The translations under genes and the position numbers were made by a program. Under the pieces are notes generated by a model. It did not search any database, had not been told where the DNA came from, and worked only from the letters and a program-made list of their open reading frames with translations. 64,000 nucleotides of DNA from Bacteroidota bacterium. GTDB lineage: Bacteria > Bacteroidota > Ignavibacteria > Kryptoniales > JAKASW01. Positions 1 through 64,000 of the stretch are shown in pieces. The stretch lies in NCBI GenBank assembly GCA_021825585.1, contig JAKAGT010000024.1, forward strand, positions 1 through 64,000, in the 5' to 3' direction. Within the stretch, counting starts at the first letter, position 1; the number at the start of each line of letters is the position of its first letter.

Positions 1-102
1 GAGGAATCATCTCTTCGGATCTTAGCGAGACAAAAAATGCCCCAACTCTAAACTAACAAAATATCATGATTACGGCTCAACAAACTTTGTACACAAAAAT
101 GT

Positions 103-822
103 TTGTTCCCCGACAGACTCCTAGGTCTTATCGGCGGGACGAGCTGGGTCTCCACCGTCGACTACTATAGAGTCATAAACAGTCAGGTCAACGAGTCTCT
201 AGGCGGACTCAACTCCGCGAAGATGCTCCTCTACTCCGTTAACCAGCAGGAATTCAGGCCGGCCACAGATTCGTCGGGGCTTGAAGCATTTGCGGATTAC
301 CTGACCGGTATTGCAAAACGGCTCGAATCCGCCGGCGCCGAGTGCCTCGTACTCTGTGCGAACACTCCTCACATGGCGGCCGATATGATGCAGCAGAAAA
401 TCGGCATCCCGCTGATCCATATTGCTGAAGTAACTGCAAAGGCCATCTTGAAACGGAACCTGAAGAATGTCGGACTCCTCGGTACGAAGATGACCATGGA
501 GCAGACTTTCTACAAAGAGAGGCTGGCAAAGTTCGGAATAGAGACGCTTGTTCCTGGGGAGCCCGAACGGGAATATATACACAGGACTATAATGACGGAG
601 CTGGAGAAGGCGATTCTCAAGGACGAGACGAGGAAGGGTTACCTGAAGATCATCGATGGGCTTGTCGAAAGGGGTGCACAGGGAATCATACTCGGCTGTA
701 CGGAAATACCTCTTCTCATCAAGCAATCCGACTGCAACATTCCGGTATTCGACACGACCACTCTTCACGCGATGGCGGCAGTAGAATTTGCGCTGTCGGA
801 TGAAGCGGCGCGGCAAGTGTGA
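103..822 (+). CDS. Aspartate/glutamate racemase family protein
   Basis: Cytosolic cofactor-independent amino-acid racemase of the Asp/Glu racemase superfamily (YgeA-like), 239 aa, the usual length. The N-terminal LIGGTSW motif and following YYRVIN are the family signature. The two half-site motifs are LCANTPH (about residues 84-90) and GCTEIPLL (about 198-205), each with the Cys expected to act as acid/base. In the first motif the residue just before Asn is Ala and the Cys sits one position further back, so the exact catalytic residue and substrate are uncertain. The first usable start is TTG at 103, because an in-frame stop lies upstream at 67-69. No clear Shine-Dalgarno is seen. It stands alone; the downstream neighbours are on the other strand. 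Confidence 0.85.
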   Translation: MFPDRLLGLIGGTSWVSTVDYYRVINSQVNESLGGLNSAKMLLYSVNQQEFRPATDSSGLEAFADYLTGIAKRLESAGAECLVLCANTPHMAADMMQQKIGIPLIHIAEVTAKAILKRNLKNVGLLGTKMTMEQTFYKERLAKFGIETLVPGEPEREYIHRTIMTELEKAILKDETRKGYLKIIDGLVERGAQGIILGCTEIPLLIKQSDCNIPVFDTTTLHAMAAVEFALSDEAARQV

Positions 823-975
823 CGCTCTCACGCATGCAATTTTTCTCCTGAAAAGAATCGAACACGGATAACGCAGATGGGACGGGTTCTCGCGGCTGAT
901 TGGAGATCATGGTACGAAATTGGAAAATCCGTGAAGGTCCGCTTGAATCTGTCGAAGCCGCGTTCGATTCAGCTT

Positions 976-1200
976 CTAGTCGGGATTGCCGTTGTTCGCG
1001 GTCTTTTTGACAATCTGATCGAACTTCTCGTCGAAGTGCTGGTTGAACCATGCATCGATGACAGACCGCTTGAACCGCCACTCCTTCCCGAGCTTCGCCG
1101 CGGGAATCCTCTTCTCCTGCGCCCATGTGTAGATTGTCTGCGGCTTGAGCTTCAGATAGGCCGCCACTTCTTCTAAAGTCATGATCTCGTCGTCGGGCAT
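976..1200 (-). CDS. Excisionase/MerR-type helix-turn-helix protein
   Basis: A 74-residue DNA-binding protein of the excisionase (xis) HTH_17 family. The core MTLEEVAAYLKL...TIYTWAQEKRIPAAKLGKEW is the typical winged-helix motif followed by the WRF and basic turn. Such proteins are often small regulators rather than phage excisionases, and no integrase is nearby. It begins 2 nt after the stop of the membrane-protein gene on its right, so the two are probably co-transcribed. Its target is unknown. Confidence 0.8.
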   Translation of the reverse strand: MPDDEIMTLEEVAAYLKLKPQTIYTWAQEKRIPAAKLGKEWRFKRSVIDAWFNQHFDEKFDQIVKKTANNGNPD

Positions 1201-1202
1201 GG

Positions 1203-2009
1203 TTACTCCACCACCTTCGTCGTATCGGTGAATAGCCGGGGACGTACATCGGGGTGCGTACGCCGATTCGCGTCGGCCGCCGGGTTCGATAACTGCTGAA
1301 TGGAATAGACAACAGCAGTATAAAAATTCCCTTTGTACTTCTTGAACATTGCATATGCCGCCGTCTTTTCTGCGAGAAACGGCTGCAGGTTCCAGGCGAG
1401 CTGGATCCCGACAAATGCGAGTATCACCACCCAGAACCTGAACACAACCACCCCGGTTTTCGGATAAACATTCTTCTCCTCGCAGGAGTATTTAAGCGCG
1501 TCAAGTACCATCTTCATCCCGAATATGCCGGCAACCGCGAAGATCGCGATGTGCAGCAGCTGGAGAAAATAATAATTTCCGCCCGTCAGGACGAAGAGGA
1601 GAACGATCGGAGTGAACGAAACCATGATGGCACCGGTGAGAAAGTAACCCGAAAGAACTATCACTGCCATATGGATCAGCCGCATCTTAGAGCCGAGTAT
1701 CAGCTGTAGAATGAAGAAGGCGGGGAAGCAAATCAGCAGCGACAGGAGAAACAGCAGCGGTACCTTCATACCCGCAGTGACGGCTTGTAACGGCCCGCTG
1801 TAAAATCCCATAATGACTCCGTAGATGAATGTCAGGACAATGAAGGCGACCGTTAGCCGCCATGCTCTCCGCCACGGATTGGTTTCGTGCAGAATCTTCT
1901 CAAAGAACTCATCCTTGTTTTGCAGGCCCGGAAGCAGGTCGGCAAGACTAAACTTCTCGTTTGTCACAGCACGACTCCTTTCTTGAGGACTATTCAAGAC
2001 TTCGCTCAC
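1203..2009 (-). CDS. Multi-pass membrane protein, function unknown
   Basis: 268 aa with a hydrophilic N-terminus of about 55 residues and then about five to six hydrophobic segments (about 50-70, 85-105, 115-140, 145-165 and 190-210). The overall shape resembles YIP1-like or similar uncharacterised membrane proteins, but I see no diagnostic motif. The hydrophilic C-terminal tail is rich in Asp, Arg and Thr. It is the first gene of a two-gene unit with the excisionase-like HTH. An internal start at residue 15-17 (before TNEKFSLADLL) is also possible. Confidence 0.65.
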   Translation of the reverse strand: MSEVLNSPQERSRAVTNEKFSLADLLPGLQNKDEFFEKILHETNPWRRAWRLTVAFIVLTFIYGVIMGFYSGPLQAVTAGMKVPLLFLLSLLICFPAFFILQLILGSKMRLIHMAVIVLSGYFLTGAIMVSFTPIVLLFVLTGGNYYFLQLLHIAIFAVAGIFGMKMVLDALKYSCEEKNVYPKTGVVVFRFWVVILAFVGIQLAWNLQPFLAEKTAAYAMFKKYKGNFYTAVVYSIQQLSNPAADANRRTHPDVRPRLFTDTTKVVE

Positions 2010-2179
2010 AAATTTAGCATTCTATCATTGTATTGTCAAGTTTATTGCTGTTTACTTCTGTTTAGTTGTGTTTTTCTGGGTGCCTGCAAACCACGGTTTT
2101 CCCTGTAAGGCGGGCTGCCTCATGTGGAGCTGAAACAATATCATGTTCGTTTCCCTGGAGAACGGGCGGGGTTTTCATT

Positions 2180-2545
2180 ATGAATCTCAAAAATCCGAAA
2201 CTGACCGCTCTGAGATTTAACGATTGCATCAACGACCGGGGTATCGATGGGCTTTCAAAGCTGATGACCGAAGCTCATACACTTGTGGATCGGGGCGGCA
2301 AAGTGCGCAACTCGAAATCGTATGTAACCTGATGCTGGATAGAATTCTTTCGGATGTTTCCGGATTATAAGAATTTCTTTGGCAGGGTAGAGTCGCGCGA
2401 CGATCTTGTTGTCATCCTTGGCTATGCGTTCTGGTCGGCTGAAAGTCCATTTGACCCGGCAATCTGGACTGCACGGATTCAAGATGACCTTGTCGCTGAA
2501 TGGCGCATTTACGAAGACTCCATCTTTTTTGATAGCGAATTATAA
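2180..2545 (+). pseudogene. SnoaL/NTF2-like protein with in-frame TGA
   Basis: The reading frame opens at ATG 2180 and encodes an NTF2-like fold protein: KLTALRFNDCINDRGIDGL, then a TGA at 2330-2332, then the same frame continues with FFRMFPDYKNFFGRVESRDD and DPAIWTARIQDDLVAEWRIY, characteristic of small SnoaL-like proteins of about 120 aa. Frame and spacing are intact, so one nonsense substitution (for example CGA to TGA) explains the break. The 50-residue N-terminal piece alone cannot form the cone-shaped fold. Selenocysteine decoding is unlikely, because the family has no Cys there and no hairpin is evident. Confidence 0.75.
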
Positions 2546-2652
2546 CGGAAGTAGTTGTAACCCCGTCAGAATTGCACACCCGGGAAAGATGTTTCTTGAG
2601 CAGGCGACATGCGCTGCATATATTCCTTCTAAAAGAGTGAAGGAGTTCGCGC

Positions 2653-3192
2653 ATGGATAACCAAAGTGTAGCCACGCTTGGCAGCGGATGTTTCTGGTGT
2701 ACTGAGGCGGTGTTTGATGATCTGCAAGGGGTAACAAGCATTCAGTCCGGTTATTCCGGCGGAACGGTTTCAAACCCGACGTACGAACAGGTGTGTACGG
2801 GCACTACCGGTCACGCGGAAGTCGTCCAGGTTACGTTTGACTCCAATATCATTTCATTCGAAGATATCTTGAGGATTTTCTTTACCGTCCACGATCCGAC
2901 GACATTGAACCGCCAGGGGAACGATATCGGCACGCAGTACCGCTCGGTGATTTTCTATCACGACGAGGAGCAGAGGCAGACAGCAGAGAAGGTAATTGGT
3001 GAGATTGGCGCAGAGAAGATCTGGGACGATCCGATCGTGACCGAGCTGGCGCCCTTCGCGGCTTTCTACAAGGCTGAGGACTACCACCAGGAATATTTCG
3101 CGAACAACCCGAACCAGGGGTACTGCCGGGTCGTAATCGCACCGAAGGTGGCGAAGTTCAGGAAACGATACGCCGACAGGTTGAAAAATTAG
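2653..3192 (+). CDS. msrA: Peptide-methionine (S)-S-oxide reductase MsrA
   Basis: Repairs oxidised methionine by reducing the S-sulfoxide, recycled by thioredoxin. 179 aa, normal length. The catalytic motif [12 protein letters not shown] sits at residues 10-21 (nucleophile Cys13). [13 protein letters not shown], the GTQYRS segment and YHQEYF are all present, and a likely resolving Cys lies near the C-terminus in GYCRVVI. The start ATG is preceded by a GGAG ribosome site about 8 nt upstream. It is monocistronic. No msrB is seen in the window. Confidence 0.95.
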
Positions 3193-3374
3193 CCGGGTTC
3201 CGAGTCACACAGTTGGTCGGTCGATCGGGTAAAGCTTCCCCGGGTCATTTTCGATGCGTGACCTGATCGGGAAATGGTGGAGTGCGGTGGTGCTTGTTGA
3301 ATCTTCGCCCTTTGTGGTTTACTTTCAGGATGTCAGAGGGAATCAGTTCGATTAAGACAATGGTGGTGAATCCT

Positions 3375-3839
3375 ATGCAAATCTATCAATCTTTGATGGA
3401 TCGTCTGAGGAATCAGCACGAAGCGATCTCAAACATGGTGGAAGGGCTGGATGAAAAACGCCTCGCGGTTCATCCGGAGCCGGAGAGGTGGTCAATCCAC
3501 GACAACATAGCTCATCTCGCAAAATACCAGCCCGTTTTCATGGAAAGGATAAATGCGATACTAACCCTGGACGAGCCGACGTTCAACGCGTACCGGGCCG
3601 AATACGATCCGGATTTCGAAACGTGGAGAAAGTGGGATACTCCGAACCTTCTTGGCAAGCTCGACAGCGACCGGAGAGAAATTTTCGATATGATAACGGG
3701 TCTGAGCAGCGAGGAGCTTGCGCGTGCCGGTATTCATAAGAAGAGAGGAAGATTGAGCGTTGTCGATTGGACCGAGCTCTTCGTTCTCCACGAGGCGCAC
3801 CACATGTACACGATTTTTCAGCTCGTGCATGCCGCGTGA
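3375..3839 (+). CDS. DinB-like four-helix metal-binding protein
   Basis: 154 aa of the DinB/YfiT superfamily of four-helix-bundle proteins that hold a divalent metal through three His; many are thiol-dependent S-transferases. Visible signatures are RWSIHDNIAHLAKY near residue 40 and LFVLHEAHHMYTIFQLV at the C-terminus, which would supply the metal ligands. The start at 3375 (MQIYQSLMDRLRNQ) is chosen because of the GGTGGTGA ribosome site 5 nt upstream; ATG 3360 is an alternative. The substrate is unknown. Confidence 0.85.
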   Translation: MQIYQSLMDRLRNQHEAISNMVEGLDEKRLAVHPEPERWSIHDNIAHLAKYQPVFMERINAILTLDEPTFNAYRAEYDPDFETWRKWDTPNLLGKLDSDRREIFDMITGLSSEELARAGIHKKRGRLSVVDWTELFVLHEAHHMYTIFQLVHAA

Positions 3840-4045
3840 GAGATAATCAGGATGGTAGGTCCGGCATGGTCAAGCCTCTTTGCTCCAACCGTGCAGCCTG
3901 CCGGCATTGCAGCTCGAACCCTCGTGGACTGTTGTTCTTTTAACCAAGCACAATTACATTGGCAGACCGAAGATAGGTGATGCGAAGTGATTGTGGGAAG
4001 CTACAGTTCTGCTTGCGGATATACACCATGGCTTAGGCTGCCGGC

Positions 4046-5599
4046 ATGAGCAGGTCTCCGAAGAGGCTGAAGACTCTGATCGGTACTAGTCTCATCGTCT
4101 CCAGCCGGGAAACGGTCAACGGAATCTTTTCGTACCTGGCATATGTCATTGCCGGATTAGTCCTCTTGGGAATGGCGATTGTCCCCATACTCGCCCCGCA
4201 GTTAAAGGGATCGCGCGAGTTTCTCCTGAACTTCATTTTCTTCCTGGCATTCTTCGATATTATCACGCTGCAGGCGAAATTGACCGGCACCGCGCTGATC
4301 GAGCGCGGCACGCTCGGCTTCTTCCCGATCTCGGGGACGCGCTCCACGGGTCTGAGGTTCGTCACATTTCTCGTCGACAAGCGGCTCCTCCTGTACTTTG
4401 TTCCCGCACTCGGGACCATAGCCTCCCTGATCGGCAGGGGGAGCTGGATCTCGCCGGTTATTGTACTCTCCCTTTACCTCCTTTTGTACCTGGTTGCATC
4501 TGAGCTGCTCTTTGCCGTGTTTCCCCTACTGCGAAGACTGTCGAACCGGTTTAGCCCCAGGACGGTTTCGCAGATTATCATGCTTCCCCTGATGCTCGTG
4601 TTTTTCCTGCCTGCGATATTTCATCTCAAGCCGCTTTTCATGACCTGGATTCCTGTTGTTCATGAGTTCCTGACCGGGTTGCAGGACGCAATAGGTTCAA
4701 ATCCGGCAGGTGCGTTGAATCAGCTTGGCGGCCTCCTCGTGGTAGTGTCGGCGTTAACCGTGCTGCTTGCCGGAGCAGATTGGCTCGTTGTGAAATTGAA
4801 CCCTGGTATTGCGCAGGGGTATCGGTACTCCCGAACGGTCCGGCGCGTGCCATCGGAAGGCTCGTTAAGCCGCGATGCAGACCCTCCTCGAAAGACACTC
4901 GTGCAAGATGATGCGCCCCCGGCCGCGCGGCCTGGAAAATGGAGAAACGTCCGTCTGGTTTTTCTCGACTGGAAGGTCCGCCAGAAGGAGGAACGGCTTC
5001 TCTATGTGATTCTGGTGTACCCTTTCATCGGGGGAATGCTCATGGATGGTTTATCTCACCGGTGGCATCAGATGGCATCCGCGTCAATGCTTCCGGTGTT
5101 CTTCGTGACACAGATGCTGGGAATCGCATTCATGGAGAACCAGTTCACGCAGCACGGGTTGAGATTGAAACATGTGTCCGTTCTTCCAATGAAGCCGGAA
5201 GATTTTGTCCGTGTGAAATTCTTCTCAGTCTTCCTGCTGGTATCGCTCATCGATATTCTCATGACGGTAGCGCTCGGTTACAGACTCAATATGGGTTTGT
5301 ACCAGCAGCTGCGGGGAGCAATATACTCGCTCTATCTGCCGCTTGTCCTTGTTGCGGCGGTCACAACGCTCCTTCTCTCCTTCCATGAGATTTATCGGCA
5401 CACCATTCTTTCACTCTTCATAGTCGCAGTGGTTGAGTTCATTGCCACGGCAGTTTACGGGCTTCTGGTGCTGCCGGGACTTATCGTCGGATTGGTTTTC
5501 ACAGCCGGATTGATCCTCATCGCTTATTACTTCTGGATACCTTCGTGGGGAAGGAAATTGTCGATGGAGTTACAAACCCTTCTTGAGGAATCGAAATGA
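4046..5599 (+). CDS. ABC transporter permease (ABC-2-like membrane protein)
   Basis: 517 aa integral membrane protein with about ten to twelve hydrophobic stretches in two halves, separated by a hydrophilic central loop (about residues 255-320) rich in Arg, Asp and Pro. The order resembles large ABC-2-type export permeases. Its stop overlaps the start of the ATPase gene by 4 bp (ATGA), so the two are translationally coupled and form one transporter. The sequence gives no hint of the substrate. Confidence 0.75.
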   Translation: MSRSPKRLKTLIGTSLIVSSRETVNGIFSYLAYVIAGLVLLGMAIVPILAPQLKGSREFLLNFIFFLAFFDIITLQAKLTGTALIERGTLGFFPISGTRSTGLRFVTFLVDKRLLLYFVPALGTIASLIGRGSWISPVIVLSLYLLLYLVASELLFAVFPLLRRLSNRFSPRTVSQIIMLPLMLVFFLPAIFHLKPLFMTWIPVVHEFLTGLQDAIGSNPAGALNQLGGLLVVVSALTVLLAGADWLVVKLNPGIAQGYRYSRTVRRVPSEGSLSRDADPPRKTLVQDDAPPAARPGKWRNVRLVFLDWKVRQKEERLLYVILVYPFIGGMLMDGLSHRWHQMASASMLPVFFVTQMLGIAFMENQFTQHGLRLKHVSVLPMKPEDFVRVKFFSVFLLVSLIDILMTVALGYRLNMGLYQQLRGAIYSLYLPLVLVAAVTTLLLSFHEIYRHTILSLFIVAVVEFIATAVYGLLVLPGLIVGLVFTAGLILIAYYFWIPSWGRKLSMELQTLLEESK

Positions 5600-6381
5600 A
5601 CGCTATCGAACTTATCGGATTAAGGAAGACATACGGCAAAGGCGTTGTCGCGCTCGACGGAGTGGATCTGGTCGTCGAGGAGGGCAAGCTTCTTGGCTTC
5701 GTCGGGCCCAACGGGGCCGGGAAATCTACCACGATCAACATAATTGCGGGACTCATCCGGAAGGACGAGGGAACTGTTCGGTTACTCGGCAAGGAAATTC
5801 AGCCGGCGGATTTCGAATACAAGGGAAGCATCGGATTCGTTCTCGAAAGACCGAGCTTTATTGAGAAGCTCACGGCGCACGAGTATTTGCGATTTGTAGC
5901 GAGTATGCACGGCCTGGAAGAACGGGAGGCCAGCGTCAGGATCGACGAGCTTCTCGAGTTCTTCGACCTTGATGCCAAGAAGAAAGAGAGGATAGAGTTA
6001 TTCTCCGCCGGCATGAAGAAGAAGGTCTCCCTGGCCGCGGCAATGATACACCGCCCGAGGATCCTGGTACTCGACGAGCCGCTGGAAGCAATCGACCCGG
6101 TGTCGGCGAAAGCCATAAAAGACAATCTGAAACTCATGGTACGGCAGGGAACGACCGTCCTGCTGAGCTCTCATGCCCTTGATACTGTCGAGAAGCTTTG
6201 CGACGGGATCGCCATCATAAACAGGGGGAGGATAGTGTACAGGAGCAGCATGGAGGATATCAGGGCGAGGCTGAAGGATGAGGTGGGTCAGGAGACATTC
6301 TCTTCACTGGAGGAAATATTCGTCCAGGTTGTCAGCGAGGGTGGAAATCCGGGGGTTGAGAAAAGGCTGTCGTGGCTATGA
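5596..6381 (+). CDS. ABC transporter ATP-binding protein
   Basis: 261 aa nucleotide-binding subunit partnering the preceding permease. Walker A is GPNGAGKST (about residue 39), the signature region is ELFSAGMKKKVSLAAAM, Walker B is ILVLDEP, and the H-loop His lies in LLSSHALD. The Q-loop region reads GFVLERPSF, with Glu where many members have Gln; this is common in CcmA/DrrA-like export ATPases. Starts inside the stop of the permease gene. Confidence 0.93.
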   Translation: MNAIELIGLRKTYGKGVVALDGVDLVVEEGKLLGFVGPNGAGKSTTINIIAGLIRKDEGTVRLLGKEIQPADFEYKGSIGFVLERPSFIEKLTAHEYLRFVASMHGLEEREASVRIDELLEFFDLDAKKKERIELFSAGMKKKVSLAAAMIHRPRILVLDEPLEAIDPVSAKAIKDNLKLMVRQGTTVLLSSHALDTVEKLCDGIAIINRGRIVYRSSMEDIRARLKDEVGQETFSSLEEIFVQVVSEGGNPGVEKRLSWL

Positions 6382-6544
6382 TTACGCGGGATTCTCAGCT
6401 GCATCGGGGAACCAGGTGATCTCCCGCTGTTCCGGCTGAATCAGCAGGCTGATTCATGCGCTTGGAATGATCCGGCACCCTCCGCTGAACGCTTTTTGTT
6501 CTTCTTCGTCCATATGGAGGTACACTCTAGCATGGAGAAGAAGA

Positions 6545-7053
6545 ATGAACATATCGCACAACACGGTGCTGATAACAGGAGGCGGAACAGGAATAGGTCT
6601 CTGTATCGCAGAAGAATCCATAAAGTCAGGAAACGAAGTAATTATTTGCGGCAGAAGGGAAGAGAAGCTCAAGCAAGCCCGGACGAAACTTCCACAGATT
6701 CACACAAGGGTGAGTGACGTCTCGAACGCGAAAGACCGGTTGCGATGATGCCAATCTATTGCGCGACTAAGGCCGCGATGCATTCGTTCAGTATTTCGCT
6801 CAGGCATCAGCTGAAAAACACGCCGGTGAAAGTGTTCGAAGTCATTCCGCCGACGGTCGATACCGAGCTCGACAAGGGCACGCGTGCCCAAAGGAACGTG
6901 ACCTGCAGGGGAATCCCTCCGTCTGAGGTCGCGACCGCAACCATGAAGGCTCTGTCCGACAATCAGTACGAGTATGCAGTCGGCCAGGCGCAAAGCCTTG
7001 TCGAGGCTTCACGAAACAACTTTGATGAACAGTTTAACCGCATGAACCACTGA
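6545..7053 (+). pseudogene. Short-chain dehydrogenase, internal deletion
   Basis: The N-terminal part (6545-6748) encodes an SDR Rossmann start, VLITGGGTGIGLCIAEESIK, and runs to SDVSNAKDR before a stop. The second part (from 6745, another frame) begins at the active-site region PIYCATKAAMHSFS (the YxxxK) and continues to a normal SDR C-terminus. About 80 residues, including the NNAG motif and catalytic Ser, are missing at the join. I read this as a DltE-like SDR gene inactivated by an internal deletion that also shifted the frame. Confidence 0.85.
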
Positions 7054-7196
7054 CAAATCGACCGGGCGCGAAGCTCAGTGCCCGGGACTCCTTTTATTCT
7101 CATCCAGCCCAATTACTTCCTTCCTTGTTTGCCTGATCATGCTCTATTCCTTATAATAAGTCGTCGAAACCCGACAGAGGATGAGAGGAACAGTGC

Positions 7197-7424
7197 ATGT
7201 GCCATCATGGAGACACCAGACACATTGGCGCGAAGAATCAGTACGACTGCCTTGCGATGCTGGACGGGAGAGTGGTCGGATGCGGATCAGTCCTTTTCTG
7301 GGATCGGCCCCCTCGCATCTTACATCGAACAAGACTTATCTGGAATACGAGTTACGGTGACCGGGCAGCGGCGTACTCGACTGGGCGAGCCGACAGACGA
7401 GTTACCGGCTGCTGCAGCATTTAA
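7197..7424 (+). pseudogene. Possible eroded GNAT-like acetyltransferase
   Basis: In one frame DCLAMLDGRVVGCGSVLFWD resembles the beta-strand pair of a GNAT N-acetyltransferase. The plausible continuation (PSHLTSNKTYLEYELR) is in another frame, and no acetyl-CoA P-loop is seen. This stretch between the broken SDR gene and the GH36 gene has no intact ORF I believe. The assignment is tentative. Confidence 0.25.
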
Positions 7425-7442
7425 AACGTGCGGAGTGAACGA

Positions 7443-9665
7443 ATGAAGAAAGTCCTGTCATACCTGCTGGTTCTGATTTTTCCCATCGGTGTCAGTAATT
7501 CCATGACGAGGAACGGTGACCCGGCCGGTGTAAGTCTGAACGTATCAAATAACCGCCTTGAGATCGTGTGGGGCGGTAAAGTACGGCTCACCGGCGGCAT
7601 GCCGCTGATTCAAAACACGGGTGATTCTGCCGAAGCGACCTGCAGGGTGACCGGTGTTGCGGCATTTGCCTTTCAGTTCCGAAACGGAGAGCGTCTCGGC
7701 ATAATATCGAAGAAGCTGGTTCACGACAATGTGACTGGCCTCTTCCTGGTCACACACGGCAATAAGCCTCCGGCTGGAACAGATTATATGGGGCTGTTTT
7801 TCGACAATTTTCCCGGTTACAAGCGGGGAATATGCTATTGGTTCATGCAGGACTGGAACGCGTGGACAAAACCGATGAAGGTGGAAAACACCGGAGATTT
7901 TCCCGATCACGGGGTCCAGTTCTTTCTCTGGCAATACGAGGACGGTACATACGGTGCCGCGATGCCGCTAAGCGGAGGAGGTTACGAATCCGCTCTGGGC
8001 AGGAGCGGCGAAGGAATAGGCGCAAAGGCCGTAAGCGGTTACGGCGGCACACATGCAGCAGAAATACCTATGCTCGCCGTCGGCTTCGGGAAGGACCCGT
8101 ATGCTCTCGTGTCGGAACTGTACCATGACGGCCTGTCGATGATCGGAAGGGGAAATGATCTCCGCATCGACAAAAAGTATCCGAAGATTCTCGATTACTT
8201 CGGATGGTGCACCTGGAACGCATCGGACCTCGGTAAGAATCTGAGTGCGAAGCTCGTCCTCGAAGGAGCTAAGTCATTTTATGATCACAAGTTTCCCCTT
8301 TCGTGGATCATAATCGACGACGGCTGGCTGCAGAACAACGGCAGGGGAACCTTGTCGAGCTATGAGCCGATCCCGTCAAAATTCCCGGAAGGATTCAAAC
8401 CGATGATACGGGAACTGAAGAAGGACTACGGTATTAAATACGTGGGCGTGTGGCACACGATTGACGGCTACTGGAACGGCATCGACACGAATTCCACGTT
8501 AGGACGACGCTTCAGGAATGCCATGTTCTCATGGACCGAAAAGAATCGGAACGGAAAAGTATTGAGTTTCGATTTCATTTCTCCATACTCGGATTCCCTT
8601 TCCATGTTTTACGATGATTGGTACGAATACCTGAGATCTCAGGGTGTCGATTTCGTCAAGGTCGACAACCAGATTTCGGTTCCCGATATGGCAAGAGGGA
8701 ACTTCCCTGTATTCGATTTCGCAAAGAGAATTCACAGTCAGCTGAACATGGCGGTCCGAAAATACTTCGGCAATACCGTCATAAACTGCATGGATATGGG
8801 CAACGATGCGTACTACAACTTCGGCTCCACTGCAGTCGCGCGTGGCGAGGAGGATTATTTTCCCTACGAGCCCGGCGAGAGCTACAACATGATGAGGGGA
8901 AACGCTGCCGTGCATGTGCTGAGCGCCGTCACGAATTCACTCTGGTTCGGGGAGATGGTCTACCCGGATTACGACGAGTTCGAGAGCTACAACCCCAATG
9001 CGACCTTCCACGCGATTGCGCGTGCTATAAGCGACGGCCCCGTCTACGTGACCGACAAACCAGGAGAGCAGAAGTTCAACGTACTGTTTCCGCTGGTCTA
9101 CCGGGACGGCAGGATAATCCGCACCAGCGTACCTGCCAGGCCGACTGAAGACTGCTTGTTTCAAGTCCAGGATCCGAAACCGTTTAAGGCATTCAGCAGG
9201 TCCGGGAAAATAGGTCTGATCGCCGTCTGGAACGTAGCGGATACCGACTCTGTTGCAGGCACATTCAAACCATCCGATGTACACGGGATCGAAGGGAAAA
9301 GATTCTTTGTCTGCGAATACTTTTCGAAGTCATGTCTGGTCGCCGGGAGGAACCAGGCGATCCCGGTGAAGCTCGGGAGATTCGGTTACAAGCTGTATTA
9401 CATTTCCCCGATTGTCGACGGCTTCGCCCCGGTCGGTCTTATCGACAAGTATAATGCTCCTGGAACGATTGACGGGTGGAAGCGGAACGGCAACATCGTA
9501 ACTGTCAGGATCGGGGAGTCGGGCCCGTTCGCGGCGTATTCTGCAAGCCGTCCGAGGCTTGTGAGAGCGAATGGATCGAATGTTCGGTTCAATTATGCCG
9601 ACAATGTCATATCGGTGAATATTGAAGGGCGGCTCGAAGAGCCTGTCATTCAAATCGTATTCTGA
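7443..9665 (+). CDS. Exported GH36-like alpha-galactosidase/raffinose synthase family protein
   Basis: 740 aa with an N-terminal signal peptide (MKKVLSYLLVLIFPIG). Resembles the Sip1/raffinose-synthase branch of glycoside hydrolase family 36: FGWCTWNASDL opens the (beta/alpha)8 barrel, WIIIDDGWLQN follows, and the nucleophile is expected in VDFVKVDNQ, with the acid/base region ARGEEDYFPYEP. A C-terminal beta-sandwich is likely. Predicted to hydrolyse or transfer alpha-galactosyl groups outside the cytoplasm; the bacterial members' true substrates are poorly known. ATG 7443 is preferred because the signal peptide starts there. No partner sugar transporter lies beside it. Confidence 0.88.
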   Translation: MKKVLSYLLVLIFPIGVSNSMTRNGDPAGVSLNVSNNRLEIVWGGKVRLTGGMPLIQNTGDSAEATCRVTGVAAFAFQFRNGERLGIISKKLVHDNVTGLFLVTHGNKPPAGTDYMGLFFDNFPGYKRGICYWFMQDWNAWTKPMKVENTGDFPDHGVQFFLWQYEDGTYGAAMPLSGGGYESALGRSGEGIGAKAVSGYGGTHAAEIPMLAVGFGKDPYALVSELYHDGLSMIGRGNDLRIDKKYPKILDYFGWCTWNASDLGKNLSAKLVLEGAKSFYDHKFPLSWIIIDDGWLQNNGRGTLSSYEPIPSKFPEGFKPMIRELKKDYGIKYVGVWHTIDGYWNGIDTNSTLGRRFRNAMFSWTEKNRNGKVLSFDFISPYSDSLSMFYDDWYEYLRSQGVDFVKVDNQISVPDMARGNFPVFDFAKRIHSQLNMAVRKYFGNTVINCMDMGNDAYYNFGSTAVARGEEDYFPYEPGESYNMMRGNAAVHVLSAVTNSLWFGEMVYPDYDEFESYNPNATFHAIARAISDGPVYVTDKPGEQKFNVLFPLVYRDGRIIRTSVPARPTEDCLFQVQDPKPFKAFSRSGKIGLIAVWNVADTDSVAGTFKPSDVHGIEGKRFFVCEYFSKSCLVAGRNQAIPVKLGRFGYKLYYISPIVDGFAPVGLIDKYNAPGTIDGWKRNGNIVTVRIGESGPFAAYSASRPRLVRANGSNVRFNYADNVISVNIEGRLEEPVIQIVF

Positions 9666-9680
9666 TGTGATCCTCGAAAG

Positions 9681-9962
9681 TTGAAGCGAGAGGAAACGGT
9701 GGTGAAGGAGAGCAAACGAAATTTCGGAAGCATAACGGGAGGGCTGTTGGCTGCTGCGGTGATCTTAGCCGCGGTATCCGGGGTTGAAGGGTTTGCAGTA
9801 CGCGGGGAAGGTAAAGCAGTTAAGGGGCGGAAGATCTCGCCGGTGACGTCGAATATCCTGGTCCGGCATTACCTTCGTGTGCATTCGCAAAATAGACCTC
9901 CGTTGTGCATATTATTCGTGATGTCGGAGCCGGTGGGCTGCGTGAGAATCGATCCTGTTTGA
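9681..9962 (+). CDS. Short exported ORF, doubtful
   Basis: A 93-codon frame beginning TTG 9681. The first part looks like an n-region plus a hydrophobic segment (GGLLAAAVILAAVSGVEGFA) that could be a signal peptide or membrane anchor, but the rest has no recognisable domain. It may be the start of a gene whose remainder was lost, since 9666-10036 holds nothing else. Low confidence that it is expressed. Confidence 0.25.
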   Translation: MKREETVVKESKRNFGSITGGLLAAAVILAAVSGVEGFAVRGEGKAVKGRKISPVTSNILVRHYLRVHSQNRPPLCILFVMSEPVGCVRIDPV

Positions 9963-10036
9963 GACTGACAACGCCGGATATGTGCTTGTTCGGTTTGTCG
10001 GTGAAATAAATTTGTCCATAGAACGGGAGGCTGAAT

Positions 10037-10462
10037 ATGGGACAAGTTGTTGCGAGATGTGGTTTCAGGTGCGACGCCTGCAGGGCTTTTGCTGCGAACA
10101 ATCGCTCCCACGACGACCGGATGCGGGTCGCATTGGCATGGTCGAAATATTTCGGCCTGAAAATACCGCCGGAAAAACTTCACTGCAACGGGTGTCGTGG
10201 AGAAGAGTGCGTGGCAAACGGGCTTCCGGATCCGACGTGCCAGATACGCTCTTGTGTGATCGAGAGGGGGATGAATACCTGCGCGGATTGTTATGATTAC
10301 CCTTGTGAGAAAATTGAAAGCCGCATGAACGAGGTAGAGGAGGTAATGCTTCGTTTCGTGGACAAGATTTCTCACGAGGAGTTTGAAGCCTATATCGCGC
10401 CTTATGACGCGAGGAAAACGTTGAACGAGATGAGGGACCAAAGAACGGACAGAATTGACTGA
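10037..10462 (+). CDS. DUF3795-family Cys-rich protein
   Basis: 141 aa with the Cys pattern of DUF3795: CGFRCDACRAF near the N-terminus, CNGCRGEEC in the middle, CQIRSC, and CADCYDYPCEKI. These probably bind zinc or another metal. The family's role is not established. RBS-like GGGAGG lies upstream of the ATG. Stands alone. Confidence 0.85.
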   Translation: MGQVVARCGFRCDACRAFAANNRSHDDRMRVALAWSKYFGLKIPPEKLHCNGCRGEECVANGLPDPTCQIRSCVIERGMNTCADCYDYPCEKIESRMNEVEEVMLRFVDKISHEEFEAYIAPYDARKTLNEMRDQRTDRID

Positions 10463-10614
10463 AAGCCCGGGTCGAAGAAGCAAACCTGCCCAAAGAAAAA
10501 TACGAGGTTCACATCGAGCATGCTCCTGAAAACCGCCCAAGAGGCAATGCACAAGGCGTAACTCATTGCTGAAGTGGATGCCGTGTTGCCTGAGAAGCCT
10601 GTATTATCCGGTGA

Positions 10615-11091
10615 TCAAGGAGCCGCGAGTTCCTCTCTGCTCCCCATGAGTTGTTCGACATCAATCAGGATCAACATCTTGTTTTCAAGCTTTCCAATCG
10701 AGCTGACGAATCTGGAGTCGATACCGGATATGGTATCAGGGGGCGGCTCGGTAAGACTCGCAGGCATCCTCAATACTTCGGCCACAGAGTCCACGATCAT
10801 CCCGACAGTCTCACCTTTTGTCTCTGTAACGATTATACGCGTGTCGCTGTCGTATTCCTTCCTGGGAAGATGCATCTTCATTCTGATGTCCATCACGGGA
10901 ATTACCTTCCCGCGCAGGTTGATAATACCTTCGATCACATCCGGAGAGCCGGGCAGTCTTGTGATCTGAACCATCTTCATGATTTCTTCGACATGCAGAA
11001 TGTCAATCCCGAATTTTTCGCTCCCCACGGCGAATGTGACGAGCTGCAGCAGGGTATCGTTCGTCTCCGTTAGAATGTCTTCTGTATTCAT
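10615..11091 (-). CDS. cheW: Chemotaxis coupling protein CheW
   Basis: 158 aa CheW-domain protein that would link methyl-accepting proteins to the CheA kinase. LVTFAVGSEKFGIDILHVEEI, ITRLPGSPDVIEGIINLRG and VIPVMDIR are the diagnostic segments. The start at 11091 is preferred over an upstream one 17 codons earlier because AGGAAAAAGC directly precedes this ATG. It lies 53 nt downstream of the methyl-accepting protein gene on the same strand. No cheA, cheR or cheB is in the window. Confidence 0.93.
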   Translation of the reverse strand: MNTEDILTETNDTLLQLVTFAVGSEKFGIDILHVEEIMKMVQITRLPGSPDVIEGIINLRGKVIPVMDIRMKMHLPRKEYDSDTRIIVTETKGETVGMIVDSVAEVLRMPASLTEPPPDTISGIDSRFVSSIGKLENKMLILIDVEQLMGSREELAAP

Positions 11092-11144
11092 GCTTTTTCC
11101 TTTCTGAAAGTAAGAGGAGAAACCCGGTCCCTCCTCCGACAATG

Positions 11145-13181
11145 CTAAGACTTCACAATCTTGCCGTTCGAGCGGACCGCGTAGTTCCCCCTCGATTGCG
11201 GGATATTACGTGAGTCTCCCTGCGGCTTTTTTTGCCCATCTACTTTGAACCTCGCGATCAGGCCCTGGAGATTCATCGTCAGGCCGTTAAGGCCTTCTGA
11301 CGTACGGGCGATCTGCTGGACTCCGTCCGCACTTTGGTGAGTCACTTCGCTTATGGCTTCTATGTTCCTGCTGATCTGTTCGGCTGCAGTGGACTGTTGT
11401 TCGCTCGCCGCAGCTACCTGTGTGATTACGTTTACGATGTCGTCTGCCGCCTGGATGATGCGCTGCAGCGATTCGCCCGCCTTGTCGGCCAGGAGTTTTC
11501 CTTTTTCCACCTCTTTCGTACCATCTTCCATCGAATCTACCGCGACCGAGGTGTCCTTTTGTATTTGCTTTATCATACCCGCAATCTCTTTAGTAGCCTT
11601 GGTCGTCCTTTCCGCCAGTTTTCTCACTTCGTCGGCGACTACCGCGAAGCCTCTCCCGTACTCGCCGGCCCGGGCCGCTTCTATTGCCGCGTTCAATGCC
11701 AGGAGGTTTGTTTGATCGGCTATGTCGTCTATCACCTGGATTATCTTGCCGATCTCGTCGCTGCTTTTGCCGAGAGCCTGTACGGTCTGCGCCGAGTTCT
11801 TCACTCCATCTGCAATCCAGTTCATCCCTTTTATAGTTTCCGTCACGACCTTCCCGCCATCCTGCGCTATGCTCCCGGCCTTCTTTGCCGATTCTGCCGC
11901 GATCGACACGTTCCTGGTGGTCTCGACTATTGTCTTGGCCATCTCTTCGACGCCACTCGCGACCTCCGAAGCCTGTGCACTCTGCTCCTGCGCCCCCGCA
12001 GCCATCTGTTCGGTGCTCGAAGATATCTCACTGGCGGCACTTGCGGTCGCTTCGACGGCAGAGGCGACTTGGCCTACAGCCTGGCTGAATGAATCGGCAA
12101 GGAGGTTTATACTATTCTTGAGTTTGGCGTAATCACCCTTGTATTCACCGTCCATTCGAACCGTCAGATCTCCCTGAGCTATCCTTTCCAGTATTTCGCC
12201 TGATTCATTTATCGGATGCACAATAGCGTCGAGAGTATTGTCGAAGTCGATTATGATGTCCCGGAATACTCCCTCATGCTTGTTGCCGTCCGCCCTCTCG
12301 GCCAGCCTTCCTTCGGACGACGCCCGTGAAAGCAGCTTCGCGTCGGAAACAAGATTCTTCAGGCTCTCTTTGATTGTCTGGAACGCCTTTCCCAGCATAT
12401 CCCTTTCGGATAACAAGGCCACATCTTCTTCGAAATTCCCTTCGGCGAAATGCATTCCGAGTTCCGACCGCCCCTTCATGCTTTGCTGCAGGGTCTTTAA
12501 GGATGAGTTCAGTTTTCCAATTTCGTCCTCTCTTTGAAGGACGGAGATCTCGGACAAGTCCCCTTCGGACAACTTTTATATCCCGTTGATTGAAATATCC
12601 AGATCGGCGATGATTCTCCTCTTGATGAAATACATCGATATGGAGAAGGCGATTATTACCGAGATGATCGAGACCAATCGCTGGCTGGCTATGTCAGATT
12701 GCATGCCGGCCAGAGAATATCTTAGACTTACCACGGCCATCACATCACCGGTGTTTGCTTTGTGGCAGGTACTACAAACGTCAGTTGCGAGTATCGGCTG
12801 AATTATTCTGTATACGGGCTCGTTATTGAAAGTCTCTTTGAAAGAGCCGACGGCTTTCGATCTCAATACAGACCCTTCCTCTTTGTCCATGTTCATTTCT
12901 GAACCGGCCCGGACTCTGTCGGTGGGGACCACTTGAAGCTCCGACAAATTCCTCATGCCCTTCACAGATTCTATGAACGGCTTGATATCTGATACCCCCT
13001 GCGACATTGAATAGGTTATTGAATTGACCATCAGCCGGCTCATACTGCGAACCTCTTCATCTGTCGAATTCATTTTGGATTTTGCTTCTTGGGTGAGCAA
13101 GATTACTATCATTACACTCAAAGTGACGAGCAGGCTCAAGGCTATGATCACCCCCATTTGCCTCGAAATTGACGACCGCAT
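11145..13181 (-). pseudogene. Methyl-accepting protein with c-heme-type sensor, split by in-frame TAA
   Basis: One frame of 679 codons interrupted once. The N-terminal 201 residues (13181-12576) hold a transmembrane helix, a periplasmic domain with the haem-attachment motif CSTCH, a second transmembrane helix and the start of HAMP (DLDISINGI). A TAA at 12576-12578 follows, and the same frame resumes with the rest of HAMP, methylation helices and the signalling hairpin ([20 protein letters not shown]). The stop separates sensor from signalling domain, so the receptor is probably dead unless the stop is read through. Residues before the haem motif suggest a redox or gas sensor. Followed by cheW. 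Confidence 0.85.
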
Positions 13182-13666
13182 TTGCCCTCCGGTAATATGT
13201 TATGGCGAGATGATCGGGGCTACCACGCCGACGGCGTCTTCTGGATTCAAATGTGCAGGTCCATGGACACGAAATTTGTATTTCCGGTGCGCTTCGTGTC
13301 CAAAAAACTCATTGAAGAAAACGATGGGATACGGAGGTCAGTAAGCTGAAAACCAAAACCGTCGCCCCCACCGCTTCGTTTTTCGCCGCCCATGAATTCG
13401 ACATCTGGTGGAATGTCATTTGTGCCAGACCAAGCCGGGCTTTCGATTCCACAAGAGAATACTTCTTCAACCGATTCACGACACGCCTCTGTCGTATATA
13501 TCGGACACACTTCGCCGCAACTTTAATAAATATTACCGGCGCAAATCAAACCGGCCTGTCGAGACGGGGTGCTCGAGAGAATCAGCGTTCCCTTCTCCGT
13601 GTCACCACTAGTTTCCCGTTGAAAACATTCAATGTCTTGCGTATTATGTGATACGAAAATTCCCTG
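13182..13666. other. Intergenic stretch without recognised gene
   Basis: About 485 bp between the divergent receptor gene and the methyltransferase gene. An 87-codon minus-strand frame exists, but its product resembles nothing I know and has no convincing start. I see no repeats or hairpins of note. It must hold the promoters of both neighbours. Confidence 0.5.
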
Positions 13667-15043
13667 ATGGAAAAACGACGACTCAACCGAAGCAGACATT
13701 CCAGAGTGTCAGAGCTCAAGACCGATTTTATAACCGATCCCCGCTTGACACGGGCAGCTGGTGGTGAAGTATTAAGAAACCTTAAAGCTCTCCTCTCTGA
13801 GGATTTGGGATTCCACGATGCCCCTGTCAATAACGGCAGACACAATTTCCATTCCTTCCCCGCGAAGTTTCCCCCGCAGTTGTCGCGCCTGTTTATCGAG
13901 AATCTGACTTCACCTGGCGATCTCGTTTTGGATCCGATGGCAGGATCCGGAACTACAGTTGTGGAAGCCATGTCAACAGGCAGGACAGGACTAGGATTTG
14001 ATATCGATCCGCTGGCTTTACTCATAAGCAAGGTCAAAATCACACCTCTTGACCCGATTGCCGTGGAGCGTCAGGCTCACAGGGTGGCACAGGAGGCTGA
14101 ACTTTCTCTTTTGCACTCATCAAAAATAGAGAAAGAGCTCAAGGATAGGTTCGACGAGCAGACAAAGGCATTCATAGACTACTGGTTCAGCGGTGAAACG
14201 CAGATCGAACTGATGGGTCTCCTTCTACAAATCGAGAAAGTCAAAGATCCGGATATCAGAGATTTCCTGAAGCTTACGCTCTCTGCAATTATCGTGACAA
14301 AATCCGGTGGTGTCTCGCTTGCCTGGGACCTGGGCCATACTCGTCCGCATAAGCTTAATCAAGGCAAGACCAAGAAATACAAGGCGGCGATTCCTGAATT
14401 CGAGAAACGGGCAGCCAGGAACATCTCGAGCCTTATCAAGAATGCCGAGTCAGCAAAAAAGAGCCGTGTTCAGTTTGGGAACGCAGAGGATCTGCCTCTC
14501 GAAGATGAAAGTGCCGATTTGATTGTTACATCACCTCCGTACGCTTCGAATGCCATAGATTACATGCGAGCGCATAAGTTTTCACTCGTGTGGCTCGGCA
14601 TGGAAGTAAACCATCTGACCGAGCTTAGAAGCAAGTATATCGGGAGTGACAAAGTAACAGGGTATGAGTTCGAATCTCTCCCGTCGCTCACAGAGAAGGT
14701 CATTTCGAGAATCTCCGCTCTCGATCCCAGAAAAGGAATGGTGCTCCGCAGGTATTTTTCGGAAATGACACGGGTGCTTAAAGAGATGCGGAGGCTACTT
14801 AAGCCGGGAAAGGTTGCCATCGTCGTTGTCGGCTCTTCTGTGATGCGCGGGATTGATACGGAGACCGACAGATGTCTTGTGGAAATTGGGGACTCGCTGA
14901 AGTTTCCTTGCGCTGGAATAGGAATCCGATTGCTCGACCGCGACAGACGCATGATGCCTACGAGCACAAAGAGTCGCAACGATTCACAAATAGAAAACCG
15001 GATGCATCGGGAGTTTGTCCTCGCTTTTGTGAAACCAAAATGA
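13667..15043 (+). CDS. Type II DNA methyltransferase (SPPY class)
   Basis: 458 aa. The AdoMet motif I is VLDPMAGSGTTVVEA (about residues 90-104) and the catalytic motif IV is TSPPY (about 291-295), typical of amino-methyltransferases making m4C or m6A; Ser-Pro-Pro-Tyr favours N4-cytosine. FHSFPAKFPPQL before motif I is seen in this group. The next gene, 13 nt downstream, is an NgoMIV-like nuclease, so this enzyme should protect the same site (predicted GCCGGC). No obvious Shine-Dalgarno at ATG 13667. Confidence 0.9.
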   Translation: MEKRRLNRSRHSRVSELKTDFITDPRLTRAAGGEVLRNLKALLSEDLGFHDAPVNNGRHNFHSFPAKFPPQLSRLFIENLTSPGDLVLDPMAGSGTTVVEAMSTGRTGLGFDIDPLALLISKVKITPLDPIAVERQAHRVAQEAELSLLHSSKIEKELKDRFDEQTKAFIDYWFSGETQIELMGLLLQIEKVKDPDIRDFLKLTLSAIIVTKSGGVSLAWDLGHTRPHKLNQGKTKKYKAAIPEFEKRAARNISSLIKNAESAKKSRVQFGNAEDLPLEDESADLIVTSPPYASNAIDYMRAHKFSLVWLGMEVNHLTELRSKYIGSDKVTGYEFESLPSLTEKVISRISALDPRKGMVLRRYFSEMTRVLKEMRRLLKPGKVAIVVVGSSVMRGIDTETDRCLVEIGDSLKFPCAGIGIRLLDRDRRMMPTSTKSRNDSQIENRMHREFVLAFVKPK

Positions 15044-15056
15044 AAGGACGGGGTCG

Positions 15057-15914
15057 GTGAGTAAAATTGAGGATATGCGGCATCAGTATCAACGGAGAGT
15101 ATCGGCATCGCTCATCTATATGAAGCAGGGCAACATACCGAGCATGGCCGATGTAGGCAGCAAAGGGAGTACGAATATCTCCAAACACTTAGTCAAGACG
15201 CTTGGCTTCAGAATGAGAAAGAGTGCGACCGAGGGGCAGACAGCGGGAAAAGGATTTGAAGATTTAACAAGGGATTTTCTTCAAGAGGTCTTCGAATACT
15301 TGCAGAACTTGCGACCGGGGAAATGGAGATTCTCTGTTCACGAGGAGATTTCTGCGTTTACCCAGTACAAGCATCTGGGGGAACTTACCGAGATTCTGAA
15401 GAGTGGGGTCCAGAAAGATATGCGGACAAGCTTGAAGAGCCTACTCGGCGATTATCTTGTCACACCTGACATCGTTATTTTGCGAGAGCCACTTGCTGAC
15501 AGCGAACTCGACCATAGCGGAAAATTGCTGGATGGAAGCAGATACCCGCAACACACTCCACTTAGAAAGAAAAATAGCGAGAGCGAACTTCTGCACGCGA
15601 GCATTTCATGTAAATGGACCATCAGAAGCGACAGGGCGCAAAATGCCAGAACGGAAGCTCTCAATCTCATAAGAAACCGGAAAGGCAACACACCTCATAT
15701 CGCAGTTGTGACCGCTGAGCCCCTTCCAAGCAGAATCGCTTCGGTAGCTCTTGGAACTGGCGACATAGATTGTGTCTACCACTTTGCCCTCCCCGAGTTG
15801 CAGACTGCGGTGCGAGAGGTTGGAAATGAGACGGAACAGGAGCAGTTGGAGATGATGATAAACGGGCGCAGACTGCGTGACATTGTTGACCTTCCGTTCG
15901 ATTTGGCTATCTGA
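15057..15914 (+). CDS. NgoMIV-family type II restriction endonuclease
   Basis: 285 aa. The segment from ISCKWTIRSDRAQNARTEAL through GNTPHIAVVTAEPLPSRIAS and TGDIDCVYHFALPEL matches the conserved core of the NgoMIV family (GCCGGC-cutting PD-(D/E)xK nucleases). Active-site candidates are Asp in VTPDIVIL, Lys in SCKW and the Glu in RTEAL. The start is GTG 15057, supported by AAAGGACGGGG just upstream. The gene appears intact, so methylase and nuclease form a complete system. Specificity is inferred from family membership only. Confidence 0.9.
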   Translation: MSKIEDMRHQYQRRVSASLIYMKQGNIPSMADVGSKGSTNISKHLVKTLGFRMRKSATEGQTAGKGFEDLTRDFLQEVFEYLQNLRPGKWRFSVHEEISAFTQYKHLGELTEILKSGVQKDMRTSLKSLLGDYLVTPDIVILREPLADSELDHSGKLLDGSRYPQHTPLRKKNSESELLHASISCKWTIRSDRAQNARTEALNLIRNRKGNTPHIAVVTAEPLPSRIASVALGTGDIDCVYHFALPELQTAVREVGNETEQEQLEMMINGRRLRDIVDLPFDLAI

Positions 15915-16115
15915 GGTTCGGTCCGCAGGGGGCCGGGTACACATCGCGGTCTTTGGCGGCGCATTCTTGTAGGATAACGGAGCCAGCCGTTGAGGTTCTT
16001 TGTTGTATTACTGTTCTAACGTGATCCAGTACCGAAAAATCACCCTGTCCGCAGTTTCTTCACCGCATACATCAACAGTTATGTGCAGATCCCCGGCCCG
16101 CCGAACGAAAAGCCA

Positions 16116-16553
16116 TCATCCCTTCATAAGGTCCTTTAGCTTCATGAAGAGCGAATGCGACTGCAGATGTTTGACGGTCGACTGCCAGCTGGCTTCCGCG
16201 TTGAACTTCCGCTCCTCATCGCGCTTCCGCTCTTTCATCAGTTCGAGAATGCGGTCGTCCTCACCGGCCTCCAGCCAAAACCCGTGCTTGTTCTCACAGT
16301 ACTCCAGAACCAGATCGTACATCCTGTAATCGAACTGCTTCAAGTTGGAATTGCACACCGGGCAGCTGTACTTCGACGGCGTGCTCGACAGCATCAGCGA
16401 TCCCTTTTCTTCTTCATCATTAAAGGCTTCATTCTCGAGATCATCGAGCTCGCTCATCGTGAACCACATTCCGTGATCGTTAGAACACGCGTCGACTTCT
16501 ATTCCATGACGAAGCTGATTACTCAGCTCCATTCCGCATTCGGGGCATCTCAT
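16116..16553 (-). CDS. Zinc-ribbon (zf-TFIIB type) protein
   Basis: 145 aa. Two zinc-finger-like modules: CPECGMEL ... VDACSNDHGMWF, and CPVCNSNL ... LEYCENKHGFWLEAGE, the pattern of bacterial TFIIB-type zinc ribbons. The C-terminal third is Lys/Glu-rich and probably helical. ATG 16553 is chosen because GAGGA precedes it by 5 nt; a longer frame upstream has no domain. Function unknown. Confidence 0.85.
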   Translation of the reverse strand: MRCPECGMELSNQLRHGIEVDACSNDHGMWFTMSELDDLENEAFNDEEEKGSLMLSSTPSKYSCPVCNSNLKQFDYRMYDLVLEYCENKHGFWLEAGEDDRILELMKERKRDEERKFNAEASWQSTVKHLQSHSLFMKLKDLMKG

Positions 16554-16675
16554 AAGAATCCTCTTTTCTAATGGTCTTGTTCCGAAAAAGCTAATCGCGG
16601 TCACAATAAAAGACAAGGAAGACACTGGCGCCGGATTGTAATGAGTCGAATGCCGGTGAAAAGAGAATGAATATT

Positions 16676-17575
16676 CTAACGAGAGTGATGTTCCTTCCCG
16701 GTTATTTTTCCCCGGAGCAGCCTTTTCTCGGAATCGGAATTTGTAAGCCTCAGCGCTGTTTCGAACTCCGCATCGGCTTCGTCGGTCATGCCGAGCCGTG
16801 AATAAATCTCGCCCCGGAGGCTGTGGTACAGGTAATAACCCTTGAGTCTTTTCTTGTCCGGAATCGTGTCTATTGCTGAAAGGGCCTCTGCCGGACCGTG
16901 TACGCGCATCACGGCTACCGCACGGTTTAACGCCGAAACCGGCGACGGGAAATCCCGGCAGAGCCATTTGTAGAGCTCGAGGATCCGTTTCCAGTTTGTC
17001 GTCTCGTAAGTCTTCGCCGTGCAGTGCTCGAACGCGATGGCGGCTTCGATGTGATACCTGCTTACCGAATCGCCGGAGGCAGACTTCGCCATGTATTCAT
17101 TGCCGAGAGAGATAAGGTGAAAATTCCATTTGCTCCTGTCCTGGTACTGAAGCAGCACGATGTCACCGGCGGGCGAGACCCGCGTAGTGTTTCGCGAAGC
17201 GTGGAAACACATCAATGCCATAAGTGCAAAAGTGTCGGGGATCTGCGTAAGCGGATTCTCGCTAAGCATCCTGCAGAGCAGCATTGCTTCTTCCATCAAG
17301 TCTTCGCCGTCCGTGCTGATGCGCACCGAACGTGAGTCGCGCCTGAGCACATCGATGGCTTTGTTCTTAGCCGCGCGATAGAGCCAAGCGGAAGGGTTGT
17401 CGGGTATACCCCTGATGGGCCAGACCTGCGTGGCCTGGAGAAGCGCATCCTGCACAACGTCCTCGGCGAGTTCGAGATTCTCCGTACCGAACGTCCTGGC
17501 CAAAACGGAAACCATCTTTCCCGCTTCATGACGGAAAAGATGATCAACCAGTTTACCGACATTGTCGGCTTTCAT
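16676..17575 (-). pseudogene. ECF sigma factor (DUF6596 type) lacking region 4
   Basis: 299 aa, against roughly 400 for this class. Sigma region 2 is intact (LAEDVVQDALLQATQVWP, WLYRAAKNKAIDVLRRD), and so is the C-terminal helical DUF6596/TPR part (EEAMLLCRMLSENP, ALNRAVAVMRVHGP). Between them, after RRDSRSVRIS, region 4 and the start of DUF6596 (more than 100 residues) are absent, without a frame break. Without region 4 it should not recognise -35 elements. I read it as an in-frame deletion derivative, although it could still be translated. Confidence 0.75.
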
Positions 17576-17721
17576 TTCTGCAGAAATCTAAGTGAAGTAA
17601 TCCTACGAAACTCTAATCTCTAAGTCCGAAATCCTAAACAAATTCAAAAGACAAAAGTCAAATGTTCAAAACTTCTTGGGGAATCCCCTTCATGCTCTTT
17701 GAATCAAAAATGATCCCCAAG

Positions 17722-18099
17722 TCACGCCTGTTCGAGGTGGATTAGATTGCTGCCAGGGTCCTTAAAGTTGAACCACTTTACGCCGGAACCCGGGCCGTGC
17801 AAATCATCTCCGATTTCGCTGACTTTGATTCCCTTGTGACCGAGATCGTTGTGGGCAGCGGTAATGTCTGAAGTGGCAAACCACAGCGTCATTGTGCCGG
17901 GCTTCGCATTTCCGTGAAAGGTGGTTAGAGTTATGGTAACTCCACCATCGGGGAGAGTAAGGGACACCCACCAGTGGTCATCGTCCTGGCGGTAGTCTGT
18001 GGTGACCTTCAAACCAAGTTTGTCCGCGTAAAAAGCTTTTGTTTTCGGCATGTCGCTGACAGCCACGGCAAGCATCATAAGTTTATTGACTACCTGCAT
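17722..18099 (-). CDS. VOC-family (glyoxalase-like) protein
   Basis: 125 aa vicinal-oxygen-chelate fold protein: two beta-alpha-beta-beta-beta halves, with VSDMPKTKAFYADKLGLKV at the N-terminus and VKWFNFKDPGSNLIHLEQ at the end. Members can be lyases, dioxygenases or resistance proteins; nothing here fixes the reaction. Start at 18099 (MQVVNKLMMLAVAV), preceded by GGAG; a start 10 codons upstream is less likely. Confidence 0.85.
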   Translation of the reverse strand: MQVVNKLMMLAVAVSDMPKTKAFYADKLGLKVTTDYRQDDDHWWVSLTLPDGGVTITLTTFHGNAKPGTMTLWFATSDITAAHNDLGHKGIKVSEIGDDLHGPGSGVKWFNFKDPGSNLIHLEQA

Positions 18100-18129
18100 A
18101 AAGAAGTTCTCCTTTACTTCCTTAATCAT

Positions 18130-18372
18130 TCATCGCTTGTGCGCTTTTGATATGTTCAACTCCACCGCATTGAGAATGAGTGCCTTAAGCGCTGGCTCAT
18201 CTACGGCGTCACCTTCGTGGAAGTCGATGGCACGGACCGTGTTGCTTTCCAGGCGCGTGTTGAAAAGTTTCTTCGGGTCCTTGATCTGCGCACCTTTTGG
18301 GAACGTCAATCTCACTGCGTTCTTCGCAAGGACGCTGGCTCTTGCTTCTTCGTCGGCGGTAAATTCAGCCAT
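18130..18372 (-). pseudogene. DUF1801-type protein, C-terminal fragment
   Basis: 80 residues. VRLTFPKGAQIKDPKKLF and SNTVRAIDFHEGDAVDE are the C-terminal part of a DUF1801-like domain that normally has 120-150 residues. The first 16 residues look unrelated and overlap the DoxX gene by 61 bp. This suggests a deletion fused the end of a DUF1801 gene to the 3' end of its neighbour. Whether it is translated is unknown. Confidence 0.65.
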
Positions 18373-18710
18373 CTCTTATACGCCACGAACGCGGTCAGGA
18401 TGGTGGGGACAACACCCCAGAGAATGCCTGGAAACACGGCGTACTGGACATACAGCGCAATGCCCAATAGCGAAAGCACGGACAGGGAGGCCGCCGCGAT
18501 CGAGGTTGATTTACGCAACTTCGCCCCGGGGAGAATTAAACCTATCGCGAACAGAATCTGCAGCACTCCCAGGGCTATCCAGAGGGGCCTGGGCAAAGCG
18601 TTCAAGGCCCATTCGGTGGCAACTTTTTCATAATTATTTACTATGAAGATCCCACCTATAATATTCCACAGGGCCAACAGAATTTGAAGAACCCACAGCA
18701 GAATGTTCAT
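18312..18710 (-). CDS. DoxX-like small membrane protein
   Basis: 132 aa with four transmembrane helices (about residues 5-25, 43-63, 70-92 and 95-112); ALNALPRPLWIALGVLQIL and KLRKSTSIAAASL are of the DoxX-like type. The C-terminal tail after LNLPPTKKQ may be new sequence acquired at the deletion join with the DUF1801 fragment. It overlaps the upstream DUF1801 gene by 4 bp. Role unclear. Confidence 0.75.
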   Translation of the reverse strand: MNILLWVLQILLALWNIIGGIFIVNNYEKVATEWALNALPRPLWIALGVLQILFAIGLILPGAKLRKSTSIAAASLSVLSLLGIALYVQYAVFPGILWGVVPTILTAFVAYKRWLNLPPTKKQEPASLRRTQ

Positions 18711-19192
18711 GCGTTTTCTCCCGTCGCTTTTTTCACGAGCGAGGCGATCCTTTCCTCTTCGGCGGCAGTCACCTTAGTCAGAGCGTAGCCGTTCGGCCAC
18801 ATTGCGCCATCGTCGAGGTTTGCCTTGTCGCTGAAGCCGAGCGTCGCGTATCTCGTCTTGAACTTCTCCGCGGGTTGGAAGAAGCAGACGACGTTGCCGT
18901 CATTGTTGACATATGCGGGCATCCCGTACCAGGTTTTCGCAGACAGGCCGCTGGCTTTGAAGATAGCATGGAGTCGCTTCGCAATGGCGCGATCCGGTTC
19001 CTGCATCGCAGCGATCGCCGCGAGTGCGGCGCTTTCCCCGTCCGCCCTGTCCTTGTTCGCACGCGCTTCTGCTTTCATCTCCTGGGCACGAGCCTTCATC
19101 GCGGCTCGTTCCTCGTCCGTGAATCCCCCGGACTTCTTGTTGATCGCAGGGGTGCCCTTGCCGGACATGTGCGTGTTCTTCTTTGGACTCAA
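18707..19192 (-). CDS. DUF1801/iron-chaperone-like protein
   Basis: 161 aa with an Ala/Lys/Glu-rich helical N-terminus (GFTDEERAAMKARAQEMKAE) and a YdhG-type core: LSAKTWYGMPAYV, VVCFFQPAEKFKTRYATLGF. Full length for this subgroup. The start TTG 19192 is strongly supported by AGGAGG 6 nt upstream, so a non-ATG start is likely used. Function unknown. Confidence 0.82.
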   Translation of the reverse strand: MSPKKNTHMSGKGTPAINKKSGGFTDEERAAMKARAQEMKAEARANKDRADGESAALAAIAAMQEPDRAIAKRLHAIFKASGLSAKTWYGMPAYVNNDGNVVCFFQPAEKFKTRYATLGFSDKANLDDGAMWPNGYALTKVTAAEEERIASLVKKATGENA

Positions 19193-19286
19193 AGAAACCT
19201 CCTCATGGTAAATGTTTCCTTCAAATTACTTTTTCGGCCGCTTATTGCGCAAGGGAAATGTAGGTTTGTCGCCGGCGGGCTCACGG

Positions 19287-19393
19287 CTACTGAATGAGTC
19301 CGACAATGTTACCGTCCGGGTCTCTTATGCTTGCGACCAGCCGTCCGCGACCGACATTCTTTACATCTTGTGCGAATTGGAACTTGGAATTTG
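19287..19393 (-). pseudogene. VOC-family protein, C-terminal remnant
   Basis: Reading the minus strand to the TAG at 19287-19289 gives AQDVKNVGRGRLVASIRD then PDGNIVGLIQ, the classic C-terminal strand of a glyoxalase/VOC protein. Only about 30 residues survive; the frame runs into the inverted-repeat element at 19391. No start exists. Either insertion of the element or a linked deletion removed the rest. Confidence 0.75.
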
Positions 19394-19514
19394 CTAGTGC
19401 CGATCCAACTATCATTTACTAACTTGGTCCCGCCAAAAGCGGGCGGGATGCTCATTCCAACAATAATTTTACCTGCACGTTGTTTGGTAAAATTAGTTGG
19501 AATGGCACTAGTAA
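19391..19514. mobile_element. MITE-like element with imperfect terminal inverted repeats
   Basis: The left arm from 19394 (CTAGTGCCGATCCAACTAT...) pairs imperfectly over about 30 bp with the right arm ending 19511 (...TTAGTTGGAATGGCACTAG). Between them is a GC-rich hairpin, TCCCGCC/GGCGGGA. There is no ORF. It sits between a truncated VOC gene and the last codons of the YCII chimera, whose stop codon lies within its right end. Size and structure suit a small non-autonomous element; no matching transposase is in the window. Confidence 0.6.
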
Positions 19515-19840
19515 GTCATAACTTCCCGGACTTCGACGCTCCCGTCGTAGTCGAGGATCGGACACGCTTTGGCGAACTCGACGGCCTCGTCGAGGCTTGC
19601 CGCCTTGATGACGCAGAAACTCGCGACGACTTCTTTCCCTTCGGCGAAGGGACCGTCGTGCACGCGTTTGCCGGTCCCGCTGACGACCTTCCCGGCGTTT
19701 GTAAGGCGCTGGCCCGGCGTTAGCCTTCCTTCCTTAAGGAGTGTTTCCATCCTCTTCTCTTCGACTTTACTGTAATTAACCAGCGCTCCTCTGATGCGGT
19801 TGGCTAGTTCTTCGTCGTACGGCATGATTCCTCTCGTCAC
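19508..19840 (-). CDS. TfoX-YCII chimera
   Basis: 110 aa. Residues about 6-30 (MPYDEELANRIRGALVNYSK) are the N-terminus of a TfoX-like protein. From about residue 33 it is a YCII-type domain: KRVHDGPFAEGKEVVASF, then LDEAVEFAKACP and EVREVMTY. Each family normally has its own complete domain, so this looks like a deletion between adjacent tfoX-like and YCII genes that kept the frame. The domain's DGPF signature is intact. Stop lies inside the MITE-like element. Confidence 0.7.
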   Translation of the reverse strand: MTRGIMPYDEELANRIRGALVNYSKVEEKRMETLLKEGRLTPGQRLTNAGKVVSGTGKRVHDGPFAEGKEVVASFCVIKAASLDEAVEFAKACPILDYDGSVEVREVMTY

Positions 19841-20082
19841 TGAGTCATGAAAGCTTTGAAGTCTTCGGTGTCGAAGTAAATGGACGACGAAACGATCTTG
19901 TCGCCCTTCACCGACAGAACTTCAACAACGTCCTTCGTCGAGGTGTTCCCTTTGGGCGAACGGAGATCGTATGCCGCGATGACGCATGCCTTGCCGCCTT
20001 CGACGATGAATTTGCCATTTTTCTTCCCCTGGTATTGAATGAATTTGTCGCGGCAATTTTCCCGGGGATAACGAATCCGCAC
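19837..20082 (-). pseudogene. SnoaL/NTF2-like protein, C-terminal fragment
   Basis: 81 codons ending in VVEVLSVKGDKIVSSSIYFD, the last strands of an NTF2-like domain (ACVIAAYDLRSPKGNTSTKD precedes). The first third of the domain is missing and no good start is visible. Overlaps the start of the next gene by 4 bp (ATGA), so it was once in the same operon. Confidence 0.6.
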
Positions 20083-20147
20083 GGATAATTGATTGTCATA
20101 AATCCGGACGACCGTGTAAATTCGTCTTTTCCTTTTTTATCCGTGTT

Positions 20148-20747
20148 CTAATTCTTCTTGACAGTTATGTCGCAGAGCATATCGGAATGTATGTTGAGCC
20201 CGATGTTCGTCATGTTGTAAAGATGCTCGCTGGCAACGAGCCAGACGATCTCGCAAATCTCGCGTTCGGAATAGTACTTCGCCATGCAGGCGAAAAGATC
20301 CGGGTCCCCTCTCTTGTTCTTCGTCAGTTCGGTCACATAGTCAAGCGCCGCGCGTTCGGCATCGCTGAACAAAGGACTCGTTCGATAATCTTCAATCGCA
20401 TCGAACTTCGCCGTGTTCATCGATTTCTGAATCATGTAGTATCGATTTGCATCCATGCAGAAAAGACAGACATTGATTCGCGCGACTTGATGGCGGATGA
20501 GCAACGCCGTTTCCTCCGGCAGCACCATCTTCTTGTCCAGTCTGGAGACTTTCGTGTAAAAAAGTCCGAATGCGTTCGGTAGTCTCGCCGAGTGGACTGT
20601 CAACGGACTCATGACTTTACCGAACTGACGGCGCATGAAATAGTACACCAGTTTCATCAGAAGCGTTTTTGGTTTTTCGACGGGAGGAAGGAATGTGTCC
20701 GCCGAATTAACCTTGTCAATGTTTGTATGCGAAGATTGCGCAATCAT
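20148..20747 (-). CDS. Carboxymuconolactone decarboxylase-like (AhpD fold) protein
   Basis: 199 aa all-helical protein. VARINVCLFCMDANRYYMI contains the CxxC of AhpD-like alkylhydroperoxidases, and FSDAERAALDYVTELTKN follows as in the family. A His in WLVASEHLYNMTNIGL may belong to the proton relay. Probably a thiol peroxidase or related redox enzyme. It stands at the right end of the decayed operon. Confidence 0.88.
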   Translation of the reverse strand: MIAQSSHTNIDKVNSADTFLPPVEKPKTLLMKLVYYFMRRQFGKVMSPLTVHSARLPNAFGLFYTKVSRLDKKMVLPEETALLIRHQVARINVCLFCMDANRYYMIQKSMNTAKFDAIEDYRTSPLFSDAERAALDYVTELTKNKRGDPDLFACMAKYYSEREICEIVWLVASEHLYNMTNIGLNIHSDMLCDITVKKN

Positions 20748-21173
20748 GTGTCTCTCGTTTTTTTGTTTACAACCTTGACAAGGTTAACCTGCGATCTTGC
20801 CGAGGTTGGCGAATTCTTTTCGACTCCTCATAATGCTATGTCTTACACCGCCGGCATGATTCCCTCAATGGCGGCGCCTTTGTAACGTCTTCTTGCTTCA
20901 ACCTAATGACGAACGGGGAATGGAAATTTGGACAGGAAGAGGTGCCCCGGAGGAAGCGGCGACCAGTTTGGCCGGTGTACCCATTTGGCCGTTTTTGGTA
21001 AAACCGGCAGGATTGGGCATGTTCGGGTCGGGTGGCGGAAATGGATGATTTCAGGCGCTCTGGCGGCTTCTTCATCCGTCAAGATAAGTCTGCGGGTTTT
21101 ACCGGTTTCTCAAAGTGAAGCTCGCAGGTTATCTTCATCCGTCGGCCACATTGCCGGATTGTTTGAGATGTAT
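20748..21173. other. Intergenic stretch with a short palindrome
   Basis: About 425 bp with no gene I can support. At 20771-20785 lies a perfect inverted repeat AACCTTG-A-CAAGGTT, followed by related AACCTGCG...CGAGGTT. This could be a repeat-family member or operator for the AhpD-like gene. The remainder (20830-21170) shows no recognisable homology. Confidence 0.4.
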
Positions 21174-21545
21174 TCACGGATGCGGATCAAATCTTGTTTG
21201 TAATAATTGTTGTTCCTGTCGGGGCAGTTCATGAATTGCCCCGACAGTATCGTCTTCATTGATGATTATTATTCCGTGAACACGATCCGGCATCACGACG
21301 AAAGCATCTGTCTGAACGTTCTGATATCTGTTCGGGACATCATTCCAGCATTGAATGACGATCTCCCCAAAGCGATTCGTGTTCATTTTGCCGTCGATAA
21401 TCTCCCCAAAGATGCGCTGCCTCCCCTGCACGCACATCGTCACCAAATACGCGCCGGCCCGCGAGTAATCGTAATCTCTCAGCCGAATCGAGCGGCGGTG
21501 ATTTTTGTGAGGGTCGTATGGCATGGTCATGCTAAGTTGAGACAT
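21174..21545 (-). pseudogene. REP-associated tyrosine transposase (Y1), truncated and mutated
   Basis: 123 codons. The N-terminal half matches Y1_Tnp/REP-associated transposases: RRSIRLRDYDYSRAGAYLVT, then RIFGEIIDGKMNTN and FVVMPDRVHGIIII. The HUH motif normally reads PNHFHG; here it is PDRVHG, so the first metal-binding His is lost. The catalytic-Tyr C-terminal part is missing. It is therefore inactive. The last coding part (VGAIHELP) is formed by a REP palindrome. Confidence 0.8.
21216..21247. repeat. REP-like palindrome within the transposase gene
   Basis: 32 bp near-perfect inverted repeat: arms CTGTCGGGGCA and TGCCCCGACAG around GTTCATGAAT; only one symmetric position mismatches. GGGGCAATTCATGAATTGCCCC-type palindromes are associated with Y1 transposases and are probably their mobilised substrate. 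Confidence 0.8.
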
Positions 21546-21554
21546 ATTTACCGA

Positions 21555-22172
21555 TTACCGATCCGAGCTCCACTTCGGAGCATCCTGATATGCCGAACCA
21601 ATGCGGCAGAGCTGGTTCAGGATTTCCGCGAAAAGATCGTACAGGCTTTTCAGTCTGCCCGGGTCTTTGATTACACCCATTACCTGGAAATACAATTCAT
21701 CGACGCCTTCGGGAAAGGTCGTACTGAAACAGCCTTCGTCATCTTTTACTGAAAAATATATCGCCGGCTGCATTTCTATCAGCTCCCGAATCTTAGAGTC
21801 GGAAAGAAGCTCCCTGACTTTGAATTCATTGTTTCCTTTGATAATGAACCTTTCGTCGAAGGTCGGAATACCGATCTCGATATCCTGCATCCCGAACAGC
21901 TTGCCTATATCGCTGAAAATGCTCTTGCGGTAAATCGTAAATCTGAAACCGTCCTTGTTGATGAACGGAGCTCTCATCCTCGTATAAGTCGCGGAGGATT
22001 TTCCCGTCGATACTGTGTATGTATCCAATGTAACGGTCCACTCGCCCACCCTGGCAATGACTTTGTCCCCATTCCAGAATCCGCCGTCGATATATTGTGC
22101 TTGAATCTCCCGACTCAATTTCCCCCAGACTTCCTTTCTGCTCGGCCCGAATATTTGTCTCAAGACACCCAT
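21555..22172 (-). CDS. Conserved hypothetical protein
   Basis: 205 aa soluble protein that I do not recognise. It begins MGVLRQIFGPSRKEVWGKLS and contains GEWTVTLDTYTVSTGKSSAT and RFTIYRKSIFSDIGKLFGMQ, an alternating beta-rich pattern, then a helical C-terminus (SLYDLFAEILNQLCRIGSAY). No signal peptide or membrane helix. The frame is clean and codon use is like its neighbours. Confidence 0.65.
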   Translation of the reverse strand: MGVLRQIFGPSRKEVWGKLSREIQAQYIDGGFWNGDKVIARVGEWTVTLDTYTVSTGKSSATYTRMRAPFINKDGFRFTIYRKSIFSDIGKLFGMQDIEIGIPTFDERFIIKGNNEFKVRELLSDSKIRELIEMQPAIYFSVKDDEGCFSTTFPEGVDELYFQVMGVIKDPGRLKSLYDLFAEILNQLCRIGSAYQDAPKWSSDR

Positions 22173-22276
22173 GCGTATCGTCTCCTTGTCAGTTTCTTTT
22201 ATGATTTCTCATTGCCTGCCAACGCCGGATGATCGGACCGGCTTATCCCGCTCTGCTTTTTTCACCCTCTTTGCGA

Positions 22277-22489
22277 TCAGCTTTCGGATCCCGTCGTTGG
22301 AATGTATTGGATCATCCCACCTACGTTGTCCTTGTCGTCAAGTGCGAGCTTGACGCGGAGGCCTCTGTGTTTCATCCTGTTGTACCAGACCTCCTTTTGC
22401 TTTCCCGCCTCCTTCATCTCATCTGACCAGTCTTCGAGGCAAACGAGATAGAGAGGAAGGTAACTTTCATCCAGATCGATAATTTCCAT
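22277..22489 (-). pseudogene. GNAT acetyltransferase, N-terminal fragment
   Basis: 70 residues, [20 protein letters not shown] then EVWYNRMKHRGLRVKLALDD, match the N-terminus of a GNAT family of about 200 residues. The frame stops soon after GGMIQY, before the acetyl-CoA binding strands. Its start region is fused to a type IX secretion sorting tail (next entry). Confidence 0.75.
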
Positions 22490-22917
22490 TTTCCACCTCC
22501 GCTCGGAAGGCTGCCGGCATCAAATGTGACGACGTGCAGTCCCGCCGTCTGACGCCCATCCGCAAGGGTTGCCACTTTTCTTCCCAGCATATCGTAGACC
22601 TTCAGTGTAACACGGCCAACCGCCGAAAGTCTGTAGCTGATCGCCGTAGCCGGATTGAACGGGTTTGGATAGTTCTGGTCGAGCTCGAACGCAAGTGCCC
22701 CGGCTGCATGATCGACTTCCGATATCGGAGCAGCGCCGTGATTGATATGCAAGGCGGGGTCACCGAGAAGAGCCGCATTCGTAGGACGGATCGGGAAAAA
22801 AGCCTCGTATTGTCCGGGAATGTAAGTTTCCCTAGGATGGAGCACTGCGCGTGCTGAAATGCCGGTCCCTGTGGTTCGATTACGCACAATACATTTATAT
22901 TTAGTAACTTGTTTCAA
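22414..22917 (-). pseudogene. Type IX secretion sorting-tail remnant
   Basis: The frame encodes [20 protein letters not shown], then [20 protein letters not shown] and [13 protein letters not shown], a C-terminal sorting domain of T9SS cargo. After SLPSG, where YFYRL and the end should come, it runs instead into the other frame of the GNAT start (a deletion join near 22490). Upstream it begins abruptly without a cargo domain. It is the end of a lost secreted protein, and evidence that this lineage has type IX secretion. Confidence 0.8.
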
Positions 22918-22983
22918 GCGGCACAGGCAAAAGGGGGAGACATATGACGTGCCGGCAGCGACCAGTTACTGCAAAGAGCGAAG

Positions 22984-23502
22984 ATGAGAAAAGTAATCCT
23001 GAATCTTGCATTAAGTCTGGATGGATTCATTGAGGGCCCTAATGGGGAATATGACTGGTGTTTCACGGACAAAGACTATGGAATGACTCGTTTTCTCAGT
23101 CGCGTGGACGCGGTGTTCTTTGGCCGCAAAAGTTTCGAGCTGGTCTCGCCGATGGGCCCGAACGCTTATCCGAAATTGGCGAGGTATGTTTTCTCAAGAA
23201 GTCTCAAATCCGTCGAAGGTGCAACAATTATAAACGAAGACGTGAAACTTAACGTCGAGAGAATAAAGCGGATGAAGGGGAAAGACATCTGGCTGTTCGG
23301 CGGTGCGGACCTGACGAAGAGCCTGCTCGATCTCGATCTTATAGATGAAATGCAGCTGTCGGTTCATCCGATAATACTCGGTGAAGGTAAGCCGCTGTTC
23401 AAAGGGTCGGAAGAACACAAGAAGCTGAAGTTAATGGGCACCAGAACATATTCCACCGGCCTCGTGCAGCTATTCTACCGTCCCCTCCGCAAATTAAAAT
23501 GA
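22984..23502 (+). CDS. RibD C-terminal-domain (dihydrofolate reductase-like) protein
   Basis: 172 aa of the RibD-C/DHFR-like fold. MRKVILNLALSLDGFIEGPN opens it, AVFFGRKSFELV and KDIWLFGGADLTKSLLDLDL give the NADPH-binding pieces, and DEMQLSVHPIILGEGKPLF ends the domain. Stand-alone members are of unknown substrate. Followed 42 nt later by the serine hydrolase gene. Confidence 0.9.
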   Translation: MRKVILNLALSLDGFIEGPNGEYDWCFTDKDYGMTRFLSRVDAVFFGRKSFELVSPMGPNAYPKLARYVFSRSLKSVEGATIINEDVKLNVERIKRMKGKDIWLFGGADLTKSLLDLDLIDEMQLSVHPIILGEGKPLFKGSEEHKKLKLMGTRTYSTGLVQLFYRPLRKLK

Positions 23503-23544
23503 AATCCGTTTCGAAATCACACCAACGAACCATACGGAGATGTT

Positions 23545-25119
23545 ATGCGAATCTTGTATTCCCTTTTACTCCTTGCAGCAGTATTGTCCGGCGGGCTTAC
23601 GGTCGCCCAGGAAAGAAACACAAATGTGCCTCCCGGGCTGGACGAGTATATCGGACAGGTCATGAAGACTTTCGACGTTCCGGGGATGAGCGTTGCGATT
23701 GTGAAGGACGGCAAAGTAGTAATGGCAAGGGGTTTCGGCGTGAGAAAAGCCGGGATGGAAGAGCCGGTCGATTCTCATACGCTGTTTGCGATAGCATCCA
23801 ATTCGAAGGCATTTACCGCGACTGCGCTCGCACTGCTTGTGGAGAAGGGAAAAGTTAAATGGGACAACCCGATCATCGATTATATTCCCTGGTTCCGGTT
23901 GTCGAATCCGTACGTAACCAGCGAGATTACCGTACGCGATATTCTCGTTCATCATAGCGGGCTCGGACTGGGGGAAGGCGACTTGCTCCTGTGGCCGACA
24001 ACGGACTATACCAGCAAGGAGATCGCGATGCATCTCCGCTATCTGCCGCTCAGGACGAGTTTCAGGAGCACCTTCGCATATGATAATGTTTTGTATCTGG
24101 TTGCGGGACAGCTGATAAAATCGGTCAGCGGACAGTCGTGGGAAGACTACGTGACCCGGAATATTTTCGACAGAATAGGAATGACGGGCAGCATCGCCGA
24201 CATTGCGAGATTGCCGGAGGAGAAGAATTTTGCGGCGCCTCATGCGATTATAGACGGCGAGTTGATGGTAGCCAGGCTTCATGTCGACAAAGTTACCGAT
24301 CCGCTCGGTGGAATATGCTCCGACGCGGCGGATATGGCGAAATGGATGATTGTCCAGCTGGACTCGGGTCGTGCAGAGAACGGGGCGAGATTATTCCCGG
24401 CAGCCGAGACCGCGCAGCTCTGGAACATGGTCTCGCCGATCCCGGTGTCGAAGGCGCCTGAATATCTCTCCCCGCTTCAGCAGAACTTCCTCGGCTATGG
24501 GCTCGGATTCTTTTTGACGGACTACCGCGGCTATAAGATGGTGAATCACACGGGCGGTCTGACCGGATATGTCTCGAAAGTGACGATGATTCCCGCCCTC
24601 AAGCTGGGAGTCGCGGTCCTCACGAACCAGGAATCGACTTACGCCTTCAACGCCGTTACATATCGGATTCTGGACTACTACATGCATGCCCCACGCTTCA
24701 ATTGGCTGGAGGCGTTCGGGATATCCAAGGCGAAAAGCGATTCCGCCGACTCGGCACTTGAAAGTGAAACAAACCTGTCGCACGATTCGACGTCGCACCC
24801 GTCTCTTCCCCTCGGGAGATACGCCGGGACTTACAATGATCCATGGTATGGAGATGTAACCATATCGATGGAGGACGGCCACCTGGTGATGCGATTCACA
24901 CACTCCGCCAGATTGGTTGCCGACCTGGTGCACTGGCAGTACGACACTTTCATCGCCCGCTGGAGGGACAGGCAACTCCGCGCCGATGCGTTCGTGACAT
25001 TCGATTTGAACCCGGACGGATCAATCGATCGGGTGAAAATGAAGGCGGTGTCTCCGGCAACCGATTTCAGTTACGATTTCCAGGACCTCGACCTGAGGCC
25101 GGTGGCCGCGCCGAAATAA
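23545..25119 (+). CDS. Exported class C beta-lactamase-like serine hydrolase
   Basis: 524 aa with a signal peptide (MRILYSLLLLAAVLSGGLTV). The catalytic SxxK is SNSK (about residue 92), the second motif is YDN (FAYDNVLYLVAG), and the third is HTGG (NHTGGLTGYV). A C-terminal domain (GRYAGTYNDPWYGDVTISME) is of the DUF3471 type. The family includes D-aminopeptidases, esterases and PBP4*-like enzymes; beta-lactam hydrolysis is not implied. It acts in the periplasm or at the surface. Confidence 0.9.
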   Translation: MRILYSLLLLAAVLSGGLTVAQERNTNVPPGLDEYIGQVMKTFDVPGMSVAIVKDGKVVMARGFGVRKAGMEEPVDSHTLFAIASNSKAFTATALALLVEKGKVKWDNPIIDYIPWFRLSNPYVTSEITVRDILVHHSGLGLGEGDLLLWPTTDYTSKEIAMHLRYLPLRTSFRSTFAYDNVLYLVAGQLIKSVSGQSWEDYVTRNIFDRIGMTGSIADIARLPEEKNFAAPHAIIDGELMVARLHVDKVTDPLGGICSDAADMAKWMIVQLDSGRAENGARLFPAAETAQLWNMVSPIPVSKAPEYLSPLQQNFLGYGLGFFLTDYRGYKMVNHTGGLTGYVSKVTMIPALKLGVAVLTNQESTYAFNAVTYRILDYYMHAPRFNWLEAFGISKAKSDSADSALESETNLSHDSTSHPSLPLGRYAGTYNDPWYGDVTISMEDGHLVMRFTHSARLVADLVHWQYDTFIARWRDRQLRADAFVTFDLNPDGSIDRVKMKAVSPATDFSYDFQDLDLRPVAAPK

Positions 25120-25202
25120 TTTCTTTACACGGGGAATGCAGAACACCGGTCGGGTGTTCTGGAGATTTTATCGGGATGCAACGAGAACAAGAAGGGACGA
25201 CC

Positions 25203-26207
25203 ATGAGGAATCGAAAAATCTCTCATACGGGAATTCTGGTTTCATTTGTCTTGCTCGCTTCGTCGCTCTTTGCCGGAAGAGCAGCGAGCGCTCAGGGAGC
25301 CGCACGCGACACTAACGGCGCGTACGCGTGGGTCGACGGTGCACACCTGTGGTTCCGGATCGCAGGGCACGGTGAACCTGTAGTTGTTATACCGGGAGGC
25401 CCCGGAGATTCGCACGTCTATCTCACGCCGTGGTTCGACAGGCTCTCGAAGCATTACAAGCTTATTTACTACGATCAGTTCGGGACAGGCAAATCGGACA
25501 GGGCTAAAGACCCAAATGAATATTCTTTCGAGCGGAACGTCAACGACCTGGAAGGACTGCGCAAGGACCTGGGGATCAAAAAATGGGTCGTGATCGGACA
25601 TTCATACGGCGGCATGGTGGCACAGGCATACGCGCTCAAATATCCTAACTCTGTTGACAAGCTGGTGCTCTCCAATACTTTCTACGATGCCGAGATGTGG
25701 CAGGAGAACGACGACAACTCCAACTGCGAAATCAGGAATCAATATCCGGGTTTATGGGCAAAGCTGATGAAGCTGCGCGACGAAGGGTGCGTTTCCAGCT
25801 CGCCCCAATGTCAGAAGCTGTACGGCGAGGTTCCGGCAGGTTTGCTCTATTATTACGATGCGGGGAATGCGGCGAAGGTCAGAACCGATCCCAGGGGATT
25901 CAATCCCCAGGTTTACTACCGGATAGTCGGTGCAGACGGCGACTTTCTGATTGAGGGAGACATAGGGAGGCTAGATTTCCGAACCGAGCTGAAAAATCTC
26001 AAGATGCCCGTGCTCATAATCGCCGGCCGTTTCGACAGGATAGCGATTCCTCGGTTCTCCGAAAGGTTCAAAGAATATTGCCCGCAGGCGAAGTTCGTAA
26101 TGTTCGAGAAAAGCGGCCATTTGCCGTTCATCGAGGAAACGAGGAAGTATTTCCAGGTCGTGGAAGAGTTCCTGGGCGCCTTCAGCTGCGACCTACTTTC
26201 AAAGTGA
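25203..26207 (+). CDS. Exported alpha/beta hydrolase (proline-iminopeptidase-like)
   Basis: 334 aa with a signal peptide (about residues 1-30). VVIPGGPGDSHVYLTPW contains the oxyanion-hole region, GHSYGGMVAQAYALKYP the nucleophile Ser, GRFDRIA the acid Asp and KSGHLPFIEE the His. The GGPG motif is typical of prolyl aminopeptidase-like hydrolases. ATG 25203 follows AAGGGA; a longer upstream frame overlaps the previous gene and is rejected. The stop codon lies within a palindromic repeat. Four Cys in the lid region may form disulfides outside the cytoplasm. Confidence 0.87.
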   Translation: MRNRKISHTGILVSFVLLASSLFAGRAASAQGAARDTNGAYAWVDGAHLWFRIAGHGEPVVVIPGGPGDSHVYLTPWFDRLSKHYKLIYYDQFGTGKSDRAKDPNEYSFERNVNDLEGLRKDLGIKKWVVIGHSYGGMVAQAYALKYPNSVDKLVLSNTFYDAEMWQENDDNSNCEIRNQYPGLWAKLMKLRDEGCVSSSPQCQKLYGEVPAGLLYYYDAGNAAKVRTDPRGFNPQVYYRIVGADGDFLIEGDIGRLDFRTELKNLKMPVLIIAGRFDRIAIPRFSERFKEYCPQAKFVMFEKSGHLPFIEETRKYFQVVEEFLGAFSCDLLSK

Positions 26208-26216
26208 GTCGCAGCT
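26184..26216. repeat. Palindromic repeat, copy 1
   Basis: 33 bp near-perfect palindrome: AGCTGCGAC..ACTTTCAAAGT..GTCGCAGCT, overlapping the last codons and stop of the hydrolase gene. The right part (GTGAGTCGCAGCTCTTCC) recurs at 27155-27172. It may act as a bidirectional terminator or be a mobile palindrome. Confidence 0.7.
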
Positions 26217-26286
26217 CTTCCGTGCGAAAGGCCTGCAGGAAAAGGAAGCGAGCTGCGCGATGCAGCTTACCGGTACGTTGCCAGAG

Positions 26287-26994
26287 TCAGCAGCTCCACC
26301 TCGCGCCCTCTTTCAGGATCACGACGTCGCTATTTAGACCGGCCGCCTGAAGCCTCTGCTTGAATCCGGCGGGACTGTGCTTTGTGCGGAGGAGTGGAGA
26401 GCGCGGCTCTATTCCGAGATGGATGGGAATTACAACCTTCGGCGACAAGTCGGCAGCCGCCCGCACGGCCGACCTCTCGCCCATGGTCATAGGGATGCGA
26501 AATGTCGTCACCGGCATCAGTGCCGCATCCAGCTTGAATCGAACCCCGATCTCCCGCATAAAACTTCCGTGGTACGTATCTCCTGCGAAATATACCCGCT
26601 TCCCCTCAGCCTCGATTACAAAACCCACGGTGACGATCAGGTGATGGGCCGGGACGGCTGTTACCTTTATTTTCCCGAAATCCCGGCTATCCCAGGGTGC
26701 GACGCCCACACAATTGCGGATCCCCTGCAGCTTTGAAAGCCACACCATCTTCCGCGGCACGATGACCGGAACGGTCTGAGGAAGCGAACGGAAATATCTC
26801 CCGTCGATATGGTCCCAGTGATTGTGCGACACAAGGACTGCGTTCACGTCCAGCAGAGTATCCATTGCCCTCGCGGGAGGGGTAAGCCTTCGGTAGGCCG
26901 GGTTCCATGATGTGCGAAAGAAGGGATCGGTAATGATCCTTTGTCCCTCGCTTTCGATCAGGACGGTGCTGTGCCCTACGATTGTAATTTCCAT
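26287..26994 (-). CDS. MBL-fold metallo-hydrolase
   Basis: 235 aa beta-lactamase-fold hydrolase of the UlaG/NAPE-PLD-like group. The metal motif is SHNHWDHIDG; further ligands are in VPAHHLIV, YFAGDTYHG and VIPIHLG. It starts IVGHSTVLIESEGQRIITDP, typical of this group. ATG 26994 is supported by AAAGGGGACAG immediately upstream. Lies between the two palindromic repeats. Substrate unknown. Confidence 0.88.
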   Translation of the reverse strand: MEITIVGHSTVLIESEGQRIITDPFFRTSWNPAYRRLTPPARAMDTLLDVNAVLVSHNHWDHIDGRYFRSLPQTVPVIVPRKMVWLSKLQGIRNCVGVAPWDSRDFGKIKVTAVPAHHLIVTVGFVIEAEGKRVYFAGDTYHGSFMREIGVRFKLDAALMPVTTFRIPMTMGERSAVRAAADLSPKVVIPIHLGIEPRSPLLRTKHSPAGFKQRLQAAGLNSDVVILKEGARWSC

Positions 26995-27120
26995 CTGTCC
27001 CCTTTCGTCATGCTCAGAATCGAGCTGCGGGTACGGCCCGGACGTCAAGTCCATGCCACATCGCAGCAGGCTCCAATTTAGCTGGGTGCGGGTGTAATGT
27101 CAATCGATTTTGAACCTAAA

Positions 27121-27166
27121 CTGCGACTCACTTTCAAAGTGCTGTTGTCCCCGAAGTGAGTCGCAG
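27121..27166. repeat. Palindromic repeat, copy 2
   Basis: CTGCGACTCACTT pairs with AAGTGAGTCGCAG over 13 bp with a 20-nt spacer that holds TCAAAGTGCTGTTGTCCCCG. Shares sequence with copy 1 at 26184. The two copies bracket the MBL-hydrolase gene. Confidence 0.7.
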
Positions 27167-27219
27167 CTCTTCCATACAATATTTTTCCTCCCCATCCGTT
27201 ATAATTAACAAAGGCGCAA

Positions 27220-27795
27220 TTGGAATTGACAGCTGCTACTTCGAAGCAAATAGAAGCCACGGTCGAGAAGGAGAGAAGAAAGCTCTTCGCCTTCATCAGG
27301 CGAAATGTGCCCACAAGAGAAGAAGCAGAGGACATTTTTCAGGACGTTCTTTTCCAGTTTGCGAGCGCCTTCGAGAGCATCGAATTCATGGATCGCATTT
27401 CAGCGTGGTTGATGCGCGTCGCGAAGAACCGGATCATCGATTCCCAAAGGAAGAAAAAGCCGCAGGCATTCCGGGACATCAAGATCAGAATTCCGGGAGA
27501 CGTTTCGGGCGATCCGCTCTCAATCGAAGACATGATCCCCGACCTCGGCGGGCTCCCGGATGAGGTGTACTGGCAGAACGAGTTCTGGGACGAGATCGAT
27601 GATGCACTTGATGAATTACCAGTCGAGCAGCGCGAGGTGTTTGAGATGAACGAGTTTGAAGGCATGAGCTTCAGGGAAATTGCTGAAATAAAAGGTGAGC
27701 CGCTCAACACGCTTCTTTCGAGGAAGCGATATGCGGTTCTGTTCCTGAGAAAACGTTTAAAACATTTATATGAGGAGTTAAAAAACGATGTGTAG
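27220..27795 (+). CDS. ECF-type RNA polymerase sigma factor
   Basis: 191 aa with both sigma regions: region 2 (FIRRNVPTREEAEDIFQDVL, RISAWLMRVAKNRIIDSQR) and region 4 (LPVEQREVFEMNEFEGMSFR, EIAEIKGEPLNTLLSRKRYA). Start is TTG 27220 behind AAGG. Its stop overlaps the start of the membrane-protein gene, which may be its regulator. Controls an unknown regulon. Confidence 0.92.
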   Translation: MELTAATSKQIEATVEKERRKLFAFIRRNVPTREEAEDIFQDVLFQFASAFESIEFMDRISAWLMRVAKNRIIDSQRKKKPQAFRDIKIRIPGDVSGDPLSIEDMIPDLGGLPDEVYWQNEFWDEIDDALDELPVEQREVFEMNEFEGMSFREIAEIKGEPLNTLLSRKRYAVLFLRKRLKHLYEELKNDV

Positions 27796-28156
27796 TTGGA
27801 ATGTCCACAACGCCGAAGGTCCCCATTCGGGGAGTGCCTTCGTGAGACACAGGAGAGGATGGTGGTTCATACTGGGATTCCCCTTTGTCCTGATTTTCCT
27901 GGCGCTGGGCAGTCTCGTTGTGATGCTGCTGTGGAATGCGCTTCTGCCGGCGATATTCGGGTTGAAAGCGATAAGTTTCCTGCAAGCGGCAGGGCTGCTC
28001 GTGCTGTCGAAGATTCTATTTGGCGGCTTCCGACACAGGCCACGACCGTTTTACGGTCCGAACCGTCACTGGGCGCAATGGAAGAACTGGCACGGAGAAC
28101 ATCCGGAGTCTTCTCCACGCGAGCGGCCTTCCGCCGACGAAAGTAGTAAGGAATAA
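27788..28156 (+). CDS. Small membrane protein paired with the sigma factor
   Basis: 122 aa. An N-terminal cytosolic stretch, two hydrophobic segments (about residues 25-50 and 55-80), and a basic, Trp/His-rich tail (RHRPRPFYGPNRHWAQWKNW). It overlaps the sigma gene by 8 bp and is probably translationally coupled. The position is that of an anti-sigma or sensor membrane protein, but no anti-sigma domain is visible, so this is inference. Confidence 0.7.
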   Translation: MCSWNVHNAEGPHSGSAFVRHRRGWWFILGFPFVLIFLALGSLVVMLLWNALLPAIFGLKAISFLQAAGLLVLSKILFGGFRHRPRPFYGPNRHWAQWKNWHGEHPESSPRERPSADESSKE

Positions 28157-28174
28157 CTCCTTCCGGAGGGAGCC

Positions 28175-28765
28175 ATGAGCAATTTTCAGCTATACTACAC
28201 AGTGACTTACCGCCGCGCGAGGGACGAGTCGAAGATAGACTGGCACAGTGACGAGCCTCCGCGTCTTTTAGTCGAAGTGGTTGACGCGCTCGGTGGATAT
28301 GGGAGGGCCATGGATATCGGCTGCGGTACGGGAGTGAATTCAGTCTTCATGGCACAGCACGGCTTGCAGGTGACCGCCCTGGACTTCGTGCCCGAGGCGC
28401 TCAGGTTCGGCATCAAGCGCGCGCAAAGGTCCGGAGTGAAGGTCGATTTCATCGCCGCGGACGTGACGAAGTACGAGACCGCCGACAAATACGATCTGAT
28501 ATTAGATTCCGGATGCTTTCATGGATTCAAGGACAGATACAGGCTCTTGTACCGGGAGAGGCTGCTTAACTGGTTGTCGGATGGCGGTCAGTATGTGCTG
28601 ATCCATTTCGGCAGAAGGCACGCTCTCGGTCTAATCGGCCCGCGGTCCAGGACCAGGGAGGAAATCGAAGACTATTTTGCACCCGAACTGAGGTTGGAAA
28701 ATTTTCTTTCGGAGACATGGGGGAAACCGCTGTTCCAATACAGATTCAGGAAAGCAGGGGAATAA
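28175..28765 (+). CDS. SAM-dependent class I methyltransferase
   Basis: 196 aa. Motif I is AMDIGCGTGVNSVFMAQHG, then VTALDFVPEALRFGIKRA, and DLILDSGCFHGF is the post-motif usual in TehB/thiopurine-type methyltransferases. Ribosome site GGAGGG precedes the ATG. Follows the sigma/membrane pair 18 nt downstream, so possibly the same unit. Confidence 0.88.
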   Translation: MSNFQLYYTVTYRRARDESKIDWHSDEPPRLLVEVVDALGGYGRAMDIGCGTGVNSVFMAQHGLQVTALDFVPEALRFGIKRAQRSGVKVDFIAADVTKYETADKYDLILDSGCFHGFKDRYRLLYRERLLNWLSDGGQYVLIHFGRRHALGLIGPRSRTREEIEDYFAPELRLENFLSETWGKPLFQYRFRKAGE

Positions 28766-29009
28766 TGGAATTGTAGAATGGCAGAATATTGTAATGGGAA
28801 GAATCAAAAGGGAAGTCGTCCATCCTTTCTCTGGGCGGCGGAAGGCGGATGTTTATGACGTTTATCCTCAGGCCATGTCATTGTGATTGAAGGCAGAACG
28901 GAATCACGCCACACTCGCGGAATAAGAGACATGACGCTGATAAATCTTACAGTATAGGTGTGCGGCGGGAGCGACCCCGGCCGAATAACGGTGAAACTCA
29001 AGCCGTGTG

Positions 29010-29777
29010 TTAGACCCTCACGACAGCGACAGTGATCAGGAATATAATTCCGCTAGTGATGATCACGAGCGGTCCGGCCGGCAGACCCGTGATTGCCGAG
29101 GAAGTAATTCCAATGATCGCTGAGAGTACCCCGAACGCCCCTGACACGACGCCGTACTGAACAAGCGTCTTACTTATATTTCTTGCCGCTGCTGCGGGGA
29201 TTGCTACCAGCGCTGCGGTCATGAGCCCGCCGACAAGGTCCACTCCAAGTGCAACTATGATCGCGATGGATGACAGGTAGATAAGGTTGTACAGCCTTAC
29301 ATTGACCCCCTCGGTCTTTGCGATATCCTCGTGAACATTGAGGAGCATTATTTTCTTGTAGCTCCTGTTCACAGCGATGAAAACGGCCGAACCGAGAACC
29401 ACGGCCGCTACTGTCTCGTAAATACCGACCTTTGAAATGTTGCCGACTAACGCCGCTTCAGCTTCGTTGATCGGGAGAAAAAGAAAAGCAGTCGCCACCC
29501 CGGCCGCGAAGACAGTCGCGGTCAATGTTTCCATCGGCAGCTTTGTCCTGATCTCAAGAAGCCAGATGAATACGATTCCGAGGACTACAAAAGGAAACGC
29601 TCCGAGTGAAATGCTGAATCCGTATACAATGGCCAGTGCAGCTCCCGGAAGCGCGAGGTGCCCGAGCGGTCCGGCGACCACCGCCATTTTTCTGGAAAGC
29701 ATCAGCGTGCCCAGATAGGCGGCGGAGCCAGCTATGAATATTCCGCTGACGAGGCTGAGTAAGAGTTGGCTTTCCAT
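29010..29777 (-). CDS. Metal ABC transporter permease (ZnuB-like)
   Basis: 255 aa with about eight transmembrane helices. GPLGHLALPGAALAI and VNVRLYNLIYLSSIAI, VDLVGGLMTAALVAIPAA are typical of ZnuB/MntB-family permeases. It comes last in a nikR - receptor - ATPase - permease operon, 5 nt after the ATPase. With a NikR-type regulator at the head, nickel (or cobalt) is a likelier cargo than zinc. No substrate-binding protein gene is in the cluster. Confidence 0.88.
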   Translation of the reverse strand: MESQLLLSLVSGIFIAGSAAYLGTLMLSRKMAVVAGPLGHLALPGAALAIVYGFSISLGAFPFVVLGIVFIWLLEIRTKLPMETLTATVFAAGVATAFLFLPINEAEAALVGNISKVGIYETVAAVVLGSAVFIAVNRSYKKIMLLNVHEDIAKTEGVNVRLYNLIYLSSIAIIVALGVDLVGGLMTAALVAIPAAAARNISKTLVQYGVVSGAFGVLSAIIGITSSAITGLPAGPLVIITSGIIFLITVAVVRV

Positions 29778-29782
29778 CGCAC

Positions 29783-30481
29783 CTACACTCCTTTATGTGT
29801 GTAAAACCTGACATCGGCTCCGTAAATATCGTTTAAAACAGTCGGGGTCAGTATTTCTTTCGGAACGCCGTAGCAGCGGTGACCGAATCTTGAAAGGCAA
29901 AGGACATGAGTCGAGTGTGCGTATACAATGTTGAGATCATGCGTGACGTTAAGAATAGTCAGCTTCCGTTTCTGCCAGATGTCCTTCAGAAGCGAGTAGA
30001 TTGTTTCGCCGCCCGCGATGTCGACCGCCGTCGTCGGTTCATCAAGAAACAATATGTTCGGCTCCGACGCGAGGACCCAGGCGACGAGCATTCTCTGAAA
30101 TTCTCCGCCGGAGAGATAACCGGCCTTTTTGTTCATGACTCCGCTCCCGAGTCCGACGAGAGGGAGATATCTCATGACATCCTCTTCTTTCACTTTCTTA
30201 AGGGAGAAGAAATCCTTCACTGTCAGAGGCAGATCTCTCACGGACATTTGGCTCAGTCCCTGCGGGAGATATCCGACTCGCGGCTTCTTGTGCCAGAGCA
30301 TCTCTCCGCCGTGAGGCAACAAACCGAGAAGCGATTTCAATAGCACAGTCTTCCCCGATCCGTTCGGACCCAAAATGGTGAGGAATTCTCCCTCCCCGAC
30401 GCTGAAATTCAACCCTGACAATATCGGAGCGTTGTCCAGCGTCACCGTAAGATCTTTTACTTCCAGCAGAGTCTCGCTCAT
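29783..30481 (-). CDS. Metal ABC transporter ATP-binding protein (ZnuC-like)
   Basis: 232 aa. Walker A is GPNGSGKT (about residue 37), Q-loop GYLPQGLSQ, signature YLSGGEFQRMLVAW, Walker B ILFLDEPTT, H-loop His in LNVTHDLN. C-terminal residues resemble ZnuC/MntA-type ATPases. Starts 4 bp inside the end of the receptor gene. Confidence 0.92.
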   Translation of the reverse strand: MSETLLEVKDLTVTLDNAPILSGLNFSVGEGEFLTILGPNGSGKTVLLKSLLGLLPHGGEMLWHKKPRVGYLPQGLSQMSVRDLPLTVKDFFSLKKVKEEDVMRYLPLVGLGSGVMNKKAGYLSGGEFQRMLVAWVLASEPNILFLDEPTTAVDIAGGETIYSLLKDIWQKRKLTILNVTHDLNIVYAHSTHVLCLSRFGHRCYGVPKEILTPTVLNDIYGADVRFYTHKGV

Positions 30482-32322
30482 TGTTTCACTTCGGCGGTGT
30501 GAAGTCTTAATCCGGCGAAGAACGTTCGCCCCGGCATCGGGTAGCCGTAGATTGTCTGATAGCTGACATTGAGAAGGTTTTCACAAGAGATAGTCATGTC
30601 CGCGAACTGTGACGCCTCGTAAGTCAAGTAAATTTCCAGGAGCGTATAATCCGGGAGCTTTTTCTGCGAGTTGTCGGCACCGTAGAGGTCCATAATGCGT
30701 TGAAGTGACAGGTTAGCATCGGCTCTCTTGTAAGAGTAACTGATGCCGACGAAGAGCTTCTGTTTCGGCGTCGAATATGTTTGGCTTCCCGGATCTATGT
30801 AGCTATAGTTTGCATCGATCCTGAGATTGTTGCTCAGTGTATAGTGCCCGGCGAATTCCACTCCTCTGTGTGTGAACCTGCCCGAGTTGAGCAGCTGCAG
30901 GTTCGGATAGATGCCTTCAGTCAGGATCAGGTTGCTCCCTTCTGCAATGAAACCGGTCAACTCAATATGCACCCGCCGTGTCAACGATTGGAGAAGACCT
31001 ATCTCGTAGTTCCACAGCCTCTCCGGCTGAAGATTAGGATTCGGCGCAGGGAACAGATACAGCTCGCGGATCGTCGGGCTTCTGAATCCCCTCGAGACCG
31101 ACGCCTTGAGCGTCATGGAACTTGTGGCCGTCCATGCTATTCCGGCTTGAGGCACAAACTCATAACCGTAAACACCGCTGTGCTCGATTCTTGCGCCTGT
31201 GTTCAGCATGACCTGGTTAAAGAACATCTGTTCTACGAGCGCATAGACACCGAACTCATCGACATAGTGTTTTCCGTAGTTCAAATCGGCAATATCGTTC
31301 ACTGCGTTACCGCCGTAATGCTGATAATCCGTGCCGAGAGTGAGGACGCTTCCTTCAAATGGGTGAAAATTTTGATAAAGCATTGCGCCGACGTTTCTGT
31401 CGAGGGAATGAAATCCGTCATAGACGCTATGATCGCCGTAGCTGTAAAACAACTTAAGCGAACCGTCGAATCGTGTGAAGTTATTATTGAGAGAGATGCT
31501 GCTTGTGCTGCGAAGGACATCCACCCAGTTGTTTGAGAGCGGTGAGTATATCGTGCCGGGATCGTAGGTCTTGAACTTGTTGATGCTGCCATTCACCCGG
31601 AGTGTGAAATTGTCGTTCACTTCGTATCCGGCATTCAGGTATCCATTACTGGTGTTGAAACGCGAATTTGGCCTGTGCCCGTCAGTCTGGTCGTGGTCGC
31701 CGGACAGGAGAATGTCAAGGTTTCCAATCCTGTAGCCGACACCGCCGCTGTATTCTTGAGTATTGAAGGAGCCGTATGTTGCGCCGGCCTTGAGGAGTGT
31801 CCCATCGTCTCTGTTTTTCTTCGTGATTATGTTGATCACTCCGCCCATCGCGTTCGTGCCGTAAAGGACGCTTGCCGGTCCGCGTATTACCTCAACCCTT
31901 TCGGCATCTTCACTGAGGTATGAATCGGGAAGCGGATGGCCAAAGAGTCCCATGAATTGCGGGACTCCATCGATTAAGACGAGCACCTGAGTATTGGGAC
32001 TTCCGCCAAGTCCGCGGATCGTAACGGTACCGGCCTGGCTGTTTATGCCGTAGCCGATTACTCCTCTTTGCGCGACAAAAAGATCCGGCACACGCTCGCT
32101 CAAAGCATCGAGAAGTGAAATCTGACCGCTGGATTTCAATTCTTTTGATGTCACCACCGAGATGCTTGCCGGGACGAAGTTCCTGCTCATCTCTTCCCGC
32201 GTTCCACTGACGACAACCGGTGAGCCATAATATACTCTTGCGGAATCGCTTTGAACCTGTTGCGCATAACCGGCGGATGAACAGACGGCAATTGCCGTGA
32301 ACGCATACAAAACATTTTTCAT
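30478..32322 (-). CDS. TonB-dependent outer-membrane receptor (metal uptake)
   Basis: 614 aa with a signal peptide ending about AGYA-QQ. The plug has ISVVTSKELKSSGQISLLDA and VTIRGLGGSPNTQVLVLIDG; the barrel has about 22 strands and ends in FFAGLRLHTAEVKQ. A BtuB-like architecture without carboxypeptidase-like domain. Since NikR lies just upstream and a metal ABC transporter just downstream, it probably brings nickel or a nickel/cobalt complex through the outer membrane. Confidence 0.9.
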   Translation of the reverse strand: MKNVLYAFTAIAVCSSAGYAQQVQSDSARVYYGSPVVVSGTREEMSRNFVPASISVVTSKELKSSGQISLLDALSERVPDLFVAQRGVIGYGINSQAGTVTIRGLGGSPNTQVLVLIDGVPQFMGLFGHPLPDSYLSEDAERVEVIRGPASVLYGTNAMGGVINIITKKNRDDGTLLKAGATYGSFNTQEYSGGVGYRIGNLDILLSGDHDQTDGHRPNSRFNTSNGYLNAGYEVNDNFTLRVNGSINKFKTYDPGTIYSPLSNNWVDVLRSTSSISLNNNFTRFDGSLKLFYSYGDHSVYDGFHSLDRNVGAMLYQNFHPFEGSVLTLGTDYQHYGGNAVNDIADLNYGKHYVDEFGVYALVEQMFFNQVMLNTGARIEHSGVYGYEFVPQAGIAWTATSSMTLKASVSRGFRSPTIRELYLFPAPNPNLQPERLWNYEIGLLQSLTRRVHIELTGFIAEGSNLILTEGIYPNLQLLNSGRFTHRGVEFAGHYTLSNNLRIDANYSYIDPGSQTYSTPKQKLFVGISYSYKRADANLSLQRIMDLYGADNSQKKLPDYTLLEIYLTYEASQFADMTISCENLLNVSYQTIYGYPMPGRTFFAGLRLHTAEVKQ

Positions 32323-32377
32323 TTCATAGAGAATTATCTAGTTGCACAGCCCGATGACAAAATTACGAGATAAAGAG

Positions 32378-32797
32378 TCAGATTTCTTTTCCGGAGAGAG
32401 TCAGACTCAATCTTCCATGTTTAACTCCCTTGAAACTCAGGATCTTTGTGGCAATTTCCTCGATTTTCGCCGCCTTATCGTTCAAGATGATCACCTGAAG
32501 ACAGTTCTTGTGATCGGTGTGGACGTGCGAAGCCGAGACTATACTCCTATAGTGAACGTGCTGAAAGCCGGTGATTCTTGCCTCCAACTCCCTCACGTGA
32601 TGGTCGTACACGAATGAGAGAACTCCAAAAGCTGCGGTATCACCGTTGTGCGTTCCCTCTTCAACCAGTTCTCTTCTCACGAAGTCGCGGATCGCTTCCG
32701 ATCGGTTTGTATAGCCGCGCTTGCTTATCAGCCGGTCGAACCTGCCGAGAAGCGCGGTTTCCATCGATACGCCGAAACGGATGAGTTTGTCCTGCAT
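32378..32797 (-). CDS. nikR: NikR-family nickel-responsive regulator
   Basis: 139 aa. Ribbon-helix-helix N-terminus (IRFGVSMETALLGRFDRLIS), then an ACT-like domain. The metal site residues of NikR are preserved: His in the FQHVHYR region, HVH in SASHVHTDH and Cys in KNCLQV. It represses transport genes when nickel is bound. Head of the operon with the receptor, 55 nt upstream of it. Confidence 0.92.
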   Translation of the reverse strand: MQDKLIRFGVSMETALLGRFDRLISKRGYTNRSEAIRDFVRRELVEEGTHNGDTAAFGVLSFVYDHHVRELEARITGFQHVHYRSIVSASHVHTDHKNCLQVIILNDKAAKIEEIATKILSFKGVKHGRLSLTLSGKEI

Positions 32798-32819
32798 GCG
32801 GTGCCACCTTTCTCATAAA

Positions 32820-32845
32820 TGTAGCACGCGGCGGAATTAGTTACA
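32820..32845. promoter_or_regulatory. Candidate NikR operator
   Basis: Upstream of nikR lies a dyad TGTAGC-N14-GTTACA (one mismatch to symmetry). NikR operators are usually two 6-bp half-sites with a longer spacer, so this is only a candidate, supported by its position. Confidence 0.3.
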
Positions 32846-33076
32846 ACGCTCTTTATCGCGTCCTCTCGACATCAAAATCGGTTTGGGACTCTCCAGGGCT
32901 GCGAATCACTCAAGTAGTGGGTGCATCCTTTTATTATCCCTGGCATCATACAGGTGAATTTCAGCGGCTGATCGTCAAGGGGCGGCGATAGAGCACCAAA
33001 GGCGCTTTCGCCTCCGAAGAAGCGGGAATCGGCCGACGTTTCAATCGTGATATTAAAACTTGGAGTCCTTGACATC

Positions 33077-34021
33077 ATGATGATGGATAAAGAGTCTATA
33101 ATGAAACAGGTGGAAAACATGCCGGCCGGTGTCTATTCCGCCTCGAACAAATACTGGTGTGTGACCTGCAAGCTTCTCTTCGATATCGATAAGCCGGTCT
33201 GTCCCTACATGCCGAAGATGTGCATCAACACGCCGGTTCCGGTCGAAGTCATGAGGCCCGAATCGACAGTAAGCATCGAGAAGTTCGGCCTGTTCTATCC
33301 GAAAGTCCCGCAGAAGATGATGAACTTCCTGGCGGGAGAGAATCCGAATTCGGTCGGTCGGAAATGGGCTGAGGCGTATATCGGATTTCTGAATGAGTGG
33401 AGGTTCGAGTACAGGAACGAGCCGCTTCAGACTCTGAAGAGTTTCATTATCACCGTAAGTGGGAGCGAGACGGCACAGCGGGTTACTAAAGACGGGATCG
33501 TCTTTGTGATAACCGACCTGAAGAAGGTCTGGGATAAAAGAAAACTCTTTCCGATACTCGGATCCGCGATTGAAGTCCTCAGGGACGAGCTGGGAGTCAG
33601 GCAGAAAATTTATTTCGACGAGATTGACATTATCGGAGAGAGCCAGACGGGCAAATACTACTGTTCGATGTGCAGGAAGTTCTTCGAGTTTTCCTCGCAG
33701 CGGGAAACGATCACGTGCCCTCTCATGCCGCAGAAGTGCGTGGCTGTCCCTCACAGCCTCGACAAGATGAAATATTCACTGAAGGATTTGATTTCCGTGT
33801 ATAGTCACACTCCGGACATCTACAAGCGTTTCATCGCCCTCCTTCCGCGGAAGGAAGGCTCGATTGAATATCTCGCGTCTCTGCTGAAGGAAGAGTGGCA
33901 CTTCGACGTAATGAAGAAGAGACTTAACTGCATAGCGGCGCAGATCGGGCTGACCGATGAAGTTGTGACCTGCCTGTCTGAAGAAGGCGACGGGATGAGA
34001 CAGATGGCGATGATGGGGTGA
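33077..34021 (+). CDS. Unknown protein with two Cys-cluster modules
   Basis: 314 aa that I do not recognise. Two similar modules: residues 26-49 have YWCVTCK ... CPYMPKMC (C-x2-C-x10-C-x6-C) and about 195-222 have YYCSMCR ... CPLMPQKC (C-x2-C-x14-C-x6-C). Each has a CP-x-MP-x2-C ending. These look like zinc or other metal sites. The rest is soluble, mostly helical. ATG 33077 is preferred (GGAG 11 nt upstream); ATG at 33080 or 33083 is possible. The divergent neighbour is the nickel operon and the next gene is NifX-like, so a metal-handling role is possible. Confidence 0.7.
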   Translation: MMMDKESIMKQVENMPAGVYSASNKYWCVTCKLLFDIDKPVCPYMPKMCINTPVPVEVMRPESTVSIEKFGLFYPKVPQKMMNFLAGENPNSVGRKWAEAYIGFLNEWRFEYRNEPLQTLKSFIITVSGSETAQRVTKDGIVFVITDLKKVWDKRKLFPILGSAIEVLRDELGVRQKIYFDEIDIIGESQTGKYYCSMCRKFFEFSSQRETITCPLMPQKCVAVPHSLDKMKYSLKDLISVYSHTPDIYKRFIALLPRKEGSIEYLASLLKEEWHFDVMKKRLNCIAAQIGLTDEVVTCLSEEGDGMRQMAMMG

Positions 34022-34163
34022 ATTTGGGAATAATGGAATTTTGGAAGATTGGAATGATGGATTACTGGATTGTTGGATAAATGAAAAGGAAAAAATGGAA
34101 GTCAGAGGCAGTAAACAGGGTGACGGCCGCTGACTGCAGAATAGACGACTAAAGAGGAAGCAC

Positions 34164-34541
34164 ATGAAATATCTTATATCATCCGAAGGAAATTCACTCG
34201 AGAGCAGCGTGAGCTCGCATTTCGGCAGAGCACCATTCTTTCTCGTTTACGACGACGAGACGAAGGCACTCGAGGTCAAGACGAACGGAGACGGCGTCGA
34301 TCCTCATCTCGTGATTCGCGACGCGGCGAAGGCCGGCATAAAGAAAATGATCTGCGGCGGTATCGGACCGCACGCTTTTCAGGTGGCAGACAAATTCGAA
34401 GTTGAAGTCTGCATCACGTCGGGCATCCCGGTCGCAAAAGCCGTGGAGCTCGCTTCCCAGGGGAAACTTCCGGTTACCAAAGAACCGACTATGCAACATC
34501 ATCACGAACACGGGGAAGACGGACATTTGCATCGCCATTAA
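34164..34541 (+). CDS. NifX/NifB-domain protein with His-rich tail
   Basis: 125 aa of the dinitrogenase FeMo-cofactor-binding domain: FGRAPFFLVYDDETKAL, then AAKAGIKKMICGGIGPHAF and VEVCITSGIPVAKAVEL. The tail (QHHHEHGEDGHLHRH) could bind metals. Such stand-alone members are often in non-diazotrophs with unknown role. Good ribosome site GAGGAAGC before ATG. Confidence 0.9.
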   Translation: MKYLISSEGNSLESSVSSHFGRAPFFLVYDDETKALEVKTNGDGVDPHLVIRDAAKAGIKKMICGGIGPHAFQVADKFEVEVCITSGIPVAKAVELASQGKLPVTKEPTMQHHHEHGEDGHLHRH

Positions 34542-34719
34542 CCGGGCCCGCTTCGGCTACGAAAAGATCGATAGATCCGTTTTAAGGGAGTTATTTACAA
34601 GGTACCGGCTTGGTTCTTCGGTGAGCCACCTCTAGATTGTTCGGGGAGGAGGAACTTCTTTTTCAAACGCGGCGGGGTTCCGAATCACTATCGACAAACC
34701 TAAGGACAAGAGGAGGATC

Positions 34720-35148
34720 ATGAACTGGAAAATCGCTTTTCTGCTTTCGCTTGCAGGGGTGGCGGTCGGGCTTGCCGAGGTGTTTGGCCTTTACGGAATT
34801 CCTCAACTCGTAGTGTGGGCGGCTGTGTTCGTCGGTTATGCAATGTTCCTCGCGAGAAATATTGACGGCGACTATTTCGTCCACGCGCTGCTTGCCAGCC
34901 TGCTAGCCGGACTCTGGGCCGGAACAATACATGCGGTTTTCATTAATGCTTACGTGGCTCACAACCCCGCGCTGCAGTCCGAATATGCGGTGCTTCCCAA
35001 GGGAACTCATCCACGACTCATGATGATAATGATGGGTCCGTTCTACGGCGCGATAAGGGGAGTAGTAGCCGGACTGCTCGCCGTCGCAGCTGGAAAATTC
35101 ATGAAGAGAAAAGAGCCGCTTCCCTCTCAGGAAACGAAGACTCAGTAA
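34720..35148 (+). CDS. Small four-helix membrane protein
   Basis: 142 aa, four hydrophobic segments (about 4-22, 25-45, 52-75 and 102-124), a short C-terminal Lys/Glu tail. I see no family motif. GGAGG is placed just upstream of ATG. Function unknown. Confidence 0.7.
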   Translation: MNWKIAFLLSLAGVAVGLAEVFGLYGIPQLVVWAAVFVGYAMFLARNIDGDYFVHALLASLLAGLWAGTIHAVFINAYVAHNPALQSEYAVLPKGTHPRLMMIMMGPFYGAIRGVVAGLLAVAAGKFMKRKEPLPSQETKTQ

Positions 35149-35259
35149 AGAACCGGTCCTTCTTAAGCAGTCACTCCGTCTTGCCGTGAAATCTGTTCGC
35201 GCGTAACCGGCTCAATGCCTCTACGTATTGTTTAGCCACTAACCAGGAGTGGTACAATC

Positions 35260-35854
35260 ATGATGAGAGTAATTCTTATAACCCTTTATGATTCATACCC
35301 GGATGGAAAGCTCACGCTCGGGAGAAACGAAGTGTTTCAAATCGGATTCCGGCTCGGAAAACTTCTCGGGATCAAACGGCTGTCGTGCGTCGACGAACAG
35401 GGGGGATTTTACGGATACCTGGATACTCTATTTTCCGATTCGGCCCGCGCCGCAGGGTTCGAAGAATACTACTACCACAACCCCGATTCTCTCATACGAG
35501 AAGGAGTATTCCGGATTTTACGCTGCCGAGGACACGTTTCCGAGATCATCGGGAATAGTCCGGACACTTGGGCGGATCAACCAGCCGGGGCTTATTATGC
35601 ACTCTCAGGGAGCTTACTTCACGGGGGACTTCAAGTACGAGGAGAAGCCGGGCGATTTCACCGGCGTCGATTTCGAAACCTGCAGGTGGTACGACCGCAA
35701 CCTCCGGATCTTCAGGAATATCCAGCGCATAACGGATGACCCGCGCGACAGGATTCCGGTTATCATCGGCGTCGGCCATCTCGGGCTGTTGAATTACTTC
35801 TTTCAATGCTCTCCCGAATATGAATGGGTTAGCCCGTCAGATTACCTGAAGTGA
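35260..35854 (+). pseudogene. DUF5694-like protein, truncated and frameshifted
   Basis: The first frame has LGRNEVFQIGFRLGKLLGIK and CVDEQGGFYGYLDTLF, the second (from about 35500) has GRINQPGLIMHSQGAYFTGD and CRWYDRNLRIFRNIQRITDD ... VIIGVGHLGLLNYF. Together they form a TraB-like DUF5694 domain, but the N-terminal third is missing and one frameshift near 35500 separates the halves. Confidence 0.75.
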
Positions 35855-35984
35855 AATCACGGTGGATTCCGTCCCCGCGGTTGACCTGCAAGAGGACCGT
35901 GAATATGCTAAATTCTCCCGACGGGAATTTCCGTCACTGCAGGAAGGTTTGGAGGAACGAAACTGTGAGAAGGACGAATTCAAA

Positions 35985-36824
35985 ATGAGAGACAGTATCT
36001 GCATGGTGACCGGTGCAAACGTCGGGATCGGGAGGGTGGCGGCTTTGGAGCTTGCGCGAACGGGTGCGACGGTCGTCATGGTCTGCCGCAACAAGGTGAA
36101 GGGCGAGAAGACGGCCGAGGAAATCAAGAAGTCGACCGGGAACAGCAATGTTCACCTGATAACCGGTGATCTGTCGTCACAGCGGGAGATACGAGACATC
36201 GCCGCGAAATATGAAGAAGAGTTCGGTGCGCTTCATGTTCTAGTGAATAATGCAGGCGGCTTGGTCCCGACGAGGCAGTTGTCCGTCGACGGCATCGAGA
36301 AGACGTTTGCCGTCAATCATCTCGGCTATTTTTTTCTGACCAACCTTCTTCTTGAATTGCTCGTGAAGTCCGCACCGTCGCGCATAGTGAACGTTGCCTC
36401 CTCCGTACATCATTATGCGAAGATGGATTTCGACAACCTTCAGGGCGAGCGGAAATATCGGCAGTTTCAGGCATATGCTCTTTCCAAGCTTGAAAACGTA
36501 CTCTTCACATATGAGCTTGCGCGGCGGCTGGATGGGACCGGGGTGACGGCAAATTGCATGGAACCTGGAGCGGTGTACTCGAATTTTTACAATAACTCCG
36601 GCTTCGGTCTGAGACTCTTCGCGTCGCTGTTCGGCTGGACGATGCGGACTCCGGAGAAGGGTGCCGAGACGGTCATATATCTCGCTTCTTCGCCGGAGGT
36701 GGAGGGAGTCACCGGCAAGTATTTCAAGGACAAGAAGGAATTGCCGTCGTCCGGCGTCTCGACGGATCCGGCGCTGTCAAAACGTCTGTGGGAATTGAGC
36801 GAGAGGATGACGATGCTGAATTGA
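35985..36824 (+). CDS. Short-chain dehydrogenase/reductase (retinol-dehydrogenase-like)
   Basis: 279 aa. MVTGANVGIGRVAALELA is the cofactor loop, VLVNNAGG the NNAG motif, IVNVASSVHHYAKMDF holds the Ser, and YALSKLENVLF the catalytic YxxxK. PSRIVNVASSVH and the later ANCMEPGAVYS fit the WWOX/RDH-like branch. ATG 35985 is preferred to longer starts because the fold begins there and AGAAGGA precedes it. Confidence 0.9.
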   Translation: MRDSICMVTGANVGIGRVAALELARTGATVVMVCRNKVKGEKTAEEIKKSTGNSNVHLITGDLSSQREIRDIAAKYEEEFGALHVLVNNAGGLVPTRQLSVDGIEKTFAVNHLGYFFLTNLLLELLVKSAPSRIVNVASSVHHYAKMDFDNLQGERKYRQFQAYALSKLENVLFTYELARRLDGTGVTANCMEPGAVYSNFYNNSGFGLRLFASLFGWTMRTPEKGAETVIYLASSPEVEGVTGKYFKDKKELPSSGVSTDPALSKRLWELSERMTMLN

Positions 36825-36902
36825 ACCCGGCCGGAGCGCCGGGAAGTACGGTTTTGCAGGCAATAGGTCGTGTGAGGAATCTCAGCCAAATCAGGGGGAG
36901 TG

Positions 36903-37232
36903 ATGAGAATCGAAAATATTCCGTTTGAGGTTACTGACTGGAGCAAACAGGCGAGCGCCGGCACCGTGGGCCGCAGCGGCAGTGTGTTCTCCAGGGAAAT
37001 TGACCGCGGCGACATGCGCATCAGGCTTGTTGAGTACTCTGCGCTTTATGAAGCGGACCACTGGTGCTCAAAAGGTCACATCTTATGGGTGCTGGAGGGA
37101 GACATGACAATTGAGCTGGAAGGCGGAAAGAGGTACGATCTGAAAGAAGGAACGAGTATGCTGGTCGGCGACAACGTTGTCCCTCATAAGGCTTACTCCA
37201 AAGACGGCGCTAAAATTATTATCATCGATTGA
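36903..37232 (+). CDS. DHCW-motif cupin protein
   Basis: 109 aa single-domain cupin. The segment ADHWCSKGHILWVLEG is the motif of this subfamily, and MLVGDNVVPHKAYSK is the second cupin box. GGGGGAG lies just before the ATG. Function unknown. Confidence 0.87.
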   Translation: MRIENIPFEVTDWSKQASAGTVGRSGSVFSREIDRGDMRIRLVEYSALYEADHWCSKGHILWVLEGDMTIELEGGKRYDLKEGTSMLVGDNVVPHKAYSKDGAKIIIID

Positions 37233-37310
37233 CTCTTCGGTGCGGTACCTTTACATTCTTCTGATAACCGTTCGGGCAGCCGAGTCGTGAAGCAGCCATA
37301 ACACTTACTT

Positions 37311-37655
37311 TTGATCGTGAATGACATGTTCGGGAATGAGAGCATCGCCGGGAAAGCGATCCGGGTGCTATATTGGGACATCGGTCTGGAGATACTCGTC
37401 TGGACATCTGCCCTGATATATCTTGCGGTCTTCAATCCATACCTCCAAAGCGACTTCACAATCTGCCCTTTCTCCAGACTCGGCTTCCATCATTGTCCGG
37501 GTTGCGGCCTGGGAAGGGCGGTGTCGTTTCTTCTTCACGGGGACCCGCAACTCTCCCTTCAGACGCATATTCTTGGAGTTCCCGCAACTGTCGTCCTGAT
37601 ATACCGTATAATTTCTTTGTTGAATCAGGCGTTACGGAAAAAAGGATTGCAGTAG
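37311..37655 (+). CDS. DUF2752-family membrane protein
   Basis: 114 aa with TTG start at 37311 or ATG 37326. Two or three transmembrane segments, and the family motif CPGCGLGRAVSFLLHGD between them, preceded by ICPFSRLGFHH. DUF2752 genes often sit beside a TM2-domain gene, as here. Function unknown. Confidence 0.85.
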   Translation: MIVNDMFGNESIAGKAIRVLYWDIGLEILVWTSALIYLAVFNPYLQSDFTICPFSRLGFHHCPGCGLGRAVSFLLHGDPQLSLQTHILGVPATVVLIYRIISLLNQALRKKGLQ

Positions 37656-37681
37656 TTTTTTCACTAAACGAAGGAGTTGAA

Positions 37682-38029
37682 ATGGCAAACATATTTGAGC
37701 TGATGCCGATGCTTCAGGGTGATGAGTTGATGTATGTGCAGAATGTGATAAAGGATATGAACGACGATCAGGCGAGGTTGTTTGCAAATGTTTACAACGT
37801 CAGGAGAAAGGACCCTCAGCTGGTTCTGCTCCTTTCTGCGCTTGGATTCATAGGCATAGGCGGCGTACAAAGGTTCGTTCTCGGCCAGGTGGGAATGGGC
37901 CTCCTCTACCTGCTGACAGCGGGACTCTGCCTTATCGGGACTATTGTAGACATGGTGAATCATAAGAGGCTCGCGTTTGAATACAACGTCATGGTCGCCG
38001 CAGAAGTCTCGAAGATTGTGAAGCAATAA
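37682..38029 (+). CDS. TM2-domain protein
   Basis: 115 aa. VLLLSALGFIGIGGVQRFVL and GQVGMGLLYLLTAGLCLIGT form the two-helix TM2 domain; the N-terminus is a soluble helical part. AAGGAG precedes the ATG. Located 26 nt after the DUF2752 gene. Function unknown. Confidence 0.87.
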   Translation: MANIFELMPMLQGDELMYVQNVIKDMNDDQARLFANVYNVRRKDPQLVLLLSALGFIGIGGVQRFVLGQVGMGLLYLLTAGLCLIGTIVDMVNHKRLAFEYNVMVAAEVSKIVKQ

Positions 38030-38211
38030 GCCGGGGCGAAAGAGTTCCGGTCACGCATCGTCCCTTAGGGACAAATTCGGGTCGTGTATTAAACGTGAAC
38101 GGCGCAGGAAGTATGCGCGCTAGAGCGTTCTTCAGTGCATCAGCCAGGACAAGTCAGTGATCTCTTCACTAACCCGCATGTCACACGGAATTGAAGGAGG
38201 GAGACAGGTCT

Positions 38212-38634
38212 ATGGAGGAGAATGTATTTGGCGATAAGACGTTCGTTCCGGACGGGACAAGCGTCCTGGAGGCTCTCGGCGAGACCGGTAATCTGTGGCT
38301 GCAGCTGAGGAGAGAGGTACAGGACGATTACGGTCCGGCGATAGAAGAGTGGAAGTACTACGGCGCGAAAACCGGTTGGACCATGAGGTTCGCGTCCAAG
38401 AGGGGCAGTCTGTTTTTCTTCAGCGCGATGAGAGGGGGGTTCTGTCTTTCGTTTGTGCTTGGAGAAAAGGCGGTGGAAGCAGCATTGCGGAGCGACCTTC
38501 CGAAGGATATCCTGGACACGATAAGCGGCGCCGCGGCGCATGAAGGAGGAAAGAGTCTCCGTATCGAAGTCAGGGACAAAGAGATGGCGGATGTAGTCAG
38601 AAAATTGCTGAAATTCAAGATGGAGACAAAATGA
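38212..38634 (+). CDS. DUF3788-family protein
   Basis: 140 aa soluble protein; EWKYYGAKTGWTMRFASKRG and SLFFFSAMRGGFCLSFVLGE are the characteristic core. ATG 38212 follows AAGGAGGGAGA; a start 7 codons upstream lies in that site and is rejected. Function unknown. Confidence 0.85.
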   Translation: MEENVFGDKTFVPDGTSVLEALGETGNLWLQLRREVQDDYGPAIEEWKYYGAKTGWTMRFASKRGSLFFFSAMRGGFCLSFVLGEKAVEAALRSDLPKDILDTISGAAAHEGGKSLRIEVRDKEMADVVRKLLKFKMETK

Positions 38635-38773
38635 GGGCTGGTTCGGAAAAACATGAAGCCTCCTGCAGCGGCGGACGAAACAACCGTTTGCAGCGAACGG
38701 AATAAGCTGTTATCATTCGAGAAAGAACGATGTGTGAAAGGTCCGAACCCAGAGAATGACGGGAGGTAGTGAT

Positions 38774-39133
38774 ATGTTTTGCCCGCAATGCAAGACGGAG
38801 TATCGTCCGGGATTTACCCGTTGCGCCGACTGCGGCGTGGATCTTGTCGACCGGCTCCCGGAGGAGCCGGTTGAAGAGGTAGAAAGAATCACCGGCAGTT
38901 CGCAGCTTGTTCAGGTCCTTCGGACCAAAGACCGGTCGGACGTGCTGAGCATCCAGATGGTACTGGATTCAGCGGGGATCGAGTACTTGCTGCAGGGAGA
39001 GCTGATGACCTCTTTCCGCGATCCTGTGGTCCTCCTGGTAAGAGAGGAAGATTTCGAGCGCGTAAGGGAATTGCTGAAGGATATCCATTTAAACTATTCG
39101 AGTTCCGCCTTCAATCCGAAGAAGGGGCGATAG
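38774..39133 (+). CDS. Zinc-ribbon plus DUF2007 protein
   Basis: 119 aa. The N-terminal ribbon MFCPQCKTEYRPGFTRCADC precedes a DUF2007 domain (VLRTKDRSDVLSIQMVLDSA, VLLVREEDFERVRELL), a putative signal-transducing domain. ATG 38774 is preferred because GGGAGG lies upstream. The next gene is close and on the same strand. Confidence 0.85.
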   Translation: MFCPQCKTEYRPGFTRCADCGVDLVDRLPEEPVEEVERITGSSQLVQVLRTKDRSDVLSIQMVLDSAGIEYLLQGELMTSFRDPVVLLVREEDFERVRELLKDIHLNYSSSAFNPKKGR

Positions 39134-39236
39134 GCACAACCTGACCCTACGAGCTGACGACATAATCGAGACCGCCCGCAGCGGGCTGAAGAAGGGAGCA
39201 TCAACAGCGCTTTTTGCCCTTTTAGCCGCGGCCGTC

Positions 39237-40055
39237 GTGCTCCTTTCGCTGAGAGTGGCCTATTCGCTGTCCTTTTTTAATGGTCTCACGGAGCAGCTGC
39301 AAACTGCGGGGTGGGTAAGCACTCCAGCAGATTCTCTCATCCAGCCGAACGAAGAGACGACTTACGAGGCAAGCTACCTTTTTTTCAAGATCGGCACGGC
39401 AAAGTTTCACCTCATTGAAAAGACGTCGTACGACGGCAAACCCGCGTACAAGATAGTCGCACACATCGATTCATACAGCGGAATCCCGTTTGTATACTAC
39501 CATGCGGTCTACGAAACGTATGCGGACGCAAGAACTCTGATGTGCCTGTTTACCTTCAACAGACAAAAAAGCGGGGACGACTGGATACACACCAGCTACA
39601 GCTTCAATTTTCCGGACAAGGAAATCGAGTGGAAGCAAACGAAGGACGATAAGGTAATCAAGGAGGATATCCTGCCGCTGGACCGGGGATACACGGACGG
39701 CCTGAGCTTCTACTACTTCGTCAGACGAGCCTGCCTGTATGCCGACGGAAGGAGGACGAATCTGACTATCCCGATCATATCGGACACCGTTCTTTCTACT
39801 GTGGATATGACGATCAACGAAGCACGCGAACCCTGCAGAGTGCCCGCCTTCGATTTCCCGATCGACTCTTACCGGATGTCGGGCCACATAAACTTCAAAG
39901 GTACTTTTGGAGTGACCGGGAATTTCACCGGGTGGATAAGCGCCGATTCTTTGGAGGTGCCGTTGAAAGGAGACCTGCAGGTTATCCTTGGAAATATTGT
40001 CGTGAAACTGAAGGACATCCGTGGGAGAGAGTGGGCGCCACCGAGAGAAGAATGA
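39237..40055 (+). CDS. DUF3108-family exported protein
   Basis: 272 aa from GTG 39237. The core includes ETTYEASYLFFKIGTAKFHL, FVYYHAVYETYADARTLM and DGLSFYYFVRRACLYADG, matching DUF3108. The frame is open further upstream, and the sequence there (KKGASTALFALLAAAVVLLS) would complete a signal anchor, so the true start is probably earlier, perhaps a CTG at 39141 behind AAGGGGCGA. Probably periplasmic. Function unknown. Confidence 0.8.
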   Translation: MLLSLRVAYSLSFFNGLTEQLQTAGWVSTPADSLIQPNEETTYEASYLFFKIGTAKFHLIEKTSYDGKPAYKIVAHIDSYSGIPFVYYHAVYETYADARTLMCLFTFNRQKSGDDWIHTSYSFNFPDKEIEWKQTKDDKVIKEDILPLDRGYTDGLSFYYFVRRACLYADGRRTNLTIPIISDTVLSTVDMTINEAREPCRVPAFDFPIDSYRMSGHINFKGTFGVTGNFTGWISADSLEVPLKGDLQVILGNIVVKLKDIRGREWAPPREE

Positions 40056-40165
40056 TTTTCACCTCTTTCGTTTCTCTCATCAACACTCATTACGGGAAGA
40101 ACTTCTATGACTTCATCAACGGTTATCGTACGGAACAGGTGAAGCGCGACCTGTCGGACCCCGCA
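40052..40165 (+). pseudogene. AraC-family regulator fragment
   Basis: About 38 codons: SLINTHYGKNFYDFINGYRT then EQVKRDLSDPA match the first helix-turn-helix of an AraC/XylS DNA-binding domain. Nothing remains before or after it. A remnant of a deleted regulator, overlapping the end of the DUF3108 gene. Confidence 0.65.
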
Positions 40166-40172
40166 GGTGTTC

Positions 40173-41951
40173 TTATTGCTGGAGCAGCTTGTATCTGTAG
40201 AACTCGCCCCTGGCGTTCATCAGTTGGTCGTGTGTCCCTGATTCCACGCACTCCCCGTTTCTCATTACAATGATGCGGTCCGCGTTGCGGATGGTAGAAA
40301 GCCGGTGTGCCACGATGAATGTGGTACGTCCTTTGACCAGGCGCTGAATCGCCTCCTGGATAAGCGACTCGGAAACCACGTCGAGCGCCGATGTCGCTTC
40401 GTCAAGCACGATGACCCTCGGATCCCTGATGAGTGCACGTGCAATTGCGAGCCGCTGACGCTGGCCGCCTGACAGCCTCGCGCCGAGTTCACCCAGCGGA
40501 GTATCGAGTCCGCGGGGCATTTTTTTCACAAAATCGGCCGCATTCGCGATTTCCAGGATCTCCCATAACTTTCCATCGCTTACCTTGTCGAGCCCGTAGA
40601 TGATGTTTTCGCGGACAGTCCCGCTGAAAAGCAGCGTCGTCTGTGGTACGACTGCAAGATAACGCCGGTACTGCCTCAGGTCGAGTTCCTGCATGTCCCT
40701 CCCGTCGAGTAGTATCCTTCCGCCGGTCGGTCTCCTGAATCCGATTATGAGACTCATCAGTGTTGATTTCCCCGAGCCCGATTCACCCACGAAGGCGACC
40801 GATTCTCCCGGTTGCACCTCTAGCGAGAAGTCCTTTACGGCAAGGCCCGCTGACTTATCGTATGCGTAACTGACATTCTCGAATACGAAATGACCCGAAA
40901 CGGATGTTACTGCCCTCTTCCCTGCGTTGTGTTCTATATCGGGAGACTCGAGTATTTCGCCGATTGATCGAATCGATTCGAAGCCGCGTGCAAGTTCAGG
41001 ATATGCATTGAGGAGCGCGTTTACTGAGGCCACTATCATAGCGAAGTAGCTCTGGAATAGCACGACCTCGCCGACGCTGATCGCCTTCTTATACGCGAGG
41101 ATGGAGGTGAACATCAGACAGGCGAGCATCACTATCTGGAAGGAGGTCCAGGAGCTTGCGCCGAAGAGCGCGCCGAGCACCTCCAGCCGGATGCCCCTCT
41201 CCTTAACCCGCTCGAGCCGCCTGTTCATCTTGGAAAGCTCCGTCCGCTCCACGCCGTGTGCCCTGGTAATCGGGATCATCTGTATCATTTCGATTACGCT
41301 GGCAGAGAGCGATTCCATCTCGGAACGGTATTCCCTGTTGCGAGCCGTCATTTTTCTCGAGAAGAGATAGATCAGGCCGGAAGATATCGGAACCGAGATT
41401 ACGTAGAATATTGCGACGAGCGGCTGTCTGAAAATCGTTACCCCGAAAGCTATGAGTATGGTGAAGAGCGCGGGGAAAGCCGAACTCATTATGTTCCGCG
41501 AGAGTAGTTCAAGAGTTTCCACGTCGCGCAGGACTTTAGATTCGAGTTTCCCGGACTGATTCCTGTCGTGAAATGAGATTGACAGTTCCTGCAGCCGCCT
41601 GACGATCGACGACCTCAGGTTGAGCTGCATCGTGTTCAGTGCGCTACTGAAGATTCTGACGTATGCCGTGTGAGTCGGTATGTTTTGAATGATAATTGCA
41701 AGGAAAATTGCCCCGACTACCCACAAGTCGTGAATGGAGTACCTCCCCGTGTTGCTGATAATGTTTATCATTCGCGCGATGATTATCGGGAGTACCCAGA
41801 CCGGGGAGTTCTTTATTGCGAAGAGAGTAATCGCGGCAACCAGCTTCAAATGCTGCCCCTCGTAGAGATGCATAAGACTCTTGAGCGGGTGAGCGCTGTG
41901 GTAACTGAATTCCAGCTGTGTATGTCTTCGTTCTGTCGTTCCGTGATTCAT
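40173..41951 (-). CDS. ABC exporter, fused membrane and ATPase (MsbA-like)
   Basis: 592 aa half-transporter. Six transmembrane helices in the first 320 residues, including SISFHDRNQSGKLESKVLRD. The ATPase domain has Walker A GESGSGKST, signature LSGGQRQRLAIARAL, Walker B VIVLDEATSALD and H-loop IVAHRLSTI. Works as a homodimer or with another half; may export lipid, peptide or drug. It stands alone between two gene remnants. Confidence 0.92.
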   Translation of the reverse strand: MNHGTTERRHTQLEFSYHSAHPLKSLMHLYEGQHLKLVAAITLFAIKNSPVWVLPIIIARMINIISNTGRYSIHDLWVVGAIFLAIIIQNIPTHTAYVRIFSSALNTMQLNLRSSIVRRLQELSISFHDRNQSGKLESKVLRDVETLELLSRNIMSSAFPALFTILIAFGVTIFRQPLVAIFYVISVPISSGLIYLFSRKMTARNREYRSEMESLSASVIEMIQMIPITRAHGVERTELSKMNRRLERVKERGIRLEVLGALFGASSWTSFQIVMLACLMFTSILAYKKAISVGEVVLFQSYFAMIVASVNALLNAYPELARGFESIRSIGEILESPDIEHNAGKRAVTSVSGHFVFENVSYAYDKSAGLAVKDFSLEVQPGESVAFVGESGSGKSTLMSLIIGFRRPTGGRILLDGRDMQELDLRQYRRYLAVVPQTTLLFSGTVRENIIYGLDKVSDGKLWEILEIANAADFVKKMPRGLDTPLGELGARLSGGQRQRLAIARALIRDPRVIVLDEATSALDVVSESLIQEAIQRLVKGRTTFIVAHRLSTIRNADRIIVMRNGECVESGTHDQLMNARGEFYRYKLLQQ

Positions 41952-42138
41952 CGGGTTATCTATTCCGTAATTTTACGCCTGGGTTCCGGAAGAAATTGAT
42001 CTAAAGACACAAAATAATCAAATCGACATTGCCGGCTGCGGCAAGTGTCTTTCACGGAAGCTAAAAAAAGCGGGTACAGCCCCTGCCTGATGTCCGAACT
42101 CATGAGGCTGGACGACAGGAATCGGATATCCGTGTAAT

Positions 42139-42390
42139 TTGTGTGTAGGAGAAGGACTACCGGGACTCCCCGGTGGATTCGCAGCAGCCGATACATGGGA
42201 GACGGGGCGCTCCTGGATCGACCGGGTTTACGACAATCGGATTATCTTTTGTATCGAGGGCGGATACAGGCCGGACGACGAGTGGGAGTTCAGTTTGCGA
42301 TGGATTTTCCGGGACGAAGTGAAAAACCAGCAGAGGACGATTTACCAGTGGGGGATTCTGCCGGTGTTCGGGGTTGAGTATGAATTCTAG
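42139..42390 (+). pseudogene. TonB-dependent receptor C-terminal remnant
   Basis: The frame holds IEGGYRPDDEWEFSLRWIF, then an internal loss, then NQQRTIYQWGILPVFGVEYE, the last strands of a TonB-dependent receptor (aromatic C-terminal Phe). Roughly 40 residues between and all upstream barrel are missing. A remnant only. Confidence 0.65.
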
Positions 42391-42564
42391 AGGGCAGGTT
42401 TCCGCCCCTTCCTTGATTTTTGGGGCCTCCAAAACTATATTTTCCCGCTGGATCCTCCGAAGGAGTCCATCCCCGAAGAAATCCTTCGGACGGACCTTTC
42501 CCGACGGCATTCCTTTGGAGCGGAACAGGCTATTTTCAGGAAACATCAATACTTATGGGAGATT

Positions 42565-43125
42565 ATGGCAACTACTTCTGAATTCAGAGCAGGGTTAACG
42601 ATACGTTATAATAATGATCTGTGGACGATTGTGGAGTTTCAGCACGTGAACCCTGGAAACTGGCGGGCTTTTGTTCGCGCGAAGATGAAGAATATTAAGA
42701 CCGGACAGGTTATCGAGAACAGGTTCCGCGCTGGTCAGGACGTCGATGTTGTAAGGATCGAGATGCGCACCTATCAGTACCTCTATCGGGACGGTGATAT
42801 GCTGGTGTTCATGGAAAATGAAACATTCGAACAGATATCTATTCCGGAGAATGTCGTCGGTGAGGGAAGCAAGTTTCTGAAGGAGAATGAAAACGTGCAA
42901 ATCTCCTTTAATGGAACGGAAATACTAGGAGTTGAGATACCGATCTTTGTGAGTCTCAAGGTTGTAGAAACGGAACCCGGACTGAAGGGAGACAGCGTCA
43001 ACAACGTGATGAAGGCAGCCAAGATGGAAACGGGCGCGGTGGTGAACGTTCCTCTTTTCGTAAACGAGGGAGAAGTCCTGAAAGTAGATACGCGCACCGG
43101 TGCTTACGTTGAGCGCGTAAAATAG
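42565..43125 (+). CDS. efp: Translation elongation factor P
   Basis: 186 aa three-domain EF-P that relieves ribosome stalling at polyproline. Domain I loop reads QHVNPGNWRAFVRAKMKN, so the tip residue, Lys34 in E. coli (PGKGQ), is Asn32 here, followed by Trp and Arg. The C-terminal signature is GLKGDSVNNVMKAAKMETGA with VPLFVNEGE. No epmA/earP-type modification gene is nearby. Leads an efp-accB-accC-gcvH cluster. Confidence 0.95.
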   Translation: MATTSEFRAGLTIRYNNDLWTIVEFQHVNPGNWRAFVRAKMKNIKTGQVIENRFRAGQDVDVVRIEMRTYQYLYRDGDMLVFMENETFEQISIPENVVGEGSKFLKENENVQISFNGTEILGVEIPIFVSLKVVETEPGLKGDSVNNVMKAAKMETGAVVNVPLFVNEGEVLKVDTRTGAYVERVK

Positions 43126-43205
43126 TTCAATCGGAAAGCCCGTGGCGGTAAGCCGTACAAATATCGGCGACAGAGCACAGGCTTTTTCATTTTATCGGAG
43201 CTGAC

Positions 43206-43700
43206 ATGGATCTTAACTACATCAGAAAGCTCGTCAGACTTGTCGACGAGAGCGGGGTGGACGAACTGGAGATTGAGGAGGAGGGGACAAAAGTGCGCGT
43301 AAGCAAAGCGCGGCATAATTCTTCCGCAGTTCCGACATATATTCCTCAGTATATCACGCAGCCTATGCCTGCACCTCAGGCTTCTGCCGAGGTCAGGCCG
43401 AATCCCGCGCCGGCTGCCGAGGCTCAGGCGCCCGCGACGGCAAAGCCCGAAGGCAAAAAGTACCACGAAGTCAAGTCGCCGATTGTCGGAACGTTCTATC
43501 GCGCTCCCGCGCCGAACGCCGATCCATATATACAGATCGGTTCGTCCGTTCAACCCGGAACGGTGCTTTGCATCGTGGAAGCTATGAAGCTGATGAACGA
43601 GATCGAATCCGATATCGGGGGGACGATCGTACAGATTTTAGTGGAAAACATGCAGCCGGTGGAATACAACCAGCCGCTTTTCCTGGTAGAACCAGCTTGA
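43206..43700 (+). CDS. accB: Acetyl-CoA carboxylase biotin carboxyl carrier protein
   Basis: 164 aa. N-terminal helical part, a Pro/Ala-rich linker (about 50-85), and the biotinyl domain with the biotin-accepting Lys in [10 protein letters not shown]. It carries the carboxyl group from biotin carboxylase to the transferase. Lies 14 nt before accC. Confidence 0.95.
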
Positions 43701-43714
43701 ACTTGGTGGCTTGA

Positions 43715-45055
43715 TTGTTCAATAAGATACTGATTGCAAATCGAGGCGAGATTGCCCTGAGGGTAATCCGCACCTGTAAGGAGCTCGGCATCAAGACGGT
43801 TGCCGTTTACTCGGAGGCCGACAGGGATTCACTTCACGTGAATTTCGCCGATGAGGCCGTCTGTATCGGCCCTCCCCCCGGAAGAGAAAGTTATCTGAAC
43901 ATTCCTCGCATTATAGCCGCCGCCGAGATCACCAATGCAGACGCGATCCATCCGGGTTACGGTTTTCTGGCCGAGAACGCGAAGTTTTCCGAGATTTGCG
44001 AGAGCAGCGGGATCAAGTTCATAGGCCCAAGTCCCGACATGATTACGGCAATGGGCGACAAGGCCTCCGCGAAGGATACGATGCGAAAGGCGGGTGTCCC
44101 GGTCGTTCCCGGAAGCGACGGGGTCATCGACGATCCCAGGACGGCAAAAGAAGTTGCGGAGTCAATCGGTTATCCTGTTATCATAAAAGCTACGGCAGGC
44201 GGCGGCGGCAAGGGGATGCGGCTTGCCTGGGACGGCGAAGATTTCGACAGACAATACCAGATGGCGCGCACCGAAGCCGCATCGGCTTTCGGAAACGGGA
44301 GCGTCTACATAGAAAAGTATGTAGAACAGCCGCGGCATATCGAATTCCAGGTAATGGGCGATCAGTACGGCGAGGTGATCCATCTTGGAGAGCGTGAATG
44401 CTCCATTCAAAGAAGGCATCAGAAACTTCTCGAAGAGTCCCCTTCTCCCGTCGTCGATCCGGAGCTGAGGGAGAGAATGGGTGCTGCAGCGATCAAGGGA
44501 GCAAAAAGCGTGAGGTACGAAGGCGCCGGCACCATCGAATTCCTCGTGGATAAGAACAAGAATTTCTATTTCATGGAGATGAACACCAGAATCCAGGTCG
44601 AACATCCCATTACCGAGCAGGTCACCGGCCTCGACCTCGTCAAGGATCAGATCAACATCGCCGCCGGCGGAAGGGTCGGCAAGAAGAAGCTGAAGCAGAC
44701 CGGGCACGCCATAGAATGCCGCATCAACGCAGAGGATCCATTCAAGGAGTTTCGTCCAAATCCGGGGACCATCACCGGATTTCACGTACCGGGCGGCTAC
44801 GGCGTCAGGGTGGATTCACATGCGTACGTCGGTTACAAGATACCGCCGTATTATGATTCCCTCCTCGCCAAACTGATCGCGTTCGGCGCGACAAGAGAAG
44901 AGACGATCGACAGGATGTATCGTGCGCTGGAAGAATTTGTTGTGGAGGGCGTCGCAACAACCATCCCATTCCACATGAAAGTGATGAAAGATGAGAGATT
45001 CAGAAAGGGGGAATTTGACACCCACTTCCTGGATTCCTTCAATTTTACCGATTAG
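43715..45055 (+). CDS. accC: Acetyl-CoA carboxylase biotin carboxylase subunit
   Basis: 446 aa ATP-grasp enzyme carboxylating biotin on AccB, first step of fatty-acid synthesis. [20 protein letters not shown] is the N-terminal signature; ATP loop [32 protein letters not shown] and the final CRINAEDPF follow. TTG 43715 start behind GGTGG. Confidence 0.95.
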
Positions 45056-45065
45056 AGGAGAAAAA

Positions 45066-45446
45066 ATGGAATTTCCAAAAGATTTGAAGTATACGAAAGA
45101 GCATGAATGGATCCGCGTAGATGGCGACACGGGTGTAGTCGGGATCACGGAGTATGCACAGGGTGAGCTTGGCGATGTCGTGTTCGTGGAGCTTCCTGCT
45201 TCAGGGACTAAGCTGCAGCAGGGAAAGCAGTTCGGCACCATCGAAGCGGTCAAGACCGTATCGGATTTGTTCGCGCCAGTCAGCGGGGAGGTAGTTGAAG
45301 TTAATGAAACACTCAAGGATTCTCCTGAGATGGTGAACAAAGAGCCGTACGGAAGCGGCTGGATGGTCAAGGTTAAGATCGATAACAAGTCCGAGCTCGA
45401 CAGCCTTCTGGGTGTTGAGAAGTATCAGGAAATGGTCGGAAAATAG
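45066..45446 (+). CDS. gcvH: Glycine cleavage system H protein
   Basis: 126 aa lipoyl carrier of the glycine cleavage complex. HEWIRVDGDTGVVGITEYAQ, the lipoyl-Lys in IEAVKTVSDLFAPVSGEV, and YGSGWMVKVKI are canonical. ATG 45066 is preceded by GAGGAG. It is followed after a 110 bp repeat-bearing gap by gcvPA. Confidence 0.95.
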   Translation: MEFPKDLKYTKEHEWIRVDGDTGVVGITEYAQGELGDVVFVELPASGTKLQQGKQFGTIEAVKTVSDLFAPVSGEVVEVNETLKDSPEMVNKEPYGSGWMVKVKIDNKSELDSLLGVEKYQEMVGK

Positions 45447-45556
45447 AAAGCGGCATGTAGTAGGAAGTAGGCAGTAAGCAGAACGCTGCGACATTGCTTC
45501 AGGACACTACATGCTACCTACTGCATACTACCTACTAAGACAAGGGAGAATCAAAA
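45447..45556. repeat. Word-like inverted repeat between gcvH and gcvPA
   Basis: Low-complexity motif GTAGTAGGAAGTAGGCAGTA on one side and, after a 30-nt centre, CTACCTACTGCATACTACCT on the other; the two sides are near-complementary. May form a hairpin in the mRNA. Confidence 0.6.
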
Positions 45557-46897
45557 GTGGCGTATTATCCCAATACCGATGATGACCGGCAAAACATGCT
45601 GGAGTCTATCGGTGTAAAAAGCTTCGATGAACTGATAAAGGATATTCCTCAAGAGATCAGGTTAAAAGGGGATCTCAAAATTCCTCCTGCGATGAGCGAG
45701 CTTGAAGTTGTCAAGCATCTGTCGTCTCTCGCGAACAAGAATGTGGATGCTCAGACGGCGCTCTCCTTTCTGGGTGCTGGAGCTTATGACCACTTCATTC
45801 CTTCCGCAATCGGCGCTCTCCTCAGCCGGTCGGAATTTTACACGGCATACACTCCTTACCAGGCTGAAGTAAGCCAGGGGACCCTGCAGTCCATCTACGA
45901 ATATCAAACCATGATTTGCCGGCTGACCGGGATGGATGTGTCGAACGCTTCTCTATACGACGCGGGAAGCGGACTCGCGGAGGCGGCGCTGATGTCGGTC
46001 GCGCACACGGGCAGAAAGAAGATCGTGGCCGCTCATCCGATTCACCCGCTCTATTTACAGGTCGTGCGGACCTACGTCCACGGCCAGGGATTTGAAATTG
46101 TCGAAGTGCCCGCGCGCGACGGGGCTGCCGACCTCGACGGAGTTCGAAAGACCGCCGACGAAAACACGGCGGCCGTGATGGTGCAGCAACCGTCGTTCCT
46201 TGGAACGTTGAACGATGTGTTTGCACTCGGCGAGATCGCGCATGCTAAGGGAGCGCTGTACGTGGTCGATGCGTCTCCGATTTCGCTGGGTCTCCTTGCC
46301 GCTCCCGGAAGCTACGGAGCCGACGTCGTCGTCGGCGAAGGTCAGTCGCTCGGCATATCACAGAGTTTCGGCGGACCGTTCCTCGGAATATTTGCGGTGA
46401 AAGAAGCGCTGATCCGCCGTCTGCCGGGAAGACTTGCTGGAGTAACAGTGGATACGCAAGGGAACCGCGGATTCGTACTGACGCTTCAGACCCGCGAGCA
46501 GCAAATCAGGCGCGAGAAGGCGACCTCCAATATCTGTACGAACGAAGGACTGATGATGCTTGCTTCCACGATTTACATGTCGCTCATGGGCAAGCAGGGG
46601 ATTAAGGAAGTTGCCGAACAGTCGGGTGCAAAGGCGCATTACCTCGCCGATCAGATCGGAAAGGTCAACGGATTCTCACTGAAATACGGGCAGCCGTTCT
46701 TCAATGAGTTCCTCGTGTCGACCCCCGTTCCGGCAAAAGAGATCGTGAGCGCGGCGCTGAAGAAGAACATACTCGCCGGCGTCGACGTGGAGACGCTGAT
46801 GCCCGGAGAGAAGGGCTTACTTGTTGCGGTTACTGAGAAGCGGACGCGTGCCGAACTTGACGAGTATGTGGATTTTCTGAAGACATTTACGAGTTAA
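45557..46897 (+). CDS. gcvPA: Glycine dehydrogenase (decarboxylating) subunit 1
   Basis: 446 aa, half of the two-subunit PLP enzyme that decarboxylates glycine and passes aminomethyl to GcvH. MICRLTGMDVSNASLYDAGS and FGGPFLGIFAVKEALIRRLP are conserved landmarks. Start GTG 45557. The companion gcvPB (with the PLP Lys) and gcvT are not in this window. Confidence 0.93.
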   Translation: MAYYPNTDDDRQNMLESIGVKSFDELIKDIPQEIRLKGDLKIPPAMSELEVVKHLSSLANKNVDAQTALSFLGAGAYDHFIPSAIGALLSRSEFYTAYTPYQAEVSQGTLQSIYEYQTMICRLTGMDVSNASLYDAGSGLAEAALMSVAHTGRKKIVAAHPIHPLYLQVVRTYVHGQGFEIVEVPARDGAADLDGVRKTADENTAAVMVQQPSFLGTLNDVFALGEIAHAKGALYVVDASPISLGLLAAPGSYGADVVVGEGQSLGISQSFGGPFLGIFAVKEALIRRLPGRLAGVTVDTQGNRGFVLTLQTREQQIRREKATSNICTNEGLMMLASTIYMSLMGKQGIKEVAEQSGAKAHYLADQIGKVNGFSLKYGQPFFNEFLVSTPVPAKEIVSAALKKNILAGVDVETLMPGEKGLLVAVTEKRTRAELDEYVDFLKTFTS

Positions 46898-47035
46898 GAG
46901 TTCCGATCTTTTTCGGCGGCGTGACTCTCCTTCAGCTTTAACAGCAAAAGAGTCACAGTATTGATCCCCTGAATTCGGCACTTGCGGAAGCGCTTGGAAT
47001 TAGTCAAATTATATTTGAACAGTAACGGCAAAGGT

Positions 47036-47242
47036 ATGAGCGAACTCATCTTCATCGTTGAAGACGCACAGGAGGGCGGCTACACGGCTCGTGTGCTCGG
47101 TGAATCGATCTTTGCTGAGGGAGAGTCTCTGAAAGAGCTTGAGGATAATATCAGAGATGCGGTTCGGTGCCATTTTGATCCTGGACGAGAACCTAAAGTG
47201 ATCAGACTGCATTTCATTCGGGAGGAACTGATCACGCTTTGA
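47036..47242 (+). CDS. HicB-like antitoxin
   Basis: 68 aa; FIVEDAQEGGYTARVLGESI and ESLKELEDNIRDAVRCHF match the partial RNase-H-like HicB fold (UPF0150). No C-terminal DNA-binding domain is visible. The next gene is hicA-like and overlaps its stop by 4 bp. The start 47036 is chosen because the domain begins there. Confidence 0.82.
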   Translation: MSELIFIVEDAQEGGYTARVLGESIFAEGESLKELEDNIRDAVRCHFDPGREPKVIRLHFIREELITL

Positions 47243-47491
47243 GACTTCCGCGGGACATCTCTGGACGGGAACTTGTGGAATTGTTTTCAGTATACGGGTA
47301 TGAAGTATACCAGGCAGACCGGCGGCCATGTTCGTTTGACAACCAGAGAGATGGGGGAACATCACATAACGATTCCGTCTCACCCGTCGCTTCGAGTTGG
47401 CACGTTGAGCTCCATAATACGTGACGTTGCAGAACACCTGAAGATCAGCAAGAACGAAGTTGCCGACAAGCTCTTCCAAGAAAAACATTAG
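47239..47491 (+). pseudogene. HicA-like toxin with frameshift
   Basis: TTG 47239 starts RLPRDISGRELVELFSVYGY, then the frame is lost at about 47310; the next frame continues RQTGGHVRLTTREMGEHHIT and SLRVGTLSSIIRDVAEHLKI. Together a complete HicA, including the GGH catalytic site. One extra C near 47308-47312 explains the break. The toxin is probably inactive, the antitoxin frame intact. Confidence 0.82.
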
Positions 47492-47621
47492 GCTTGGAGA
47501 GGAAGAGGATAGAATTGTTGGTTTGCATGGAAAACGGTTCGATGTTTCATCCGGATGCAGAGCGGAGTTTCGTGAAGAAACGCGTCCTGAATTCGCATTA
47601 ATAATTAGGTTTTGACTTTCT

Positions 47622-49154
47622 ATGGATAAAATCCTCATTCTCGATTTCGGTGCGCAGTACACGCAGCTGATTGCCCGGCGCGTCAGGGAACTCAATGTTT
47701 TGAGCCTCGTAGAAAACTTCGATTTCCCGTATGAGAAGGTCATGGAACTGAATCCAAGGGGGATCATATTATCCGGCGGGCCGTCGAGCGTCTACCAGCC
47801 CGGTGCACCTCTCCCTGATAAAAGAGTCCTTGAGTCCGGCATCCCTGTCCTCGGGATTTGCTACGGCTTACAGATAGTCGCCCATCTGCTCGGCGGCGAG
47901 GTCGACAGGTCGACACACCAGGAGTTTGGCAAGGCACTCCTGATAGTAGATGATTCAAGCGACCTGCTTGCCGGTGTTGGCGACGTGACCAAAGTCTGGA
48001 TGAGCCACGCAGACAAGGTGACTATCCTTCCGCCGGGATTCAAGCCGATCGCGCATACTGATAATTCTCCTGTTGCCGCTCTCAGTTCGAAGCAGAAGAA
48101 GATTTTCGGCGTGCAGTTCCATCCGGAAGTAGTCCACACAGCAAAGGGGAAGGAAATACTCGCGAATTTCGTCTTCAAGGTGTGCGGATGCACCGGAGAC
48201 TGGCAGCCGGGAAATTTCATCAGCGAGAAGGTAGCGGAGATCAGGGAGATGGTCGGAACCGAGAAGGTGATCTGTGCAATGAGCGGCGGCGTCGATTCTG
48301 CCGTTGCGGCGGTGCTTATCCAGCGCGCTATTGGGAATCAGCTTCATGTGGTTCATATCGACAACGGGCTGATGCGGAAGGATGAGAGCAGGAAGGTTGT
48401 CGATTACTTCAAAACAAACTTCAAGATGAACCTTCACCACGTCGATGCAACGGAAACGTTTCTGAGGAAGCTGCGCGGCGTTGCCGACCCCGAGAAGAAA
48501 AGGAAGATCATCGGCAACACTTTCATAGAAGTATTTGAAAAGGTTGCCCACGAGATAAAAGGCGTGCAGTTCCTTGCGCAGGGTACTCTCTATCCGGACG
48601 TTATAGAATCTCAGTCTCACAAGGGCCCGTCTGCGAAGATAAAGACCCACCACAATGTCGGCGGCCTCCCCGAGGTGATGAAGCTCCAGCTCATCGAACC
48701 CTTCAGGCTCCTTTTCAAGGACGAGGTGAGGATGGTTGGGCGTGAGCTGGGAATTTCCGACGACGTGATCGGACGGCATCCGTTCCCCGGCCCCGGACTG
48801 GCGGTCAGGGTTCTCGGAGAGATCACACCGGAAAAACTCGAGATCCTCCGCGAGGCAGACGATATTTTCATCGACGAGATCAGGAAATACGGCATCTACG
48901 GCTCGATCTGGCAGGCTTTCGCGGTCCTATTGCCCGTTCAGTCTGTGGGAGTGATGGGGGACGAGAGAACTTACGAATACACGATCGCACTCCGCGCCGT
49001 GACAAGCGAGGACGGGATGACGGCAGATTGGGCGCAGGTACCGTTCGAGCTCCTGGCAAGAGTCTCCAGCAGGATCATAAACGAAGTGCGCGGCGTGAAC
49101 CGCGTTGTCTACGACATCAGCAGCAAACCTCCGGCGACTATCGAATGGGAGTGA
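47622..49154 (+). CDS. guaA: GMP synthase (glutamine-hydrolysing)
   Basis: 510 aa. The glutaminase domain has nucleophile GICYGLQ and FHPEVVHT; the PP-loop is MSGGVDSAV, and [12 protein letters not shown] and [16 protein letters not shown] are in the dimer domain. Converts XMP to GMP. Monocistronic or leads the TPR gene 50 nt downstream. Confidence 0.96.
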
Positions 49155-49203
49155 AATTTTGCCGCAAAGAGATTATAATTTCAGGTATGTCGAAGGTTAG
49201 AAT

Positions 49204-50088
49204 ATGCCTCTTTCGGTAAAACTGCTTCTCGACGAAGCTATAGGTTTTCTGGGCGACGAGAAACCGCTGCACGCTATGCAGATTCTGAGAAGGGTTATCT
49301 CCGACGATCCGGAATACACCGAAGCGTACCTGAAGCTGGCCGAAATATATATTGGACTTCATAAGTACGGTGAGGCGGAGAAGCTTCTTACCAGGGCGCT
49401 GGCGATCAATCCGCGCGATTATAAGCTTGTCTATGCACTCGGCAGTCTGTATTACAACTCAGGCGAGCTGGAACGCGCCCTGCCGCTTCTCAGAATGCTC
49501 GGTTCCTGGCGGAATCCCAGCGTGCATCTCGCTCTTGCGACGATCTTTCTTGAACAGGACGAATTCGAAGAGGCCATCTCCGAAGTAAGGCACGTTTTGC
49601 GAACGGACGCAAAATATCCCGATGCCAACGGTATCCTCGGCAGGGTACATCTGAAGCAAAAGAATTTTCCTAATGCCATAAAATACCTTCGGAGGGAAAT
49701 CGGGCTTAACGAGTCTTCGATCGAGTTCCGCCTGGACCTCGCCACGGCCTTTTTTATGCTCGGTGATCTCCGCGCCGCACTCGAGGAGTTCACGCTTCTT
49801 GTCGATATCGACCCGGAGTTCTTCCCGGGGTGGCTTATGTGCGGTAAGATCCTGCTGCAACTGGGAAAGCCGGACGAGTCGGAGTTTTATTTGCAGCGCG
49901 CACTGAACATCAATCCTGGGAGTGCAGAAGCGCTCCAGGAGCTGGCAAATCTCTACAGTACAATCGGAGAGGTCGAGAAAGCCCGCCGGATTTTTGACCA
50001 GCTGGCGGAAGCAAATGCCATAGTCGAAGACGATACCGATACAATCGAGCGGATTTCAAGGATAAACAGAAAACGGCGCCGACACTGA
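49204..50088 (+). CDS. TPR-repeat protein
   Basis: 294 aa of tandem tetratricopeptide repeats (about seven), e.g. EAYLKLAEIYIGLHKYGEAE, FPNAIKYLRREIGL and DESEFYLQRALNINPGSAEA. No signal peptide. It is 2 nt before the next gene, which also carries TPR-like repeats, so they may work together in envelope assembly. Specific partner unknown. Confidence 0.87.
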   Translation: MPLSVKLLLDEAIGFLGDEKPLHAMQILRRVISDDPEYTEAYLKLAEIYIGLHKYGEAEKLLTRALAINPRDYKLVYALGSLYYNSGELERALPLLRMLGSWRNPSVHLALATIFLEQDEFEEAISEVRHVLRTDAKYPDANGILGRVHLKQKNFPNAIKYLRREIGLNESSIEFRLDLATAFFMLGDLRAALEEFTLLVDIDPEFFPGWLMCGKILLQLGKPDESEFYLQRALNINPGSAEALQELANLYSTIGEVEKARRIFDQLAEANAIVEDDTDTIERISRINRKRRRH

Positions 50089-50090
50089 AA

Positions 50091-52031
50091 ATGAAGACCG
50101 CCGCGGCGTTTATCGTCCTTTTTGTCCTCAGCTGTAACGCGTTTTCCCAGATACCGTTCAATCAGACTGACGAGACCAATTTCACACTCGGCCTCCAGAG
50201 CTACAGGCAGGGCGATTACTCGACTGCCTACCAGTATTTCAATGAGGTGATGAAAGATTCTCTGAATCAGCGGTCGGCGGATGCATTCTACTACGGCGCA
50301 AGAACGCTGTTCAATCTCCATGAGTACCCCGAGTCCGTTTCGGCCATCGACACCTTTCTTGTCCGCTTCCCACTCGACGGCCGGAGATACGAAATGTTCT
50401 ATATCCAGGGGGCGGACCTCTACGAACTCGGACAGGACTCCACAGCCGCGGTGAAGTTCATAACGGCAATCGATTCCGCAGCCGACGCGGTCGTTCAGAG
50501 CGAGGCGGTTGCAAGCCTCCGCGCGCTTGTCGATTTCAGCCTGAGTTTCGGGGAAATCGAGAGTGTCTTCGAGGAATGTCACAGCAGGCTTTCGGCGATG
50601 ACCGTCGCGGTTGGGTTCGCCCGCCGTGCCTATTTCTCGGATAAGCTCCCCAATGCCGAACGGATACTGAAGGAATTCAAACAGCGGTTCCCGCAGCCCG
50701 GCACGGGAAGCGGAGAAGTTGGCCGCTGGATCGACCGAATAGCCGACGATAGTCTGCTCGCGCGATCTTCGGTGAAGATAGGGGCACTGCTCCCGCTCGA
50801 ATACGGGAGCGGCGTCGGCGACAGGCTCCTGCTCGGCATACAGCTTGCCCTGGATAATTACAATGCCACCGCCCGGACGAAAGTCGGACTGGTTCTGAAG
50901 AATTACGCCGGTGTCATGCTGAACCTTTACTCGGATATGGATGCCCTCACTCAGGACACCTCCGTCAAGGCAATCATCGGGCCCGTCTTCAGCGACGACG
51001 TCTCGCAGGTGGCGCATCTCGCCGACACTGCGCGGGTGCCGACGATAACGCCGACTGCTACACAGGTCGGTCTCACCAGATCTAATCCTTATGTGTTTCA
51101 GGCAAATCCGAGTTTCAGAACTCGTGCACGCGCCGTCGCCGATTATGCCGTGAACGTGCTTCATCTGCGCAGAATTGCAGTCCTGTCTCCGTCGGATTCA
51201 TACGGCAAGATCATCGCGGGATATTTTGTCGACCGGCTGAAAGAGCTTGGAGTAAAGCCCGTGTCGGTTGCTTATTTCGAAAGCGGTACAACCGACTTGT
51301 CTCTCCAAATCGAACAGATAAAGCAGGCCGCCGCCACATTCAAGGAGCCGTATGTGGACTTCGGACCGCTCAATACCCAGGAGCAGGCCAGTCTGATCGC
51401 TTACGGCCTGTCGCCTGTCTATCTCGATTCGCTGATCAGGGTGCGGGGGAGCGTGGACGCGTATGATTTGTTCGGAAAGAATCCGGTCAACGTCGCCGAT
51501 TCTCTCGGCATACCGCTGGACGACAGATCGAACCTGGGTGACTTCGATGCGCTTCGCTCTCTCGGCGCGATATTCGTTCCACTCACATCGTCGAAGGACA
51601 TGGGAGTCGTCGGAGCGCAGCTGGCATACTACAACGTCAAGACCCAGCTTCTGGGCACCGACGACTGGTATGATATGAACCAGCTTTCGAACAACGAAAT
51701 GTATGTCGACGGGGTGATATTCTGCAGTGATACGTATTTCAACACGAGCTCTCCGGCTTATGTTGCAGCAAGCGATTCACTGTCCGAGATTTCGGACGTC
51801 GATTTTGACCGCGTGGTCTCATACGGCTATGACCTGACGAACGATCTACTGAATATCATCAAATCGGGCAACACGAGCAGAACCGCGATAGAGAATGCGC
51901 TGAAGTACAATACGTACGCGGGCCTTCACTCGACGATTTCCTTCGACGGGAACAACTCAAACCATTACATACATATCCTGCAGTTTAAGAACGGAAACAT
52001 AGTCGATCTTGGAGAAGTGAGCACTCGGTAG
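50091..52031 (+). CDS. Exported TPR plus type-1 periplasmic-binding-fold protein
   Basis: 646 aa with a signal peptide (MKTAAAFIVLFVLSCNAFSQ), TPR-like helices to about 230, then a two-lobed binding fold of the branched-chain amino-acid/LppC type: KIGALLPLEYGSGVGDRLLL, AIIGPVFSDDVSQVAHLADT, RRIAVLSPSDSYGKIIAGYF. The architecture is like LpoA/penicillin-binding-protein activators. It may sense or stimulate cell-wall synthesis; this is inference. Confidence 0.85.
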   Translation: MKTAAAFIVLFVLSCNAFSQIPFNQTDETNFTLGLQSYRQGDYSTAYQYFNEVMKDSLNQRSADAFYYGARTLFNLHEYPESVSAIDTFLVRFPLDGRRYEMFYIQGADLYELGQDSTAAVKFITAIDSAADAVVQSEAVASLRALVDFSLSFGEIESVFEECHSRLSAMTVAVGFARRAYFSDKLPNAERILKEFKQRFPQPGTGSGEVGRWIDRIADDSLLARSSVKIGALLPLEYGSGVGDRLLLGIQLALDNYNATARTKVGLVLKNYAGVMLNLYSDMDALTQDTSVKAIIGPVFSDDVSQVAHLADTARVPTITPTATQVGLTRSNPYVFQANPSFRTRARAVADYAVNVLHLRRIAVLSPSDSYGKIIAGYFVDRLKELGVKPVSVAYFESGTTDLSLQIEQIKQAAATFKEPYVDFGPLNTQEQASLIAYGLSPVYLDSLIRVRGSVDAYDLFGKNPVNVADSLGIPLDDRSNLGDFDALRSLGAIFVPLTSSKDMGVVGAQLAYYNVKTQLLGTDDWYDMNQLSNNEMYVDGVIFCSDTYFNTSSPAYVAASDSLSEISDVDFDRVVSYGYDLTNDLLNIIKSGNTSRTAIENALKYNTYAGLHSTISFDGNNSNHYIHILQFKNGNIVDLGEVSTR

Positions 52032-52074
52032 CAGATTCACCTTTTAACAGTCAAAGTCAGGAAGGGGGCTGTCG

Positions 52075-52800
52075 ATGCGCAAACATGTCGGCGAAACTGG
52101 TGAGCGGGCACACACGCTGAGAGAGTGGCCCGAGAGTGAAAAGCCGCGGGAGAGACTTCTTTCGCACGGGGCGACAAAACTGACAGATGTCGAACTCCTC
52201 GCAATCCTGCTCAGGACAGGGGCGCGGACAAAAGAGCGCTCTCGTACGGCAATAGATGTGGCGCGGGAGCTTTTGATGTCGTTCGAAAATTCGCTCGCAC
52301 TTTTGTCGATGCGCGACGCGCTGGAGCTTGCAAACACGTCGGGGATAGGAAAAGTGAAAGCCGTTACACTTGCTGCCGCGTTTGAAATCGGAAGGAGGAT
52401 GCAGAGCCTGCCGGGCAACGATGCGCCGCTCCTGAATAATCCCGAAGCCGTCCACAAGTTCATAATGAGAGACTTTGCCGGCGAGAAGAGAGAGGTTTTC
52501 AAGGTAATAGCTCTCAGCACCTCCGGCCGAGTGAAGCGCGTCAAGACGCTGACTGAAGGGACTCTGAGCGCCAGCCTCGTCGACGCCAGGGCGGTTTTCA
52601 AATTCGCGATACTCGAAGAAGCGGCGAGCATAATCGTTGTGCATAACCATCCCAGCGGGAAGCTCGATCCGAGTAAAGAGGACATCCAGATCACCAAAGA
52701 TCTCGTCTACTCAGGCGGGTTCCTGGACATTCCTGTCCACGACCACCTTATCGTCGGTCCGACAGGATATCTGAGCATGAAAAACGCGGGATACGTGTGA
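52075..52800 (+). CDS. radC: RadC-family JAB-domain protein
   Basis: 241 aa. N-terminal UPF0758 helices (ERLLSHGATKLTDVELLAIL), then the JAMM metalloprotein core with IIVVHNHPSGKLDPSKEDI. Full length. Despite the name, its role in repair is not settled. Confidence 0.93.
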   Translation: MRKHVGETGERAHTLREWPESEKPRERLLSHGATKLTDVELLAILLRTGARTKERSRTAIDVARELLMSFENSLALLSMRDALELANTSGIGKVKAVTLAAAFEIGRRMQSLPGNDAPLLNNPEAVHKFIMRDFAGEKREVFKVIALSTSGRVKRVKTLTEGTLSASLVDARAVFKFAILEEAASIIVVHNHPSGKLDPSKEDIQITKDLVYSGGFLDIPVHDHLIVGPTGYLSMKNAGYV

Positions 52801-53247
52801 AGCAAAGTCAAAAGTGAAAAGTCAAAGGTCAAAAAACAGATGTCAGAAGCCGGAGGACAGAGTTCGGAAACCAGAAGTCAGAGGTCAAAAGACTGTTACA
52901 AATGAAGTCCAGCGATAAGAAGACGGGGAAAACAGAGGTTGAGCAGGCTGGAGAATTAAAAGAAGTATAACGGATGGAGGAGAAGCCCGAAGGGCTGACA
53001 TTATTATGGCATAAATATCAAAACAAGAAGGAACCCTGAAGGGGTGACATTGCGAAGTGACTAGGAGTAAGGTGTGAGGAGAGAAGAGACGTAGACCGGG
53101 AGTCGGCGGGCAGATGCTCGCCCTCGAGTGAATCTCGGTGATGTGGACCGCCCGACCGAGACGAACGGTTGTATCAAATCCGAACACCGAATGTATCGGA
53201 ACCGAACACTCGTGAGATAGGCCGCATTCGTGAAACAGCAGAATTGA
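52801..53247. repeat. Repeat-rich intergenic region
   Basis: Contains word-like AAAGTCAAAAGTGAAAAGTC type runs (52800-52900), then CCCGAAGGGCTGACATT at 52986 and CCCTGAAGGGGTGACATT at 53034, 48 nt apart, which resemble dispersed repeats of FCB genomes. No gene is supported here. Confidence 0.6.
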
Positions 53248-53337
53248 GTGAATTTCAATCGAGATTCTCGGTTGGTTTTGCTGGCACGGCTGTTGCTCTT
53301 TGATTGCCAGTATACGGAAAACCTGGGGGTGAAGCAC

Positions 53338-53586
53338 ATGGCAATGGAGTCGGAAACTGAGGGGTTTGAGCCTGAAGGGTCAAGAGCACTGAGCGGCATG
53401 CAGGCGAGGGTAATGGAGCTCCTTGCAAGCGGTCTGAACAGGAGACAAATCTCGGAGGCTCTGAACATCAGTCTCCATACGGTGAACACTCACGTGGAGA
53501 GGATCTACAGGAAGCTCGGTGTGCACAACGCGGCATCGGCGGTTGCGCTGGCATTGACAAAAGAGGAGCCGGTGAGTGACAACTGA
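53338..53586 (+). CDS. LuxR/GerE-type helix-turn-helix protein
   Basis: 82 aa consisting almost only of a LuxR C-terminal HTH: GMQARVMELLASGLNRRQIS, EALNISLHTVNTHVERIYRK and LGVHNAASAVALAL. No receiver or ligand domain. ATG 53338 follows GGGGGTG; an earlier start has no domain. It sits just upstream of the phase-variable lipoprotein cluster, on the same strand, and may regulate it; this is only positional. Confidence 0.85.
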   Translation: MAMESETEGFEPEGSRALSGMQARVMELLASGLNRRQISEALNISLHTVNTHVERIYRKLGVHNAASAVALALTKEEPVSDN

Positions 53587-53614
53587 GGATAGGGATGTCA
53601 GTAATTCCACCGAC

Positions 53615-53644
53615 TTGTCGAAGGGGCGCTCGGATCTTATCTTG
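53615..53644 (+). promoter_or_regulatory. Conserved promoter of module 1
   Basis: TTG-N20-TATCTTG, 102 nt before the lipoprotein ATG. The same spacing and motif recur in all four modules, close to the Bacteroidota -33/-7 promoter pattern. Confidence 0.55.
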
Positions 53645-53746
53645 TTTGGTCGTGAGTTTGTGGCAGAGTTGAACCTGACCGCGGCGAGCTCAAAAGGCGC
53701 CTGACGGTCGGTTACGAATAGATACAGACAAAAATCGGAGGCTGAA

Positions 53747-54905
53747 ATGAAGTACCATCTTAAGCAAGCAAGCAAGCAAGCAAGGTATATTCCTTCTAAT
53801 ACTTACCGTTGCCATACTCCAATCGTGCAGTCAGAAGCTGAACGTCTCGCAATCGCCTACCGCGCCGAGCGCGTCTGAAAAGGCGGATAGCACGGCGAAA
53901 AGCGGTGCAGGTAAAGGTAAGGTCGATATAATCCAACCACTTGTCCCGTATTACACACAGGGAGCAACGTACAACGGTGGAACAATTTGGCAATTTGATC
54001 ACTGGGTACCGGCGCCGGGGAAGTATTTAATAATCTATCCTGGCGGAGTGGTCACGGACTATTCAAAACTCATCAACTACTACGGATTTACATACGTATG
54101 CACTAATGTCGAGACAGTTATGGGCGAAGTCGGCGGAGCCCATGTATTGTACCCAATCAAGTTTAATGGTTATGCAGGCCAGATAAGTATCTGTCAACAG
54201 TATAACGTAAAGGTATACTTAGCGGATGAACCGTTATACACTGCAGACTCGATGCAGGTGCTTGTTAATGCGGTTCATCAAGCCGGCGGAGTGCTTTGGG
54301 CAGACGATTATAACGAGCAAGTAGAAGTGATTGGAGGCATTGTTATCCATGAACATCTGGCAAACTCGACGGCACTCAACGCGGCAGATGTGGTTGGGAC
54401 TGACATGTATGAACAGACTGCTGTAATAGCCGGCGTTTCATACCATTACATTACCTGTTCGGATGTCATCACTGAATACGAGAATTTTTCCTCGTTGTTC
54501 GGACAGAAGTTCCAATTTGCTTGGGAGGAATATGACGCAAATTACGATTGCTTCACATCGGCTTTTTCCTACCTCGCCACTCACAACATGAACGCCTGCG
54601 GATTGTATTGTGCTGGCGAACAGAACGGATGGAACACCTCGGTTCCATCCGACTGGAGTCATGTGGACGCATTCTGCCAGAACGCCGAGAATGCGGGTTT
54701 CCTGGATAGAGTCGATCAACTTTACAATCAGACCTATGTGTGTCAACAGAATGGTGTCAGATTCACGCCGATGAATCTCGCCGATTGCTACGGGGTCTAT
54801 GAGAACGGCGGCTATGACCGCCCGACTACATCTGATGAACCCGGGCAGGTACTATGCTGGGCCTACACTCCCGTGGCAACAGGCCAGTATGAAACAATTC
54901 CGTAG
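53747..54905 (+). CDS. Phase-variable lipoprotein, module 1 (OFF)
   Basis: Begins MKYHLKQASKQA over a 5-unit AAGC tract, then reads out of frame and stops at 53876-53878 (43 aa). In the other frame the sequence is intact to 54905: a lipoprotein signal (FLLILTVAILQSC), an Ala/Ser-rich linker, then a domain with VYLADEPLYTADS, LWADDYN and YVCQQNGVRFTPM. Removing one unit (or adding two) restores a 384-residue lipoprotein. It is the most diverged member. GGAGG precedes the start. Confidence 0.85.
53762..53784 (+). repeat. AAGC tetranucleotide tract, module 1
   Basis: Five AAGC units plus AAG, starting at codon 6 of the lipoprotein gene. Out of frame with the rest. Confidence 0.95.
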
Positions 54906-55009
54906 CGTTTGCTCAAGATTGGCCGGAGCTGAGCGAGCACATGTATACTTAATTGTGCAGCAATTAGCACTCATGTCAACCGTAAGGTCGCAAACTTTGG
55001 AGAATGAAA

Positions 55010-55606
55010 ATGAAGCCAATAATGTTCTTCCTTGCCCTGTCAAGCTTAGGATATGCTCAATCTCAGAAAAGTCCTCCGCCGAGCCAGGATTCCTTGTCGC
55101 AGTCGCCGGCGCGTAAACTCGACGCGGGTCCGCAGCTCGGGCTGGGACTGGGGGCGGGAACAGGGATTGCGTTCTTCTGGATGGGAGGCTGGCAAATCAA
55201 TAATAACTACGCGATAGAGGGAAGGTACCTTGCCACAAGTGGGCCCGGCTTCTTTTTTACGGAGGGATGGTCTGCAATAATCCGCCGGCAGATGCCTGAC
55301 ATCGACTGTTACTTGTTTGCCGGACCGTCGGCGGAGTACTCGGCGTTCAATACCATAGCAGTTCCAGCCAATCCATACCGTGATTACGTTACCAGACATT
55401 ATTCCTCGTATTATTTAACTCTGGGAGGCGGGTGGGGTCTCCACTGGTTCTCGGTGGAGCTGGATGCGATGGTACCCGTTCAATCTCTGATGCGGACTCC
55501 GCCGCGCCCGCCGCTCACTGACAATCCGGATGCCGGCCAGTCGATCAACCCGTTCGCAGTTTACCTGGTACTCAAGCCGCACCTGGATTTGTTTTTCTTC
55601 CGTTAG
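55010..55606 (+). CDS. Small exported barrel-like protein, family 2, module 1
   Basis: 198 aa with a signal peptide (MKPIMFFLALSSLGYAQSQ). KLDAGPQLGLGLGAGTGIAF, DIDCYLFAGPSAEYS and GGGWGLHWFSVELDAMVPVQ recur in two paralogues (57884, 61379). Alternating hydrophobic residues and an aromatic C-terminus (DLFFFR) suggest an outer-membrane beta-barrel. ATG 55010, not 55004, is preferred: GGAG upstream and alignment with paralogues. Confidence 0.8.
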   Translation: MKPIMFFLALSSLGYAQSQKSPPPSQDSLSQSPARKLDAGPQLGLGLGAGTGIAFFWMGGWQINNNYAIEGRYLATSGPGFFFTEGWSAIIRRQMPDIDCYLFAGPSAEYSAFNTIAVPANPYRDYVTRHYSSYYLTLGGGWGLHWFSVELDAMVPVQSLMRTPPRPPLTDNPDAGQSINPFAVYLVLKPHLDLFFFR

Positions 55607-55675
55607 CAGAAGGCACGGATTGGCTTGAATCAGAGAAACGAAGTGGAATGAAGGCATATCGGTAATTCCACCGAC

Positions 55676-55705
55676 TTGCCAAAAGGGCGCTGAGATTTTA
55701 TCTTG
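55676..55705 (+). promoter_or_regulatory. Conserved promoter of module 2
   Basis: TTG-N20-TATCTTG, 102 nt before the lipoprotein ATG; same layout as the other three modules. Confidence 0.55.
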
Positions 55706-55807
55706 TTTGGTCGTGAGTCTGTGATGGAAACGAACCTGAGCCCCCCGAGTTCAAATGGCGCTCAAGGGACACTTACCAATAGACACAGACAAAAATCGGA
55801 GGCTGAA

Positions 55808-57073
55808 ATGAAGTACCATCTTAAGCAAGCAAGCAAGCAAGCAAGCAAGATAGTCCAGCTAATTCTTGCAGTTGCAGTTTTCGGGACTTTTCTTTTTGAA
55901 TCATGTAGGCAGTCAAAGATCGGGGAGCCGGTTTCTCCCAGTTCTTCAGTGAATAGCTCTGACTCGATAGGGCTCGGTCCGCAAAATGGGAAGAAGAGCG
56001 GAAAAGATAGTGTGTCGACTATCAAGCCCCAGGTTCCACCGCCGGGGAGCGGCTACATGGAGGGGAGCCAGTATGTCGCGGACTATTACCGGTTCAACGG
56101 CGTTTATCTACCGGAAGACTCGGCAAAGCACAAGTATCTCATGTTTATGACCTCAAACGTGAGTAGCGACAAATTCGAAACGATGTACCAAAAGTATTGT
56201 TTCAGAAGAGTTGTTTGTGGCGACGGAGATATTAACGCGCTCGAATCCGCGCACTTTTCTCGGAATCAACTCCTGATAAGTATTGGAAACGGCGGGGGGT
56301 GTGGATTCCCCTACCCATCACCCGGTCCCGGGTTGTTATCCAATTGGCGCCATTTAGTCGACACGTACACAGGTAATGTGCTGGGGTACATGTATGATGA
56401 GCCATCAGGATGGACTAATGGCGACACTATGAAGGCGGTCGCTGATTATATTCATACCAGGAATGGTTCCTTGTGGTTGGATGACTATGACACTGGTGTG
56501 ATAAGCTCAGTGCCATACTTCGCTTATCACAATTGTCATCTCGCTGACGATGTAATGCTGCCGAACGGCGATTACATCATGAACGATGCTGATAACGCGC
56601 AAGCAACGAATGGGTGGGATGGAATTGGGTGTTATATAGTCGACGATTTCAATGAGTTCCAGTATTGGTTCGGCGCGAAGTTTAATTCGATTTTCACGAT
56701 GAACGGGTTTCCAAATGAAGCCAGCCTCGTTAGCTGGGTGCAGTCTCATCCAAGCATTTCCAACTATGCAATTTATCTCACGAGTAGCTGGTCCTGGGGC
56801 GACCTGGACAGTTTCATGGGCTATGCTGACCAAGCTGGTTTCTTAGGACATCAATATCAGGTCTATTATTATACTTACGTTTGTCAGACAAACTCCGTAA
56901 AGTTCACACCGCCTAGTGCGCCGGACGCGGGGGCAGGCAAACCGGCATATTATGGTGTGTGGACAAACAACGCGTATTACATGGGCCCCGTGGATCCTGG
57001 CACGCCGGGTGCGGTGCTCTGCTGGGCGTTCCAGTCCGGTGTAGCCACAAGCCAGACCGTTAATGTCTATTGA
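55808..57073 (+). CDS. Phase-variable lipoprotein, module 2 (ON)
   Basis: 421 aa. Starts MKYHLKQASKQASK over a 6-unit AAGC tract, then a hydrophobic stretch and lipobox ending at Cys33 (TFLFESC). The mature part has VLGYMYDEPSGW, LWLDDYDTGVIS, YIMNDADNA, CYIVDDFNEFQ and a C-terminal YVCQTNSVKFTPP. ATG 55808 behind CGGAGG is chosen over an upstream in-frame start because all four copies begin here. Downstream sequence is offset by one base relative to copies 1, 3 and 4, so six units are in frame here. Confidence 0.9.
   Translation: MKYHLKQASKQASKIVQLILAVAVFGTFLFESCRQSKIGEPVSPSSSVNSSDSIGLGPQNGKKSGKDSVSTIKPQVPPPGSGYMEGSQYVADYYRFNGVYLPEDSAKHKYLMFMTSNVSSDKFETMYQKYCFRRVVCGDGDINALESAHFSRNQLLISIGNGGGCGFPYPSPGPGLLSNWRHLVDTYTGNVLGYMYDEPSGWTNGDTMKAVADYIHTRNGSLWLDDYDTGVISSVPYFAYHNCHLADDVMLPNGDYIMNDADNAQATNGWDGIGCYIVDDFNEFQYWFGAKFNSIFTMNGFPNEASLVSWVQSHPSISNYAIYLTSSWSWGDLDSFMGYADQAGFLGHQYQVYYYTYVCQTNSVKFTPPSAPDAGAGKPAYYGVWTNNAYYMGPVDPGTPGAVLCWAFQSGVATSQTVNVY
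55823..55849 (+). repeat. AAGC tetranucleotide tract, module 2
   Basis: Six AAGC units plus AAG; in frame with the lipoprotein. Confidence 0.95.
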
Positions 57074-57086
57074 ACTGGAAGTCGCA

Positions 57087-57794
57087 ATGAAACGTGGGCT
57101 ATTCCTCTTATTGTTGTTATGTGTGATTTTCCTGGCGTCCGCTGAAAAGGCGGCCGCGCAGGACAGCACAAATCGCTTTACGTTAGATGCCGCCGGTCCG
57201 CGATCTCGAGCTGATAGCGCGCATTCTGCACAGGCAGACACTGCGTCCCTCAGGTGGCCATCTTTCATCGGAGGCGATCTCTTTGTCACCGGGGAACTCT
57301 ACGCACTTCACTTCAATGGCCCATCTTCAATAGAATCAGCATTTGGTCTTGGGGCCGAGGTAAGAATTAAGTCGGTCTTTCTGGGATTCATCATGGGTTT
57401 TTCGGGGGACGAGGGAATTCCCGGCCTGCATGGCATTCCATCGCTGGAGAATTTCCCGTATTCCCCTGATTTCACCTACGCCTCATTATATGCTGGCATA
57501 CAGGTCGGCGAGTACAGGATCGAAGCCGGAGAAGTCAACGCCAAGCACTACGCGGCAGATATGGCGGCCGGTTATCAGGACACGCGTTATTCCAGCGCAT
57601 TTGTTGGAGTAAGCCGGAGATTCAGCAAGGTCTATCTTATCGAACCGGTTGCGAAAATAGTGTTTCCCCTCTCTGCCACATATCCGATCCTCTCCGCACA
57701 GTCGGGCAGTAATTTTCCGTGGGTCACCAGGCATTATCGGCTGTCAGACTTCTTTCTTTCACTGGGCGTGAAGGTTGGAATCGGCGTCAACTAA
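57087..57794 (+). CDS. Small exported protein, family 3, module 2
   Basis: 235 aa with a signal peptide (about 1-27). GGDLFVTGELYALHFNG, GLGAEVRIKSVFLGFIMGFS and YRIEAGEVNAKHYAADM are shared with 60003 and 63483. Probably a beta-barrel outer-membrane protein. Begins 13 nt after the lipoprotein stop, so probably co-transcribed. Confidence 0.78.
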   Translation: MKRGLFLLLLLCVIFLASAEKAAAQDSTNRFTLDAAGPRSRADSAHSAQADTASLRWPSFIGGDLFVTGELYALHFNGPSSIESAFGLGAEVRIKSVFLGFIMGFSGDEGIPGLHGIPSLENFPYSPDFTYASLYAGIQVGEYRIEAGEVNAKHYAADMAAGYQDTRYSSAFVGVSRRFSKVYLIEPVAKIVFPLSATYPILSAQSGSNFPWVTRHYRLSDFFLSLGVKVGIGVN

Positions 57795-57883
57795 GGGGTG
57801 CGGTTTGCCGAATGAAGGGGTGATGGTGTAGATCCCTCCTATTGACGGTCGTTGCATTCACTGTTAGATTTTGGGGACAAAAG

Positions 57884-58495
57884 ATGAAGTCAACATTGTT
57901 GCTGCTTGTTCTGGCAAACTTTTGTTTCGCTCAATCTCAGATAAGTCCCTCTCCAAGCCAGGACTCCTTATCGCTGTCGCATGTGCATAAGCTAGATGCA
58001 GGTCCGCAGGTTGGGTTGGGACTTGGAGTCGGAACGGAAATAACTCTTTTTGGGATGGCAGGTTGGCAATTCGACGACAACTTTGCGATTGAGGGAAGGT
58101 ATAATGCTACAAGCGGGCCCGGCTCATTCTTATTCATCGGGGGAACCGTTGGATGGTCGCTTCTGGTTCGCAAGCAATTACCTGATATCGACTGCTACCT
58201 GTTTGTGGGGCCCTCCGTAGAGAATTCGAGTTTCGCTGCGGAGGATCCCGCGAACCCTGTGGGCGTTGGCCTTACCAGGAACTATTCGGCCTATTATGCT
58301 TGCTTGGGAGCCGGTTGGGGGCTTCACTGGTTCTCCGTGGGGCTGGATGGGATGGTACCCGTTCAATCTGTGATGCGGACTCCTCCGCCTCCGGCGTACC
58401 GAGTCAACGAGAATCCGCCAGCCGGAAAAGCGATTAATCCGTTCGCGGTCTACCTTGTAGTCAAGCCGCACCTGGATTTGTTTTTCTTTCATTAA
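57884..58495 (+). CDS. Small exported barrel-like protein, family 2, module 2
   Basis: 203 aa with a signal peptide (MKSTLLLLVLANFCFAQ). Paralogue of 55010 and 61379. Its last about 60 codons (from 58316) are nearly identical to those of 61379, showing a recent duplication or gene conversion. ATG 57884 follows GGGGAC. C-terminus DLFFFH. Confidence 0.8.
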   Translation: MKSTLLLLVLANFCFAQSQISPSPSQDSLSLSHVHKLDAGPQVGLGLGVGTEITLFGMAGWQFDDNFAIEGRYNATSGPGSFLFIGGTVGWSLLVRKQLPDIDCYLFVGPSVENSSFAAEDPANPVGVGLTRNYSAYYACLGAGWGLHWFSVGLDGMVPVQSVMRTPPPPAYRVNENPPAGKAINPFAVYLVVKPHLDLFFFH

Positions 58496-58523
58496 CGGAT
58501 GGGGTGTCAGTAATTCCACCGAC

Positions 58524-58553
58524 TTGCGGAGGCAACTACAAAGCGGTATCTTT
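58524..58553 (+). promoter_or_regulatory. Conserved promoter of module 3
   Basis: TTG-N20-TATCTTT, 100 nt before the lipoprotein ATG. Confidence 0.55.
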
Positions 58554-58653
58554 TTCTGTCGTGAGTCTGTGATAGAATCGAACCTGAGCGCCGGCAGTTC
58601 AAAGGGCGCTTGAGGGTTGTTTACCAATAGATACAGACAAATCGGAGGCTGAA

Positions 58654-59896
58654 ATGAAGTACCAACTTAAGCAAGCAAGCAAGCAAGCAAGGAGTATTCT
58701 TCTTAATTCTTACTCTTGCTCTGCTCCAATCATGTAATCAAAAGCTCAACCAGTCGGAGTCGCCGACGGCGCCGAGCGCGTCTGAGAAAGTGGATTCAAC
58801 ATCGAAGAGCGTTGCAGGCAAACACAAGTTGGTTTCAGGTGTCTCGCCCATGATACCTTCCTATCAAGCGGGGGCTATTGCGTACGGCGGGACCGAGTGG
58901 TTTCTGGTGAACTGGGTACCGGCGACGCCTCACAATGGGACATACACCATGATTGACCCCACAGATGGTTACACACCGGATGAACTCCAGAAATTCCATC
59001 AGTACTATGGCTTCACTAGGGCGATATCTGATTCAGCATTTGTAGGAGAGTGGGAATCTGCAGGGTTCGATTCTCACCAGATTCTTGTATCAATCGGATA
59101 TAACAACAATGGCTCCGCCGATTTAAACAGTGACTGGCAAGGCATTGTCGACTACTTCCAGAGCCAGGTCCTTGGATATTCCTTTGACGAACCATCCGGC
59201 GATGGGGGAAAAGGAATATCGGCATCACAAATGCAATCGATCGAAAATTCTGTCCACGCGGTCGGCTCCAAATTGTGGCTTGATGATTACGATACGGGGG
59301 TGATACCGTATAGCCTTTCTAACCAACTGCAAGACGTCGTACGTGAATCCCACATTTGGGGGGAAGCGATGCTCGAAAACTCGGATTATATTATGTGCGA
59401 CGCCGACAATGCAAAAGCAACTGATGGGGAGGATGATATCGGATGCTATGTTGGAGAGGACTATAATGAATTTCAGAGCGCGTTCACTGGCCAGCCGGCG
59501 TTCAACACGATATTCACAAGGCCGCCATACTCCGTCAGAAACATCGAGAGCGTCGTTAATTGGATTGTTGCCCATCTGGGGGTTCCAATAAACACCTTTG
59601 CGGTGTGGCTCCCATCTGGATGGACGTGGGCGGATGTGGACGGTTTTGCCCAGTATGCCTACCAGGCGGGCTTCCTTGGCCAGTATCAGTTACTTGAGCA
59701 GGCAAAGTATGTGTGCCTGGAGAATAACGTTACATTTGTCCCTACCTCATCCGACGTACAGGGGACGTACTATGGCGTCCTAAATAATGGGGTCTACACT
59801 GGCCCCGTCGATCCATCAACGTCCGGCGCAACGGCATGCTGGTCAATTCAAACTTGGGTATCCCAGAACCATTACCAAACAGTCTACGCGCAGTGA
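58654..59896 (+). CDS. Phase-variable lipoprotein, module 3 (OFF)
   Basis: Reads MKYQLKQASKQARSILLNSY and stops at 58735-58737 (27 aa). The remaining frame (to 59896) is intact: ATG 58790 is only an internal Met. Loss of one AAGC gives a 412-residue lipoprotein like module 4. Conserved motifs are VLGYSFDEPSGD, LWLDDYDTGVIP, YIMCDADNA, GCYVGEDYNEFQ and YVCLENNVTFVPT. Confidence 0.9.
58669..58691 (+). repeat. AAGC tetranucleotide tract, module 3
   Basis: Five AAGC units plus AAG, one unit more than module 4, which is otherwise identical here; out of frame. Confidence 0.95.
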
Positions 59897-60002
59897 GAAA
59901 GGCTTGCACACTTGGCCTAGCTCCAGTCGACGGCTGTTAAATTAAGTAAATGACTCGGTAGCGGTGCGTTCGTGTCACCGAAGATAGATAGAAGGAGATA
60001 AT

Positions 60003-60683
60003 ATGGAAAGCATGGCAAAATCTAAAGTAAACCTGTTTCTCGCGTTTGCTGCTATGAGCCTCCTCTCGATCGGCGCGAATGCGTTTGCCCAAACCGACTC
60101 GAGCCGCGTATCATCCATAGATTCGAGCGCTTACAATCCGAAAGCGATGGCGGAAGGGCAAAAGTGGTTTGGAAATCATGTAGGAGCCGATCTATTTGTC
60201 ACCGGTGAAGCGTACACGTTTCACTTCGGGAGAGTCGGCTTTTTGTCGCTGACCGGGGAAGGCGGCGTTGGGGCGGAGTTACGGTTCAAACCTCTATTCG
60301 CGGGTTTTGTCTATGGCTTGTCAGGTAGTGAGATGCGTGACAGGCCGTCGGGTCCCTTCTCTTGTTCATCATTTTACGTCGGGGTTATTGTTAGTGGCTA
60401 CCGCGCCGAAGTCGGAGAGGTTTACGGCTCATTTCTTGCCGCTGATCAAGACATGCCTGATGTGAGTTTCAAAACTTACTTTGCAGGTCTAAGCAGGCGA
60501 TTCGGTGGAAACGCGTTCTTAGAGCCAGAGATTCAAATCATGTTCCCGGTCGAGGCTGGAACCTACGTGAATGCCCCGCCAGGTAACAGTTACACCAATG
60601 TGAGCATCGAGCATTACACTATGGGTGATCTATTCTTCTGCTTCAGCGTCAAACTGGGCCTTGGAGTTGGATATTGCAGATGA
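60003..60683 (+). CDS. Small exported protein, family 3, module 3
   Basis: 226 aa, signal peptide up to about FAQ. GNHVGADLFVTGEAYTFHFG, GVGAELRFKPLFAGFVYG and YRAEVGEVYGSFLAAD align with the other family-3 proteins. Ribosome site AAGGAG is 5 nt before ATG. Probably outer-membrane barrel. Confidence 0.8.
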   Translation: MESMAKSKVNLFLAFAAMSLLSIGANAFAQTDSSRVSSIDSSAYNPKAMAEGQKWFGNHVGADLFVTGEAYTFHFGRVGFLSLTGEGGVGAELRFKPLFAGFVYGLSGSEMRDRPSGPFSCSSFYVGVIVSGYRAEVGEVYGSFLAADQDMPDVSFKTYFAGLSRRFGGNAFLEPEIQIMFPVEAGTYVNAPPGNSYTNVSIEHYTMGDLFFCFSVKLGLGVGYCR

Positions 60684-60765
60684 TAACACAATAAGAGAGG
60701 AATGAATCGGAGCGGGCCGCCTTTATCTTTTAGGTCGTCATACAATTGAAGAAGGACAGATCTGG

Positions 60766-61278
60766 ATGCGGAGGTTAAGAGTGAAGCTGGGCGCTGAATT
60801 GATGACCGTCGGAGTTCTAACTATTTCTCTGTTGGGGTCCTTGCCCGCGCGAGCTCAGTCGGCGAGGGACAGCAGCAGCCATTACTGTCGGGACGCGGTA
60901 TATGTTGAACTGGCGGGAGCAGGAGGACTATACTCGTTCAACTTTGACTACCGGATCACAAGAGAAGCGGGTTTTAGGGTAGGGTTTACGTCATGGTCCG
61001 ATTTCACCGGTTTACCCGTGACAGCAAACTACTTACTAAACTGGCACGCCCATCATTTGGAAATTGGAATCGGTGTGATTATCGGATTGGCAACTCTTGG
61101 TGGACAATCATTCGTTAGTGGTGGCCAGAGTACGCCTCAGGCCATAGGCACGGGGACGCTTGGTTATAGATATCAACCCGACGATGGCGGCTTCGTATTC
61201 AGAATTGATTACACTCCTCTTCTCGAGCCTAGACTCCTATACTCCTGGGGCGGCGTCTCGTTAGGGTATGCGTTCTAA
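60766..61278 (+). CDS. Small exported barrel-like protein
   Basis: 170 aa, signal peptide to about RAQS. DAVYVELAGAGGLYSFNFDY, then GFRVGFTSW and a C-terminal GGVSLGYAF with final Phe, all characteristic of an outer-membrane beta-barrel of about eight strands. Found only in module 3. Not clearly related to families 2 and 3. Confidence 0.78.
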   Translation: MRRLRVKLGAELMTVGVLTISLLGSLPARAQSARDSSSHYCRDAVYVELAGAGGLYSFNFDYRITREAGFRVGFTSWSDFTGLPVTANYLLNWHAHHLEIGIGVIIGLATLGGQSFVSGGQSTPQAIGTGTLGYRYQPDDGGFVFRIDYTPLLEPRLLYSWGGVSLGYAF

Positions 61279-61378
61279 CGAAGGTCAAAGGAGAGTTAAC
61301 TGAAAAGTCAAAGGTCAAAATTGAAAAAGGTCAAACGGTAGAGGGCTGGATATTGCCATTATGTCTTCGAGGGAATAG

Positions 61379-61978
61379 ATGAAGTCAATATTGTTAGTAC
61401 TTGCCCTATTAAACCTTTGTTTTGCGCAATCTCAGGATGCGCGTCCGTCGGTCCGGGACTCCTTATTGCGGTCGGATGTCCATAAGCTCGACGCGGGGCC
61501 GCAGGTCGGGGTCGGACTTGGGGGAGGAACGGGGGTCGTTTTTTACCTGATGGCAGGTTGGCAAATTGATAATTACTACGCCATAGAGGGAAGGTACAAC
61601 GTGACAAGCGGACCGGGCTTCACTTTGACCTCGGGATGGTCTGCGATAATCCGCCGGCAGCTGCCGGCCATTGACTGTTATCTTTTTGCCGGACCGGCGG
61701 TCGAATATTCAGTATTCAATGTCCTGGATCCTGCCAACCCCTACGGGGATTTTTTCAGGAGGGAGTACACGGCTTATTACTTAAGCCTCGGGGGAGGCTG
61801 GGGGCTTCACTGGTTCTCCGTGGAGCTGGATGGGATGGTACCCGTTCAATCTGTGATGCGGACTCCTCCGCCTCCGGCGTACCGAGTCAACGAGAATCCG
61901 CCAGCCGGAAAAGCGATTAATCCGTTCGCGGTCTACCTTGTAGTCAAGCCGCACCTGGATTTGTTTTTCTTTCATTAA
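61379..61978 (+). CDS. Small exported barrel-like protein, family 2, module 3
   Basis: 199 aa with a signal peptide (MKSILLVLALLNLCFAQ). Paralogue of 55010 and 57884; the C-terminal 60 codons come from the recent duplicate. Ends DLFFFH. The gap before it (61290-61360) carries GGTCAAAGG-type word repeats. Confidence 0.8.
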   Translation: MKSILLVLALLNLCFAQSQDARPSVRDSLLRSDVHKLDAGPQVGVGLGGGTGVVFYLMAGWQIDNYYAIEGRYNVTSGPGFTLTSGWSAIIRRQLPAIDCYLFAGPAVEYSVFNVLDPANPYGDFFRREYTAYYLSLGGGWGLHWFSVELDGMVPVQSVMRTPPPPAYRVNENPPAGKAINPFAVYLVVKPHLDLFFFH

Positions 61979-62006
61979 CGGATGGGGTGTCAGTAATTCC
62001 ACCGAC

Positions 62007-62036
62007 TTGCGGAGGCAACTACAAAGCGGTATCTTT
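62007..62036 (+). promoter_or_regulatory. Conserved promoter of module 4
   Basis: TTG-N20-TATCTTT, 100 nt before the lipoprotein ATG. Confidence 0.55.
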
Positions 62037-62136
62037 TTCTGTCGTGAGTCTGTGATAGAATCGAACCTGAGCGCCGGCAGTTCAAAGGGCGCTTGAGGGT
62101 TGTTTACCAATAGATACAGACAAATCGGAGGCTGAA

Positions 62137-63339
62137 ATGAAGTACCAACTTAAGCAAGCAAGCAAGCAAGGAGTATTCTTCTTAATTCTTACTCTTGCTC
62201 TGCTCCAATCATGTAATCAAAAGCTCAACCAGTCGGAGTCGCCGACGGCGCCAAGTGTTTCGGCTAAGGCAGATTCCACGTCTCAAACCGGCGCGAGTAA
62301 ACGGAAGGCGGTGTCCAGCGTCATACCTCTGATACCGTCTTATCAGCAAGGGGCAATTGCGTATGGGGGGACTGAGTGGTTCCTCGTGAACTGGGTGCCG
62401 GCGACTTCTCACAATGGGACATACACTATGGTCGATCCCAACGGTTGTTCAAGTGATCAATGGTCGCAACTCTACCAGCACTATGGTTTTCAATGCGCCA
62501 TCGTCAATGTTAATTATGTGTCCGAACTCACCTCAGTAGGATTCAGCAGAAGTGACCTCCTCGTGGGGATTGGATCTCACGGTCTTGATGCCAATTGGCA
62601 GGATGAACTGAATCAATATACCAATACTGTCATGGGCTATTTCATTGACGAGCCATCAGGATTCATCGATGGTGCCACGATGCAGAACGTGAAGACCGCT
62701 GTACACAACGCGCGGTCCACGCTTTGGTTGGACGACTACGACACTGGAGTGATATCGAGCATACTATATGTCGTCCAACACAACTATCACCTCGCTGACG
62801 TCCCCATGTTGGATAATGCTGATTGTGTAATGTGTGATGCGGATAATTCGTATTGGGTAAGTGGAGAAGGGGGAATCGGGTGTTATGTTGGAGAGGATTA
62901 CAATGAGTTCCAGGGATGGTTCGGTGGTAGTGGCCAACCGCTTTTCAATACGATATTCACGATGCCACCTTATACCAATCAGAACGTACCTAGTGTTGTT
63001 GACTGGGCTTCATCCCATCTTGGAAATCACATTGCCTTCTTTGCGCTTTACCTCCCGGCAGGATGGAGCTGGTCAGATGTAGATGGTTTTGCACAATATG
63101 CCTACCAGGCGGGCTTCCTCGGCCAGTACCAGTTACTTGAGCAGGCCAAGTATGTGTGTCTGCAGAACAATGTAACATTCGTGCCGACGTCATCTGACGT
63201 TGAGGGAACATACTACGGTGTGTTGGATAATGGTTCCTACACGGGCCCTGTCGACCCGTCCACATCGGGAGCAACAGCTTGCTGGTCGATTCAAACATGG
63301 GTTTCTCAGAATCAGTACCAAACGATATACGCACAGTGA
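62137..63339 (+). CDS. Phase-variable lipoprotein, module 4 (ON)
   Basis: 400 aa. Starts MKYQLKQASKQG with a 4-unit tract, then the hydrophobic core and lipobox ending at Cys26 (LALLQSC). Mature part: GAIAYGGTEWFLVNWVPAT, VMGYFIDEPSGF, LWLDDYDTGVIS, CVMCDADN, GCYVGEDYNEFQ and AKYVCLQNNVTFVPTSSD. Pairs with module 3. The DEP motif after a hydrophobic strand resembles the acid residue of TIM-barrel glycosidases (inference). Confidence 0.9.
   Translation: MKYQLKQASKQGVFFLILTLALLQSCNQKLNQSESPTAPSVSAKADSTSQTGASKRKAVSSVIPLIPSYQQGAIAYGGTEWFLVNWVPATSHNGTYTMVDPNGCSSDQWSQLYQHYGFQCAIVNVNYVSELTSVGFSRSDLLVGIGSHGLDANWQDELNQYTNTVMGYFIDEPSGFIDGATMQNVKTAVHNARSTLWLDDYDTGVISSILYVVQHNYHLADVPMLDNADCVMCDADNSYWVSGEGGIGCYVGEDYNEFQGWFGGSGQPLFNTIFTMPPYTNQNVPSVVDWASSHLGNHIAFFALYLPAGWSWSDVDGFAQYAYQAGFLGQYQLLEQAKYVCLQNNVTFVPTSSDVEGTYYGVLDNGSYTGPVDPSTSGATACWSIQTWVSQNQYQTIYAQ
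62152..62170 (+). repeat. AAGC tetranucleotide tract, module 4
   Basis: Four AAGC units plus AAG; in frame with the lipoprotein. Confidence 0.95.
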
Positions 63340-63393
63340 ACGTATCTGCAGGCGTTGACGGTGTTGCTTTGAAAGCTGTAAGTTTATGGAAAT

Positions 63394-63418
63394 AGCCCCG
63401 CCAATCATAGGCGGGGCT
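63394..63418 (+). other. Strong hairpin between lipoprotein and family-3 gene
   Basis: Perfect 9-bp stem AGCCCCGCC/GGCGGGGCT with a 7-nt loop. Not followed by a U-run, so not a classical terminator; could attenuate or protect the transcript. Confidence 0.7.
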
Positions 63419-63482
63419 CGAATTTAGGCGCTTTTTTGCCGCTGTCATCCGATCAGTAATCCTTTAACAACGGGGACGAAAA

Positions 63483-64000
63483 ATGATAAAGACTCAAAAA
63501 TCGATCACCGGAATTATCCTTGTCACGATGTTTGCAATTCTTCTTCCATTTTGCCGCAATTCAATTGCCCAACAGGATACGACCCGCTCATCTCGCCCGG
63601 ACACACTGGGGTACAACCCAAATGCGATTGCGGAGGGCCAGAAGTCCATCGCGGACTTCTTTGCCAATCACATCGGAGCCGACCTTTTCGCGACGGGTGA
63701 ATACTATGGCTTCCACCTCGGCGGACCTTCATCTACGACAATGGGGGGAGGGCCGGGCATTGAGCTCCGGTACCATCCCGTTTTTCTGGGTATTATAGCC
63801 GGGGTCTGCGGCGATGAGGGGATACCGGGTCTCTACCAGTCTGACAACACAGAAGGTGGAACAAGGACATACAGCTACACTTCGATCTACGGGGGAATCA
63901 GTATCGATGGTGTTCGGTTTGGAGCAGGAGTCATAAACGCCAGCAACAGTATGTGGGTAACCAATAATCCATCCTCAAGATACACTTCAGCCTTTTTGGA
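63483..64000 (+). CDS. Small exported protein, family 3, module 4 (partial)
   Basis: Starts ATG 63483 behind GGGGACG and runs off the window (172 codons seen). Signal peptide to about NSIAQ; ANHIGADLFATGEYYGFHLG, GPGIELRYHPVFLGIIAG and VCGDEGIPGLY align with family 3. So module 4 repeats the lipoprotein-family 3 order and the array continues. Confidence 0.82.
   Translation, partial: MIKTQKSITGIILVTMFAILLPFCRNSIAQQDTTRSSRPDTLGYNPNAIAEGQKSIADFFANHIGADLFATGEYYGFHLGGPSSTTMGGGPGIELRYHPVFLGIIAGVCGDEGIPGLYQSDNTEGGTRTYSYTSIYGGISIDGVRFGAGVINASNSMWVTNNPSSRYTSAFL

What the first reader, a model, noticed from the sequence alone, without database searches (positions are those of the whole stretch)
53747..63339. 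Four tandem lipoprotein genes switched by a coding AAGC repeat
Each gene begins with MKY[HQ]L followed by a tract of 4 to 6 AAGC units encoding KQAS-type residues just before the hydrophobic part of a lipoprotein signal peptide. Copies 1 and 3 (5 units) are out of frame and end after 43 and 27 codons, while the remainder of each gene is intact and conserved. Copy 2 (6 units) and copy 4 (4 units) are in frame. Unit number alone sets ON or OFF. This is the known signature of slipped-strand phase variation, described mainly in host-associated bacteria. I know of no described case with this protein family in this group.
Basis: partly seen in the sequence, partly recalled or inferred. Interest (0 to 1): 0.93.

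Follow-up and report, generated by a model that had tools for sequence, protein, structure and literature searches.

The report
Repeat-switched family of surface lipoprotein genes
A little-known Bacteroidetes bacterium carries at least eight related lipoprotein genes, each starting with a short AAGC repeat whose unit number decides whether the protein can be made; half of them are currently off but otherwise intact, as in the phase-variable genes of pathogens, although nobody has yet watched these ones switch.

Summary
Four lipoprotein genes begin MKY[H/Q]L + (AAGC)n with n = 5, 6, 5, 4. Copies 1 and 3 are frameshifted, copies 2 and 4 are open. The array continues past the window (n = 4 ON, n = 5 OFF) and has relatives on other contigs (n = 4 ON, n = 5 OFF). 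These eight genes hold every AAGC tract of 4 or more units in the 4.97-Mb genome, and 0.84 Mb sampled held no other tetranucleotide repeat of that length. Copies 3 and 4 are identical for 327 bp before and 85 bp after the tract and differ only by one unit. Copies 2 and 6 are identical for 251 bp after it, but have different leaders and 6 versus 5 units. All OFF frames are intact over 380-422 codons. Stop codons close both other frames just upstream. Best reading: translational ON/OFF switching by tract length, through slippage and also recombination at the tract. The mechanism is known (H. influenzae lex2A uses the same repeat). The gene family matches no Pfam, NCBIfam or PDB sequence; its low-confidence model is a TIM barrel. 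Main caveats: 4-6 units predict slow switching, and no reads or second strain could be examined. New member of a known kind.

The parts
53747..54905 (+). Lipoprotein copy 1; (AAGC)5 at 53762-53781; OFF (ATG frame ends after 43 codons); intact remainder is in frame +1 from 53763
53762..53781 (+). AAGC tract of copy 1, 5 units
55808..57073 (+). Lipoprotein copy 2, 421 aa, ON with 6 units; body of the second type (IVQLILAVAVFGTFLFESC)
55823..55846 (+). AAGC tract of copy 2, 6 units
58654..59896 (+). Lipoprotein copy 3; 5 units; OFF (27 codons); intact 408-codon frame from 58670
58669..58688 (+). AAGC tract of copy 3, 5 units
62137..63339 (+). Lipoprotein copy 4, 400 aa, ON with 4 units
62152..62167 (+). 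AAGC tract of copy 4, 4 units
53587..53761 (+). Shared leader of about 170 bp (5' flank, GGAGG ribosome site, ATGAAGTACCATCTT) of copy 1; 75-82% identical copies precede copies 2-6 and the C6 copy
   Evidence: alignment
55652..55822 (+). Shared leader of copy 2
58497..58668 (+). Shared leader of copy 3 (identical to that of copy 4)
61980..62151 (+). Shared leader of copy 4
55004..55606 (+). Small secreted companion protein, 200-aa family, between copies 1 and 2
   Evidence: no Pfam match
57063..57794 (+). Small companion protein of 243 aa, aligned with the 226-aa family, overlapping the end of copy 2; predicted outer-membrane beta-barrel
57887..58495 (+). Small companion protein, 200-aa family, before copy 3
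60003..60683 (+). Small companion protein, 226-aa family; modelled as a roughly 10-stranded barrel (low confidence)
60766..61278 (+). Small companion protein, 170-aa family
61379..61978 (+). Small companion protein, 200-aa family, before copy 4
53338..53586 (+). 82-aa LuxR-type (GerE) DNA-binding protein next to the array; possible regulator, link not shown

Best explanation
These are lipoprotein contingency loci with translational ON/OFF control. The AAGC tract lies between the start codon and the hydrophobic core of the lipoprotein signal peptide. It reads KQAS in every frame, so it encodes a basic, tolerant n-region of variable length. A change of one unit shifts the frame and the ribosome then stops within 13-43 codons, so no lipoprotein is made. 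Gain or loss of units restores the frame. Unit number changes by slipped-strand mispairing. Recombination between paralogues at the tract also joins a leader of given n to a body needing another n. Each copy switches independently, giving a combinatorial surface repertoire. SHOWN: frames, unit numbers, intact OFF frames, restriction of the tract to this family, paralogues differing by one unit, and the mosaic junction at the tract. INFERRED: reversibility in living cells, surface exposure, sugar or other ligand binding by the barrel, and selection for switching. Rate: probably low to moderate because tracts are short.
For: Eight genes carry 4-6 units; 4 are ON and 4 OFF. All four OFF copies keep uninterrupted frames of 380, 408, 422 and 399 codons. 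About 4.6% of random substitutions there would create a stop, so at 95% fewer than about 64 substitutions in all (1.3% per site) have built up since they went OFF, whereas the family is far more diverged. Two OFF copies compared with each other (copy 3 and C26) show dN/dS 0.13, although dS is near saturation. Copies 3 and 4: 327 bp left and 85 bp right identical, tract 5 versus 4. Copies 2 and 6: 251 bp right identical, tract 6 versus 5, leaders only 84% alike while copy 6's leader is 93% like copies 3/4, placing a crossover at the tract. Both other frames are closed by stops just upstream (TGA overlapping the ATG; TAA or TAG before the tract) in all eight. No other AAGC tract of 4 or more units in the whole genome; none of any tetranucleotide in 0.84 Mb sampled.
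Against: No population data: no mixed reads and no second strain. 4-6 units is short; 5-11 tetranucleotide repeats gave rare, if any, switching in an engineered H. influenzae gene (PMC2992063). The genome encodes a MutS-like protein. Two related loci with only 2 units (C77, and G006 C70) are out of frame but intact, and a hypermutable tract cannot explain those. Copies without any tract exist and are simply ON (C36).
Confidence: 0.74

Rival explanations
1. Slow birth and death: tract length changes are ordinary rare mutations. OFF copies are young pseudogenes or a silent store from which gene conversion can rebuild active copies, with no selected switching.
For: Short tracts (PMC2992063). Clear degraded relatives exist: the C57 copy is truncated, the C37 copy has lost its start region near a transposase-like end, G011 has a stop near its N-terminus. 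Paralogues exchange sequence.
Against: Four of four OFF copies with tracts of 4 or more units carry no second lesion. The same tetranucleotide is kept pure and at the same place in eight diverged paralogues in a genome otherwise almost free of such repeats.
Confidence: 0.2
2. Programmed ribosomal frameshifting (for example +1 at CUU AAG C, resembling the Ty1 site) makes full-length protein from the apparently OFF copies.
For: Copies 1 and 3 and both 2-unit loci need the same +1 shift, and keep intact frames; CTT AAG C precedes the tract in copies 1-6.
Against: Copy 6 and C26 would need the opposite (-1) shift. The 2-unit loci and C26 lack the CTT codon there. ON copies carry the same leader and need no shift.
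Confidence: 0.04
3. Assembly or consensus error in tract length.
For: The genome is in 88 contigs and copies 3 and 4 share long identical blocks that could confuse an assembler.
Against: Tracts are 19-27 bp, short enough to lie within a single read, and not homopolymers; each is anchored to a distinct body within 85 bp for copies 3 and 4. OFF states occur at loci on three separate contigs.
Confidence: 0.04

Closest known systems
Haemophilus influenzae lex2A and oafA (GCAA tetranucleotide phase-variable genes)
   Same: Same repeat by cyclic permutation (GCAA = AAGC). Unit number modulo 3 sets ON or OFF (lex2A 10 and 11 OFF, 12 ON: PMC6479036). GCAA tracts in H. influenzae likewise encode a hydrophilic, positively charged peptide (PMC2651432).
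   Different: There the genes are LOS glycosyl- and acetyltransferases in a host-restricted pathogen with about 10 or more units. Here they are tandem lipoprotein genes of an unrelated lineage with 4-6 units. No homology between the proteins is claimed.
Combinatorial lipoprotein phase variation in mycoplasmas
   Same: A family of surface lipoproteins switched independently; the class is listed in the review PMC11868660.
   Different: The review describes the mycoplasma system as shuffling of lipoprotein variants by site-specific recombination; here the switch lies inside the signal-peptide coding sequence.
Bacteroides invertible promoters of capsule and SusC/SusD loci
   Same: Phase variation of surface components in the same broad phylum (PMC11868660).
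   Different: DNA inversion by an invertase; no inverted repeats or invertase are involved in the reading proposed here.

Membership tests
SSR-mediated translational phase-variable (contingency) locus | Tandem repeat with unit length not divisible by 3 inside the 5' coding region | tested here: met
SSR-mediated translational phase-variable (contingency) locus | Repeat number sets the reading frame; ON and OFF alleles both found, OFF alleles otherwise intact | tested here: met
   across paralogues in one genome
SSR-mediated translational phase-variable (contingency) locus | Repeat longer than expected by chance and concentrated in such genes | tested here: met
SSR-mediated translational phase-variable (contingency) locus | Repeat number varies within a strain or between strains of the species | not testable with these tools
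   No second genome of the species; 12 same-genus genomes have no AAGC tract of 4 or more units. Variation seen only between paralogues
SSR-mediated translational phase-variable (contingency) locus | High-frequency reversible switching | not testable with these tools
   Published rates for short tracts argue for slow switching (PMC2992063)
Bacterial lipoprotein | Basic n-region, hydrophobic core, cysteine at a lipobox | tested here: met
   Alignment...LLQSC or FESC with invariant S25-C26 in all 11 sequences; by eye, no signal-peptide predictor run
Any named protein family (Pfam, NCBIfam, PDB sequence) | Match above curated cut-off or E below 0.001 | tested here: not met
TIM-barrel (beta/alpha)8 fold, glycoside-hydrolase-like | Structure match | tested here: inconclusive
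   AlphaFold2 pLDDT 56.6, pTM 0.56; the 50 best of 98 PDB hits at E <= 0.001 are very largely TIM-barrel proteins, including GH30 xylanases, but query-normalised TM is only 0.24-0.38

The most novel reading that the evidence does not exclude
An uncultured Bacteroidetes bacterium, with a genome otherwise almost free of such repeats, has built a dedicated combinatorial switch: at least eight independently frame-switched TIM-barrel surface lipoproteins, in which the tract serves both as slippage site and as crossover point between two body types needing different unit numbers, so that recombination as well as slippage resets expression.
Probability: 0.35. Interest if true: 0.72.

Novelty: new member of a known kind. 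Interest (0 to 1): 0.56.

Why it matters
Repeat-driven phase variation is known almost entirely from host-associated bacteria; a 2025 review (PMC11868660) names ocean and soil bacteria as a gap. An eight-gene switch family in an uncultured lineage, with the repeat confined to that family, would let one ask what such switches do outside the known pathogens (phage escape, glycan choice, predation) using existing metagenomic reads. I could not establish the habitat of this organism.

Tried and rejected
Alternative start codon in the ON frame of OFF copies: rejected; TGA overlaps the ATG in frame +1, TAA or TAG closes frame +2, and no ATG, GTG or TTG lies in between. Programmed frameshift: different copies would need opposite shifts. 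Structured RNA element: Rfam found nothing at 53000-64000. Known protein families: none. Variation between species: other genus members lack long tracts; G006 has only 2-unit loci. Selection on the C77/G006 pair: uninformative, the segment was recently exchanged between the two genomes. Literature searches for such a system in this group found none, though only open-licence papers are held.

Full report
WHAT IS THERE. Shuffles of the window give no such matches. Read from the ATG, copies 1 and 3 stop after 43 and 27 codons, while copies 2 and 4 run 421 and 400 codons. The window ends inside the array. Copy 5 (4 units, ON) and copy 6 (5 units, OFF after 13 codons) follow on the same contig, and relatives with tracts lie on contigs C6 (4 units, ON), C26 (5 units, OFF) and C77 (2 units, OFF). 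A copy on C36 has no tract and is open. One on C57 is truncated. One on C37 has lost its start region beside what looks like a transposase end at the contig edge.

MORE THAN CHANCE. The whole 4.97-Mb genome has AAGC tracts of 4 or more units only in these eight genes. In 0.84 Mb sampled (window, contigs C26, C77, most of C73 and part of C36) no other tetranucleotide repeat reaches 4 units, and hardly any mono-, di- or trinucleotide tract is long. None of 12 other genomes of the genus has a tract of 4 or more units.

THE SWITCH. The leader is ATGAAGTACCA[T/A]CTT after GGAGG, then the tract, then the hydrophobic core and lipobox. AAGC repeats read KQAS in all three frames, so units can be added without a stop, and KQAS suits a basic n-region. 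Frame +1 is closed by TGA overlapping the ATG and frame +2 by TAA or TAG before the tract, in all eight genes, so an OFF copy cannot be rescued by upstream or alternative starts. Two body types exist: copies 1, 3, 4, 5 need n = 1 mod 3 after this leader, and copies 2 and 6 need n = 0 mod 3.

EVIDENCE THAT UNIT NUMBER MOVES. Copies 3 and 4 are identical for 327 bp before and 85 bp after the tract, yet have 5 and 4 units: one is OFF, the other ON, and the tract is the only difference in that stretch. Copies 2 and 6 are identical for 251 bp after the tract but have 6 and 5 units. Their leaders are only 84% alike, whereas copy 6's leader is 93% like those of copies 3 and 4, so copy 6 is a recombinant with its junction at or near the tract. 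Slippage and recombination can thus both change the state.

EVIDENCE THAT OFF COPIES ARE NOT DEAD. All four OFF copies with tracts of 4 or more units keep open frames of 380-422 codons. About 4.6% of random substitutions there would create a stop, so absence of any stop bounds the total substitutions since they went OFF at about 64 in 4827 bp (95%), about 1.3% per site, small beside the divergence of the family. Two OFF copies compared with each other show dN/dS 0.13, though dS is near saturation. Copy 1 has only 42% protein identity to copy 4, so it is an old gene recently silenced.

WHAT THE PROTEINS ARE. No Pfam, NCBIfam or PDB-sequence match. A low-confidence AlphaFold2 model (pLDDT 56.6, pTM 0.56) shows alternating strands and helices followed by a C-terminal beta region. 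Foldseek returns very largely TIM-barrel enzymes, with low TM-scores. Invariant residues include D171-E172-P173 and D200-Y201. A carbohydrate-active or ligand-binding role is a guess. Small companion proteins of 170-243 aa sit between the copies; one family is modelled as a roughly 10-stranded barrel (pTM 0.59), suggesting outer-membrane partners.

DISTRIBUTION. Strong relatives occur only within the genus: two in G006, one in G011, fragments in G003 and G008; hits beyond it are weak. The G011 relative sits on a contig deposited as 'Bacteroidetes bacterium isolate DBS2-1.bin131'. In relatives, the place downstream of the radC-like gene holds other DNA, so the array occupies a variable site.

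LIMITS. Reads and second strains were not available, so switching itself is unproven. Published work reports rare, if any, switching for 5-11 tetranucleotide repeats in an engineered H. influenzae gene (PMC2992063). With 4-6 units I expect slow switching, perhaps on the scale of populations rather than cultures. The 2-unit loci (C77; G006 C70), both out of frame yet intact, are not explained; the C77 and G006 C17 copies lie in a segment recently exchanged between the two genomes, so their identity says nothing about selection. Habitat is unknown, so the contrast with host-associated bacteria is not established.

VERDICT. The architecture is a textbook coding-SSR switch in an undescribed lipoprotein family, extended by recombination at the tract. 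Membership in the class 'SSR phase-variable locus' meets every feature testable from one genome and lacks the defining population test. New member of a known kind.

Noticed in passing
window 52075-52800 and C63:70798-71220 (L168:6799-7221): A radC-like gene (named from its sequence by eye) borders the array on the left, and a truncated copy of it (residues 51-190, 85% DNA identity) lies beyond the right end, followed by a MerR-like reading frame. The array may be an island inserted or duplicated next to radC; the site holds other DNA in relatives.
   Followed up: partly
window 53338-53586; L039:6437-6655; L167:10015-10176: Small LuxR-type HTH genes lie near the lipoprotein copies at three loci (two in this genome, one in G006).
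   Followed up: no
L041 (G000:C37), left part of the reversed contig end: A lipoprotein copy lacks its start and tract; the DNA in their place at the contig end encodes what looks like a transposase C-terminus followed by a hairpin-like GC-rich repeat.
   Followed up: no
L042:2265-6748 versus L167 (G006:C17): A stretch of about 4.5 kb including a 2-unit lipoprotein copy is nearly identical between two species whose neighbouring DNA differs by over 10%: recent exchange between species.
   Followed up: partly
window 52804-52891: Degenerate 7-bp repeats (AAAGTCA, 'AGTCAAAGGTCAAA') just after the radC-like gene; similar AGTCAAAGG strings follow the same gene in relative G010 (L158).
   Followed up: no
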